Positions 1 through 64,000 of a DNA stretch of 64,000 nucleotides are shown here, piece by piece. Made by a program: the position numbers and the translations under genes. Source of the stretch: Ulva prolifera (taxonomy: Eukaryota; Chlorophyta; Ulvophyceae; Ulvales; Ulvaceae); assembly GCA_023078555.1 (NCBI GenBank), contig CM041203.1, positions 5,168,538 through 5,232,537 of the forward strand. The letters are read 5' to 3'. Below the pieces are notes generated by a model. That model did no database searches and was not told where the DNA came from. It worked only from the letters and a program-made list of their open reading frames with translations. Numbering within the stretch: position 1 is the first letter of the stretch; each line of letters opens with the position of its first letter.

Positions 1-1152
1 GATTTAAATACTCAGGTCCACATTCTGGGTGGCAGCGCCTGGAAGTTCTGCGGGGCGACCAAACACTGCCTCTCAAGCTGATGTGGAAGCTCATCATCAG
101 CATCACACTGAGCCGTCACGCGACCGCCTTTGTCCTTGCAACGCGGAAGAGCCACAGACACAACTGACGGACGATGCCAGCGCGCACCCTGACAGTGGTG
201 GGCACAATCACATGGAAACATTCCAGAGATCCAGGCATAAATGCTGGATTGCATGCAGCTCTGACAATTCTGCAGGCTGCCCCGGCGTGTTCACCGCCTC
301 CCAAGCTGATGTGCCACATCAGTGGCAGCTCATCGTCAGCACCGCACTGAGCCGTCACGCGCGACCGCCTTTGTCCTTTTCACACTGATCATGAGCTGCC
401 ACGTCGCGCGGTATACTAGTATATGCTACAGACGCGACTGGTTTACGATTTCAGAGCGCTCCCCGACAGGCGCGGGCCTCCCCAGCTGGCATCTGTGTCT
501 GGGTGTACTCCCACATGCCACCAACACACAGTTGGGAACTTGAAGGCAGGGGGGTCCTTGGCGCATCGTATCCTTGGCGCATCGAGGATCCCGGGTGCGC
601 CTGCGTGGCACAAGGACGCTGACGGAGAGGACAGTATACCTTCCGATAGCACCGCCAGGGCAACGCACAAGCGCAAAAATTCAAAGCCACCAATCACAGC
701 AGACGCCGAGCCACGCCGAACCCGGCCCCGGCTTTCGAGCACAGCAAGATGGCCGAACACCCACACAGCCCCCACACACCGGTTCACCCACACACCCACA
801 CTTCTGAACCCACACGCTCCAATCACCGGCAGCCCCGCGCCCACAGAGCGGCCCCGCCGCCCGAGCGGCCGCGGTGGTCCAAGCTTAAGCCGGCAGCACG
901 GCCGCAGCCGGCGAAAATCCGGGGGCGCCCGGGTCCCCAGGCCCCCCAACCCCCCCCCCCCCCCCCCCCCAGTCAACGCCTGGTGCACCTGTGTGGCCCA
1001 GGTCTAGTGCTCATGCATGATGCTGGGCCCAGCCGCCTGCTGATGCATGATGAGTGCTCCTGCATGGTGGCATATGCTCCACAGTGATATCATGCATAAG
1101 TCTCAGTGTTGCCCCGCAATCATCCTAGCTGGCTGCCAAATTTGGTCCACTT

Positions 1153-1265
1153 TATCCAGAGTTGCAAATAATTGGTAAGGATACAGCTGAAATAATCATA
1201 AAACTGGCCATGGGTATCCAGAATTGCAAATAATTGGTAAGGATACAGCTGAAATAATCATAAAA
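1153..1265. repeat. Two-copy tandem repeat, 62 bp period
   Basis: Bases 1153-1203 and 1215-1265 are near-identical (one G/A change in the GAGTTGC/GAATTGC word) and share TTGGTAAGGATACAGCTG. It is AT-richer than its surroundings. Confidence 0.9.
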
Positions 1266-1713
1266 TTCGGGATAATACGTCGGCAGTGCAGGGACCTGTC
1301 TGATTTACAGTGGGCATCCCGCATCCCATGGTGCCACCTGAATGTACATTAACTTTCTTGAAGGTTGGATTCCTGATACTGGCACCGCCACTGGCTTTGC
1401 CGTTGAGCCCTGTAGTAGGTAGTACCGTACTAAATTAATTGCATCGCGTAATGCTGGGTGTTGTAGGTACTCACCTAGGTATAGTTTATCATGATCTTTT
1501 GTGGCAATCCAGTGATATTGCCGCAATACCACTGGATTGCCACATCTTCCGGGGTGACTGAGCCAACAAAGATGGGAAATTTCTGACCTAGACCCCATGT
1601 AATGCTGGCCTCGATGGACGGTGTACCACCTCTGGCAGCACCATGGGGGCCGTGCCGTGCCTGCACTCCAGGCCCTGGAGCACCTGCAGCGCTGTGCTGT
1701 GCATATGCATGCT

Positions 1714-1915
1714 ACACAGAATATTGTCTTGTGAGTGTTTGTGGGTGTGTGGCTGTGTGGCTGTGGCCGGCGCGAGTGCTGGGCGAGTGCTGGTGGTGCG
1801 TGGGTGTGTTGGTGTGTGCTGCATGTGGCTTGTTGCGTGGTGTGCGGTTCCCCTGGTTGCTGCTCGCGGTGCTACCTGCCTTGCTTGCTTTGTCCTCGTC
1901 ACACAGAATATTGTC
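1714..1915 (+). mobile_element. Short retroposon, family F1, with 15-bp target duplication
   Basis: Identical 15-mers ACACAGAATATTGTC stand at 1714-1728 and 1901-1915 and bracket a 172-bp body. The body ends in GCTACCTGCCTTGCTTGC then TTTGTCCTCGTC, which is the same end as other F1 copies (TTTGTCCTTGTAAC). There is no poly-A tail, no coding capacity and no terminal inverted repeat. A long target duplication with one constant and one variable end is the signature of LINE-type target-primed insertion. A matching internal stretch is found in reverse orientation at about 5272-5375. Pol III A/B boxes were not identified. Confidence 0.7.
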
Positions 1916-2678
1916 AGAGTGATCACAGCCCCCGTGGTGGTGCTCCGGCTGATGCTCCAGCTGAGCATGGGCTTGCCTGGTGTGGGTCCACATCAGGATG
2001 TATACAATGTACAATGTACAATGACTCATGGTGCATCACTCACTCTGTGAGCACCATGGGTTTCTGTTGCCATATACAGCATGCATGTGTACACACATAT
2101 AGCTAGCCCTGTGGGGTCGCAGCAGGAGCAGCTCCAGGCAGCTGTACGTACCCACTGCAATGCATGCTGCTGTATGGCAGGCCAGGCCTGACACATCAGG
2201 GCTGCAATGTTCAGGAGAGACATTCTGCCCTGGGGCAAGGCCCTGGAGGAAGGGGGGGGGAGGGGGCAGAGAGGCTGGGCGCAGGGTGATGCATGCACGG
2301 CCCTGGATATCTGGGAAGCAGCATGACACAGAAACAGATGCCAGGCAAGGGGTAGGGTATGTATGTCCTCAGACCTATCCTGAAATATGCACGCTCATGC
2401 ACTAGCTCCACAGTGACTGAGGCTGCATCTTGAGAGGCCTCTAGAGGGTGCCTGTGCTGAACTGGCCCCTGGGCAGAACCAGGACGGCTGTCGATGCTGG
2501 GACAGGGCGTCTGCCTGGTCAGCCATGGTGCATGGCATGCTGAATGCATGCCATGAATGCATGCATGTCAGCCAGGGTGCACATGTCAGTCAATTGCAGC
2601 ATCAGGTCCCGGAGGAGCTGTGCTTGCGGCTGTGACCTGATCTAATGCTCTAGGGCAGTTTGATGGAGTATGGCACCT

Positions 2679-2738
2679 AGTAACTCACAAGAGGTATCCA
2701 TATAAATAGTAACTCACAAGAGGTATCCACATAAATAG
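2679..2738. repeat. Two-copy tandem repeat, 28 bp period
   Basis: The unit beginning TAGTAACTCACAAGAGG is repeated at 2679 and 2707 with one base change (CATATAAA versus CACATAAA). Confidence 0.9.
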
Positions 2739-4108
2739 CGCAAGGGGGCCTGCAGTACACAGGCCACTCAACTGTCTGCCAGCGATGCACATTCTCGCGT
2801 AAATGATCAGTGATGTTAGCAGCGTATAGTACGCAGCATCTCGAGCGCTGAGCGGACAGGTGGGACAACTGAGGAGCAATTTAAAGGTAAAGGAGGGCAG
2901 TTTAAAGGAGGCATGATTGGCAAACAGGACACACACTTAGTACGCACTCCGACAGAGACAGTCAGAGACAGCCAGAGACAGGGAGTTTGAGGAATTCGGA
3001 CTCAGGTTTGAGGCAGCCAGGCTTGCAGCCCCTGGGAGCGCACTTGCCTCGCAAGCCTGGCCGTTCGAGTTTGAATGCTGTCCCAGTTTGAATGCAGCTG
3101 CGGTGAGCGTGCTGCACACGTGCCCCAGCGGCCCGACAGCGGCCGAGAGGCTGTGGAGCTGCGGGTGCAGCGTTTCTCAGGGATTCTTTGGTTTTGTCAA
3201 GCGACGATGTGCTGTGCGGGCTCCTTTGAGCGCACCTGCAGGATGCGGTGTACACACATGGCTTCGTTTCGCCATGGGCAGGACTGGTCAGGACTGATCA
3301 GCACAGTCCAGTGTCATGCGCACACATCGTCCGCTTCCGGCGCCCACTTGTTTTTGTAGCGGCCCGCGGTGTGAAGCGCGCATGGGCCGTGGCCTTGCAC
3401 ACCAGCATGTGGCCACAGGGGGCTACATGTGGCCACAGGGGGATACATGGGGCCACAACACTCCCGGCTGCATAAAATGGCAGGTATGGTTCTGCTGTGC
3501 ATGCTGCGGGGGGCGGGTGGAACTGATGCTGCCGCATGCCACGTTGCGGCTTGCATGCGTGCCGTGCCGCGAACCGATTGCGACTGGTGCGGCCCCGCAC
3601 ACAGCCGAGCAGACGACACTCAAAGCTGCACTGTGCGGCGATAGCACAAGCTCGCACTCACGGCCAGTCGCGACCCGATCAATGTCGGCGTTCTGGACCT
3701 GCAGCAAGGTTGCACGGTGCCGCCATGTGTTCCCTTCTCAAACAGCGGTGCGCTGGGCGTGCTGGGCGTGCTGGCGCCAAAGGCACCGTGCGGGGTGGGG
3801 GCGCAGGCACGGGGGTGCGCTTGTATCGGCCGCACAGTGCGGTATGCCTCTCCAGCGCGTGGAATCGCTGCTGCCCCGGGCGTCTGTGAACACACGCCAC
3901 TGCCGGACAGGCACACACGCCGAGAGGTCAGCACAGCCCACACGGCCGGCTGCGCCGCCACTGCTCTGCACTGGCAGGTGGTATATCCCATACAGGATGT
4001 ACATGCATGCGTATCCAGCCCAGCCGCCCCGGAGCTCTGCCTGCAGGCCCCCGCCACATCGCCACATCGCCAAACGGCATGTGTGGCTTTCTGGGTGTGT
4101 AGATTCGT

Positions 4109-4163
4109 GTGACAGGAAAATGAATGGGCACAGGCGAACACAGCAATAGAGTCTCTTCCGAAT
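4109..4163 (-). mobile_element. Degenerate F2 retroposon fragment
   Basis: The segment GACAGGAAAATGAATGGG followed by GCGAACACAGCAATAG and TCTTCCGAATCAAC matches the order of words in better F2 copies (TTACAAAAGAGTGAACGG, ACAAACACC, CCGAATC). No clear target duplication is visible. Confidence 0.35.
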
Positions 4164-4969
4164 CAACAGGTACACGCAGAGCCACACTACAGCAGCAGGT
4201 GGGATGGGGTGGGGTGTAGGGCTGGGGGGGGCCTCCGGCAGCCCGGCGGCGCGGACAGGCGGCCTCGGGCGGCGCCTCGGGGGGGCGCGGCTCTGTCGTG
4301 TGGGGACAGGCGTTGTGGTGTGGGGTGCTGTGTGGGTGTGTGTGAGGCGGTGTGTGTGTGTGTGTGTGACACAGGAAAAAGCCGGAGGGGCCGGTAGCAC
4401 CGCGAGGATCAAGAGGGAGAGCACAAACAACGCGACGCGCACGCAACAGGAGAGCACAGCCAGCGCCAAGGCACAACAAGAACCCACACACTCCCACACG
4501 CACCCACCCCCAAACGCACCCACACACCGACACCCGGCCCATGCACCCGCCCCGGGACGGTGTGTGTCTGTTTGGGTGTGGGTGTGGGTGTGTAGCGGTC
4601 TGAGGTTCTGGGTGCGACATCGATTTCTGGGCGCGTGGTGGGTCCTGTGTGTCTTGCGTGGGTGTCTGGGTTTGTGCTTGCTCTGCTTGCTTCTTTCGCG
4701 GTGCTGCCCGCCTAGCCGCGGTTTATCGATAAGGATCCCTGTAACACCACAGCAGCACACGGCCACACGCTTCAGTTCGGCAGGACCGGGTCCTCCAGGC
4801 CCGCATCAAATGCATCTAGAGGCCATGCATGGCCTCATGCCACTGCACTGCCACAGCTCATCACATCCATGCCGATCGATACATGTCCAAGGACAGCTGC
4901 TCGGCCAACTAGCGCCAACTACTAGTACTACCAGTAACGCTTAGCTAACACCAGATGTCTTTGAACACT

Positions 4970-5056
4970 GAATCTGAAGTCCCTGAGCCGTATCCTCAAG
5001 CGGACTCCTCTTCGGACATCGACGACTCCGAATCAAAAGGACCACGTGCACAAATG
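4970..5056 (+). repeat. Diverged copy of dispersed repeat F4
   Basis: It contains CTGAGCCGTATCCT, then GACATCGACGACTCCGA and GGACCACGTGCACAAATGCCG. The same word order occurs at 33004-33104 and 44441-44540. Read on the plus strand from the ATG at 4955, this copy gives an acidic Ser/Asp-rich peptide, so the family may derive from the coding end of a transposable element. Confidence 0.5.
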
Positions 5057-5265
5057 CCGCTTTGTCTTGGAGGCCATCGCAGGCGGCCTCCGCATATGCG
5101 GCATACGCATTGGCACCAGCAAGCGGGGGTTTTTTTTTTTTTTTTAAACGTGCACCTCGGCACCGGTGTAAGCTTCCCGGGGGGGCAAGCCCTCCGACCG
5201 GCACAGGCTCATACTTCATTAATCAGTTGCCGTGTGGCGCAGACGCTTGCACAGCAGGCTACTGT

Positions 5266-5468
5266 ACACATGTGTTACACGGACAAAGCAAGCAAGGCAG
5301 GTAGCACCGCGAGCAGCAACCAGGGGAACCGCACACCACGCAACAAGCCACACGCAGCACACACCAACACAGCAGCACCATCACAGCAGCATGTGCGCAC
5401 CCCGGTTGTTACCTGCGGCGCTACCTGCCTCGCTCGCTTTGTCCTTGTAACGCATGCGTGTGCACACG
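5266..5468. mobile_element. Two F1 retroposon copies in opposite orientation
   Basis: A minus-strand copy has its end at about 5272 (GTTACACGGACAAAGC), and a plus-strand copy ends at about 5456 (GCTTTGTCCTTGTAAC). Together they look like terminal inverted repeats. Comparison with 1714-1915 shows that the left part is an F1 body in reverse and the right part an F1 3' end, so two independent insertions are more likely. The words CATGTG/CATGCG flank both ends. Confidence 0.5.
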
Positions 5469-7700
5469 CGCACCCCGGCGGCGCCTCCGCAATGGCGCGC
5501 GGCAACGTTGGTATACATTAAACCAGAATTAGGTGACACCTCCCGTGACCCCGGGCCCGCGGGCGCATGAAAGCATGTGAGTTTCACCTTCTAGAGCTCC
5601 CTAGAGAATTCAGGTAGCTGGTGCGTTACCTCTGGGGAGCCTCTATATATAGCTAGTGGCCAGCCTCGGCGCAGTGGAGGCCGCAGCTGGGCAGTTCGCG
5701 TCGGCATCGCGCGCGCTAGCTGAGAGCATGAGCTTGGTCAGGGCGCCATATGGTCAGCTGCCTCTCGAGATGCCCGATTGCAATTGCGCTGAGGGACAGC
5801 TCGAAGTCGACAGCTAAGTGCGCGTCAGTCACATGTTGCGACACACAGCTGCAGTCCATTGCTATATCATAAGGTCGTCGCTTTCCGGCTATAGCTACGT
5901 GGGCGGAGGGCTGGAGGCATGAAACAGCTGCAGCTGGAGCTGCAGCGGGCCCGAGCAGGCTGCCAGACCTCGTGGCCAAGGAGAGAGTCGACGGACAATT
6001 CCTCGTGAAAACAAACCGGAGGATTATTAACGCAGCAGATATTACCGCGACGGGGAGGCCGGCGTCTGTGTCGATGTCCCACAGAAGTTTCTCATCATCG
6101 ACTTTCGGGCGTGCATTTGATCGTGACCATGGTGTGCCCTAGTTCATCACGAACATAGGCTTGACACATTTCGCGAGCCTGTGACGGCATCCCATGTCAC
6201 CAGGCCGCCCTCAGAGTGAGCACTGTGTATAATCTAATGGCTAGAGGGGGAAAACATGTACTCAACGCAGCAACGGAGCTTGCATGCTGTGCGTTCACAG
6301 GGCGTCCTGCACATTCCGCTTTCCACCTGACGAACTGAACTATTGCGGGCTACTGCGCTCGGGGGCATCCCAGGCAGAGCTTGGACTGCCTGCCCTCCAT
6401 AGCAGGCTGCCCAGACGCATCCTCTCCATGCATAGTGCACTCACACTTTTCAGCCCTCACATGAAATTCCAAACAGGCCACCACAACCCCACCAGAGCCC
6501 CAGAGTCCCGCCAACTTTGTAACACACAGAACTGAATGACATGCACCTGGGCCATGGCCGGGTAGAGCAGCAATGAGAACAATACAATGCGGCCAAGGCT
6601 CTGGATCCAGCATATCGATCTGCTGAGGCATGCATTCGCAGCACGGCGCAGCAGCATACCCCGACGGCATGATGCGAAACCATCGGAGCTCCGAAGCTGC
6701 CAGAGGGCAGCCATGTCTGCAGGAAACCGGGCCTGGGGGGACTCAACACCGTGAAAACGCATGCAATATCGTAAACATGCGGCATTCCATGAGCAGCCAG
6801 AGCCAGGTAGCCGCTGTCAGCCTGAGCGACTCGCTGGATATTTGATAGTTCTGAGCCCGTGGGCAAAGTTTGGTGTGGGCACGTCACGCTTGCGCCGCCA
6901 GTCTATCATGCTGACATTGTTTGCTCGCACGCTTGCTCCTGCTGATCATGAGATGTGCTCACTTGCCGCGAGCAGCCGAGGCATCCCGGGCACATTTACA
7001 GCCGTCCGATCCAACATAGTCTGCTCGAATAGAACATTTCTTCCTGGAGTGTAAGCTCTCTGAGCGGCAGCAAGCTGTGTGCTTCTGGTCGCGTCAACGA
7101 ACGCAGCGCGCTCGTGAGTTTGCTGTCAACTGCATCAGCACCGCGCCGAGCACCGTCAGCAGAGCGTGACGCTTCCGGTGTCACCGCGTGGCATGAGCGC
7201 ACGCGCGCGCGGCGTGGTAACATGTGTGATGCTAATATGCATTCCACCCTAGTGAATTAGGATGCGCGCATGCATGGCAGATCGTTCACTTCATCAGCTG
7301 CCCCGGGCACTTGCACACACGACGCACGCATTGACGGTTACTTCAGGTGCTGTGGCCTGCGCACCCCGAGTCTGCAGTGCATGGGGCATCATGCGGAGTT
7401 CAGCCTGCTCAATAGCATCCGGCCTGCACACTTGCTCCTGCTCTTAATCGTCGAGCACACCGCACATGGCCAGTCCAACGCAGTCAACCCATGTTACCAG
7501 GCAGCATACTGCACGTTTTCGTCGGAAGTGCCTGGCTCGGTCACACGGAGCGCACAGGAATGCGACAGCGCTCTGCCGCAGTGTCATGTGCTATAGGTCA
7601 CTGCTGAGGCAATTCTTGGTTTAGACGCTGGTTCAGCTGGGTAGACGAGGCTTCGAGTCGCAGTCTTTGTGTTGGCTGTCAGGGCGTCATCTCGGCGAGT

Positions 7701-10700
7701 ATGCCAGCCCCGCGCAAGGATCGCGACATCAAGGACACCGCAGCCTGGCTCTCAAGGCATGGGGTGGCCAAAAAACACATCAAGGCGTTCCTCGAGACGT
7801 CTGGCTGCACGTCGCTGGACAGCATGGCGCTGTACCTGCGCCTGCAGCTCTCACCACTGGACCTCGCTAACACAGATTGTATCAATCTGGAGATGTCGGA
7901 CATGATGGGCGTCACCGGGAAGAGAGCCAAGAAGATCATCAAGGACCTCAACGTATTCGGTGAGACTCCAGACCTCTTTCGCGTGCCTTCGATCCATCGC
8001 TGGATCGGTACTGACCTGCTTGCTCCAGGCTGCGCGCTGCCGATGGTTGCAGCAATCGGCAGCTGCATGATATGCTAAAGACCGTACTTCTGTATCCGTG
8101 TATGTGGACAGATTGCCTGCGAGGCCGCCTGGCGCCAGTGCCTTTCCGCCGCACCGTCTGCAACGTTGACGCCGGCCCTCACCTGTCTCGCACCCCCCAT
8201 CGTGCCGGCGACTTGCGGCGGATGGTCGTGCACGCAGACGTGACACGCAGTTCATGTTTATTTGTCTCCTCTGGCTCTCGATCGGCGACCCACTGAGTCT
8301 GTGCCGTGCTGGATATGGCACGGAGTAAATGCATTCCCAGCAGCGTCAGGAGCTACCCAAATTCAGTCGTGACGAGGTGCATCTGCGCCGCGCAGCATCG
8401 CTGCGCATCAGGAAGGGCGGGGGACACACATGTCTCTCGTGGTGATGCACGTTGCAGTGCCGCTGTGCTGCAACACCAGATGCGCTGGGTCAGGTGGCAA
8501 CTCCACAAGGACCTTTGCCGGTTTGGTACCACACCATCGCCTCACTCCCAATACACCGCTAGCGTTGTAAACCACATTGCACGTTCACTTTTCTTTCCGT
8601 TCCAGAGGTACACGTCAAAGGCATGCACTTGGGTTGCGCAGAGCGCGACCTGTGTTTCATCGCCAGCAACAACACCGCCTCGATGCTTTGTGCCGGGACG
8701 GTCACTCATTACTGCCCATGCCAGTATTTGTCACTCCATCAGCGTCATCGGCCCGTGGGTAAGCACAGGCTGTTCACGTGTCCGCTCAGACGTGTTCTGC
8801 TCACAGATGTTGAGCATCTCGCGTCCTGGTCACTCCTGCTGCGCACTGGGCGTCGTTGGTGTCCATAAATCTAGCATGTATGCAAGTAACCGTGTTTGGC
8901 CATGTTTGGCTTTGACTGGCGTGGTGCAACGGTCCCACGCGCCCTGTTCGACGGACGGCCCCCGCAGCGCACAGGTCGTGCAGCTCACCTGGCGCTCAGC
9001 CGTCTAACGTCTGCTGTGCTCAGTAAGTGTTCTCATCACTGCTCACATCGCCACGATCGTTACAGATCCGTCCGAGAATTTCGCATCACACATCCCGTCC
9101 ACGGCGGGAGGTGCACTAACAAAGCGCTGAGTGCGCTCACCCGACGCAACCACCGCACAGCTTGAATCTGCTGCTCCTCGGCACCACGGCCACTGTCCCA
9201 CTCTCAGACACCCCGTGCCTTCCTTGTTGCTCCGTCTGCTAGCTCACCACCACAGCGTGATCCAAACTAACAATGCCTCATCACTGCATGCTGACACCAA
9301 CACACCCATAACTGCCCCCTGCATGCACAGCTGCTCAGCTACCTCCACAGCTGCAGCCTCAGTCATCAGCACACCCTGAGCCCCTCCCCCCTGAGGCAAT
9401 CCTGTGCTTACAGGCGCGCTTGATCTCGACATCCGCGACGCCGCCACAACGCACCTCCTTGCCACTGGCACCATCGGCGACACCCAGACCATCCACCGCT
9501 CCGCCAACACCACCCCCGCCTCCGTCACCTTCCCGGAACCCCCCACCTCCGGCCCCCGCCCCTCCCCCGCCTCCCGCGGCAGCCCCCACCTCAGCCCCCT
9601 CCCCTCTGACAAAGAGATGTGCACGCCGTGGGCCCTCGCGCCCGACGCGCCGCGCAACCCTGCGCGCGGCCCCGGCCCGGACTTCCGCCAACCCAACCCC
9701 GCCGGCGGCGACTCATTCGTCCTCCAGCCCCCGGTCTCCGACCCCAATGCCGCCGACGGCCAGATCGAGCTCCCGACGTCCCAGGACGTCAACGACCACG
9801 CCTTCGCCAACCCGTTGTACCGCACCTTTGGCGCCGTCAGCGGCGGCAACCGTTCCGGCTCCCTCGCCGCAGACCCCTCCGGCCTCTCCAGCATCCGCTC
9901 CGGCGGCCAAGCTGGTGTTCCCCCGGGCGAGTCCGGCGGCTTCCTCTCCGCGGCGTCAAACTACCTCAAGACGCCGTACCATTCCTACATGTCTGCGCAG
10001 GTCGACGCGACCGCGACCCACCCGCCGATGTCTTCCGCAAACCCCCTCCAGCCATTCTCCGTCTCGGAGCTCCCCGGCGAAGAGCACCACGCGGAGTCCC
10101 AGCTCGGCGGCGACAGCATCCTCCAGACCGGTGGCGCGAACCCCTACGGCGCGATGACGCCGCACTCCGCGCGCTCACACTACGATGGAGGGGACTCGCT
10201 CATTTCGATCCCATACACCGCGACGCACAACAGCACCCGAAGCAAGGGCATGCCGACGGTGTCCCACGGCTTTGAGCCGGGGCCGTACCATCAGGCGAAC
10301 GCGATGCTGCGGCGGCAGCTGCCGCACTACCATGCGCACATGCGGACTGTGGTGCACTGGGACCAAGTCTTCGTGCGCCCCTCCCCCTGCCCCCGTGCGT
10401 ACTGTAATGATGCCTAGGGCCGACCTGATCTGACCTGCTTGCGACGGACGGACCCGTGGGTGTGGGGCCGCGTGCTGATGCGGCGCTGTCGCAAAGACAA
10501 CATCAGCATTAGGATGGGCTCTGGCGAGAGTAGGCCCAGATGTGCCATGACCACGCCCGCGATGGTCAAGCCGTATAAACGTGTTGTTCTTGAGGTTGTC
10601 GAGGTTTGAGCAAAGGCTACCGCGATGTGGTGAATGAACGCGTGAGCGCCCATGCCAGCGCCCACCTCGCACCGTGCGCCACCGAGTGCGCTGTCGGTGT

Positions 10701-13700
10701 TTGCTTTGGTGTGTTGATTTACGAAGAGTGTGTGCATTCGCGGCAGCCTGTGATCAGATTTGTGCGGAGGGGGTATCCAATGAGAGGGTGCTGCACGAGT
10801 GTCAGCTGTGAAGGTTAAGGCGGAGTATTGTTCTGCAAGCCTGGGTGACCAGGCTTACAGACAGCAAGTGTGTGTTGAAGACGTTTCCTGCATGATGGCT
10901 TATCACACTGAGTTTGTCACATTGGGTAATCTGCCAGCCTGCAGTGTTGAACTCTTCACAGGCAGCTGCTGTTCACAGTGCATGTCATGGCGCCTTGCCT
11001 AACATGTTGCTGTGCACGCATAATCATTGGGCAGCAGCTTGGCTGTGCTCTGCTTTGCTGTACTTGGGTGGACACGGGGTGGCCCAGGCCCAGGAGTGCT
11101 GTTGACAAATATGTGGGTATCTCCTCCTCACACCCTGACATGACACCCACCTGCAATACTTCCTTGCCCACTTCTCTCACAATGTCCAGTTCGCTTGATG
11201 CCGGTTCTCTTGATGCCAGTTGATGCAGTCTGATGCAGCAGTTCAGCAACAACTGCCTGTGATGCCATGCAAGTGCGGGGGTGCATATCTGCCTGGCCTT
11301 CTGGGCTGGGGACTGGGTGTCCTCATGTTGGCTGCACTTGACATCATAAAGCGTTAGTCAGCACATAACTGGGAGGCAAGTTGAACCATGTGTGGTTGTG
11401 ACGAGGCCCTGTTCTTGATGTGGACAACTGCTGTGCAGCTGCTGCAGATGTGTGCTGCCATGACACTCCGATGCTGCCCTGCACTGTCAGAACATGCATT
11501 CCCTCTGTCATTTGCTCTCTCACTGTCAGCTTGCTGTGATTTCCAGCACACAGCACACAGCTGCAGCAGCCACCTCCTGCAAAACACCATGTGCACCACC
11601 GCCTGCTGAGGGCATACACTCTAAATCAGCTGCTTGGTCACTGATTGTTACTTTGCTGCCAGTGCTTGTGTCCATCCAGCTGCGAGCCACAGTCAGCTGC
11701 ATGTGCAACTCTGGACTGTTGTCTGATGGACACCGACAGACTGTGGGCACTGCTCGCAGCCAACCTCACAGCCACTTTGCCATGCTGGTACATGTTTACC
11801 TGTCTGGGCCTTGCCAATCTCACACACTGCCAGTAAAACAGCAGACATTCAAGGTCTTCCTGTGGGGGCTCGTTACAGAGCAGTAGTAATGGCAAGAGTA
11901 CACCGGTCGTCAGTTCTGCTGTGACAAAGCTGTGGCCGTTGTGGGAGCTGTGGCTTTGGCCGGGAGAGCTGTGGATGACCCCCCTGTCTGGAATACTGCC
12001 CCACAGTCGCAACACACAGCTGGCACCTACACATCAGCTAGGCTACATCAGCAATTGATCCATAACTTTGCTGATGCCCAACATTGCTGATGCCATGGGA
12101 CTGAAGGGGCTGCAGGCCAAGAATCTCTCAGTTGGGGAAAGCTCTGCGTATGCAATGACTACTGCCTGTCCCCTGACAGTTTGCCAGGGTTCATGACACT
12201 CTGGCAGGGCCCAGCAGGGGTGTCATGGTGGCCCTCAGGTCTTGCCTGCACCTATCTCTCTCAACATAGGCTACAACTGTGAGACTGGAGCCTCGACAGG
12301 GATCCCGTCGGAGGGGTTGAGGCAGAGGGCTCAGAGGGGAGCAGCAGCAGCGCCACTGCTCCACCCTGGCTCAGGCTGTCCTGCTCGTCTGTGAATTTTT
12401 TCCTCATGCATCGCCGGCACGCTACGTTGTCACTGTGAGGCACGGCCCCAAGCCGTCTTGGGACTCCACACCCTCACAGAATCCACCTCACCAGACACAA
12501 CGCACCCCCCCCCCCCCCCCCCCCCCCCTTCCGCCAGTTCAGTCCGCCCTTCACCAGCAGCAATTCCTGGCCATCTACCCCGCATTCATGCTCCCCGTGC
12601 TGTGCGTGACCCGTGCTGTGCGTGCTGTGTGCAGTGGTGCATCATGGCGGTGCTCTGCTTCATCGTGTACACCGGCGTGCGCGCGTGGTACCTCGCGACC
12701 GGCCGCACCGCCGCCATCGCCGGACAGGACGTCAACGTCACCTACTCCTGGATCATCCTCGTCGCGGAGTTCTTCCTCACCTGCTGCGGCGTGTACAGCA
12801 ACCAGCTCTTCTGGAAGCAGGAGACGAAGTTCACGCGCCTCACGGCCGCGGAGTACGCCGAGCTCGAAAAGGTGCGCTGCGTGCTGTGTGTGCTGCGTGC
12901 TGTGGAGTGTGTGATTGTAGCTATGGTGCGTGCTGAGCGTGCTGTGCAGTGTGGGATAGGTGGAGCACGGTGGCGGGCTTTGGCCCACTGGGGCGGGATG
13001 AGCTGCGGCGCGTGTCCTCTGCGATGTAATGAGTGGTCAATGAGTGGTCAATGAGGGGCCGTGTGCAGCAGGGACCTGCTGTGGCTGTGGTCGTACTGGC
13101 AACACGTACTGTTTTTTTTGTTTTTTTTTTGCAGGCATTTGCGATATGCTGGTTGCTGTCTCCAAGCAGACAGAGCTTTTCGCAGCTATGTGATGGCATA
13201 TTGCCGCTGCCGTTTGCAGTCACCACTCTGACTGCTTTGATGTGGCTGGCACCTCACCACAGCAGAATGATTGCCAGCAGTCGTCATTTTTTGGTGGCCC
13301 TGATGACCACATCGCTCTTGGTTGCCTGTGTTGCAGCAGTGCTAGCTGCAGCACGCAGCAGCGCAGCGCATCTGTTCAGGAGCAGCTAGCCGCTTGTCGC
13401 TTGTGATGTTGCACAGCAAGCATTGTCGGGCAGTGTGGCAATGCATTGGTATAGCAGTCAGATCAGTGGATTCAGGCTGCTACGCACTTGAAGTGCATAG
13501 CTTCCAGCTGCTCATCTCTTTCCTCAAAGGCCGCCCGGGGCCCCTCGAAACTCACCGCCGCGGCAGTGCTTTCCCGCCGCGGCAGTGCGTCGCATTGCGT
13601 GTGCGGCCACCGTTCATGCGGGCACTGTGTTCGATCGCGCTTGCTAGCGCCGCCCTCCAGCGCACCTGAACGTGTCTGTGGCCGCCAGTTTCGAGCACCG

Positions 13701-16700
13701 GTCAACAACCAATCGTGTGATCTGCGTTCCCGGCACGCTTAGATGGCGCGCGAGTTGCGCGTCCAAGTCTGGCGCCGTAGCGTTCGTGCGCAGCCAGGGT
13801 TTTGTGGCTTCGCTTGGCCCCCATTCGCGGCGTCGGGTAACACCGGCGCGTGAGTCACCGTACGCTGGCACTGGATGCACGTGCGCGAGCACGAGCTTGC
13901 TGGGGGGTGTGCCATGCCAGGTGCCCGTCACCGGCAACAGCTGCTCCGTTTCTATCATCGTTACACGACTGTGACTGGGCGTCCGTGAAACACAACTCAC
14001 AGGAACTGCTCACGAAGCAGTTCCCACCCACCCAGCCAGCACAAATCCCCCCCCCACCCCCCCCTTGCCCCGATGAAACAGGGCCCTAACGCATATGAGT
14101 GTGTTGCAGATTTGTCAAGGCGAACAGAGCATCATAATTGCTTCCATTATGATTGTTTACAAAAGAGTGAACGGGAGAAAACAAACACTGAAACCGAATC
14201 TCATAATAGCATCATAATTGCTTCCATTTTGATGCATCGCAGTGTGGTGCAGCACCGCCAAGTTTCCGGGCCTGCTGCAATGCAGGCGACCGCACTCACG
14301 TCTTGCGCCATGGGCATCCACACGACCGCATACAGTTGCACAGCGGCGTCTGGGTTTACCATGTGCCAATCCAATGTTCATCAAATTATGCGCTGCCGTT
14401 GTGCTGTCGGAGTCTGCGGTAGCCCAGTCGTCGATGGCGCCCGCTCCGTCTCCGCACACGCGCCTCGAGAGTTTAGACACGCACACTAGACAGCTGTCGC
14501 TTTCCAGTGATACAACGTGTCGGTCGAAGCTATCCCCGCGAAGCGGACGGGTGTCGCCTGTTCTTCCCGTGTATGCATAGTCAGCGTGTGGCGTGGGTGG
14601 TGTCTCAGCGCGGGCGTTGTCGTGCAGGATGTTCAAGCGAACGGCACCAAGCAGACGGTCCACGTGCTTGTCTGCACCTACAATGAGACGGCCGAACTGG
14701 TGCGCGAATGCGTGCTGCGCCTGCTCATCGCCCCCGAGCCGATCTACATGGAGAAGATCATCTACGTCTGCGACGACGGCCACGCCAAGGCGGAGGGCCC
14801 GAAGAAGCGCGCCATGGTGGAACAGCTCCAAGCCCTCGGTGCGCGCTCAAGCTTGCATGCATGCATGACCACATGCATGTATGTGCGCGCAAGCTTGCGT
14901 CGCCGCGTGATCCACATCGATTGCATTTGCGCATCCATCCTGAACATCGGCCGCACCACGTCCTGCTCACAGCAGATGTTTGTGTGAGATCACGCCCAGC
15001 TTACAGTGATACAGTTACAGTAGCTGCCAGGCGGGTGCAGCTGCGGCGATACCGCGATAGGCACAGTATGGTCTCACCGCATCGCCTCGCTGCCCATGGC
15101 GGGTGTGCAACAAATGCACGCCTCGATTTCATGAATGACCTGGACGTAGCGGACATGTCGCATGCTTCCACCTGGCTCTCGAGATACCCCACTGTAGTGC
15201 AGCAGCGCGCTGGTACCACCCTTGTAGCATGGTGCACCCTCCAACGTGAATCGTGCGCAGCATTGCCCGGTTACGTCCGCTACACACATCGCGATGCATC
15301 GCACCAGGTCATTGTGGGCTTCGCGAGTCCGAATTTGTGACAGACGAGCTCCCGCCAGATCAGCCGCGCGCCTGGCGTGTCCTAGGTGTCATGGATGAGT
15401 CATCATGTGAACATGGATGACCGCACGCGGCGGCGAACCTCGGTCATCGTACGGCCAGGCCATTGCGCCCGGGTATCTGTATCAATGCTGTAGCGAAACT
15501 GCGTCAACGGCACGTGTGACCGACATGCGATGCCCGATCTCCTGCATCTGTGCAAGGCAGGCCTCTGCCTGGGCTGCAGCTGCCTGACTTGGGCTGGAAT
15601 ACCAGCTAAGCTGGTCATGCGGGAGCACCTGGCGCATTTCTAATCTCAGTCTCACATCTGCAATGCCTTGTGATTGTGGACGTCAGCAACGAGTGCTTCA
15701 CATCATAGGCACACACACGCATCCAGTGCTGAAGTGACTGTCCTGAGGAATGTGACCGAAGCCAGTCTGTTCCTGGGGTGCTGCCGTTACCGATGGTGTC
15801 ATCCTCCAGCACCAACCTCGGCTCCAGCACCCTCAGCCCATGGCTCACTGCTCGCCAAGCTGTCCCCAACAGCCCCAGCGGCACCACAACCCAGTCTGGC
15901 TGCTAACCCACATGACCAATGTGAAATGCCTGCAGCCACTGCCAGCAGCGTAGCACATCATTGCCACCTGCCCACCCAAGCACAGCACCCCACAGTTACA
16001 CAAATCATAGACTATGTCTGCTGAAGGCCACCCTGACAGTCCTGCAGCATGCTGTCCTGCAGCATCAGCCCACACACAACGCCGCAGATGCCTCGCACGG
16101 AGTCACACAACCGCCGCTCTCAGCCAGAACACTGCCCCTCCGATATGCAGGCCACAGCAACCTGCGGTATGTCGGCGACCGCATCAAGAAGCCCGGCACG
16201 CTCAATGGCAAGTCCGCGAACCTCAACCACGTCATCTTCCGCAAGATCTACCCCCAGGCCCGGCGCCCGGAGCACATCCCCGAGCGCGACATCCTCATGG
16301 TCATGGACTGTGACCACATGATCAAGCCCGACATCTACAACCGCATGGCCGCGTGCATGCTCGGCGACATGAACATGGCCGTCGTGCTCGTGCCGCAGTC
16401 CTTCTTCAACCTCATCCTGCCGGACTCGTTCGACACTGCAGGGAAGGATTTCACGTTCATCAAGATGCCATTCGCGTTCGGCGCGAGCATCATCTACATC
16501 ACAGGTGCGTGCTGCTTGACTCCCCTGCGCAATGTTCCGGCAGCGCCCACCTCTCCCCCCCCCCCTCCCTTCAGGAACCCTGGCGAGGTTGGGAGGCTCA
16601 TGTGCTGGAGTGATGGCGCTGTGACCGTGACCGTTTTTTTTTTTTTACACTGCCCTTTTTTTTTGACGTGACCAGCCCTGAGGCTCTAGCGGCCCCGCAG

Positions 16701-18502
16701 CGAGCAGAACAGCCCATGCAGGCGTGACGCGCAATCGGCAACATGTGTGCAGGAACCAACTTCTTCATGCGTGCGCGGGCCGCGTTTGAGGTGTCGGAGT
16801 ACATGGAGGTCCAGGGCTACAAGGACGCGGCGATCGCGGCGGAGGCCGACGCGGCCGCAAACGGCGCCCCAGACGCGCAGGACCGCATCTCGGCGCTTGA
16901 GGGCGACCTCCACGCCGACGTCCCCATGATCTTCGCCGAGGACAAGATCTCGGAGGACATCGACCTCGGGTCGCGGCTGCACGCCGCCGGCTTCAAGGCC
17001 GCCTTCATCGCCGAGCGCCTCGCGACTGGAGAGGCATGCCCCCCCACTCACCCCTGGCGTGACTGTTCGTATTCTGGTGACCCTTCGTATTCCGGTGACC
17101 CTCACAGCGCGCGCGCATGCATGCAGACCCCGCTCGACCCCCGCGGCATGTGGCGGCAGCGCCTCCGCTGGTTCAAGGGCGGCCACCTCTTCCTGTTCTC
17201 GAAGAACTCGGTGTTCTTCAAGAGCGACAACCACCTCACGCTGTACCACAAGGCCCTCTACTTCTTCGGCCCGACGACGCACTTCATCATGTTCATCTTC
17301 GAGCCCTTCATCACGACGCTGCCCTTCATGTGCCTCGTGCTACGCATCTGCCCGTACGGCATGGACCCGATCCTCTTCTGGACACATGTGGGACACATTG
17401 GCATCTCGTTCTTTGCCTCCGTCTACGACCGCTCCTTCGACAACGTCCTCACCGGCATCTGCGCGAAGGGCGGCATCCGCATCCTCTACTTCACTGCGTT
17501 CAAGGCGTGCATCAACACGTTGATGGTCGCGATAGGGTACAAGCGCCCCGGCGCGTTCAAGATCACGCGCAAGGCCGGCGACATGGCCGGCGGCGAGGAC
17601 GGCCGCGGTGAAGTCGATGAGGAGATCAGCATCTCCACCGCGGACGACAGCAAGGTCAAGAAGACGCCGTCCAACGCGTCCGGGGACCGCCCCGGCGGGA
17701 GCGAAGACGAGCTGGAGGACGGCGCCGCCGCGGGCGGCACCAGCACCCCGGGCGGCCGCCAGCTCGCGAACGCCGGCCGCGTCGACAGTGAACTCTCGCT
17801 GCGCAACTCCGCGCTCGATCTCCCCGGCATGGCGCGCGCCAACGGCACCGCGTCCCCGGGCCGCGTCACCGGCGGCCGCAAGAAGAAGGAGCCCACCGGC
17901 GAGGAGGCCGCAGGGGCTGACCGCATGGACGACCGTGGCTGGCAACTCACTGACGTGCACGCATCCCTGTCGAAGGTCACCAACGTGCGCAAGAAGTTCA
18001 TGCCGCTGGACGGGACGCTCGACATCTGGGTGCTCATCATCCGCCTGCTCATCGGCCTCGTGGCGGCGGTGTTTGGAATCATCCGTCTAGTGAAGCGCGA
18101 CGCACTCATCCGCTGGGAGGAGGAGTCGACCCTCATCTGGCTCGCGATTGCCTTTGCCATTGTCGACTCAACTCCTGGCCTGCTGTACCTCGGGTGCGCA
18201 ACCCCCCTCCCCTGCATATCTCATATGACTAGTGGATATAACATTCCTGCACGCTATTAGCCCAGTCTGTCTGACAGCAGCGCCACCGGTCCGGGCGTTG
18301 CGGGCATTTCGCAGCGGAGCGAATGTCAGCGTCTGTTCGCCGGAATGTGATGGCATATATGTGTGTGCACAGGTACCTGGCGCTGTACTCGTGGGCGCCC
18401 CAGCTGCTCAAGGTATACTCTCCTCTGGTCCTGGCAATCGTCATCGGCGGTGTCACCTTCGTGGAGCTGCGTGTGATCGCGGGATACGTCTTTGACATCT
18501 AG
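7701..18502 (+). CDS. Cellulose synthase-like family-2 glycosyltransferase with SAM-like N-terminal domain
   Basis: Predicted integral-membrane enzyme that moves sugar from a nucleotide-sugar onto a growing beta-glycan, probably for wall or extracellular polysaccharide. Inferred exons: 7701-7959, 9414-10372, 12635-12871, 14628-14838, 16151-16504, 16753-17033, 17127-18193, 18373-18502. All phases match and the total is 3498 nt (1165 aa). Residues ~10-86 look like a SAM domain (WLSRHGV...MMGVTGKRAKKIIKDL). 87-400 is Pro/Ser/Gly-rich and probably disordered. Two membrane helices lie at ~407-426 and ~444-466. The GT2 core has CDDG (533-536), GKSANLN, MDCD (Asp608, Asp610), SED (740-742) and QRLRW (778-782), so the full D,D,D,QxxRW set is present. 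Further helices follow, and the end is YVFDI. About 55 extra residues separate GTNFF from SED. Intron 6 (17034-17126) begins GC. The link of exons 1-2 to the core rests on phase and donor match only. No close family name is claimed. Confidence 0.82.
14128..14233 (-). mobile_element. F2 retroposon, 54 bp, with 26-bp target duplication, inside glycosyltransferase intron 3
   Basis: A 26-bp direct repeat (starts AGCATCATAATTGCTTCC; one mismatch) lies at 14128-14153 and 14208-14233. Between them is a 54-bp body beginning TGTTTACAAAAGAGTGAACG. Read on the minus strand it ends in CACTCTTTTGTAAA. It is the shortest of three clean F2 copies and is inferred to be 5'-truncated. Confidence 0.7.
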
Positions 18503-20285
18503 GCGTTCCACATGATGATAACATTGAGGCGCGCTGGCGCGCGCCTCCGCTGCGTTTCACGCGGGTTCCGGCGCCCCTCTCGCGCAGCACACGGGAGCCG
18601 GGTGGCCGGAATGCAATAATTGGCGCGGGGGCACTCTCCCGCGCTCCATGCCAAACAGAATCGGAGAATGTGGCGGGGCGTGCTGTGCTGTGCGAGTCCG
18701 CTGTTGCTGCCGCTGCACACTGCGGCGGCGGGGTTGTTTTTGAAAGGGTTTTGGAAGCGGGCCATTTCGGGCTGCGGTGCAGCTGGGCGCAGCTCCTCCG
18801 GAGCAGGGTAGAACTTGGTGGCTGAGGGGAGCGCGCCACGCGCGCAACCTCGCCTGGCAGTGTCTGCCCGCACAGCCCCCGCCGCACGTCTTTGTGCGGT
18901 TGTTTCGTTGGGGTGTGATATTCGATGACAAATTGGGGGTTGTGTGTATTGTGTGTGTGCGCGTGTGTTGTTTTGACATCAGCTAGACGCGTTCACGCGC
19001 GCTGCGTGCTGTGTGCCACGGCACCACCGCAGCGCGCGCCGCGAGAGGCCGCCATTCCACGCGGGGTGACTCAGCCCTGTTGCCGCGACGTCAAAGGACA
19101 GTCGTGTGAGTGGCTGGGCAGAGGGCCGCGCGCCGAAGAACCCTGTGCCCGCATTGACGTCCCAATGAGCATGCATGGCGGCCGGGGGGGGACGATGCGG
19201 AACGAGTATGCTGTGGTCCAGAGCTGACTCGCCATCGCGCAGCGCATTTGAGCCACATAGTATGATGATTTAGGGGGGTTGGATCTAGGGGGGCGGGCCA
19301 GATGTGGGTCAGGGTGCGCCGGCCCGTTGCGGATGCGGCACGACGCATCCGAGCGGGTATCACAGGTGTGGCAGCGTGGGGGGCTCGGGGAACGGAGCTG
19401 CGGCCCCAATTGACATGTTGGTTTGCGAAGCTTCCTTCGTGGAGGAGGTGTCTGTGTGTGTTCGTGTCTACAGGTGGAGAAGGTAGGGCAGCGGTAGGGA
19501 GACAGAATAACGGCTGGTAGTGTAGATGTGCTGCGATGTGTGGCCGGGGTGGAGATGTGCCGCGAAGCGCGCATGCGTGATGCCCACACAGGAAGCGATG
19601 CTGAGAGCGGCCCTGAGACGGGCGCATAATGATTCCACTGTAATCCACCCGCAGATGCCTGCACCCTCTCACCCTGCTGACTATGCCTTGTTCATGCGGT
19701 GGTGCCTCTGGCAGCAACATGTGACAAACCGCGGACGACCTTGGTCAGCAACGTTTGCTGTTGGGCAGCAGCGCCTATGCCCATGCCGAGTCCTCTGGTG
19801 GTAAGGCCTTGTGCGACAGTGAACCCTCTGGGCGGGTCTTCATGTGAGTATGCATACGTTCATGCAACTTCAACACGTCAATTTCCAACATGAAACAGCC
19901 CTGGCATACGAGGGGAATCCCGGACAGATGCGTCAGACATTCGTGGCCGTCATCGTGTGTGGGACCGAGGCAGCTGCCTGATGCCCGACACTGTGACCAC
20001 GCTCTCTGCGACCCTGCTTTGTGTCGAGATCCTTCCCAGCTCGCGGCTGTGTAGCAGCATGCTGTATCAACCAGCATGCAGTCTGCGGCCCACGCAGCAG
20101 CAGCCCCAGCACGTAGTGGCGGCATACATAGCGCCAGCAAACTGCGGCAACCTTCACACACAGATCGTGTTGGTGCCGTTCCTGTGCCGTGTGTGGCTGT
20201 GGTTGCAGGCATGTGGATGGGCTGAACTCACAACGCAAAAACCGTTCACTCTCACCTGGGTCTGACACCATTCACAGGGGCCACC

Positions 20286-20465
20286 CACACCTACATGGGT
20301 ATGTGGGTGCGTGTTGGCGGGTTTCTGTCATGCTGTGTTGCTGGACGTAGGTTTCTGTCGCGCGGTGTTGCCAGATGTGTGTGCGTTGGGCCTTTAGTGT
20401 GCTTGTTCGTTGCCCTGGTGGTGCTACCGGCCAATCCGACTTTGTCCTTGTAACACACACCTACA
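20286..20465 (+). mobile_element. Short retroposon, family F1, with 10-bp target duplication
   Basis: CACACCTACA occurs at 20286-20295 and 20456-20465 and brackets 160 bp that end GTGCTACCGGCC then GACTTTGTCCTTGTAACA. Its 3' end matches the 1714-1915 copy, while its 5' part (repeated GTTTCTGTC, GTGTTGCC words) differs. Confidence 0.65.
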
Positions 20466-20633
20466 ATTCCTGACAGTCTGACAGGGCCCCACATCATAGT
20501 GCCGCCCTTGCATGGCTGGTATGGCGTGTGTGGGGGTGGGGGTGTGAAGTGATGCCTGCCACTCAGGGATGGACATCTCTGTCAGCTGCCCACATGCAAT
20601 AGCATGTCATCAGGTCAAGGCCAACAGGTGGTT

Positions 20634-20737
20634 CCTCTACCTTGTTCTTGTTATGCCATGGTGGGTGTAGTCCAAATTGGACCTCTACCTTGTTATTGTT
20701 ATGCCATGGTGGGTGTAGTCAGTGTAGTCCAAATTGA
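20634..20737. repeat. Two-copy tandem repeat, 48 bp period
   Basis: The unit begins CCTCTACCTTGTT and contains TTATGCCATGGTGGGTGTAG. Copies start at 20634 and 20682. The second copy has an internal 9-bp duplication AGTGTAGTC. Confidence 0.9.
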
Positions 20738-21644
20738 AACAAGTGAAACTCCAAGCACGGGCTGTACCTTCACCTCCATACCAGTTGCTGTCCTCAAGCA
20801 TCGTGAATCAAGATTTGATGCATTGCGAAGTCTTGTGAGGTGTTCATGGTAGGTTAGTCCATGTTGCGACATATGACGTCGTCCTCCATACATCGGCGCA
20901 TGCACTGGCCAGCCGGCTGCATACACAAAACAAAGTGTTGTATTGTGAATGTCCGGCCAATCATGCATGCCCATGCACAGTGCCAAGCCGGCCACCGCAG
21001 CTGCCACAACGCCGTGCTGTTCGATCGAGCAGGATGCGGACGTGACGGGGACTGCAGCTGTCGACAGATGATAGATATGTCTTCACGCATCGCGAGTGAG
21101 GCCGGGGGCTATCGACATGTGAATGGAGGCGATTCATTCGACACTCATGAATAACCTGAACATCGATTTCTCGATTCCCCAGGCGCTGCATCACGTTGCC
21201 GCATATCCGTTCACCCAGGCTCTAGAGGTGTGGCCGGATGCAAGGCGTGGCCGGATGCATCATGCAACGCTGCATGCATGTGTCCTCTGCAACAATGCGG
21301 TCTCTCGAGCGTCGAGGGACTCGTTCCGACGAATATTCGCCTGTGCACAGAAGACATGTCTTCTCGAAAAGATATACTATGAGGACACAGTCAAAGAAGC
21401 AGCTGCCTATTGAGATCGCACATCACAAGACAACTAAGCCTGCCTGCGTTGAGTTGCTGTGGCACGTTCGTCTTGGATGAGCGAGTGATGAGGGCGTATC
21501 TGCATCACCTGCGACGCTGATTCGGAAGAGATTGATGCGATCTGTTCGTCTAGAGTGAAACAGTCTGGCGAGGCCGCTTCCCTCTTCCGCCACAGGCATC
21601 TCTATTACGCCTATTGCGATGTCGAAGACTCAACAAAAAAAAGT

Positions 21645-21737
21645 CACTCTCGTGAGATTTACAAAAGAGTGAACGGAAGAAGACCAACACCAAAACCGAA
21701 TCTCATCCGAATCCCATCCAAGACACTCTCGTGAGAT
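21645..21737 (-). mobile_element. F2 retroposon, 65 bp, with 14-bp target duplication
   Basis: CACTCTCGTGAGAT is repeated exactly at 21645-21658 and 21724-21737. The 65-bp body starts TTACAAAAGAGTGAACGG directly after the left repeat. On the minus strand it ends TTCACTCTTTTGTAA, the same constant end as the copies at 14128 and 51766. Its other end extends 11 bp further than the 14128 copy, as expected from 5' truncation at different points. Confidence 0.75.
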
Positions 21738-22142
21738 AGCTCGCACTGCCTTACAGCGGAGCAGACACAGCGCAAGAATCTCTTCCGAATAAGCTATACG
21801 CGCTGTGCAGGCATATGCTCCTCATGTTGATGTCATGCCGGATCGGTACCGCGCAATGTGACGTTCGCTGCGAAGACATCACGTGCATCGCGCGTGAGGG
21901 CCCAGTCGATCAAGAATCTCCTCGCTTGATTCCTCAATGGGCTCGCGTTGAAATTTTCCGCAAGTGTGCGAGGACTCCAGATCCATAACATTGTTATCTT
22001 CGAGATACTGGTAACGCCGCCGCGTCACGTCCTCTGGGAGACCTCATAACTGATCGAATGCACATATGCCTGTTTGAACAGCGCGCATGCCCTTGCCGAG
22101 TTCGGCCGAGGGTTGTTGGCGCTGCCAGAGCACGCACCTGCT

Positions 22143-22215
22143 TTGGTGTATGCACATGTAGAAACCACCGCAAGTACATGGTGTTGGTGTATGCACATGT
22201 AGAAACCACCGCAAG
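22143..22215. repeat. Two-copy direct repeat, 41 bp period
   Basis: A 32-bp unit (starts TTGGTGTATGCACATGTAG) is identical at 22143-22174 and 22184-22215. Confidence 0.9.
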
Positions 22216-24059
22216 GTTGTGGCTGCACAAGCTTGGGCGGAATGGAGTTCTGCCTTCCCGATGCAAGCTTCGCCCATGCATCTCCCGATGGGTGTCTGAT
22301 CACATGGAGGCGAGATGTCGCCTACATGCGATGCATCACTGACGTGACATGATCGAGCATGTCACATCGATGGCCCCATGAGGGAGTGTGATGTGACAGT
22401 CTGCGCTACGTCACTCTAGGTCTGTGCTGTGTCAGGTCTGCCGGCAGCTGCAGGTGTCACATGGAACATGGCATGAGATGGCATGTCATCTGATGACATG
22501 CATATGCATGCGCTGCATGCAGCCGTCGTATGAGGCATCTCCGCATGCGGAGAGCATAGGATGTGCACATGTCGAGGCGCAGTTGCTTCAAGTCGCTGCA
22601 TGCTCACAGTAGTACTGGAATGCGCGACGGTCGTCGGTGAGGGTGTACCATGGAGCGCCGGGGGGCACCGGTCACCTGGTGAGCATGTCGGCATATGCAT
22701 GAACCAGGGTGCCACGTGGCGTGCAATGGTGTCTGGCGATCACGCCGCGGCTGGCTGGACCCGTCGTCGACCGCACCCTCGAATGCGTCGCACTCACATG
22801 CGAGCCCAGGTCCCCCCTCCCACCACCTACGCAGCTGCTGTCGTGTCGACGGATAACGTCGAGATGGCGTGCCCACTCCCGGCATCCTCGGCCCCAGCCG
22901 GCCCCGCTGCAGCCGCAGGGCCCGGGACCTCCCCTGTGCGCCGGCGGCCGCTCGCCTGCTGTGACGGACTGTACAGCCGCACACGAGCCCCGAGCAGGCC
23001 GCCCCCCCCAGGTCACGCATGGCACCCAGGTAGGTGACATACTTGCGTTCTTTCCGGGCGGCCCGGTGACCGCTGCGTGACGGCGCCTCGGCGGAGGCCG
23101 CCGACCGGCGGAAGCGCGACAAATACCTGCCGCGCAGGTGTCGGGGGGCTCAGCCTGGTCCCGCTGTTGCATTAAACATACGGCCGCGTCGGCCCGGCTG
23201 CGTTTGCGTTCCTCAACAGGCTCGCCGATGTGGCTGCAGGGGCGGGCGCGGTCTCTCGACGGCGGTTCCTGGAGAACGCGATGCGCGGCATCTCCACGAG
23301 GTTCTGCCGCGCCGTCACGCCGCGGAGCCGCTGGTGGCCCGCCACGCGGGCAAGGCAGTCCTGACGGGACTGGCGGTCCCGTGCGATGACCTCTCGCCGC
23401 TCACAGGCCATCCGGCCTGAGCGGCGTCCCCGCCCCTCCCTCGCTGACCGGACGGCGGCTGCGGCTTGGGCGCTTTCTTGGCCGGCGCGCGCCGCCTCTC
23501 CCCCGCGTGACCCGGCGCCCGGACACACTCCGAAGATGCCGGGCCTTAGGCGTGCTCGGTCCAGAGTGGGTCGGCGGATGACGGCGCTGCCGTGCTGCTC
23601 CGCCGCTCAGGACGGCTCTGTTCAGGTACCACAGGATTGCAGCGGGGGGCGGCTGCGGTTGGGGGGTTGGGTTGGGGTCTGGGGGCTGTGGGGGGGCAGG
23701 CCCCCCCGGTGGCTTGCGCGTTGGGCCTCAGCCGGCCAGGCTGCCAGCTTGGGCTGCCGCGGCCGCGCGGTCGGTGGGGTCGTGTTGCGGGCGGACGCGG
23801 GGGTGCATGTGTTACGGGGTTGTGCGGGGTCGGGCATGTGGGTTTAGGGGTGCGTGTTTGGTGCGTTCCTGTCGGGCCGAGGCGGGGTGCTGTGTGCGGG
23901 TGCTTGTTGTGACTTGGCCCTGAGTTTGGTCGGATTCGAGGTGGCTCTCGCTGTCATGATGAGTCATCAAGTATATATATATGACCAGATCCTCGAAGGA
24001 AGTAGTACACCTTCGGGTGGGCGCTTTTCCTGACACTCGCACTCCTCGCGAGCGTGCTT

Positions 24060-24131
24060 CGGGTTGTTCATGTGGCTCCTCGTTGTCCTGGCGGTGCCAC
24101 CGGCCCCTCTGGCTAGGTCCTTGCAACACAC
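24060..24131 (+). mobile_element. F1 retroposon 3' end
   Basis: GGCGGTGCCACCGGCCCC followed by CTAGGTCCTTGCAACACAC aligns with the 3' end of the copy at 20286-20465. The target duplication is unclear. Confidence 0.45.
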
Positions 24132-27100
24132 ACGCGAGCCGACGGTGTCAGCAGCTGATGATAGCAACGCTGCATGACGGATCGGGGATGGTAGATCTAT
24201 GTGCGCACGTGCTTGGGCGGGCAGGCTACCAGTAAAGTGGCTGGAGTGCACCACCAGCTATAGGTAGCTAGTCGACGAGCTGCTAGCAGCTGCTTGACAG
24301 ATGCGGCTTCCAACCGGGCTACTAGTATGATGGCTAGCTATAGCTATGAGGCCTACAGCCCAGGCCCAAGCAGCTGCTTACTCTGCGGGGTCTGCTGGGT
24401 CTAGATCTGCCGTGGGCGTACTTCTTAATTCATAGTCGTGTGCTGCCCACTATAGCTATTGCAATGCTTCGGTGCTACATATGCATGCATGCCGCGGCCG
24501 CCTCGTCTGTGTGTGTATACCATGTGCCTGCCTCGAGCGTCCCACCACCCTTGCCCGAAGACCAAAAGGGATCAAGCCGGAATTCTTTCCGCACGCATTA
24601 CGGCATATGGGTTTCTGACCTTTGGAGGCGAACACGTCAGCACGCATGCATGCCGCTGACGCCTCGAGTGCACGGCCATGGCTACGGTGCGACGTCCCCA
24701 CAGGTAACCTGCCTCAGTGTGTCCTATGGCAGTATTTGGCTGACGCCAAATGTGACAGTTTTCTTAAGGCCTGATCTGCTATCTACTGCTTTGTTCTGGG
24801 CATCGCTTGGTTCCTGATACGGTGCTTGTTTGTGTGCTTGCTTTTGCACATTCATGTTGCTGAGAGCCCCTCTGAGGTGCCTCCGACAGCGCAGATTCAC
24901 CTCACATTTCCTTGAGGCGCATGGCACCATGGGACGTTGCGCGGGCCACAGCAGTGGCTGCAGGCGCGGTTTGAGATCTGGGATGCAGCGCATGCCTGAT
25001 GGCATTATGCTATGAAGCTGCAGCCGGGCTTCATCACCTGGAGGACTTCGGAACAGGGGAAGAGCATTCGATTCATCTGGTCACGACAGGTGAAAGCTAC
25101 ACTCCAGTCACGTCATGCACTTGCAAGGTGTTACAAGGATCAATGCGGCGAGGCGGGCACACTTGCAAGGAATACACCAGTTGCTGCACACCTGGCAGAG
25201 CCTCCCGGCAAAGCCTGCTGGCAATTGTGGCCGTTAAGTTAATATCAATCAATTGCAGTGAGCCTTCACACTGCCCACACGTTGCCGCCGTCATGCACGG
25301 AGCAGCTGCACACAGGAAGAGGGATCCGAGGCCTCAATCACGGTGTTGCGTTCAACAAAGCATTCGAAATGCTCAGCTGGACCTACCTATTTAAGGGGCT
25401 GATAGGCACAGCTGTAAGCTAGCTCACATGGGCAGAGTAAAACAAGTGACGGTGCATTTCATGCGTCTGGACACGGCATATGCGGTTCGTTGAACAAGCC
25501 AGGTGTGTTCACTGACCGAAGCTGGTGTGGCTGCCGGATGCTCAATCAAGTTATTCAGCCAAAGGCAGGCAAACAAAGGCAAGCAAATCATCCAAAGGCA
25601 AGCAACGCAATGTGCAGGTCGTGAGGCTATAGGATCTCAGTGAGATAAGGGCACAGAAAGATTCATCGAGATTGCATATAAGCTTAGAAAGCAAAGCTCT
25701 AGAAAACATCAACGTTGCACGTAATTAAGCATCATTGCACTCAGACAGTATGCACAGAGCTCTCATCACGTCGTCGAACCGGCCAGGAAAAGTATTTACC
25801 AGGAAAAGTATTTACCATGACCAATGTGTATTATGCAGGGTGAGCAACATGTAACCACATGACATGAAGCTGCAGGTACAGAGCATTTTTAACTAGCAAG
25901 CACCATTCCAAGTTTCCACAAACAATGCATTCAGTCTCTGCAACCACACCTCAAGGCCCACCCACACTTCCAATTCTGAGTGAACTTGGTGTAATCCACC
26001 TTCTGCTGCAACGTCTGCAAAGTCTGCAACGTGATGATGACAGCTCTGCCATGTTCAGGCGTCTCAGCATGTTTGACGTGTGAACTTGCCTCCTCCTACA
26101 GAAGTTACCGGGGGTGATGGCAGGCGTCAGGTGACCTGACAGCTTGCACATGGCACCTGCTACATCTTTGTGTATATGATTCCGTGTATACATTTCATAC
26201 CTGTAAGAATCAGCACTGCACGGGTCCCGGAATGCAGCTGCCATGGGAGTTCTGAAATTTCCTTAAGGTCCATCTGTGAAGAGGGAAACGGCATCAACCT
26301 ACAGATTACGGGTAGTCTGATCATTGCATGGCAGAACACCAAGACAGACTGTGTAGCGTTGCAACCAAACACATTCAGTTTAACGTGCATGCAGGCTCAA
26401 ATTACAGAAAGAGCAAAGGTGGGTGGAGTGAGTGGGTGGAGTGACTCCCCGAGGTCCAGGTCCAGCATGGCATCAATCCAACATTCAACATTCGGTAGAT
26501 TGGATAAAACACTAGATTACATAGAGCTTAAAGTCTACATAAATTCCCCTGAGAAGATCTCCAAGTTTGGCACACCAAAGGCAGGCGCGCGTGCGCCGCT
26601 TGTGTGCCAATTGATGTGCTTTTTGATGGGCGGCATACATTCAATATTTGTGATGAAACATGCACCATCTCGTACAGGCCTGCAGCACTACCACGGTCAC
26701 TCCTGTACCATCACATCACTGGCCACCTTTGCCATGCTTGATACTGTCAGTTACTGTCAGTCCTAGGCTTTGGGGAAGTGCCTGTCACTAGGTACCATGC
26801 CACTTGCATGCCATCAATCCAGCAGTGATAACTGCTTGGGATAGTTGATGGTGGGACTGTCAGCATGGATGGCAGCGTTGTAGTAGGTCTTAGGTCTTTG
26901 GTGACCCACCTGACAGTCAGTGTTGTGGGTGTGACCCACAGATCATGTTCACTTCTGAGTGGGTGAATGAGTAGATACTGCGGTTGTGTTATCACTGGCA
27001 CCAACTCACATCCACCGTGGCTGGCAATCAACTGAAGAGGTCCAGGTGCTCAAGAGGTAAGGCCAGGGAGCTAAGGGTATCAGGTAGGATTGCACATCGT

Positions 27101-27700
27101 GCAGCTGACTTACTGTCAGAAGTCTCCCTGTCACAACAGAAGTGCCATCTACTTGGATCAGGATGTCACCCATGAACTGCTGACGGACTGTCTTGATGTC
27201 AGCAATTGGAATTTCTTCTCAAATCTCACTCCTTACCTGTGCCAGGTCACTGGAACGTGTTTTGGTAGGGCTGTTGACCTGAATGCGAACCCAGAAACGC
27301 GTGAGTTTTACTGACCTAGCTTTGTCACCAGCCTGTACTCATCTCTAAACAAAGTCGGGAGGGACATCAGGTTTGTTGCAACGACGCGCCTTGCCACCAT
27401 TATCTGTAATGAGACCGACGTAATCAGCAACGTGGCGACGCCAACATGTGCAGTCTTTTGGTCAGAGATGCACATGCTGCACATGGACACTGTCGCTCAA
27501 TAGACCTCACCCTCACCGTGCCCCAACGCCACTGCCAGCCACACCGCTGCATACCCATCCACAGAACCTGGATCACATTTTCGCTACTGGTTGCCAGCCA
27601 CAGTCAGGGACACGTTCGTGAATCTCTGACACGTGTTTTGCGCCAGCAAGAGCCGTGGTATGTGAACCCATACTCACAGACGTATCGCCTTTTCCCCTTT

Positions 27701-29796
27701 CTAGCTTTCCGCATCTGATCCTGAGCTGCTACTATAGCCACACAACAAGCCAACGCCTGCATTGCTGTCCTTTGGCACTTCCACCGGAGCAGCCTCGGCA
27801 GGCTCTCGTGCTTGTGTGCGTGCTTCAAGACCACCTGTAGCTCCTGCAGCTGTGGCCGCACCACCAGCACCTGCACTCAGCCCTGCGGCTTTCTGGGCTT
27901 TACTAGAAGGAAAGACAACTAGCCTGTTGGTCTCCAAAACAGGCTGCATCAGCACAGCGCAAGCGGCGCTGCCTTGCTGTGTACAATTGGCGGCTCACGG
28001 GCAGGGAACTGTGATCGACACACTGAAGCAAGGACCGGGCAGCACACCCGCGCTGGAACCAGGTCTCAAGCCAGTGGGCGTGGCATCGCCAGTGACATGG
28101 CCGGGAGTGTCAGCTGCTGCTGTAGTGGCAGGAGCAGCTGAGGTGGATGGAGCTCCAGCTGCTGCTTCAGCCCCTGTGTGTTGTGCGCTAGCATCCTGAC
28201 CTGCATGATCAAAGACTCAGAATTCACCATATGGTCACGACGAAGGCGTTGCGTATCGCTGGAGGTTACAGATCAGGTCGAGTTCATGAAGCTGCGCAAT
28301 ACTGCAGACGCGCCATTGCTGTGCGCCTGCAGTGCTGTACATCGCCTAGCAGATACATAAAGCCTGAGACAGTGACAAGGATATATGCATACGACCGCGG
28401 TTCCTGTTCAGCACTTGGCCACTTTGTGCAAACATGCAACAGTGCAGCGTATGTGTATGGTGGCCACGATTGCCCCAGGAGACCGTTACAGTGGTACTGG
28501 GCAGATATGCAGATGGTGGTGCACATGCGGCTGGTTGCAACGATAAGCCTTAGTTGTTTATCATGAAGCACAGATTGGGCGCCGCACGATGTGTGCATGA
28601 GTAGGATGCTGAATGTAGGATGGTGATACTGCGACGCTGTAGTTTATGAGATAAGCTATGAGGAATTCGCCATCTTGACTGGCAACAGCCCGGCATGCTT
28701 TGGCGCACAGCCTCGTTCCAGAAACTAGTTTCCGACTGATGCAGGCCTGCCGGGATATGCCTCAGTGAAGACTTGCCGTAACAAAAAGTAGAGCAGCCAT
28801 AATCCTGCTAAACCACATGAAGTGGAAGAGGCTGCTGTGAGAGCTCTGCTGTGTTATCTGTGATGCTTCGCCATGTGAAAAAGTAGACCTGTACCCTCCC
28901 ACGAAAGAGGCAGGGTCACCACCGAAACGCATGTGAAGGCTGGGAACGGTACAAGCTGAACAGTGCCAGTCGGTGTGATGTACCATCAATGCACACCGGG
29001 GTGCCATGGACCTTGGATTTCTGCGTGCCAACGGGGGGAGAACTATCATGGGCATACCTGCTGAAGCAAGATGAGCTGCAGCTTTCACTGTCCTGGGCAC
29101 CACCTTGTGCCGCTTTGAAGCAGGCTTGTGGCGCATATGACCAGCTGAAGCGATCGAGTGTGGTGTTGGGGGTACTGCAGCTTGCCTGGCTGTTTGCATG
29201 CGCTCCAGTGCTTTCTGCTCCTGCTCTCTCATGGCCTTCTCCTTGGCCGATTCCTCATCCGCAAGGAGCTGCAGGAAATGCACTTCATCGTCATCTAGTG
29301 GCCGATTTTTACCTGTGCAGTCGAGTCGGTGCGCTGATGTTACACCATGTGGAATGTTACCAACAGCACTCAACATGCAGCCAAGCGGGCATTGGATCGA
29401 TTCACCTGCCTCACGTCAAGGAAATATCACAAAGAGGGCATGTGTCAATTCACCTTGCTTCATCTGTCTTCCTACGTCCTTGTATTTCGCATCTTTCTCT
29501 TCCCGCTGGGCAATGATGGCCTCGGTCAATGTCTTGCCAGAGAATGTGCCATCCACAAGCCTCTCCCCATAAATTTCCTTGTTTTGCTGGAGCTCCGTTT
29601 CACTGACGAAGTTAGTCTTCTTGCCCTCTATCATACAAACTGATCGTCAGGTTTTGGCGTTGCTATGCAGGGACAGCACTGCAAGTTACAGGATCAAGCA
29701 AAGCTACACCTGGACATGCAGCCACATGCTTGATGAAGGGTCTAGTGAACGTCACCCAGAGCTTTCTTGATGGTTCCTTCATCGGCCCGTTTCATG
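27701..29796 (-). CDS. NIP30/FAM192A-domain protein (proteasome activator-interacting family)
   Basis: Inferred minus-strand exons: 29796-29757, 29627-29454, 29312-29058, 27882-27701; phases match and the total is 651 nt (216 aa). The family is nuclear; in animals its member (PSME3IP1/NIP30) binds the PA28-gamma proteasome activator, and the function in algae is not known. Visible evidence is NFVSETELQQNK, then IAQREEKDAKYKD, then RPLDDDEVHFLQLL, which is the ordered signature of the NIP30 domain, followed by a charged helix (EKAMREQEQKALERMQTAR). A linker and an acidic Ser-rich end, CGYSSSSGSDAES, resemble the family's usual C-terminus. The start ATG is the first in frame in exon 1; a longer N-terminus from an upstream exon is possible. 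The last intron is about 1.2 kb, and its acceptor could instead be 12 nt further on (same phase). Third positions are not GC-biased, unlike neighbouring GC-rich genes. Confidence 0.8.
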
Positions 29797-31049
29797 CGTT
29801 TATTGTCCTTCTTGAAGACTTCAGCGGCTGGACGAGACTGAGGAGGAGGCCCAGGCAACATCTCGACATCCTCGGCGAGTCTGACAAGTTCGACCTTCCG
29901 GCTCATTGCGCACAAGCCTGACCTACAGACACTAAGTACTCGCCTGCAAATACGCGGACGTATTCGTGCGCTTCTTGATCACACTGGGACGAAGAGCGTG
30001 AAGGGATCTCCGCTGCACAATGGCATCTAGTGATGTTTTCATGCTCTGGTGGGTGGTGCATACACGACATCTCCCACGGATAGCCTTTAGAATTGGCTAC
30101 TGCCGCAATTTATGTTCATGTCCACATCGGATTGAGCCATGCAACTCCGACCTCGACATGCATTGTCACAGCCATGGTAACCAAAGCTCCTTCTACCGAT
30201 ATGTGTGTGTGTGTGATATACTTTGCATGCTCTGGAGGAGGCGTTTTTGCAAGCGCAGCTGCCCTGGCACAGGATCATGACCATCTGGCTCGTTGCCAAG
30301 CCATATTTCAGCTGACGATTGTACTTCGACCACGGGACACGACTGTGAACAGACCACGTCAGTCTAATGATGATTGCCAGGTTGAATGCGCTGCGTTGAA
30401 CAAGTGCCCACACCAACTTCGATCAAGCACGCTCGACCAGCAACACACATCTGAACAGTCAATAAGATCGAGATGACCACTTAAGCATGACCTTGACACG
30501 CCTCTTCGTTTTCCCATGCAGAATTAATGGCCCGTATACTGCTACCTGATCAGGCTAGAAAGAGACCATGCCCATGCCACTGAGGGATTCATTCACTGCA
30601 GCAGACGTGCAGAGGTCAGCCCAGGCGCAATTACACTGATGTGCATATCGCAGCAGTCGTTGACTTCGTATACAATCTGGTCAAACGATGCCAGTTCTAC
30701 CCTGGCTGGTTGCAGGACTGAGCTCAGCTGCACACATGATGTAGATGAGCACCAGCTCCAGAGAGTCAGCTTGCCAGCCCTCTGAACGAAACCACTGCAT
30801 GCCTACCCCATTGGCACTGCCTTTTCTCCGATGGACCCTTTCGAAAACGACACCCTCCGACATATCCTTCCAGCTTGATGCGTACGACTGCTCTCCTGGC
30901 GGAGGAGCTGGACCACACCAGACCTGCAGGTAAACAGATCATGCGATACAATTCTAACACGTAAATGACGTTTCTTAGGGCATTCAATGATGTTTTTGTA
31001 TTCACACGTACCTTGCGGACAATAGCTGGGCATCGCGACATCGAAGGGC
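29797..31049. other. Intergenic region between NIP30 homologue and RPS26
   Basis: No gene is supported. ORFs at 30087-30416 (-) and 30093-30476 (+) oppose each other and lack recognisable features. On the minus strand just downstream of the RPS26 stop there is a good donor (CCGCAAG/GTACGTG at about 31015) and an acceptor-like CCTGCAG near 30928. The RPS26 3' UTR may therefore contain an intron. Confidence 0.45.
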
Positions 31050-31379
31050 TTAGTTCCTGTCACGAGGAGGGAACCTCCGCGGAGGCTCACGGTTCCTGCG
31101 GTTCCTACGTGATCGAACACGGACTACCTTGGAGTGAATAGCTGCGGAGATGCAGTAGTACACTTTGCGGTAGATCTTGGGAAGCACGTAGTTGTCGATG
31201 GTCGAGGCCTCCTGGATATCGCGGATAGCGGATGCATCAACGATGTTCCTGACAAGAAAGCGCTTAACTGCCTTGTCTTTGGGACAAAGCACGCCTGAGG
31301 CCTCGCAACGGACGCGGCGAACATGTCCGCGAGCCCCTGCGGGCTTGTTGCGTCCGTTGGCTCTTCTCTTCTTCGTCAT
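31050..31379 (-). CDS. 40S ribosomal protein S26 (eS26)
   Basis: Component of the small ribosomal subunit near the mRNA exit channel. Single exon, 109 aa, starting [12 protein letters not shown]. It then reads [48 protein letters not shown] and [12 protein letters not shown], and ends with a basic Arg/Pro tail ([12 protein letters not shown]). An in-frame upstream extension of 39 codons exists, but family proteins begin at this MTKKRR. In the usual family pattern two CxxC pairs bind zinc. Here each pair keeps only one Cys (Cys25 with Ser28; Cys76 with Ala79), so zinc binding is probably lost. Length matches the family (about 110-130 aa). The gene stands head-to-head with the ATG at 31470, 90 bp away. 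Confidence 0.93.
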
Positions 31380-31469
31380 GGTTGCTACTCTTTGAAAAGG
31401 GGCTGTAGCAGAATTGCTCGCCGATGATATGGAGCGCCTTTGTGTCTTTGTTTCGCTGGCTCTGCCACA
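31380..31469. promoter_or_regulatory. Putative bidirectional promoter / shared leader of RPS26 and the gene at 31470
   Basis: Only 90 bp separate the RPS26 ATG (minus) from the ATG at 31470 (plus), so the two transcripts must start within, or overlap, this interval. No TATA box was found. The interval contains AAAGGGGCTGTAGC and GATATGGAGCGCC. Confidence 0.45.
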
Positions 31470-31669
31470 ATGAGCCGGGAAGGGGGCCCATACCAAGCGG
31501 CGGCGTCACACCCCGGTATCCCGCAGAGCCTGCATGGCTTGGGTGCGTACCTGACGGAGCTCAGCATGCACAGGACTCAATTGGCAACGACCGCCTTCGG
31601 CCGACAGGGCAAATGGCAAAATGCGTCGATGGCGGGCGCTCTATTCAATCGGGTAGGCCCGGCTGCCTC
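31470..31669 (+). CDS. First exon of an unidentified gene
   Basis: The ATG at 31470 opens a protein-like exon ([15 protein letters not shown], then [19 protein letters not shown], then [17 protein letters not shown]). It ends at a consensus donor CCTC/GTAAGT at 31670, phase 2. I do not recognise the product. The next exon is uncertain. An exon at 31753 onward (after TTCCAG) has the right phase but no supporting similarity. A terminal-exon candidate at about 32708-32910 (reads RADHIAAVAGLQYDTQAA and KDRCEQLQSYQTLRG) has a different entry phase, so at least one exon between would be needed. Confidence 0.4.
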
Positions 31670-32707
31670 GTAAGTCGCCCGAGTTCTCTGCACGTAGCAA
31701 CAAAGCCCTCTGCGGAGCACAGCCTGACCTGCCAAGCAATGCTTCGTTCCAGCTTCCAAGGCCATCTCTGGAAGCCGATATTCCAGCACCAGATGGAGGC
31801 ATCGTTTGACATAGTCTCAGTGTCTGCGGTCCATCTCTGGAGGCGCAGGTTGAGGGCTACTGGCCCATCTTGCCCAACGGGAGCAGATCAGGCATCAGGG
31901 AGTCTCTCGGGCCTGTGCATGGGGCCTTGACGAGTGCTGACAAACAGAAAGTCGCGATCAGGCTGCGATTCGAGCAGCCTTGTTCACGTACAACAGTGGA
32001 CAGTGGTTGTTCCATGGCTCACTTCTCCCGAATGGTGGAACACAGCGTTTCATATCAACAGTGCAGTGAGGATGCCGGGAAGCAGCACCTGCGTCTAGAT
32101 AGAATGACATTGAAGCACGCTTTGCCAATCGGGGTCAACTGCAGAGTTCGGTCCCATGTTGGGTCGAGGGGATTTCACATTACACATGTGTACTGTCCCT
32201 GGGTGACTCGTTGAGCCAACATGCGGTGTGGCATCCTCACTGCATGGCTCCCAGAGACAAAGAGGAGGTATCCAACACAGCATGGCCCTATTGTCAAGTG
32301 AGTGGGCTCACAAAGCCATATCCTTACTGAACATTGAAAACTCCGAATGCCCGACCATATGCCAACGGGAGCGCATTGATAGAATTCTTCTCACAGCATA
32401 TGATTCCAGCCGTGTGAGGTGCTTTCATCAAATAGATGGACACATGGTCACAGTCGCATGGAACAGGAGCCGGGGTCGCCGCGTGACTGGGTCAGAGCTT
32501 GGTCATGCACACACCACACTGCAAACAAGAGCTGACCTACTGGTGTCAGTATATCCGATCTGATTGTTCACTGCAGCCTGGGCCTTCAACCAGCGGCGTG
32601 GCATGTGTACGTGTTACGGGCTACAGGTGTACACTTCTGGGCCACATCCAGCCAGGCCGTTTGTCTCTTGGTCATTCCACAGTCCGCTCACACAACAATG
32701 AATGCAG

Positions 32708-32910
32708 TCCGGTCCAAATGGCGTGCAGACCACATCGCTGCCGTTGCAGGCCTGCAGTACGACACACAGGCAGCCTCAATAGCCTGGACTGCTCTAGTTT
32801 CAATTAAGGATCGCTGCGAGCAGCTGCAGAGCTACCAGACTCTGCGTGGCACTGAAGCAACCCAGGAAGCACAAGCCAGACTTACTTTGCTTTACAAAGG
32901 AGCGGGGTGA
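32708..32910 (+). CDS. Possible terminal exon of the gene starting at 31470
   Basis: After an acceptor-like ATGCAG at 32702-32707 the frame gives an amphipathic, coiled-coil-like peptide (IKDRCEQLQSYQTLRGTEA, then QEAQARLTLLYKGAG) and ends with TGA at 32910. Composition looks protein-like, but there is no family match and the link to 31470 is inference. Confidence 0.25.
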
Positions 32911-35900
32911 CGGAACAGCGATCAACCAGCGACCCACCAGTCCGACCAACCGCAAGACAGGCACTATGAGCTGGCAGCGGTGGCGATGCAACACATGTAC
33001 ATAAAAGTAACGTGAATCTGAATTCACTGAGCCGTATCCTATTGGACATTGACAACTCCGAGTTAACGGGACCACATATGCCGAAGGCGTAACCACCTGG
33101 AAACCACCTGGCACGTTGTGCGAGGCTACATGGCATCGACATGGCAGGGCAGTGTTGGGTCATCAGGCCCGATCATGATAAAAAATCATGTATACGTACC
33201 TGAAGTTGCTTCCTGATCAAGCCCCACAACCCAACGCTGGTGCAGGGCACCGCCTGAGGATGCAGCTGGCATCTCGTCGATCCGAGAGCTGCACTGTAAC
33301 TTACAACCTGAACATCGTCATAACGTCAGAAGTCTTAAGCTTGTTCACCAGGGGCTCGAGGAATGGCCAGAGCATGAAGGGGTCTCCTCGCACCAAGATA
33401 AACATCTACATGGCATGTAAACATTGCAAATCATGCTAGTTCGTTGCAGTTTTCATGCAGATCAGAGCGGGCCGTAAGGTTGTGTCAAATTTAAAGGACG
33501 ACGTAACAGCTGCCGGAGCGCCAACGACCCCCCCCCCCCCCCCCCTTCCGGATCCTGGTTGCAACGATCCATATCAAACCAATCCATATCACATAAATTG
33601 ATCTATGTCCGGTTTTCGGCGTCAATTGGGGCCATCTCAATACTTGCGCAGGTGGAGCACCCTCGGGTGGAGCACCCAATTTGAAACTGGTAGCGCGCCC
33701 ATGGACATGCATGAGAGGCGACTGTGCCTTCCCCTCTGCGTGCGCGCGGACGGGGCACCCCGGCCACTGGACACTTGTGAGTCCTCATGGGAGCACCGAA
33801 AGTACAAGTCATCGCCCGGTTTCCATGTGGCAGATACACTGTCGCCGTGCCTGGTTTTGCCCTGTGGTGTGCGTTGGTCCAAAAACTGTTGCGATGAGTA
33901 GGTAGCACGGGTGGCCACGCTGCTGCTGCTATGCATGCATGCATGCATGCATGTGCCTTTCATTCCACAGCTGCTCGTCCCACGCACCCGGATCGTGCGC
34001 TCCCCCGCCTGCTCAGTCCCAGCCTTGCAGGTCACAGATGCACGTGCTCAACACTGTCACAGACTTGAGCAGGGTGTCAGAACTATGCAGAGGATAGGTT
34101 TGAAGAGTCTCAAGCTTCAAGGCGGAGTACGAAAGGACTCGAGTGTTGTAGTAGTGGTCTTGGCGTGCTAGCTGGAGATCCCGACAGCCGCCCCTCATGT
34201 TCCTGCAGGAGGCGAGCTATGCCGATGCAAACGCAGTTCAAGGCCATTTGGCCAAGGGCCTAGCCCTGAATTGAGGGTTTGAGCTGCCTCACCTTGTACT
34301 CAGCAATGTGGGCGGGAGCGCTGCTTTGGTCGGCAGTGCCACGCACCTGCCACAGGGGATGGCGGGTCGAAAGCGCGGCCGAGGCATGCAATATCCTTGT
34401 TGTCAGGAATGGCCGAAGATCCATCATGAGGATGTTTGAGGGCAAGAGGATGCATCCTCACGGACACTGTCAGGCTATCGCAGCGCAGACCCGTGAGCCG
34501 TGCCGTTGTGCCCATGCGGCTGTGCCACAGGATGGTTTGCCTCCAAAATCAATCCTGATGCAGCACGCATCAGACTCGGAAAGCATCCAGGATAAGATCT
34601 GATCTTTCAGTTGATTGCCTTTGGCGCTTTAGTGCATGCATGACCGGTAGCAGTCCCTGATGCATGTGCCGTGCGTGGTTAGAGAAACGCACGCGCGGCC
34701 CGCCTACACGAAAGCCTGCGCGAGGACAGACGCCAACCTTTGTTGGAGAACACGGGCGATTGGTGCTGGACGGTGGGACAGATACAGGTTCGCCATTTCT
34801 GGTGTCCGTTGAGATCGATCTGTATCCGGTTCGGTCGGCGTTGATCGCGACGCGTGTAGACTCGGAAAGGCGCCCCATACAGCCAATTGTTCGTGAATGT
34901 TCTGTGGCCAGTTCGAGTGACTTAGCTGTCTTGCCAACACAAAAACGCCCATTCAGAGAGGAGGCTTGCAGGCGCGAACACGCTACGTGTGCTACCACCA
35001 CCCGTTGTGCGTCTGACATTGCTGCACGTCTGCTTAGACCGTCGTCCAGGTCTGTTGCTGTTCGTTGTCGCATCGCGCGACACATCACTCTGATACAGGA
35101 TCTTGATCTAATCATTGACAAGTTCACTCCTATCAAGCCATCATTTCCCATCTGTACACTCGAAGCCAGTTGTCTTGAGCAGCCGATACATTGCTGCAGG
35201 CAACAGCAGTGACGTCGCAGCCGTATCTTCCACGATACATGCATTCATACTCGAGTCTTGATGCTGTTCTGGTGCGCTTCTGCCTTCGCTTGGGCCTGCT
35301 CTGAGCCTCGGCCTGAGTTTGGTGCAGACACGCACCCGCGGCGGAGCTCTCCCGCGAGCACCCACATTTTCACTCCAACAACTACATTCATATTTATGAC
35401 CGTTTATCTGCCTGCCATGTCGTTGTGCGTACGCATTGGGGTTCGCTGCCCCGTTCGTCACCACTACCCAGGAGTCGCAGCATCGTCGCCGTCCCCGTCT
35501 GGCCAACGATATGCGATCATCATGCAATTGATGTCATATGGCGCTGTGCTGGTCAGATCATGTCATGTGTCCATCTGGCTGCGCAGGCCCGGCGCTGTCA
35601 CAGGCCTGCCCGGCCGGAGTCATGCAGCCGGAACGCATACATACATGTTGCAGTGGTTCGTAAACAATGATCTGAACCAGCTGTGCGACCCTGTTGCGCG
35701 GCTGAATGCCATCCCTGCTAGCCGTCGGTTGCTGGGTGGTTGGTGTTTTCATGCGTCAATGGGGTCTTCGGCGCGCAGAACACCAACGATGCAACATGTG
35801 TGGGCCATAACAATGCCATTTAAGGTGAAAATTGTCCTTTCAGAGCTAGGTTTTGTATGTGACCACGCCTTGACTGGGCACAGTCACGCTCCAAGACCGC

Positions 35901-36377
35901 TGTAAGCTGCCAGCGAGTCTGCATCCAGATTCCTGTGATACGGATTGTAAACCTGGCTGTGGTTGAAGACCTGAAATCGTGCACGAGGTGTAATCTCGCG
36001 TGCATCCGAGTTGGGCTTATTGCACATCAGCCGCATACCTGGCCCTTACCCTTCCTCACCAGTGCACAGCCTCTCATGAACACCACTGTACCAGACATTC
36101 AACAATTACAGCACATCTCTATCTTCGAGTCATCGGCCATCCTGGATAGGTTTTTCATTCTAGTATCACGAACTTGGTCTTATGCATCTGTGGCTTCACA
36201 TCAGCTCATTGTAGAACAGATCACCAATGACCACACATAGCCGGCCAAGCCATCTCAGCATGGTAGCTCAGGAAACCGCTCACCCACAGGTTCCCTTCTC
36301 CAATCCATGCTCCGCCCTGGTTGTTTCGTGCCGGCTGCAGCTTGAATCTCAGCTGCGTGCAGGCTCTGAAGCAGCAG
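32911..36377. other. Region without a convincing gene
   Basis: Contains an F4 repeat (33004-33104), an F3 left end (33150-33177), a C18 run (33528-33545) and a GCATGCATGCATGCATGC tract near 33935. Opposing ORFs at 34664-35212 (+) and 34570-35244 (-), and one at 35258-35905 (+), are moderately long, but neither strand shows known motifs or a convincing codon pattern. Upstream exons of the 36378 gene could lie near its right end. Confidence 0.5.
33004..33104 (+). repeat. Dispersed repeat F4, copy 2
   Basis: Shares ACTGAGCCGTATCCTATTGG, GACAACTCCGAGTTAACGGG, ACCACA, TGCCGAAGG and CCACCTGGAAACC with 44441-44540, about 100 bp with few changes. Confidence 0.85.
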
Positions 36378-38075
36378 ATGGCACCAGCAATGCTCACTTC
36401 AGACACACCGCTGCGCTCGTGCGGCTCTGGCGTGCAGCTGCGTGGCAGCCGCGGCAACAGCAAGCGCGATGCTACCGCACCAGCCACATCCGCAGGCTCC
36501 GGCGGCGCGCATCCAGGCAGCGGCACCTCAACCGCTTTCCCACAGCCAGCCTGCCAGCCCATGCCAGTGCATGTCCTGGTGCACCTCCTGGAGCACCTGT
36601 CTTCTCACCGTCCACCAGCCAAGGACTCCCGTGCAATACTGCATGCATTGCATGACTACATCGGGGACGCCATCAGCCAGCCTGACGGCTCCCCCTCTAG
36701 CCAGTGCTCCACAGACTTTGACGTCATCCCTCCCTCTAGCTCCCCACTCCCATGGGCGTCTGCTGCACAGCCCGTCCACATCACAGCGCCAACGCACGAG
36801 GCGCCGGCAAATGGGGTGCCCGCGAATGGCTCTGCGGCGTCCCTCCCGGGCAAGAGCGGTGCAGCAGGGTTTGCGGCGACTCGTGTGGCAGACGGCAGCG
36901 CCGGGCCCATGGCCACACAGCGCCCCGCAGCGGCCTCATCAAATCTGCAGGAGTCAATCATGCGCTGGAGTGCGGATCTAGGCATCCTGCAGGCGATGTA
37001 CGCGGCCGGGTTCTCGGAGGGGGAGGTGGAGGCCTTCGTGACGAAGCTGCTGCCGGGGCTCGCAGAGGGCGTGAAGAGCCAGCTGAGTCAGGCGGGCGCG
37101 CAGCTGGGGAGCCTGGCGGGTGCGGTATCGGAGCCGTCAGCGCCGGCAGCCTCGGCTGCCGACCTCGAGTCTCCACTGTCACGGTTCGCGAGCAACCTCC
37201 CTCTCAGCGCGCGAAGCACGCCGCCGTTTGTGAGCGATACCCGCAGCGCGCCAAAGCCCTCTGAGGAAGGGGAGGTGAGCCCGGCGGACTCGGCGGCGGG
37301 CGACACCGCGGCCGCGGCGGTGCCGGCGCTGCCGCCGCTGCTGGCGGGCGGCGCCGTGGTGACGGACCGCGTCTCGCCGTTCATCCAGCGGCCGTACCAG
37401 CTGCTGCAGCAGCTGCACGAGCACGCAAAGACTCGCGGCGGCGCGAGCGGCAGCGTCAGCGGCGTGAGCTCCGGCAGCGCGAGCGGCCGCGCCGCCTCCG
37501 ACATCGAGTCCTCCAGCAGCTTCTCCAAACCCTGCCCGATGCCGCTGAAGCACGGCAGCAACACGCGGTCCCCCCCGGACTCCCCGGCCGCAAGCAAGGT
37601 CGCGAGCACGTCGGCGTCCCCCACGTCGACTCCGCAGGAACCCACAGACACGTCCGAGGACTCTGGCCACCTCTTCTCTGCAGAGCGGAAGACGGGTGTG
37701 CTTAGCGATGACAGCACAGGTGACTCAGCCGCACAACTGGGCCCCGGCTTCATGGGCAAGACTTCTTCGGCGGAGCCTGCGAGCAGCAGCGCCACCGCCT
37801 CGGCTGCGTCGGCGGGCTGGAAGTCGGTGCTCGACATGTTGATCTCTGCGGGGCCACAGGCGGTGCAGCCGGCGGCGTCGTACGTGCCGAGCTATGCGTG
37901 GGGCAGCGGCAACAGCTCGACGGAGCCCGATACGTTCAGCGCGAAGAGCGAGGAGCCGGCGGCCGGCGGCGGCGGCGATGCCGCCGCGCCAGCCGCGGCT
38001 GCCGTGTCCGGCACCAACAAGGCGAAGAAGCGGCGCAACAAGCGCTCCAAGAACGGCTCGCGCAATGGCGCGTAG
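36378..38075 (+). CDS. Low-complexity Ser/Ala/Pro-rich protein with basic C-terminus
   Basis: Unidentified. From the first in-frame ATG at 36378 the product is 565 aa; the frame is open for some codons upstream, so an additional 5' exon is possible. It is dominated by Ser, Ala, Pro and Gly, with a more ordered helical stretch (SADLGILQAMYAAGFSEGEV, then AFVTKLLPGLAEGVKSQL) around residues 195-245 and a short block FIQRPYQLLQQLHEHAKT around 335-350. The C-terminus KAKKRRNKRSKNG is a plausible nuclear localisation signal. Third positions are strongly G/C in the second half, which supports real coding. The middle and C-terminal Ser-rich parts look intrinsically disordered, as in regulatory or RNA-binding proteins, but no domain supports a function. 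Confidence 0.6.
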   Translation: MAPAMLTSDTPLRSCGSGVQLRGSRGNSKRDATAPATSAGSGGAHPGSGTSTAFPQPACQPMPVHVLVHLLEHLSSHRPPAKDSRAILHALHDYIGDAISQPDGSPSSQCSTDFDVIPPSSSPLPWASAAQPVHITAPTHEAPANGVPANGSAASLPGKSGAAGFAATRVADGSAGPMATQRPAAASSNLQESIMRWSADLGILQAMYAAGFSEGEVEAFVTKLLPGLAEGVKSQLSQAGAQLGSLAGAVSEPSAPAASAADLESPLSRFASNLPLSARSTPPFVSDTRSAPKPSEEGEVSPADSAAGDTAAAAVPALPPLLAGGAVVTDRVSPFIQRPYQLLQQLHEHAKTRGGASGSVSGVSSGSASGRAASDIESSSSFSKPCPMPLKHGSNTRSPPDSPAASKVASTSASPTSTPQEPTDTSEDSGHLFSAERKTGVLSDDSTGDSAAQLGPGFMGKTSSAEPASSSATASAASAGWKSVLDMLISAGPQAVQPAASYVPSYAWGSGNSSTEPDTFSAKSEEPAAGGGGDAAAPAAAAVSGTNKAKKRRNKRSKNGSRNGA

Positions 38076-39581
38076 CCCGGAGCATCATGCATGTGGCTGA
38101 GGATGTGAAGAGAGGATGTGTGGCCATGGCCTGGCGGGGTTTATTGGTGGTTTGTTGGTGTTTTATGCTCACGTGGGCCAGCTCATGACCAAGCTAGGCC
38201 TCGATGTGTTGCTGCTTTGTTGTTGCCGGGCAGACCTAGCAAGGGAACGATCATGTGCTTTGCTGGTGTCCTGTGCTTGTGTTGGGTTTTCGGGGTGTCT
38301 TGTTGTTCAGCGTGGCATGGGCTGCTTCGGGCACTTGCGGCTGATGAAGATTGTACGGGGGTGTTTTGAGGGAGTACTGATGTGTGTCCTGAGCTGGGAG
38401 TTGCATGAGGGCATCTGCTGATGGATCCTTCAGAGAAGTGAAGCATGCATCCTGTGTGGCGCGACACGTGAACTGATCATGGGTACAGCTGTGTCAAAGG
38501 TGCTCCGCTTGTTCAGTGCAGCTGTTTGACAACGTTGTAAGCTCGTCATGGTCCTGCTGTCTGCTCTGTGTGTTGGGAGGTGGCCGGATAGGACACAGCA
38601 TCCCTCAATCATCAACTGCAGCGGTGAATATGCCACGCCGTAGTCGAACCTCCATGTGAGCTGGGTGCAAAGCACAGCACAAACTTTGCGTCACCTATCA
38701 CTTGAACGTGCAAGCCCTGCTTTTCGTGATGCCACTGTCACAAGTGCACGCGACCTGTAGCCACTCCCCCTTGTCACCTGTCCCAGCGACATGTTCCTGC
38801 GTGTTAACTCGTTGCGAAGAAACAACTCAGCAAATGCAGCGGAAATCAGTCACGCGCGCGGTGTCACATCGATCGCGAATAGTACATAGTTCTTGCGCAA
38901 GCCGACGCGAAGTGACTATGATCTCCCTTGCGTACGCGAAATGAGCGACAGCCTTCCACAGTGGTACGGTCGATTCGTATCAACACATGAGTCATGTGAC
39001 ATGACGTTGCATGCACTGTTGCTTGGACGCTAGGCGCACGTCGCAGGAGGCGCGACCTGCATCAGAATCGGGCCACCTGCTGAGCCCATGTATTCAGATG
39101 CGCTTGCTGCGTCGCTACCGCTGACCAGGACCATCATTGATTCCACGGTAATTTTGTCCGGTACATCACATCGGATCTTCAAGAGTTGCTCAGATCCTCG
39201 TACGCCGAGTCAGTCCCAAGTAGACACGTTTTTGTACTTGCATCTGTCCTCCTCCTGCATCGCACGAAGGCTGTAAGGACAGACGCTCGAGATTTTGAAT
39301 CTTCCTCTGGCGCAAAGCAGCATGCAATGTCGGTCCTGACTTCGCGCTCTGTTGTACAGATCAACAGAGCAGAGATTGAGCTAGCACCACATCCACCCCC
39401 AATCAAGCCTGTGCATCCCTGGTGTATAGAGCTCGACATCCCTCCTGCTGGTGATCCGCTCGGCCAGACTCTCTGCGGTCACCAGGTCTGAAGTGCTCTG
39501 TGAGCCAATTCTGGATCACTCCAGTCACAGATACATCCAGACACATACAGGCGCAGCAGTACCACCCCCACAGCCTCTCCG
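38076..39581. other. Region without a supported gene
   Basis: 38076-38500 is 3' flank of the preceding gene. A plus-strand ORF at 39186-39491 (includes SVVQINRAEIELAPHPPPIK and PVHPWCIELDIP) has protein-like composition and ends at a possible donor CACCAG/GTCTGA at 39486. It may be a 5' exon of the next gene, but I could not match phases with confidence. Confidence 0.4.
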
Positions 39582-42332
39582 ATGTCAAGAGGTACAGCCG
39601 TCATCATCGCAAACCCCGAGCCCCCACCCACCGACGCCCCGATCTCCTACCCATCCGTCCTCTCATCCCCAGCATGCATGCACGCCACGCACGCGCTGCT
39701 CCGCTACACCACAGCCCCCCTCCCCGCGGGGGTCCCCCACACGTCCTCCGCGCCCAACGCGGCTGCCGTGGCGCCCATCCAGGCGGACCACCCCGCCCTC
39801 GCGGCCGCCCTGCAGCCACTGCGCAGCGCCGCACACGCGGCCGAGTCGATGCTGGCTGCGGGGTTCGGCGTCGTCAGCGGCGCGTGCCTCTCGGCGGCCG
39901 GCCTGGCCCAGCTCATGCATGGTGCCGCCGCGGCGGTGGCGGAGGCGGTGAGGGAGGGGAGGCTGGACACGAGAGGGGCCCGGGTGCGCTCTGCGTGCCT
40001 GCGGCGCACACTGCCCTCCTCCTGAGGCTCACTACTAGCTCATGCATAGTGCCCCTTCCTGCAGCTCGATGTATGTACTGCCCCGTTGTGACGCTCCCTG
40101 TACGCAGCCCCCCCTCCCGAAGCCCCGTCTATGTAGCGTGGCTCGTGCCAGTGAACCTCAATGTACATGGTTTATTCTTTCAACGTATGTATGCAGCGAG
40201 ACCACCACAGTTTGCCAGCAACAGTGCCTCTCAACTCGACATCGCGGCAGCCGTGGGTGTGCCACAACGGTAAGGTAGCCTTTGCATCATATCACATGAA
40301 TTAATTGTGACAAAGTCTGCTCCCTGGAGGTCAATGTGCGACACCAAGGCCCGTCCAGTCGCGCGGCAGGTTTGCTGGACGCCCCCCTCGCTGTTGAAAA
40401 AAAGGTGTTTGCGGTTGTTGTCCCTCTGTGCAAGTTGCGTGGTGCCTCTGCACTGGAACAAGCCCACACAAGGGCCCCACTGAAGCGCCCCACCCTTGAG
40501 GAGAAAAAGAGAAACAGAAAGCGGTTGCGGACCAAGCATGCTGTCACAGTCAAACATGGAACTCATGCATGCAGTTCATGCTGTTGTACCGCGGCCCGGC
40601 CGCCATCGTCGCCGGCCAGCCGCACGCCATGGGCATCGACGGAGCCCTCACCGACATCCACCGCGCCTTCCTCCTGCCGGTCAACGCTGCCGTGTCTGAC
40701 GCGTTCATCACCGCCTCGGTCCTCCCCTGCATCGACCCCCACCACGGCCTCACCCGCGACCTCCAGCCTCCCTCCCCGCCCCCCGGCCACGCCGCGGGCG
40801 GCCGCGGCGCGTACAACGGCCTCCCGATCCTCGAGCCCCCCCCGGACGTTGACACGCATGCCAGCCATGCATGGATTCCCCTCGATGCGGATGAGATGGA
40901 CGTCGACGGCGCCGGTGTCGGGGGCATCGGTGCCGACCTCAAGCCGTTTCACGCGACCGAGGTCCGCGTCGCGGCGCGTCCGTGGCTGCCGCTGCAGCGG
41001 CTGCTCGGCGGCAGCCGAGCGGCGGCGGCTGGCAGGGGCGGCGCGCGGGCCACGATGCAGGTTCTGGTGCCGGCTACGTCACAGAAGCACCTCGCGATAC
41101 TGCGCTACATGAGCGCCCGGCCGTGCCGCACCCGCCACGTGCGCCCCCCCCGCCTGACTGTGTAGGGTATTTAACCTGACTTTGGAAGCCCCACCCGTGC
41201 CCACCCCTCCTATTCTTCTGTGCTGCGTCGCTGCGATGCTGTAGCGTTTTCATCATCTGTCCAGGGCGCGCAGCACAAGTGCCCTATACGCAAGCATTGC
41301 CAGGGCATCCTGTGTTGCTTCCCAAAGCAGGCTGCGCGCGGCCGCACATAAATGATTTGCCATGACGGAGCCGCCTCAAACGTCTCAACAACACAGCAGG
41401 TCGGTCCCTAGGGCGCATACAGCGACATTTAGGGAGGTTGATATGCTCACCTGCAGGGCGGGCGCTCCCAGCTACTGACTTGTGCCTGCCCCCCACCTCC
41501 CCCAACCACCACCCGCGTTTCCAGATGCGCGATGTCACCTCGTGCATGGTCATGCCACGTGTCAGCGTGGGGGTCTGCGCATGCGCGGGCCAGCCGCAGC
41601 GCACAGCCTGGCTGCCTTGTTTGCCCCTGGCTGCTGCACGTGCCAGCGCCACTGTACCACCGTAGCTCTGCCATCATGCATCAGGATTCCAGTACGTGAA
41701 CACCCTGATGCATGCCAGTACGTGAACACCCTGATGCATGCCAGTACGTGAACACCCTGATGCATGCCAGTACATGAACACCCTGATGCATGCCAGTACG
41801 TGAACGCTTGACTGTTGGCGGGTGTCAAGTCTGGGGGTCAACGCAATCGGAGGTGCAGTGCGGTCTCGTCTGTCCGCCCATTGGGGTGCTGAGGTTGACA
41901 TAGACTGTTCGAGGTGAGATGCCCATTCACGGGGCGCTTTCTGGTGGGTCATTCTGTTCACCACGCGTCAAGCGCAGCCATCTGTTTACTGCCACCAAAT
42001 CGAGACTGCGTGTGCACCACACGGCTCCATGATTCCCGGGGAGAGGGCAGTCTGTGCTTGGTTTACACATGCGCACTTCTAACTCTGCTTGACTGAGCCT
42101 GTTGTACATTTTCAGTGACATGCACATGGCAGCTGAGGTGATGGGGGGGGTGTAAACTGTATAGGTGGAGGTGCTGTGCACTCGCGAGGCCGGCCAGTCC
42201 AACATGCTCAGCCTGCAGTTCCCGCTCCGCAGCGCTGAAGACCCCTCCGCCACAGGCCCATCCGCCGAGGAGGCGCCAGACGACGGCGCCGCGGCCGGCC
42301 TGCTGGCCCTCTTCGGCGGCCTCTCCCTGTAG
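39582..42332 (+). CDS. Unidentified three-exon gene
   Basis: Inferred exons 39582-39983, 40575-41138 and 42165-42332; all joins are phase 0 with GTGCGC donors and CAG/TAG acceptors (377 aa). The product starts MSRGTAVIIANPEPPP, has an Ala-rich helical region (AAHAAESMLAAGFGVVSGA), then FMLLYRGPAAIVAGQPHAMG and IHRAFLLPVNAAVSDAF. An acidic Pro-rich linker follows, then MQVLVPATSQKHLAILRYMS, and it ends GLLALFGGLSL. No signal peptide, clear membrane span or catalytic motif was recognised. Without the last splice, exon 2 would stop at 41165 (330 aa). I prefer the three-exon model because the 42165 exon is clean and G/C-rich at third positions up to its stop. A further upstream exon cannot be excluded. 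Confidence 0.5.
41689..41804. repeat. Tandem repeat, 26 bp unit, about 4.5 copies
   Basis: The unit CCAGTACGTGAACACC plus CTGATGCATG starts at 41689, 41715, 41741, 41767 and 41793, with one G/A change. It lies in the inferred intron 2 of the 39582 gene. Confidence 0.95.
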
Positions 42333-42954
42333 CGGTCCACCTGCCAGGCTCTTGTGGTCCTCCTCGCTCTCTGTCTTCAGGACTCTGAGTCTCTGTAGGA
42401 CTCTCCGTGTTACAGAAGAGTGAATAGGCATATACAAACACAGCACAAGAGGATCATATGTCCTTCTAGAACCCCATGTCTCTGCTGAACTGCTTCCCTC
42501 TGTAGGATATGTAGTTGATCTCTTGCTGCAGGACGTGCTCTGTGCCTCTGAAGGCATCAGTCTCTCTGTTCCGCTCAGACCACGCGGGTCGCACACGTGC
42601 CAGGGTCCAGCTGCGCTTCCACTGCGAGAGGCGGCGCCGGTGCATGAGGGGCGCACACACAGCTCCGCCCTGGCTGGGAGAGTAAGTAGTGCGCACTGGG
42701 ATGATGGGCGACATATATGATTAGCAGTAGATACAGTGCCGGCTGGGGGTTTTTGGTGATCCAGTGACATGACCGCTATTCCTCGGGCCATGGGGAGTTG
42801 CACGTTGCGATATGGTAGAGATGCCGCGGCCATGTCACTGGATTGCTACAAGGCCCGCTTCACACGCTGAGGCATCCGATGTAGATTGTGGCCTTAAGAG
42901 CGGCAGGCACCAGAGTGGCCTCCACCACAGAGCTCCAGCGGCACGGCTGTGGGG

Positions 42955-43050
42955 AGCTGTGTTGGGTCATCGTTCCCGAACTCATAGAACAAATAGGTCT
43001 AATTTCTGGACGGCAGCCCCGAAAATGCTGCAAGGCGACCCGACAATGCT
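42955..43050 (+). mobile_element. F3 miniature inverted-repeat element, copy A
   Basis: About 96 bp with diverged inverted ends (AGCTGTGTTGGGTCATC; reverse of right end AGCATTGTCGGGTCGCC). The interior word CATAGAACAAATAGGTCTAA matches copy B with a few changes. Confidence 0.6.
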
Positions 43051-43654
43051 GTTGGGGAGCGCCGGGGACGTGTGAGCATGCAATCGAGGTGCGGATCTCT
43101 GTGCTGGTTATGTGCACGAGCGTCTATGGTGGCTCTGCCTTGGTGCCTTGTCGCTGTGGCTGCTGCTTTGGTCGTGCACACAATCGCAGGCTGCCTGTAG
43201 ATTATGGCCTGGGCAGATGGCATGGTGTGCCTGGAATGCAGTGCGCCGTGTGGGTATGCATTCATGTTGATCTGCTTGATCACGTGCCCGCTGGGGCATT
43301 GACGTCTCCGACGTCCGGAACCATGGACTGGCCTGCATCGATCTTTATTCTGCAGCCGCGGCCTGCATCGATACCTGCAGCCTCAGTGATGAGAAACCTG
43401 ACGCCCGGGTCTGTGCAGGTTTGACGGCCGTGCTGGCGAGCTGCTCTACACAGGATGCGTAGAAAAAGGTAGAGTCTATTTGTCTGGGAGCCTGTCCAAC
43501 GAAGCCCGGAGTATCTATGATGTTCCGGGTATCAACACCTTGGGCGAGCTTGGTGGTGATGCCCAGAAGATGATACCTTGTGATACCACAATTGCCGTTA
43601 GGGAGCCATGTGCTTCCGCATGGTTTCGTGTGGTGTTCAGTGCAGCAGGTGTGC

Positions 43655-43764
43655 GCAGCAGTGTTGGGTCATCGGGCCCGATCACATAGAACAATTCCGA
43701 ATTTTCAGATCTAATTTTGGGGTGGCAGTCCTGGAAATGCAGCAAAGCGACCCAACACCGCAGT
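43655..43764 (+). mobile_element. F3 miniature inverted-repeat element, copy B
   Basis: Ends are AGTGTTGGGTCATC and GCGACCCAACACC (inverted). The interior holds the palindrome TCGGGCCCGA and AACAATTCCGAATTTTCAG. Target duplication is not clear. Confidence 0.65.
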
Positions 43765-44124
43765 GCAGAGGCTGCAGCTGTGTTGTGTGGGAGGGCAGAC
43801 CAACGCTGCAGGGGAGGGCACGCCAGGCATGCCTTCTGCATCGGAGTAGTCTGCAGATGGGTGACGAATTGATCCAGAATGTACTTTGCTGTATTTGCTG
43901 TAGGCCCTGTGGCCGGATGAGATGGCCGGGCTGTGTCTTCACTTGCCCAGTTTGGCTGCTTGCACGCCCCGCCATGCTGACAAGGCAAGGCATATGGGAC
44001 CCATACTTTCCTGTTTGATGACCTCCCGCCTAGACGAGATAGGCTGCACGTGCGCTAGCCAACACTCCTGAGCTGCTGCGGGTCGCCCTTCTCTGTCCAC
44101 CTGCCGCCGCTGCGACTCTTGTGG

Positions 44125-44258
44125 CACCCACAGCAACGCCCGGGTGTGGCTGTGGGGTCGGTGCATTGGACCGGGTTGGTGGTCACGTTCCTGCGCTGCT
44201 TGCTGGTTCCGCAGTGCTGCCCGCCTTGATCCTTGCAACACACCCACTGCAATACGCC
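44125..44258 (+). mobile_element. F1 retroposon with imperfect target duplication
   Basis: The body ends GTGCTGCCCGCC then TTGATCCTTGCAAC. Flanks CACCCACAGCAACGCC (left) and CACCCACTGCAATACGCC (right) look like a diverged target duplication of about 16 bp. The body is about 100 bp, shorter than the copies at 1714 and 20286, consistent with 5' truncation. Confidence 0.5.
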
Positions 44259-44440
44259 ATGGCCTTGCCAGTGTCGCCCTGCTTCATGCGGACGAACCTT
44301 GACCTACAGCACTGGCGGTGCCGCCGCTGGCTATCTCCGTCTGGCTAGTTGTAAGGCGTTTTTTTCTGGTGGTGCCCGTACGTCGGCCAGCACGCATGTC
44401 TTCTTCGTGCCATTTGTGTTGTGGCATCCCCTTGTGAATT

Positions 44441-44540
44441 AAAGTAAATCTAAATTTACTGAGCCGTATCCTATTGGACAGTGACAACTCCGAGTTAACG
44501 GGACCACACGTGCCGAAGGGGTAAACCACCTGGAAACCCG
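44441..44540 (+). repeat. Dispersed repeat F4, copy 3
   Basis: Near-identical to 33004-33104 (TACTGAGCCGTATCCTATTG, CTCCGAGTTAACGGGACCAC, CCACCTGGAAACC). Confidence 0.85.
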
Positions 44541-45030
44541 CCTCAGACGACCGTACGCAACTCACAGGGCCTCCACCTGTGCTAAGCGAGGTGGTCACAT
44601 ACGGCCGTTTCGATTCCCCAAAGCGCACGCAGAATTGAACCCACGACCTCCTCAAACAGAGGGGGTAGGTTTTAATCCGTCCACAACGCATTGGACCCGT
44701 CCATTAATCCGTCCTGAACCCATTGTTGACCACCACACCGTATGGCATGGCCAACAGCCATCTCAGGACTTGTCACAAGTGCTAATGGCAGTGTGTCAGT
44801 CACGATTGGCTGATGCATCTGCCTGGATGGACACAGCATTGATGATGTAGCTATGTGACTCTGCATCAGCGCAGGTGAGCATGCCAACAGTGGGCGGTCC
44901 ACTGGCCGCGATGTGGCAACATGCACTGCATGCAGAAATAGTCTTTCGATATGCCCAGCCTGATCACTGGCTGCGGCACCCTGCCGCTAGGCCACATGGC
45001 AAGCGTTCATGTCGAGAAGCATGTTGCACT

Positions 45031-45822
45031 TTATGTCGAGATACGTGGCACGCCCAGGCCACATGGCAAGCAGCGACAGATCTCGCCGCACCTGTCGCCG
45101 ACAGAGTTTAAGCTGCCTTTCCGTGCGTGATGGTAAGCATCAACTAAAGTTGTCAGCACGTAGGCAGCCAGTGTAGGCAGGCCGGCTGAGCATAAACCGC
45201 GTAAGTCAAACTTGTACATGTAGCCCAGTGGATATGTCGGCATGTACATAAACCGGCACGATTTCATCCATTTCCTCTGGTTTATCTTTATATCGTTGTG
45301 ATTCTGCCCTGACTGCAATTTCTTCAAGCGCATACACCAACGTGGTTGGTTCCTCACAACGATGTGGTAGTCAAATTGAGGGGCTGCTAGCCACACGTCA
45401 CAAAATGTCTCGCCGCATGAGGTCCTGATCCATGAATTCAAGCCATATCGGATGCAAATGGGGTGAGTTACAGCGGCTGGGGTTCTGGGCCGGCCGCCCG
45501 GGTGGTCGAGGCACGTGTTCGTCACGGCAAACCTCGTGATGCTATCACAGCATCGCTGCAAGAAGCCACACGGAGAACATGAAGCCAGCCGAGAGTTACT
45601 TCTTGCACTGGCTGTCTGGTCATGCGTATTCGAGTTGGCAATAGTCCAGCAGAGCGCTACCGTGGCTGGACAGGTCAGCAAGTGTCGCGCAGTGCATCGG
45701 CTGTTCGAGCGGCAAACGCATGTACGAGAGAAACATTCATGCTGCGTTGTCTGGAAATAACTTGTAAGCTCTGCGGCTGTCTGAATCGTGCGGGCGATTT
45801 GGGGAGAATCCAAACAGAGCAT
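45031..45822 (-). CDS. Weakly supported hypothetical protein
   Basis: Uninterrupted 263-codon minus-strand frame with ATG start, in DNA that is not especially GC-rich, so it is longer than expected by chance. The product is Cys- and Arg-rich, with an internal stretch FDYHIVVRNQPRWCMRLKK followed by KSCRFMYMPTYPLGYMYKF. I recognise no domain. If real, it is divergently transcribed from the trehalose-phosphate gene, with 242 bp between start codons. It could equally be a fragment of a transposable-element ORF or noise. Confidence 0.25.
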   Translation of the reverse strand: MLCLDSPQIARTIQTAAELTSYFQTTQHECFSRTCVCRSNSRCTARHLLTCPATVALCWTIANSNTHDQTASARSNSRLASCSPCGFLQRCCDSITRFAVTNTCLDHPGGRPRTPAAVTHPICIRYGLNSWIRTSCGETFCDVWLAAPQFDYHIVVRNQPRWCMRLKKLQSGQNHNDIKINQRKWMKSCRFMYMPTYPLGYMYKFDLRGLCSAGLPTLAAYVLTTLVDAYHHARKGSLNSVGDRCGEICRCLPCGLGVPRIST

Positions 45823-46064
45823 GCGCCAGCCCCGTTATATCAAGCTACTTTTGCTGACACAGTCGCGGCTGTGCCAATCAGCTACTCAAGCGCACATTCC
45901 GCAAATTGTGCACCTTGCAGCAAGATAGAATGGATCAATGTTACCGGACCGGTGGGTGTAGTGGGAGCTCCGCTGTATCACTTTTCGCGCCCTGCGCTGT
46001 AATGCTACAAGCTGTCGTCAGGATAGCGTTGGGGATGCGGTGCTATCGAATACAGTAGACCATA

Positions 46065-49000
46065 ATGAATAGGTTTTCTGGATCGGTTCATAATTTGGCC
46101 GCTTTGCAAGAGGCTAGCGACAGCGGCGCGGAAGCCTCGTTCCCGACGCTGTCTCAAGCTGCGCGCATGTCGCGCGCATCCCTCGATGAAGGGGCCACAT
46201 CCAAAAGGTGGGGTTTTCTTCGTGTTCTGGAGTTTTGTGCCTGATCTAGCTGGGTCAGCATGGCATGGACGCTGACGCGGAGCGCTGTTCACAGGATGGT
46301 CGTCGTCGCCAACCACCTGCCGCTTCGAGCTGTTCCAGATGGGACCGGCGGACACACATTCGAGTGGGATGAGGATTCTCTCATAGGGCAAGCTAAGGTA
46401 TTATATCTGTGGCCCTGTGATCACCGCTGGGGCTGACGTTGCCTGGCTAGAGCATGTGAGAAGCAACTTGCCTGCCCCGGCCAATCTGTCGACAAAAATC
46501 TTCAGCTCGTGCCGCAAATCTCATGTCAGTATGTCAATGGGATCCATGTAAGTATGTGGCCATTGTGGTGCAGGAAGGCATTGATCCTTCTTTCGAAGTC
46601 ATCTTTGTTGGCAGCCTCCCAGTGGACGTAAAACCTGAAACACAAGATGTGCGTTCCGCTAGCATGACTATGGCAAATCATCCTGAAATTACTGGCGTCT
46701 CTTACATGTCCATGTTCTGCCAGGCCTGCCAGTTGTCAGTAAGGCCTGGGCATTCACCTGCACAACTTCTGCCAAGTACAGATGTGCTTACTTCTTTTTG
46801 CCCACCAAACACCACCGCTTAATGCGCCATAACGCCTGTGCTAAGATGCTTGTAGCCCCATATCTTGTCCTTCGGCGACGTGTAGCTGCTGTATCACTCC
46901 CAGTACTGCATCGGGAACTCAGTAACATCCACCAGTGCATTGCAGCGCCTGGCAGAGCAGCTCCTCGCCTCCAACAAGTGCCTCCCCGTGTTTCTAGAGC
47001 CTGAGCTGCGGGAGCGCTTCTACAAGGGCTTCTGCAAGCAGCAGCTGTGGCCCCTGCTGCACTATGTGCTGCCCATGTCGCCCCACTCCCTCGGCAGATT
47101 CAACCCCGATTTCTGGCAATCATACGTCCGAGCCAACATGATGTTCGCCGAGCGCCTCACAGAGGTTGTTCGTCAGCACTGCGACTTTGTCTGGATCCAT
47201 GACTACCACCTGATGGTTCTGCCCAGCCTCTTGAGGCGAAGGCTCCACAAGGTCAGCCCTGCTCCTTATTCACCAGAGGCCCTGCCAACACACGGCACGC
47301 ACACCTGCCTCTACCCGAAGTCCAGTCCTGTGCGCTGCCTGTATTCTGCATTTGTAGTGTGCAGTTTTGTCCAGCCATGCAGTGCACAATGGCCTGACTG
47401 TATGGGTCACCAAGCCTGCCTGCCTGCAACCCAGAGACGAGGGCAGCGCCAGAGCTAAGCCTATGACACTGACTGTCATCGATCGCTGTAGCAGCACCTC
47501 TCTTGTGACCTCATCAGCAGCTGCCCGTCTGGTGGCTGACCTCAGCAGCTCCATTGACACACCGACGATCCAGAAACAATTGAGCTGCCTGAGTCACAAA
47601 TCATGTTCTGTGCCACTGTAGCAGCCTTGTTCCCTGTCAGGCTCACAATTCTCCCACGCCATCACGATTTACCATTCCTTGCTGTTATCTCTCTGGAATC
47701 CCTGCAAGGCCTCCCACTGACCTTGGCAGCCTAGCATAGTCCCGCATTGGTTGTATCTCTCTGCATGCCTCCTATCCAGGCACTCCCAGCCGCAATCTTA
47801 TTGTCAGCCGGGAACAGCTGCCTGTTTGTGCCCTCTCATGACACAGTCGCCTCATATGTGCGACCCTGTCCGATCGTAGCGCAAGCAGCAGGCGGGTCCT
47901 GGGTACATTCGCTCTCTAGGCCACCAGCACAGGCCCTGCCTAGGTTCGAGGGGGACCGCTGGCAGCCCTGCCTCCGCCTGCACCATGGAAATACACGATC
48001 GATAAACAATCAATCAGGTAGATGCCGCCCCTGGATCCAGGAGGCATTCCCATGTCAACCCCCCTGATTTTGTGCTTGGGCGGCTGCCCAGCACTCTTCA
48101 TCCCCCTGCCTACACATATGCCCTGCGCCGTGTGATGGCTGCAGTATCGCTCAGCTACGTGGCAGTGTCGGGTCGCTGTGCAGCATTTCCAGGTCTGCCA
48201 CCCAGTTATCAGACCTGAATATTCGGAATTGTCACATATGATCGGGCCCGATGACCCAACACTGGCGTGCGGTGCTACCTGCCGCCCCGACTCCGTCCTG
48301 GGAATACACAATCTCCCTCGGCGCGGCAGAACACCGTGCCCAGCACCCCCCTCCCTCCCGCTGCCGACCGTGCTGTGCGGCCCACGCCACACGCACAGCA
48401 GCAGCACCGGCTGTCGCAATCTTGCCGCAGATCGCAGTGCCCTCCCCCCTTCTCACAGTGCTGTGCGCCCCGAGGACAAGCCGTGCCCTCAGCAGCCACA
48501 GCAGCCCTCAGCAAGGCACCGGCACTGGCGTGCAGGTCGCGGTCGGCATCTTCCTGCACAGCGCCTTCCCCTCGTCCGAGATCTTCCGCGCGTTCCCGAA
48601 GCGCGAGGAGCTGCTGCGCAGCCTGCTCAACGCCGACGTCATCGGCTTCCACACGTTTGACTACGCGCGCCACTTCATCTCCTGCTGCTCGCGCATGCTC
48701 GGCCTCGAGCACTACACGAAGCGCGGCTCCATCCTCATGAACTACTACGGCCGCTCCGTGCACCTCAAGATCCTCCCCACCTGTGCGCCGCCCCCCCTCC
48801 CCGTCCCCACCCTCCGGTGTTCGCTGCTCGCTGCCACCTGCACTCTACAACCATACACCGGTGTGCTGTGTGTGCTCCGCTGAATGCCGGAGCGGGCGCC
48901 CACCCCTCTTCCCTGTGCGCTGAGTCCGCCCGCTTCGCGGCACCGCGGCCGGACGCGGGGTGACTCTGGACCTGTGCGCAACAACGCGCCCGAGGTCCTG

Positions 49001-52000
49001 CGCCACGGTGTCGATCATGTTGCTCCACACCCCCGCACCCCCGCACCTGTGCAGTGCCACCCATAGCCACAAGCACCACGGGGTCACGTGTGATCGCGCC
49101 CGCTGCCGTGGTTGCACCGAGCATGTGTGATTGCTGTGCTTCTGCATCTGTTCTGAGATGCACGTATGAGGCATCACCGACGGCTGCGCGCCGCACCGGC
49201 CAGTCATCGCAACGCCCCCACGCCACGATCGCCATGCACCGCGACGGCCGTGTGCCGCAATGGCCGTGCACCGCTGACAACCCCGGCGCCGGCGTGCAGG
49301 TGTGAAGCCGCAGCGCTACCTCGAGGGCTTCCAGTGGCCCGACACGAAGTGGCGCATCGGCGAGCTGACGAGCCAGCTGCAGGGCAAGACGGTGCTGCTC
49401 GGGCTCGACGACATGGACCAGTTCAAGGGCATCGAGATGAAGTTCCTCGCGTTTGAGCGCGTGCTCGACCTGCACGAGGAGTGGCGCGGCAAGCTCGTGC
49501 TCGTGCAGGTCACGAGCCCCCCGCGTAGCTCCAGCCAGGAGGTCAAGGTGCGGCCCCGGCCCGACTGTAGCACTGTAGTAGCACTGTAGTAGCTCTCCGC
49601 GGGCTGCCGTTAGAGCCCCCCCCCCCCCCCCCCCCCCCCCCCGCGCACATGCATGTGTGGCGTGTGCGCCTCCTTGGGTGCGGGGTCATTGCATCACTGC
49701 TCAGGGTCGCTGCTCAGGGTCGCTGCTCAGCGTGGTGTGGGACTTGCACGCGTTGTGTGTGGCGCAGCCGCATGCCGGAGGGTGAGTTGACAGCCGTGGT
49801 GGGGGTGGCCTGGGGTTTCCAGAATTGGCAGGTGGTCGCGTAATGCATGCTGTGCATGCTGTTGCTTTGGGCGAGCGAGGTGCTCAGGCGGCGCGGCTGT
49901 CTGTACCTCAACTCGCAGGCGCCTCAAAGGCAGACTGTGTCCCCCCATAGCCTCTGCAGTGGGCGAGCATTGATGCGCCACGTGTTTGCGCCGGTGCTGC
50001 CAGGCGCCGTAGCCTGTCTGCCGAGCGGCAACGCCGCTCACACGCACACGCACGCGCCTGGTGGTAGAAGAATTAACAACAACAGCAGCAACGACAACAA
50101 CAGCAACAACAACACCAGCAACAACAGCAACAACACAAAGGCAGTCTGGGTGTGGTAGTGAGCCGCCTTCGTGCGCCTGCAGGACCTCGCGGAGTTTGTG
50201 CGCACAACCGCGGAGCGCATCAACAAGCGGCACGGCAACCCGGCCGTCGCGTACACGCCGCTGATCCACGTCGAGCAAGCCGTGCCGCTGCACGACCGCC
50301 TCGCGTACTTCGCGATGGCGAACGCCGTCGTCGTGACCGCGACGCGCGACGGCATGAACCTCGTGCCGTACGAATACATCGTCTGCCGCCAGGGCACCCC
50401 CGGCCTGACGCACCGCACGTCGATGCTCGTCGTGTCAGGTGCGTGCTGCGTGCTGTGGGTGAAGCCGGCAGGATCCATAAAAAAAATTGCGTGAGCCTGT
50501 GCCATGGTATGGAAGAGCGCCATGCCAGTATGAGGTAGTGGAAGCACACGCGTTCATACGGGGCCTCTTGTTGCATGGCGTGTCGGTGCGGGGTGCAACG
50601 GACGCACTGCGTTCTGCGGATCGAGGGCAAGCTGTGTGCGTGTCGGCGCATTTGCATGCTGCGGTGTGGACTGCAAATGCTGGGCCAATCTGTTGCCGAT
50701 GTGTGTGATGTTCCGGCATTGACCGCCTGTCTGCAGCGTGGCGTGTGACCGCCCGTTTCCCCGACCTGCTCCGCACGTCTCTCTGTGACAACTGCCCGTT
50801 ACGCATGCTGTGCATGCTGTGCACGTGCCCCCTGTCCCGAGGCCGGTTGGACCACCACGCAGCACAGTGCTACGCATGCTGTGTTACAGTGGGCCCTGCG
50901 GTGCCTGATCGTGAGCAAAGCGAGCCGCGAGGTGCATGGTCCAACGGCACCACGCCACCCACACGAACGTGCACCTCCTGCAAATGCATGTGCTCGTGAA
51001 CTGCACAGCGTGGTGTATGGGAGCACCGCGTTGCCCTCCGCCTGACGGCGGCGCCGTGCCGTGCAGAGTTCGTGGGCTGCTCGCCGTCGCTGTCGGGGGC
51101 CCTGAGGGTGAATCCCTGGAGCATCGACAGCATCGCCGACGGCATCTACGCCGCCGTCAAGACGCCCATCGCCGAACAGGTCCGCCCCTCGCCCCCCTGC
51201 CCCCTGTCATATATTCCTGGTGCCTGGCAATACGGACCCATGCACGGCTCCAAGCAGCTCAGGCACCAAGCTTGACGAGCATGACCTTTGCTCGTGCCCC
51301 CATCACCAACCCACCCATCCGCCGCTACGCTGGGTGGGTGATTCCTGAGTTTGTAGTGCGCCAGTGGCGCCGTTCACGGTCGCTACTGTCTGCTAGCGCG
51401 CTCCTCCCGCATGTGGGCGCCACTCCGTGTGCAGCGCACAGCGCGGGGGTGATGCATGACCGCCGGTGCAGGTTGCGCGGCACGAGAAGCACTGGGCGTA
51501 CGTGCGCGAGCACACAGTCGGGCACTGGAGCAAGAGCTACACGAGCTACCTCGTCGCCGCGACGGAGGGCCACGACCATATGAAGACGTACAGCCTCGGC
51601 CTCGGCCTCGACACCTTCCGCATGGTCGCGCTCGACCCGAGCTTCCGCAAGCTCGACATGGACTGCATGCTGCACGCGTACAAGGCCTCGAAGCGGCGGC
51701 TCATCCTCTGCGACTACGACGGCACGCTCGTGCCCTCCGACACGGTGCGTGCTGCGCGTGCTGTGACCCTGTGGTTACAAAAGAGTGAACGGGAGACGAC
51801 AAACACCAAAACCGAATCCCATCCGGATCGACAGCAACGCATACACACACGATTCCATCACAGCCGCGCCCACCCTGTGAGAGCAGCTTCGTCACCGTCG
51901 GGGCGCATTGTGTCTCTGACGACTGTTGGCCCGCCCCTGCACCTTGTTGTCATGTGGAGCCCCTTGCGCAATGGGCCGTCTTTCCATCCGTATGTGACGC

Positions 52001-53284
52001 TGGGCCCTCCCGCACTCAGGCCGGCGTGCGTGGAGCCCAGGCACTGCGCCCGATCCGCGCCCATGCAGCGTCGCCACGCCTCGAGTCGTTGACGCACCAT
52101 ACACATCGCACACTGGCACACTCCCCCACGCCTCCGCTCTGACCCTCCTCACTCGGGTTCGAGTGCACAGGCTACTCAGCCGCGCTGGGATGATTGTCCA
52201 GCCGATGCCGATGCGATGTGTGTGCAGGTGGACATGCGGCCGAGCGAGGACATCAAGCAGCTGCTGCGCTCCCTCGCGGAGCACCACTCCTTCTTCATCG
52301 TCTCGGGCCGCGTCTGCGAGGAGCTGCAGCCGTGGTTCGCCGACGTGCCCGCCGTCGGCATCGCGGCTGAGCACGGCTTCCGCGTCAAGGAGCCCGGCAG
52401 CGGGGACTACGCGGAGCAGTACCCCGGCCTCGACTTTTCGTGGAAGGACATCGTGCGGCCGATCATGCGCATGTACGCAGAGAGCACGGACGGCACGCAC
52501 GTGCAGGAGAAGGCGTGCGGCATGACGTGGGCGTACTCCGCGGCCGACCCCGACTTTGGCCGCTGGCAGGTGCGGCGCTGCGCGCTCATGCATGCGTGTT
52601 GTGTTGTGGCACCAGCCCGAAACTTTGGCCGCGGTCTGCGCGGGGGGCTGCGTGTGTGCCGAAGGCATGCATACGCTTCGGGTGGCGCGCTTGGTGCCCC
52701 GCGGGAGGTGCGAGCGCGGTCGTGAGCGCTGCCAGCATCTGGCCGGCGCCGAATTTCGGGTTCACCCAACCCGCAAACCACATTTGCATGGCCCTAGACC
52801 AGTCGGCGCATCGTTGGCGTGCATCGAGGCGCCGTGTCACCAATGCATGGTGTGAATGCATGCGTTGCCCTCACGCATGTGGCCGCCGCTGCAGGCGAAG
52901 GAGCTCGTGGACCACCTCGAGAGCGTGATGATCGGCGAGGCGATCGAGATCGTGAGCGGCCATCTCTACGTCGAGGTCAAGCCGAAGGGCCTCACGAAGG
53001 GCGCGACGGTGACGCGCCTCTTCAACGCCACGCAGCCCGACTTCGTGCTCTGCCTCGGCGACGACCGCTCCGACGAGGAGATGTTCAACGTCTTCAACGA
53101 GCAGCGCCACGACGCGACGGTGTTTGCGTGCACCGTCGGCCAGAAGCCGAGCCAGGCGCACTACTACGTGAACGACAGCAAGGGCGTCGTCTCGCTGCTG
53201 AGTCAGCTGATCGCGCAGGCGGGCATCGAGTTCGGGGCGGCCACCGGGGCGGCGGGCAAGGCGCGCGACGAGGTGGCGTCGTGA
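46065..53284 (+). CDS. Class II trehalose-6-phosphate synthase/phosphatase (GT20 plus TPP domain)
   Basis: Inferred exons: 46065-46207, 46295-46397, 46574-46648, 46946-47251, 48536-48782, 49300-49547, 50183-50438, 51067-51179, 51472-51744, 52228-52569, 52895-53284. Every phase agrees, giving 2496 nt (831 aa, close to the usual ~850). The N-terminus is MNRFSGSVHNLAALQEA. The GT20 domain (about 48-560) contains RMVVVANHLP, DFVWIHDYHLMVLP, FLHSAFPSSEIFR, GFHTFDYARHF, GLDDMDQFKG (326-335), RDGMNLVPYEYIVCR and FVGCSPSLSGALRVNPW. The phosphatase domain has DYDGT (578-582), VSGR (613-616) and GDDRSDEEMF (757 on), so its HAD motifs are intact. In the synthase part, the Arg of the catalytic-type N-R-L-P and G-V-D-R motifs is His and Asp here, as in plant class II proteins, which usually lack synthase activity. 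A regulatory or phosphatase role is therefore more likely than trehalose-P synthesis. Intron 9 carries an F2 retroposon. Confidence 0.92.
48163..48264 (-). mobile_element. F3 miniature inverted-repeat element, copy C, in TPS intron 4
   Basis: 102 bp with inverted ends CAGTGTCGGGTC and GACCCAACACTG. The interior TCGGGCCCGATGACC and GAATATTCGGAATTGT is the reverse of copy B at 43655. Confidence 0.75.
50074..50136. repeat. AAC/AGC trinucleotide microsatellite in TPS intron 6
   Basis: Runs of AACAACAACAGCAGCAACG and similar words over about 60 bp, 47 bp upstream of the exon 7 acceptor. Confidence 0.9.
51766..51879 (-). mobile_element. F2 retroposon, 98 bp, in TPS intron 9
   Basis: ACCCTGTG at 51766-51773 and 51872-51879 flanks a body starting TTACAAAAGAGTGAACGG and continuing ACAAACACCAAAACCG, AATCCCATCCGGATCG and further. 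It is the longest of the three clean F2 copies and shares the constant end. Confidence 0.65.
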
Positions 53285-55419
53285 CGGCCGCCGTGAGGCG
53301 CGCTGCGGCGGCTGCGGCGGGGGCCGCGGCGTGTGTGTGCACAGTGCAGCTGCCTCTGCTGCTGAGGCGGCGCGGCGGCGCCGTGCGCGGCTGTCTGGGG
53401 GGCGTGCATGCGTGTGCGGACACGGCGGGGCGCTCTCGGTGCGGCGGCATGTGCGTGTTGCAGCGCTGGCGTGTGACTTTTGCGAGGCCAGCAGTGCATG
53501 CACTGCGCCCTTGCGCCGCCGACAGGTGTGTGGTGCCGCTGGACTGTCCCGGCAAACGCCCGCGACCGCCGGCCATTCGCTTATTTGGCGTCGATGCCGG
53601 CAGTTCGGTGAGGGGTCAGCAGCCGGGGGAGCCTGCCATTGCGCTGCTGGCTAGGTCGTGCTTCGGCTGGCTGACCTCGGTCGCTGTGGGCGTGCACGCT
53701 TCTGTGCCCTCGCTCCACATGCCGCCGATTGTACTCTCGTCGCGGCTTCAAGTGAGCCGCAGGCGAGCTGATTCTGTGCTGCCTGGCCTGGAGGACAGGG
53801 GGGCTCACAGGTAGGTCGGCCACGGTCACCCAGCCTTAGTTTCCCACACGCAGCCACTCATTCTGCTGCGGCAGTATGCCATGTTGCTGTGTATCGCGAA
53901 TAGAGTGTCGGGGAGTCACGTGTCTCCGTGCCGTATGGGCTGGTTTTGGTCGTTTCGGTCACACAGGCAGGGACGTGTAGGCTGCTGCTGTGTGTGTACA
54001 GAGGGAGGCTCGCTAGTGTGCTAGATGCTGGGATCCACAGGTGCCGTGTGTGTACTTGGAACGCGTTGCTGTGGCTGTTTGCACACTCGACTGCGGCTGG
54101 GTCGTGGAGGTGCCGCTGTGGATGTGTTGGTGTTCCTCCCAGCGCATGGGCCCTCGTGTCACTGCAGAACATAGAACAAAGTATGCACTGTGCCACATAC
54201 TGGGCTCCTCGTGCAACCCCATCTGAAAGCTGCTAGACCGTTCAGTAGTACATAGCAGCCAGTATACCAGTTTTCGGAACAATCATATTCCTGAAGACTC
54301 ACACCTCACTCCTGAGATGGTCGTGCTTAGGCCACGTTCGTATGGAAAGGCTGCCGACCCAGGCATGTTTTGCCCCTCCGACATGCCCACCCACACTACA
54401 TCTCTGTCAGCCCTGTACAGCAACCCGCACTGTTGTGGCAGTGTGTGAGGCACATGCACCTTCAAGGTGTGTGCCTGTTCACGATCGCAGCAGCTGCTGA
54501 CGCATCTGATGCCGCCACATGCTCACGTACACTACTGTGCTCATGCACTGTGGTGTTGTGAGTGGTAGTGCTGCGTACTGCGATCCGGGGAGACCTGTCC
54601 TGCTGATTGTAGATCAGGGACACACCAGATAGCTGGTGGACGTACCTGTCGTCTGTGTCTCAGGTGGGCATGTGGACCACAGGTGTCAGATGGCAGTGCT
54701 TTGCAGTATGCATTGGATGATGCGCTATGCTACGGACCGAGCTGATGTAGTGTGTCCAATGAACACTGCTATTCACGCACTGTACTGCTCTGGCTCAGCA
54801 TCTGATGTGTGGTGTGTTGTGATGTAATTCCGTCCTCGACTGAGTGAAATTAGGAGCTAATGAGGCATCAAGGGTTTCAGAAGTTGAAGGAACTGGTATA
54901 TTGTGTTTTTGCATCACAGGCCTCACTCTGGAGCCTGTAAATGCACATGTGCTGTCCAACAGCTTCAGGCTTTACTTGTAAATCCCTTCTCCCCTTTACA
55001 CAGCCCTCTGAGCTGTGTCCTCTGAGCCTGATTGCTCCAACTTACATATCGAGTGGTTGGCTGAGTGGGTGAGCTGTGTGGTCACCAGCCTCTCTCAACT
55101 TGTCCTTGCTAAACCACTTAGGTACAGCTCCTTTTTTGAGAGCTCGAGCCTAAGGACTCGAGGTACGCCTCCTTTAATAAATAAAATGCCACTATGTGTG
55201 AATGGCTTGTGGAAGCACTAGTGGCCAGCACTGAGCTCTAGGCGGTCACGCTTGGAGGAGACTGCCAGTTTGTAATCATGTAGTCAGCCAGGCTCTGCTG
55301 GAGGCTGCAGCGAGCGGAGGGGACTTGCCCTGGCAGGTGTATAGGGAAAGATCGGGGCAGTGTTCTATGAGGACGCAGTCACAGAGGCATAGATAAGACC
55401 GCAGGACCCGCACTGCGAC
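53285..55419. other. Intergenic region downstream of TPS
   Basis: No gene supported. The open frame 52819-53814 (+) is a shifted frame of the last TPS exon that continues by chance into GC-rich 3' flank. From about 53880 the sequence becomes AT-richer and contains only short ORFs. Confidence 0.6.
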
Positions 55420-55990
55420 CAGGGCTCTACAAGCCGGTTTTTTCTTGTCGGGTTAAACCGAAGCCATACCCAATTTTTGTCGGGCTGGCCCCGAAAAGCA
55501 CCCTGCTGGATATCGGGTTGCCCGCCGACCTCCTCAGGTTCTATCGGGGGTGTCAAAAACAATTTTCGGGTTTTACGAAGCAACGAATCAACGAACAACT
55601 GGCTTCGTTGCTGCCCTGGTCGGCTGATGCAGGAGTTTCGGCCGTGCGCCTGCGCTTCGGCCCTTGACCAGTGAACCCGAACGAAAGCAAGGTCATTGTC
55701 GCAATGCGCAAGCAGCAAGCAACCTGGTTGCGACTCACCTGATGAATGCTCTGTCATTGCAATGTACATCCGGTGCCTTCAGGCCCGACAGGATTTCGGG
55801 ATCCCGACAAGCTGTCGGCATTGGTCGGGGTATCCCGAAAAGCACCGTTGGCGGCCATCGGGCACCCCCGCCGGCCCCCCCCCTGGCTTCTCGGGGGAAA
55901 CCGAGACTCGCTTCGCTCACCGTCGGTTTTTTTGCCTTTTCCCAATTTTTCGTCGGGAAACCGATCGGGATGTAGAGCCCTGTCTGCGAC
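55412..55990. mobile_element. Non-autonomous hAT-type DNA transposon with 8-bp target duplication
   Basis: The element spans 55420-55982 (563 bp). It begins CAGGGCTCTACA and ends with the exact reverse complement TGTAGAGCCCTG. Flanks ACTGCGAC (55412-55419) and TCTGCGAC (55983-55990) are an 8-bp target duplication with one mismatch. Eight-bp duplications and CAGGG-type ends are typical of the hAT superfamily. No transposase frame is present. A subterminal motif (CCGAAAAGCACC then ATCGGG) is repeated near 55492 and 55836. Confidence 0.85.
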
Positions 55991-56541
55991 ACAGCAACAC
56001 TCCGCCTTTGTCCATGTAACACCGAAACGCCCCGCCACCGCGGTGCACCGCCGCTGCCCTGGAAATGTGTGCATGCACACGTGCGTCCGGCGAGCAATTC
56101 AATCCGGATCACTCTTCTCATCTATCTGGACCACAGCATGCAGCCGGTTCGGCGGTCGACCAGCCCACAGCATGCTCGCTGCTTTGCGACTGATTCGTAC
56201 GATTCTGGATATCCCTCCGACCAGGGCTGACGGATACGGACCGCCGTGCACCGGCACCTCACAAACAAATACACGCGGCGCGCATGTGAAACTCGCCACG
56301 AGACCGTGATCAAGACGCACGGCCGGCATGCATTCCCGCATCTCCTGTATCGCATCACGTGGCAAACCTGCCTGAATTCGCCCCGAGGCAGACATGTCAA
56401 CCTGGTCACGAATAGATAGATTTATGGCCTGAGCGCGCACAAACTCACTACATTCTGCCTCCGTGGAGAATACAAACAGCGTTGATTCGTCGTCCAGCAC
56501 GTGCTTGGAGTTGCCAAAGCTTTGCAGCTGGCGCGTCAATT

Positions 56542-59219
56542 ATGTTTCAAGCAGCGCAGTCGCGGATGACCTGTCCCCAGATCAAGCCTCCTCGACATGC
56601 CAGAAGCATGCACAGGAGTTCTAGAGCCGCTGCTATAGCTCAGCTGGCAGGCGCTCACCGTACAGTGATGCCGTCTGCAGTTGGTATTTCGCGTGTTGCT
56701 CGCATCCTGCTGCAAGATGATTATGACTTCACGCAGCAGAGGCTTGATGGAGAGACTGTATTCCTGAGAGTTAACTTCAATGTGCCTCGGTCTGGTGAGG
56801 GCGAAGTGCTAGACTGGTCGCGAGTCGATTCGGTACTTCCGACGATCCGAGTTTTGCAACAGAAGGGAGCCCGCATCGTCGTGGGGTCGCACCTTGGTGG
56901 CTCGCATGTTCACTTTAAAAATGAGGCCGTCAAAGCAGACTACTCGTTGAAGATTGTCGAAGAGAGGCTCTCCAGGGCCTTTGGGAAGGCGTTCCAAGGC
57001 GTTACGGAATCACCCACAGGTCCAGACACATCTCAGCGAATCGCAGATTTAGCACCTGGAGAGGTAATGATCCTCTTCAATCGATCGACGGTTTCTGCTG
57101 GGTTGTTGTTCGCCAGTAAAGCCATCGCCTCGGGGATGACGACTGAAGCTGCGGCTTATCGTGCGTTTGAAACAGCACCTATCCGAGGCTGTCTGCTAGT
57201 CACCTTCCATTTCAAGTCGCAATCGCGAGGCACCGCATGGCCTTATATGTAGTGCTTATGTACAAGGTTGTGACATCATACATTCTCGCGTGCAGATCCT
57301 GCTGCTGGAGAACCTGCGGCACCACCCCGGCGACACATCCGGCGACCCAGAGCTCGCCAAGCTGCTGGCTCAGCAAATCGACGTCTTCATCAATGATGCT
57401 TTCGGTATCAGCCACAGGCATGATGCAAGTTCCGTCGGCATCTGCGAACATGCGCCCCGCCTGTTTCCCGGTCTATTGATGCGCTCGGAGCTGCAGCGCT
57501 TGCTGTCTTGCCTAGATCCTCCGCAAAGGCACGTTCGATCCCTTTCTCCGCTGGCGTGTGTGCCTTTTCGGGCTGACGTGGACCTTATCCACCTCCCATC
57601 CCTACGGAGTGCTGCATATTTCACGGCCAGGACGAGTCACGCCATATCCTTCCCGTCCTTTTATCCAGACTGAATCATATCTCATGGTACAGTCATACTG
57701 TACGTGCTGAACGTATATGCAGACCTTTCGCAGTGGTCATCGGCGGGGACCGTGTGCCCGAGACTCTGAACTGCCTCAGCGAAGCCATTTTCAAGGCCGA
57801 CAAAGTCATCGTCGGAGGCCTACCCGCGTACACGCTCCTCGCAGCCCGCGGGCACTCGCTAGGCAGCACGCACGTAGACAAGTCCTACCTCGACCGCGCT
57901 GCGGGCCTCATCCGCGCTGCACGCAACCAGGTGAGCTGCTCTAGCCACACCTGCACTGTCTTGCCCAGTCGATGGACAAGCAAAATGACCACACCCCCGG
58001 TCACGTGTCCTGCTGCTCTGGGTGATCTCTAATGTTGCATCCTGATGTGTTGACCCTGTGTCTCTCCTGCTTTGACCAGTTGCTGTGGCATGGATGTATG
58101 CATGCTGCACCGCGGCGACACCACCCCACCGCGACACCACCGCGACACCACCGACACCACGCAGCAGGTGACAATCACAAAGGGCTTGATCAAAGTGCAT
58201 CCTGAACCTCGTCCAAATCCACGCACAATGCAGGGAGTGGAGCTTGTGCTCCCGACCGACTTCATCCACGCCCCATGCCACTCCGGCGTCCCCGGTAGCC
58301 ACACCGGCTCCCACAGCTTCTCAGCCAACGTCGACGTCACCTCTGTCTCGCTCGACCCCTTCGACTCGGCCATCGGCACCCTCGACATCGACACATCCTC
58401 CTCCACCACCCTGCCCAGCAGCGGCGGCCCTGCATCGGCCTACCACGGCGTGCGGGTCGACAGCTCCAGCAGCGGCGCATGCATCCCAGATGGCAGCGCG
58501 GCCGCCGACATCGGGCCTGCGACACGGGACGCGTACGCCGCCGCGCTGCGCGGCTGCAAAACGATCCTCTGGACGGGCCCGATGGGTGCGTGTGAGGGGG
58601 CCAGCTTCTCGGGGGGGACCCTGGCGGTGGCGCAGGCCATCGCGGCAGAGACGACCAGCGGCGCAACGTCCATCGTCGGCGGTGTGTTACTTCCATCTTC
58701 CTTCTGCGATCTCGTCAGGTTGGCATCACCGATGGCCACGACGAAACCCATGCATGGAGGCCCCCCCCCCCCCCAAACTTCATCTGTTCCTCTCTTCATA
58801 CAGACAATGCTGGGGCTTATGGGTAGTCCATTCTTGTGGAGTGAGGCTGGTGTGGCCATGCCTCACCACAAGTGCATACCGAACCAGAGATGAGCCGTCT
58901 TCCCAACACGTATATGCACCTCTTTCACCTCCCCCATGTCACACAGCATCTACCTGTCATGCCTTACAGTCGCCATCCGCCGCACGCTGTCCCTCTCGAC
59001 GCGCCACACACCGCACGCATGCATGCAGGCGGCACGTCGGTGGCCGCGGTGCGCAACGTCGGCATGGACAACCGCTTCACGCACCTCCTCACGGCGGGCG
59101 CCGCGATGCTCTCGTTCCTCGACGGCCGTGAAGTTCCCGGTCTGTGGGCGCTGCTGCGCCACGACGACGTCGACGCGCAGGCGCAGCAATACGCTCCCTC
59201 CGCCTCCCTCGACATGTAG
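56542..59219 (+). CDS. Divergent phosphoglycerate kinase homologue, possibly plastid- or mitochondrion-targeted
   Basis: PGK transfers phosphate between 1,3-bisphosphoglycerate and ADP. Inferred exons: 56542-57063, 57296-57528, 57723-57930, 58234-58681, 59029-59219 (1602 nt, 533 aa). Intron 2 starts GC. Family landmarks in order: RVNFNVP (76-82), SRVDSVLPTI, SHLGGS (116-121), ENLRHHP (179-185), INDAFGISHRHDASSVG, VVIGGDRVPETL, GVELVLPTDF, DIGPAT, WTGPMG (434-439), GGGTSVAAV (470 on). Compared with ordinary PGK, the Asp of DFNVP is Asn78, the Arg of SHLGRP is Gly120, the Lys of GGAKVSSK is Arg262 and the Asp of GGGDS is Thr473. A Ser/Thr/Gly-rich insertion of about 70 residues lies between GVELVLPTDF and DIGP. 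The first ~58 residues are Arg/Ser/Ala-rich, like a transit peptide. A start at 56566 is also possible. Full PGK activity is doubtful. Confidence 0.82.
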
Positions 59220-61350
59220 GCGCCTTGATCACACAGACCCCCCCCCCCCCTCCCCCTGCTGCGCGGCGTGCCTGCAAATGCGGCGGGTCTGTAGCGCCTG
59301 GGACCGGGCGGAGGCACTTCACAACCTGCACAGCATGTGGATGGGGGGGGGGGGTGGCACAGGGTTCGGGGATCAGCGATTACATCATATCACCTATTGG
59401 GGACTCGAGGTCTCAGACTGACAGGCTGTGTTGTTGTGGTTGTGGCTGCTCTGATGGCCGTATGGGAGTGTCACGTGAGACACGTGGCAGATGTTGCCAG
59501 ATCGCAAAGCTCGCGCGGAGAGGTCCCCCCGCTGGAGGGTTATCCTGGGCCGCACAGATCAGCACTGGTGGCACAAGGGGTGCAGCTGGGATGCTGCAGG
59601 TGCGCTGCAGCATGAGCTGTGGGGTCTGGGGAGTCTAGGAGCTGCACCACTGGCGGCAGAGGGGATTCGTGATTCGCACTTGTACCAGTGTGGTGTAGTG
59701 TGCATGCTTGAAGTCTGCAGAGCGCCGGCCTGCGTCCGTGCGTCCGAGCGTGGCTGCGCGTTCTCATTGAGTTCGAGACCATCTCTCACTGCTGCTACAC
59801 TATTCAAGGCCTACCTGTAGTATCGAGGTGTGGTGAGTATTTCCATATCTGAACAGGGCCGCCGTGTGGCAGCCGGGTGGCATGCTCAACTCGGCGGGCG
59901 GGGGGGAGGGGGGGATGATAGCGGGGGCCATGGTAGCGGCACACTGCTCTCTGTGTCTGTGAACTACTGCCCTCGACCCTGTAGATGTCTGTGCGAATGG
60001 GCATGGCAGGGAGTTCTGGGCTGTACAATTTCGCCCATAGTGGAGCTGTGTGCATGACGCCCATGCATTGCTATGTTTGGCCGTGTGGACGGGGCGGCAG
60101 ATCCCAGTCCACTGCAGCGATGTGGCGTGCGAGTGCCGGGCACAAGGCTGAGTACACTGGCGCATGGCGCGGTAAGATTGGTGCAGCTTGAACCCACACC
60201 CGGGTGCTGCACGGCATGTGTACGGTCACTGAGCTGTGCGTTTCTGCAGTGCGGCTGTATGGTGTATGGATGCTCCATGCGCAGAGTTCTTGTTTCAGAG
60301 CAGCTGTGTGGTGCGTGTGTGTTCCCGACGCAGAGGGACCTTTCAGAGCAGAGCGAGCTGTTTCCACGCAGCGCTCCAGTTCCCACCTGGTGGTCGCGTG
60401 TTGCCAATGCTGTGCAGCTGTGAGACTAGCTGGAATCAAGACCAATATACTGAGAAGAACTCAGACCTCAGAACTGTTCTTCCCAAGGCATCACACATCT
60501 GGGTCTGCCCCGCAGGCCTCTACAGAAGCCATCGCTGAACGATCAGGCTACCAGCAATCGGCAGGCTTGCTCAACTAGCATACTCTCCCAACATAGTTAG
60601 TGCGACTGTGCAACATTTGGCATCATCACGGCGTCAGTGCTAGTAGACGGCTGAAATTGGTCTCAATTATGTGCAGGAGAGCTGAACTCAAACGCTGCTC
60701 AAATGTTGTACACTGTGAGACAGCGTGGATGCGGTGATGTGGTCCAGGCGCCATCTTAAATTGAGCTTTACACAAATGTGCACGTGGCGTCCTGCAGCAG
60801 CAGTCACTGTATCCGAGCCCAGAATGGCAGCCTCCACCTGCACAGTAGTCACCGTAGTGTACGTGTTTTGAAAATATGTCCACCCTGCACAGCAGAACAG
60901 TGAACGCCTCGAACACCATGAAACATGGAAGCGGCGTGTGCAGGGCATACATGTCGAGATAGGTGCATCAGGCAGAGGGTGCCGCCGCAACTGCACATGC
61001 CATTCCCAAATAATGGTGTCGACAACGACAACAAATAGCTTCGTGACCCCAAGTCAGTTCTGGCTCGCGCCTGCAACTGTTTGAGACACGTGGGATGTGC
61101 GAATGCATCTGCAGCGACAATGGGTATCTCCTCAATGTCTGCGCGTGGCATAGGGCTGCAGCAGTAGCAGAACTGACAAGTTTGGACCATTTGCAGCCGA
61201 GTCCCCATGTCACCCAAGCTCAGACCAAGCACACACACTGGAAGGCTCAGCTGCAACTTGCTTGAAGCCACAACCTGGTCAGATTGGAAAGTGCAGTAAC
61301 ATACCACGCAACGCGAATGGTCCAAAACGTCACAGCGATCCACCCGCTGC
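59220..61350. other. Region without a supported gene
   Basis: About 2.1 kb between convergent genes. Contains C- and G-runs (about 59239-59251 and 59343-59353) and short overlapping ORFs. A minus-strand frame 60849-61385 is Cys-rich but overlaps the LRR stop codon in another frame and has no recognisable domain. Confidence 0.55.
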
Positions 61351-64000
61351 TCATGACTGCGCTCCTTGATCATGGGCAAATCCACAACCTTCGAAGTTGA
61401 GGTGCGTCAGCTGGGCACGCTCACGGATCTCCGCCGGGAAGTGAGTGAGGCCTTGGCAACCGCTGATGTCGAGGTGTGCCAGCTGGGCGCAATCACCGAT
61501 CTCAGCCGGGACGTGAGTGAGGTTCTGGCACCCACTGAGGTTGAGGCGCGCCAGCTTAGCGCAGTCACCGATCTCCGCCGGGACGTGAGTGAGGTTCTGG
61601 CAGTTACTGAGGTCGAGCTGCGTCAGCTGGGCGCAGCTACCGATCCCCTGCGGCAGGTGCGTAAGGTGTTCGCACTTGCGGAGGTTGAGGTACTTCAGCT
61701 GGGCGCAGTCACCAATCCTCTGTGGGAGGTGCGTGAGGTGTTCGCACCAGCTGAGGTTGAGGCGCGCCAGCTGGGCGCAGTCACCGATCGATTCCGGGAG
61801 GTCCGTGAGGCATATGCACCAGCGGAGGTTTAGGTGCATCAGCTGGGCGCAGTCACCGATCCTCTCCGGGACGTGAGTAAGGTTCTGGCACCCACTGAGG
61901 TCGACGTGCGTCAGCTGGGCGCAATCACCGATCTCCGCCGGGACGTGAGTGAGGTTCTGGCAGTTACTGAGGTCGAGCTGCGTCAGCTGGGCGCAGCTAC
62001 CGATCCCCTGCGGCAGGTGCGTAAGGTGTTCGCACTTGCGGAGGTTGAGGTACTTCAGCTGGGCGCAGTCACCAATCCTCTGTGGGAGGTGCGTGAGGTG
62101 TTCGCACCAGCTGAGGTTGAGGCGCGCCAGCTGGGCGCAGTCACCGATCGATTCCGGGAGGTCCGTGAGGCATATGCACCAGCGGAGGTTTAGGTGCATC
62201 AGCTGGGCGCAGTCACCGATCCTCTCCGGGACGTGAGTAAGGTTCTGGCACCCACTGAGGTCGACGTGCGTCAGCTGGGCGCAATCACCGATCTCAGCCG
62301 GGACGTGAGTGAGGTTCTGGCACCCACTGAGGTTGAGGCGCGCCAGCTTAGCGCAGTCACCGATCTCCGCCGGGACGTGAGTGAGGTTCTGGCACCCACT
62401 GAGGTCGACGTGCGTCAGCTGGGCGCAATCACCGATCTCAGCCGGGACGTGAGTGAGGTTCTGGCACCCACTGAGGTTGAGGCGCGCCAGCTTAGCGCAG
62501 TCACCGATCTCCGCCGGGACGTGAGTGAGGTTCTGGCACCCACTGAGGTCGACGTGCGTCAGCTGGGCGCAATCACCGATCTCCGCCGGGACGTGAGTGA
62601 GGTTCTGGCAGTTACTGAGGTCGAGCTGCGTCAGCTGGGCGCAGCTACCGATCCCCTGCGGCAGGTGCGTAAGGTGTTCGCACTTGCGGAGGTTGAGGTA
62701 CTTCAGCTGGGCGCAGTCACCAATCCTCTGTGGGAGGTGCGTGAGGTGTTCGCACCAGCTGAGGTTGAGGCGCGCCAGCTGGGCGCAGTCACCGATCCTC
62801 TGTGGGAGGTCCGTGAGGTGTTCGCACCACCTGAGGTCGAGGCGCGCCAGCTGGGCGCAGTCACCGATCCTCTGTGGGAGGTCCGTGAGGCATATGCACC
62901 AGCTGAGGTCGAGGCGCGCCAGCTGGGCGCAGTCACCGATCCTCGCCGGGACGTGAGTGAGGTTCTGGCACCCCCTGAGGTTGAGGTACGCCAGCTGGGC
63001 GCAGTCACCGATCCTCTGTGGGAGGTGCGTGAGGCATGCGCACTCCCTGAGGTCGAGGTGCGTTAGCTGGACGCAGTCACCGATCGTCTCCGGGAGGTGC
63101 GCGAGGTTGAGGCACCAACCGATTTCGAGGTGCGTTAGCTGGGTGCAGCCACCGAGCCTCTCCGGGAGCTCCGTAAAGCCGACACACCAGCTGAGGATGA
63201 GGCGCGTCAGCTGGGTGCATTCGCAGATTGAGTCTGGAATGCCTTCCAGCCTCCTGCACCCGCGGACGCTGATGCTCCGCAGCATGCTGCAGCTACCAAT
63301 CCTGTCCGGCAGCCGCACAAGATCAATGCACTCTTTAATGGCTAGGCAAGCCAGCTGGGTGCAATCGCAGATGCTGTCCGGCAAAACGGTGATGTCGTCA
63401 GATGCCAGCAGCAGAAGACGTGTCAGCTGATTGCATTGGCCGATGCTGTCTGGCAGACGCGTCACATATGCATGCGAGAGCGATACGTCTTCCAGTTGGC
63501 CCATGGAAAAAAGCGCATCGAGCACTGACGAAGCACCGGTGCAATCAGTCAAGCGCAGATACCTCAGTCTTGGCCTTTGCCATACGGACCGCTCCTGGAG
63601 CAGGCCGGTCACATCGCCGTCAGTTACCGACAGGTACCGCAGCCTGAGCATGCTTGGCCATCCCTCTTGGCTGCCCCCCACATGCGGGGATGACACTGTC
63701 CTGTCAACATCGCCAGTGTCAATGATGCATGCCCGCAGCTGGTCGGCAGCGGTGCAGCCAGGTAGCCTCTGCCTTGGCCAGGAGGGCCCTTGCATGCTGA
63801 TGTAGCGCGCATCACCAATATCAGCCCTTCTGCTGTCGTCATAGATGCGCCTCGCCTTGGCCTGCCGTGCGCGGCTCCGCGCGAGGGTGTGAAGAACATC
63901 GTGCATGTAGTACAGAGGCGTGCCCCACACATCGGCAGTTCTATGCTGCTCCACTGACACGAGGCTCCGCTGCACGAGCTCTTTAAGCTTGAACTTTGCT
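61351..64000 (-). CDS. NB-ARC-LRR (NLR-type) protein, C-terminal part; runs off the right edge
   Basis: An open minus-strand frame enters from the edge at 64000 and stops at 61351 (about 883 residues visible). It begins AKFKLKELVQRSLVSVEQ and YYMHDVLHTLARSRARQ. This is the end of an ARC2/winged-helix region with the MHD motif that controls nucleotide state in plant NLR receptors. The P-loop part would lie beyond the window. After a linker come about 28 leucine-rich repeats of 24 residues with consensus IGDCAQLxxLxLSxCxxLTHLP, plus a degenerate last one, ending CGFAHDQGAQS. Such proteins act as intracellular sensors in plant immunity; the ligand here is unknown. No introns are visible in this part. 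Several repeats are almost identical, indicating recent internal duplication. It could alternatively be a STAND-type regulator with a different N-terminus. Confidence 0.85.
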   Translation of the reverse strand, partial: AKFKLKELVQRSLVSVEQHRTADVWGTPLYYMHDVLHTLARSRARQAKARRIYDDSRRADIGDARYISMQGPSWPRQRLPGCTAADQLRACIIDTGDVDRTVSSPHVGGSQEGWPSMLRLRYLSVTDGDVTGLLQERSVWQRPRLRYLRLTDCTGASSVLDALFSMGQLEDVSLSHAYVTRLPDSIGQCNQLTRLLLLASDDITVLPDSICDCTQLACLAIKECIDLVRLPDRIGSCSMLRSISVRGCRRLEGIPDSICECTQLTRLILSWCVGFTELPERLGGCTQLTHLEIGWCLNLAHLPETIGDCVQLTHLDLRECACLTHLPQRIGDCAQLAYLNLRGCQNLTHVPARIGDCAQLARLDLSWCICLTDLPQRIGDCAQLARLDLRWCEHLTDLPQRIGDCAQLARLNLSWCEHLTHLPQRIGDCAQLKYLNLRKCEHLTHLPQGIGSCAQLTQLDLSNCQNLTHVPAEIGDCAQLTHVDLSGCQNLTHVPAEIGDCAKLARLNLSGCQNLTHVPAEIGDCAQLTHVDLSGCQNLTHVPAEIGDCAKLARLNLSGCQNLTHVPAEIGDCAQLTHVDLSGCQNLTHVPERIGDCAQLMHLNLRWCICLTDLPESIGDCAQLARLNLSWCEHLTHLPQRIGDCAQLKYLNLRKCEHLTHLPQGIGSCAQLTQLDLSNCQNLTHVPAEIGDCAQLTHVDLSGCQNLTHVPERIGDCAQLMHLNLRWCICLTDLPESIGDCAQLARLNLSWCEHLTHLPQRIGDCAQLKYLNLRKCEHLTHLPQGIGSCAQLTQLDLSNCQNLTHVPAEIGDCAKLARLNLSGCQNLTHVPAEIGDCAQLAHLDISGCQGLTHFPAEIRERAQLTHLNFEGCGFAHDQGAQS
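61589..62308 (-). repeat. Duplicated 360-bp block (five LRR units) inside the NLR-type gene
   Basis: The stretches 61589-61876 and 61949-62236 translate identically in all frames compared, showing a direct duplication with 360-bp period (5 x 72 bp). Part of the same block recurs from 62597. A separate 144-bp (two-unit) duplication covers about 62280-62560. Confidence 0.9.

Follow-up and report, generated by a model that had tools for sequence, protein, structure and literature searches.

A diverged phosphoglycerate kinase-like gene of Ulva prolifera that probably encodes a pseudoenzyme

Can a phosphoglycerate kinase (PGK) homologue that has replaced residues normally invariant in its family still transfer phosphate, has it been kept for some other purpose, or is it a duplicate on its way to decay? 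This question is raised by a gene of the green alga Ulva prolifera, located on contig C8 within a 64-kb stretch of genomic DNA (64,000 nucleotides, hereafter the window). An earlier note on this DNA had described it as a PGK homologue with all fold landmarks, an intact frame over five exons and at least four replaced key positions, and had put it forward as a candidate pseudoenzyme or neofunctionalised paralogue. The gene was modelled as follows, a paralogue on contig C7 (C7 PGK) serving for comparison:

56542-59219, + strand: PGK-like gene, five exons, 533 aa, no internal stops
56542-57063, + strand: exon 1 (codons 1-174), coding for the N-terminal extension and the beginning of the PGK N-domain; donor GTAATG
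57064-57295, + strand: intron 1, phase 0, same position as in C7 PGK
57296-57528, + strand: exon 2, LLENLR and NDAFG..HR blocks, R122 and R170 kept; 233 nt, the C7 length
57529-57722, + strand: intron 2, phase 2, same position as in C7 PGK
57723-57930, + strand: exon 3, start of the C-domain, GGDRVPETL against GGAKVKDKI in C7 PGK; 208 nt, the C7 length
57931-58233, + strand: intron 3, phase 0, same position as in C7 PGK
58234-58681, + strand: exon 4, Ser/Thr-rich insertion and WTGPMG block
58682-59028, + strand: intron 4, phase 1, same position as in C7 PGK
59029-59219, + strand: exon 5, GGG|TSVAA block, C-terminal part and short C-terminal tail, stop codon included

The absence of internal stops from the spliced 533-aa model agrees with the intact frame claimed earlier, and splice sites were usable at all introns. 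For intron 2, the best fit to the homologues (QR|PF) placed a GC donor at 57529; eight in-frame donors were available, among them a GT at 57556, 27 bases downstream, which adds nine residues to give a protein of 542 aa, and the key residues were unaffected in every alternative. The assignment to the PGK fold was likewise borne out. Pfam analysis of the 533-aa protein returned PF00162 (PGK) with an E value of 2.8e-101, in two stretches covering both domains, and all 47 PDB matches at E <= 0.001 were named phosphoglycerate kinase, the best having an E value of 3.1e-82. No Pfam family besides PGK, and no fused further domain, was found in this protein at E <= 0.01. The short C-terminal tail was absent from both the plastid PGK of the alga and C7 PGK, and two further features set the protein apart:

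56542-56712, + strand: 57-residue N-terminal extension (R/K 9, D/E none) with a composition like that of a transit peptide
58295-58489, + strand: Ser/Thr-rich insertion, GC3 0.89, also possible as an in-frame 195-nt intron (GTAGCC..TCCCAG)

Judging by its composition, the N-terminal extension may be an organelle-targeting peptide; residue 43 is an internal in-frame Met, close to the position at which C7 PGK begins. The Ser/Thr-rich insertion had been noted before as preceding the C-terminal nucleotide-binding elements and is indeed found there, with Ser and Thr making up 24 of the 70 residues from PTDFIHAP to the DIGP block. The span from PTD/PID to DIGP/DVGP comprises 85 residues in the PGK-like protein, 40 in C7 PGK and 31 in the plastid PGK. 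GC content by codon position within the insertion (0.52, 0.62 and 0.89) differs from that of the four introns and thus supports a coding role, with in-frame splicing-out being possible. In C7 PGK the same place is occupied by a Cys-rich loop, six of the eight cysteines of this protein lying in the 40-residue stretch before the DIGP block (L010:5817-6129); these vicinal cysteines could confer As(III) binding or redox sensitivity.

A family search and a protein search of the 88.9-Mb genome each arrived at three PGK loci. Besides the PGK-like gene and the five-exon C7 PGK, the following locus was found on the same contig as the PGK-like gene:

C8:3008208-3009930, - strand: plastid PGK, three introns

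In both the plastid PGK and C7 PGK, all 21 checked active-site positions were of the usual kind. Normal PGKs are thus present elsewhere in the genome, and the idea that the PGK-like gene is the only PGK of the alga was ruled out by these two loci with intact residues. A phylogenetic tree was then considered, built with 72 of the 113 rows of a filtered panel (the truncated row L116 was left out and the bacterial rows are a convenience sample). The PGK-like gene and C7 PGK were sisters with support of 100/99, away from the plastid PGK, which grouped with 10 cyanobacterial rows, also at 100/99; since the algal genes are the sole eukaryotic sequences in it, the tree speaks for the two genes belonging together among the given rows and not for their wider kinship. 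Branch lengths were 0.77 for C7 PGK and 1.41 for the PGK-like gene, and the two proteins shared 44% identity over 423 aligned residues. Their four introns matched in place and phase (0, 2, 0 and 1) and exons 2 and 3 were equal in length. The sister position and the shared introns together support the earlier suggestion of a paralogue. As C7 PGK and the panel keep the residues in question, the simplest account places their replacement on the PGK-like gene's own branch. The plastid PGK (L009) has a phase-0 intron before VTLLEN, at the aligned place of intron 1 (57064-57295) of the PGK-like and C7 genes, a case of shared ancestry or parallel gain.

In order to describe the replacements, the protein was compared with PGK proteins from 148 loci (147 in prokaryote genomes and one in a viral contig), collected with no motif required; after two short and four duplicate rows were dropped, 142 were aligned, one of them from the viral contig. 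An earlier panel of 113 rows had been assembled with motif filters favouring canonical sequences. For the residues named below we assume the conversion from Geobacillus to mammalian numbering to hold, and we take K215 to be among the nucleotide-phosphate residues and R38 to belong to the basic patch of the 3-phosphoglycerate (3PG) site. The changed positions were:

56773-56775, + strand: Asn78 for Asp23 (3PG site); D in 142/142 panel PGKs
56899-56901, + strand: Gly120 for Arg65 (3-phosphate contact, domain-closure salt bridge); R in 122/142, K in 20/142
57751-57753, + strand: Arg262 for Lys215; K in 142/142
57763-57765, + strand: Thr266 for Lys219 (beta-phosphate contact; Lys201 in Geobacillus numbering); K in 141/142
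58573-58575, + strand: Thr435 for Asn336 (alpha-phosphate contact; WNGPMG to WTGPMG); N in 141/142
59034-59036, + strand: Thr473 for Asp374 (Mg ligand; Asp352 in Geobacillus numbering); D in 141/142
59088-59102, + strand: L491, A493 and A495 for S392, G394 and G396; HLLTAGAAM against HISTGGGAS in the plastid PGK

The four replacements named in the earlier note (N78, G120, R262 and T473) were reproduced with exactly the same numbering, at the places of D23, R65, K215 and D374. Its count of at least four is now extended by two further core losses, K219 to T266 and N336 to T435, and also by S392L and G396A. In the panel, S392 is S and G396 is G in 141 of 142 rows, with one gap each; the change of G394 to A also occurs in 11 of the 142 rows. 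At the nucleotide and Mg2+ positions K215, K219, N336 and D374, the protein thus carries R, T, T and T, a set at odds with an active PGK. N25, R38, H62, R122, R170, E343 and the GGG loop were kept, and at the 3PG site (D23, N25, R38, H62, R65, R122 and R170) five of seven residues were left, D23N and R65G being the changes. According to PMC7729029, the nucleotide phosphates are bound by the counterparts of K219 and N336 and Mg2+ by the counterpart of D374; phosphoglycerate is contacted by D23 and R65, the latter also assisting domain closure. With phosphate and Mg2+ contacts replaced, phosphoryl transfer by the PGK-like protein would be very unlikely. Binding of a phosphoglycerate ligand would be possible with five of the seven site residues left, weakened by R65G and D23N.

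Alternative splicing that brings back the canonical residues, which the earlier note had envisaged, was ruled out for the six core positions: D23, R65, K215, K219 and N336 all lie within exons, and none of the 63 in-frame alternative splicings of intron 4 restores GGD[ST]. Of the 63 columns in which at least 95% of the panel agree, the PGK-like protein departs at 15, C7 PGK at 4 and the plastid PGK at none; every panel row departs at fewer than 15 (the highest is 10, in the truncated L116, and the next 8). Losses fell on 7 of 18 ligand-contact columns and 8 of 45 others (p = 0.10), and on 7 of 18 against 10 of 52 with the earlier filtered panel (p = 0.12), so that no significant concentration at ligand contacts was obtained with either panel and the case rests on which residues went rather than on an enrichment statistic. 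One panel row, the PGK of a Bathyarchaeota MAG (L085, CP070730.1), carries K219A, N336S and D374H and is the sole row of 142 without these three residues; it is possibly another degenerate or altered PGK.

The genomic surroundings of the two sister genes were then compared. The sole genome matches to ArsJ were four pieces (E <= 0.001) at C7:5291696-5294215, 10.6 kb from C7 PGK, none of them over the cut-off in a search that matched the model exon by exon. The GAPDH locus with the highest-scoring piece in a search with the arsenate GAPDH model was C7:5224532-5227585, about 64 kb beyond ArsJ; matched in the same exon-by-exon way, it stayed under the cut-off, its best exon piece reaching 149.7 of 450 bits. 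Contig C8 gave no ArsJ or GAPDH match in these genome searches, which ruled out that the PGK-like gene itself lies in an arsenate cluster. Three GAPDH copies with identical scores were also seen (C3:9337066-9338623, C4:5351417-5352974 and C4:5380146-5381703, the two on C4 being 28.7 kb apart), reflecting recent duplication or an assembly effect.

A neighbourhood of ArsJ, GAPDH3 and PGK3/PGK4A has been published for green algae (Foflonker and Blaby-Haas 2020, PMC7826186). That paper reports arsenate sensitivity for a Chlamydomonas reinhardtii pgk3 mutant, states that what PGK3 does as an enzyme is not known and names exceptions to the neighbourhood rule. Being intact and near ArsJ, C7 PGK is likely the PGK3/PGK4A-type gene of an arsenate-detoxification neighbourhood, a placement by neighbourhood alone. 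In view of the named exceptions, the missing ArsJ on its own does not exclude the PGK-like gene from PGK3/PGK4A membership.

The window itself was surveyed with Pfam through 20 hand-picked frames of the 75 listed open frames, exclusive of the PGK-like gene's own exons. Nine of the 20 had a family over the cut-off, and neither ArsJ nor GAPDH was among the families of these frames. Four neighbours may be listed, the first of which is probably one fusion gene:

46886-53281, + strand: consecutive frames with trehalose-6-phosphate synthase and phosphatase domains, lying upstream of the PGK-like gene
61354-63999, - strand: 882-codon open frame with many leucine-rich repeats, downstream and running to the window end
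31053-31505, - strand: ribosomal protein S26e
16728-18257: frame with the top coding score in the window and a glycosyltransferase group 2 match of modest strength, 32.2 bits against a cut-off of 27

We consider it probable that the gene is a diverged duplicate of C7 PGK whose product performs no phosphate transfer between ATP and 3PG and, if it has a role, serves in binding, as a scaffold or in regulation. The main rival holds that it is a recently silenced pseudogene, a duplicate without constraint in which a stop or frameshift is still to come. Its longer branch (1.41 against 0.77 for the sister) speaks for this reading, as do the 15 changed columns of 63, more than in any of the 142 panel rows, the GC donor at intron 2 and the lower GC3 of exon 1 (0.53). 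In a simulation of unselected drift that started from the C7 coding sequence and allowed substitutions only, 8.5% of 200 runs were still free of stops at 80% identity, so a young pseudogene could look like the PGK-like gene. However, when the same drift was continued to 44% identity, stops averaged 7.1 and each of 200 runs had at least two, which makes an old decayed pseudogene unlikely. Also against silencing stand the frame that stays open for 533 codons, the usable splice sites of all introns, the 48 of 63 conserved columns that were kept, the coding periodicity of the insertion and the asymmetry of identity with C7 PGK by codon position (0.56, 0.67 and 0.41 over 423 codons). This asymmetry and the lack of stops suggest that selection acted on the protein through much of its history as a separate gene; such selection would cover the divergence as a whole, the periods before and after active-site loss being inseparable where third positions have diverged this far. 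The earlier verdict that this is not a decaying pseudogene agrees with old decay being unlikely; recent silencing we regard as unlikely but as a live alternative. When viral contigs were searched with the 533-aa protein, no orthologue was found; a query with the three-protein alignment gave one PGK relative.

Alternatively, the protein could be a working enzyme of changed chemistry or specificity, such as a phosphatase, a hydrolase or a kinase acting on a phosphoglycerate-like or arseno-phosphoglycerate ligand. Retention of N25, R38, H62, R122, R170, E343 and the GGG loop fits with this, and so does the location of the sister gene near ArsJ, but the protein lacks both lysines, the Asn and the Mg2+-binding Asp that serve the nucleotide, and has Gly for R65. 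No active PGK is known to carry this set; the archaeal row that lacks three of these residues, L085, is itself uncharacterised here. We find an altered enzyme distinctly improbable. Still slimmer is the prospect of a non-catalytic binder, carrier or hydrolase for phosphoglycerate-type acyl phosphates or for 1-arseno-3-phosphoglycerate in the ArsJ-GAPDH-PGK arsenate route, perhaps in another compartment. An active PGK that merely tolerates its replacements seems the faintest prospect: the changes of D to N and K to R are mild, but two loci with intact residues are already present and, according to PMC7729029, K219T, N336T and D374T together remove phosphate and Mg2+ contacts.

PGKs without catalysis have precedents in other organisms. 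The kinetoplastid PGK-like proteins (PGKLs) of Trypanosoma brucei and Bodo saltans are described as catalytically dead in PMC4106842 and PMC7729029. According to these papers, several are larger with added domains (89, 104 and 110 kDa), small ones of 28 kDa and of 270 residues are also mentioned, and the T. brucei PGKL is attached to the flagellar axoneme and dispensable in procyclic cells. Kinetoplastid PGKLs share with the algal protein the PGK fold, the loss of key catalytic residues and a host that also has active PGKs; the algal protein differs in having 533 aa with PGK as its only Pfam domain. The algal gene would likely be independent in origin from the kinetoplastid PGKLs. Dynein heavy chain matches were present in the genome as 22 pieces, and the alga can therefore probably make flagella.

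Closer at hand, the green-algal PGK3/PGK4A proteins, as presented in PMC7826186, resemble the PGK-like gene in being non-canonical paralogues apart from the plastid PGK, and its sister C7 PGK lies 10.6 kb from ArsJ. The PGK-like gene differs from them in lying on a contig without an ArsJ or GAPDH match and in having lost active-site residues that C7 PGK keeps. A term search of that paper for catalytic, active site, residues and inactive gave no occurrence. The plastid PGK of the same genome has the fold in common with the PGK-like protein and differs by its intact active site, its cyanobacterial grouping and its three introns, one of which corresponds in place to intron 1. In open-licence papers, a search for inactive or pseudoenzyme PGKs gave the kinetoplastid works and no green-algal case, and one for PGK3 with arsenate gave PMC7826186 alone. 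A dead PGK is thus already known as a kind; within the open-licence literature searched, a green-algal example that coexists with a PGK3/4-type sister appears to be new.

Taken together, the lost residues argue for the earlier proposal of a pseudoenzyme, which the PGK-like gene probably encodes. We propose that it is a degenerate duplicate of the alga's second, non-canonical and intact PGK, that on C7. After duplication, the copy would have lost the residues for nucleotide phosphates and Mg2+ (K215R, K219T, N336T and D374T, with the S392/G396 loop changed) together with two 3PG contacts (D23N and R65G), while the remainder of the basic patch (N25, R38, H62, R122 and R170) is still in place, as is the greater part of the conserved PGK core. 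The copy also has the Ser/Thr-rich loop, the basic N-terminal extension, maybe a targeting peptide, and the C-terminal tail. Its role, if any, might be conjectured to be that of a binding, scaffold or regulatory protein, perhaps one that still holds a phosphoglycerate-like ligand or is a partner of an active PGK or GAPDH.

If expressed and conserved, the gene would represent a green-lineage pseudo-PGK derived from the arsenate-neighbourhood PGK rather than the plastid one, with an origin probably separate from that of the kinetoplastid cases. Such a gene would also indicate that this PGK family is able to shed catalysis and yet be kept. The intact gene on C7 and the putatively dead one on C8 would form a natural pair for probing non-catalytic roles of algal PGK3-type proteins.
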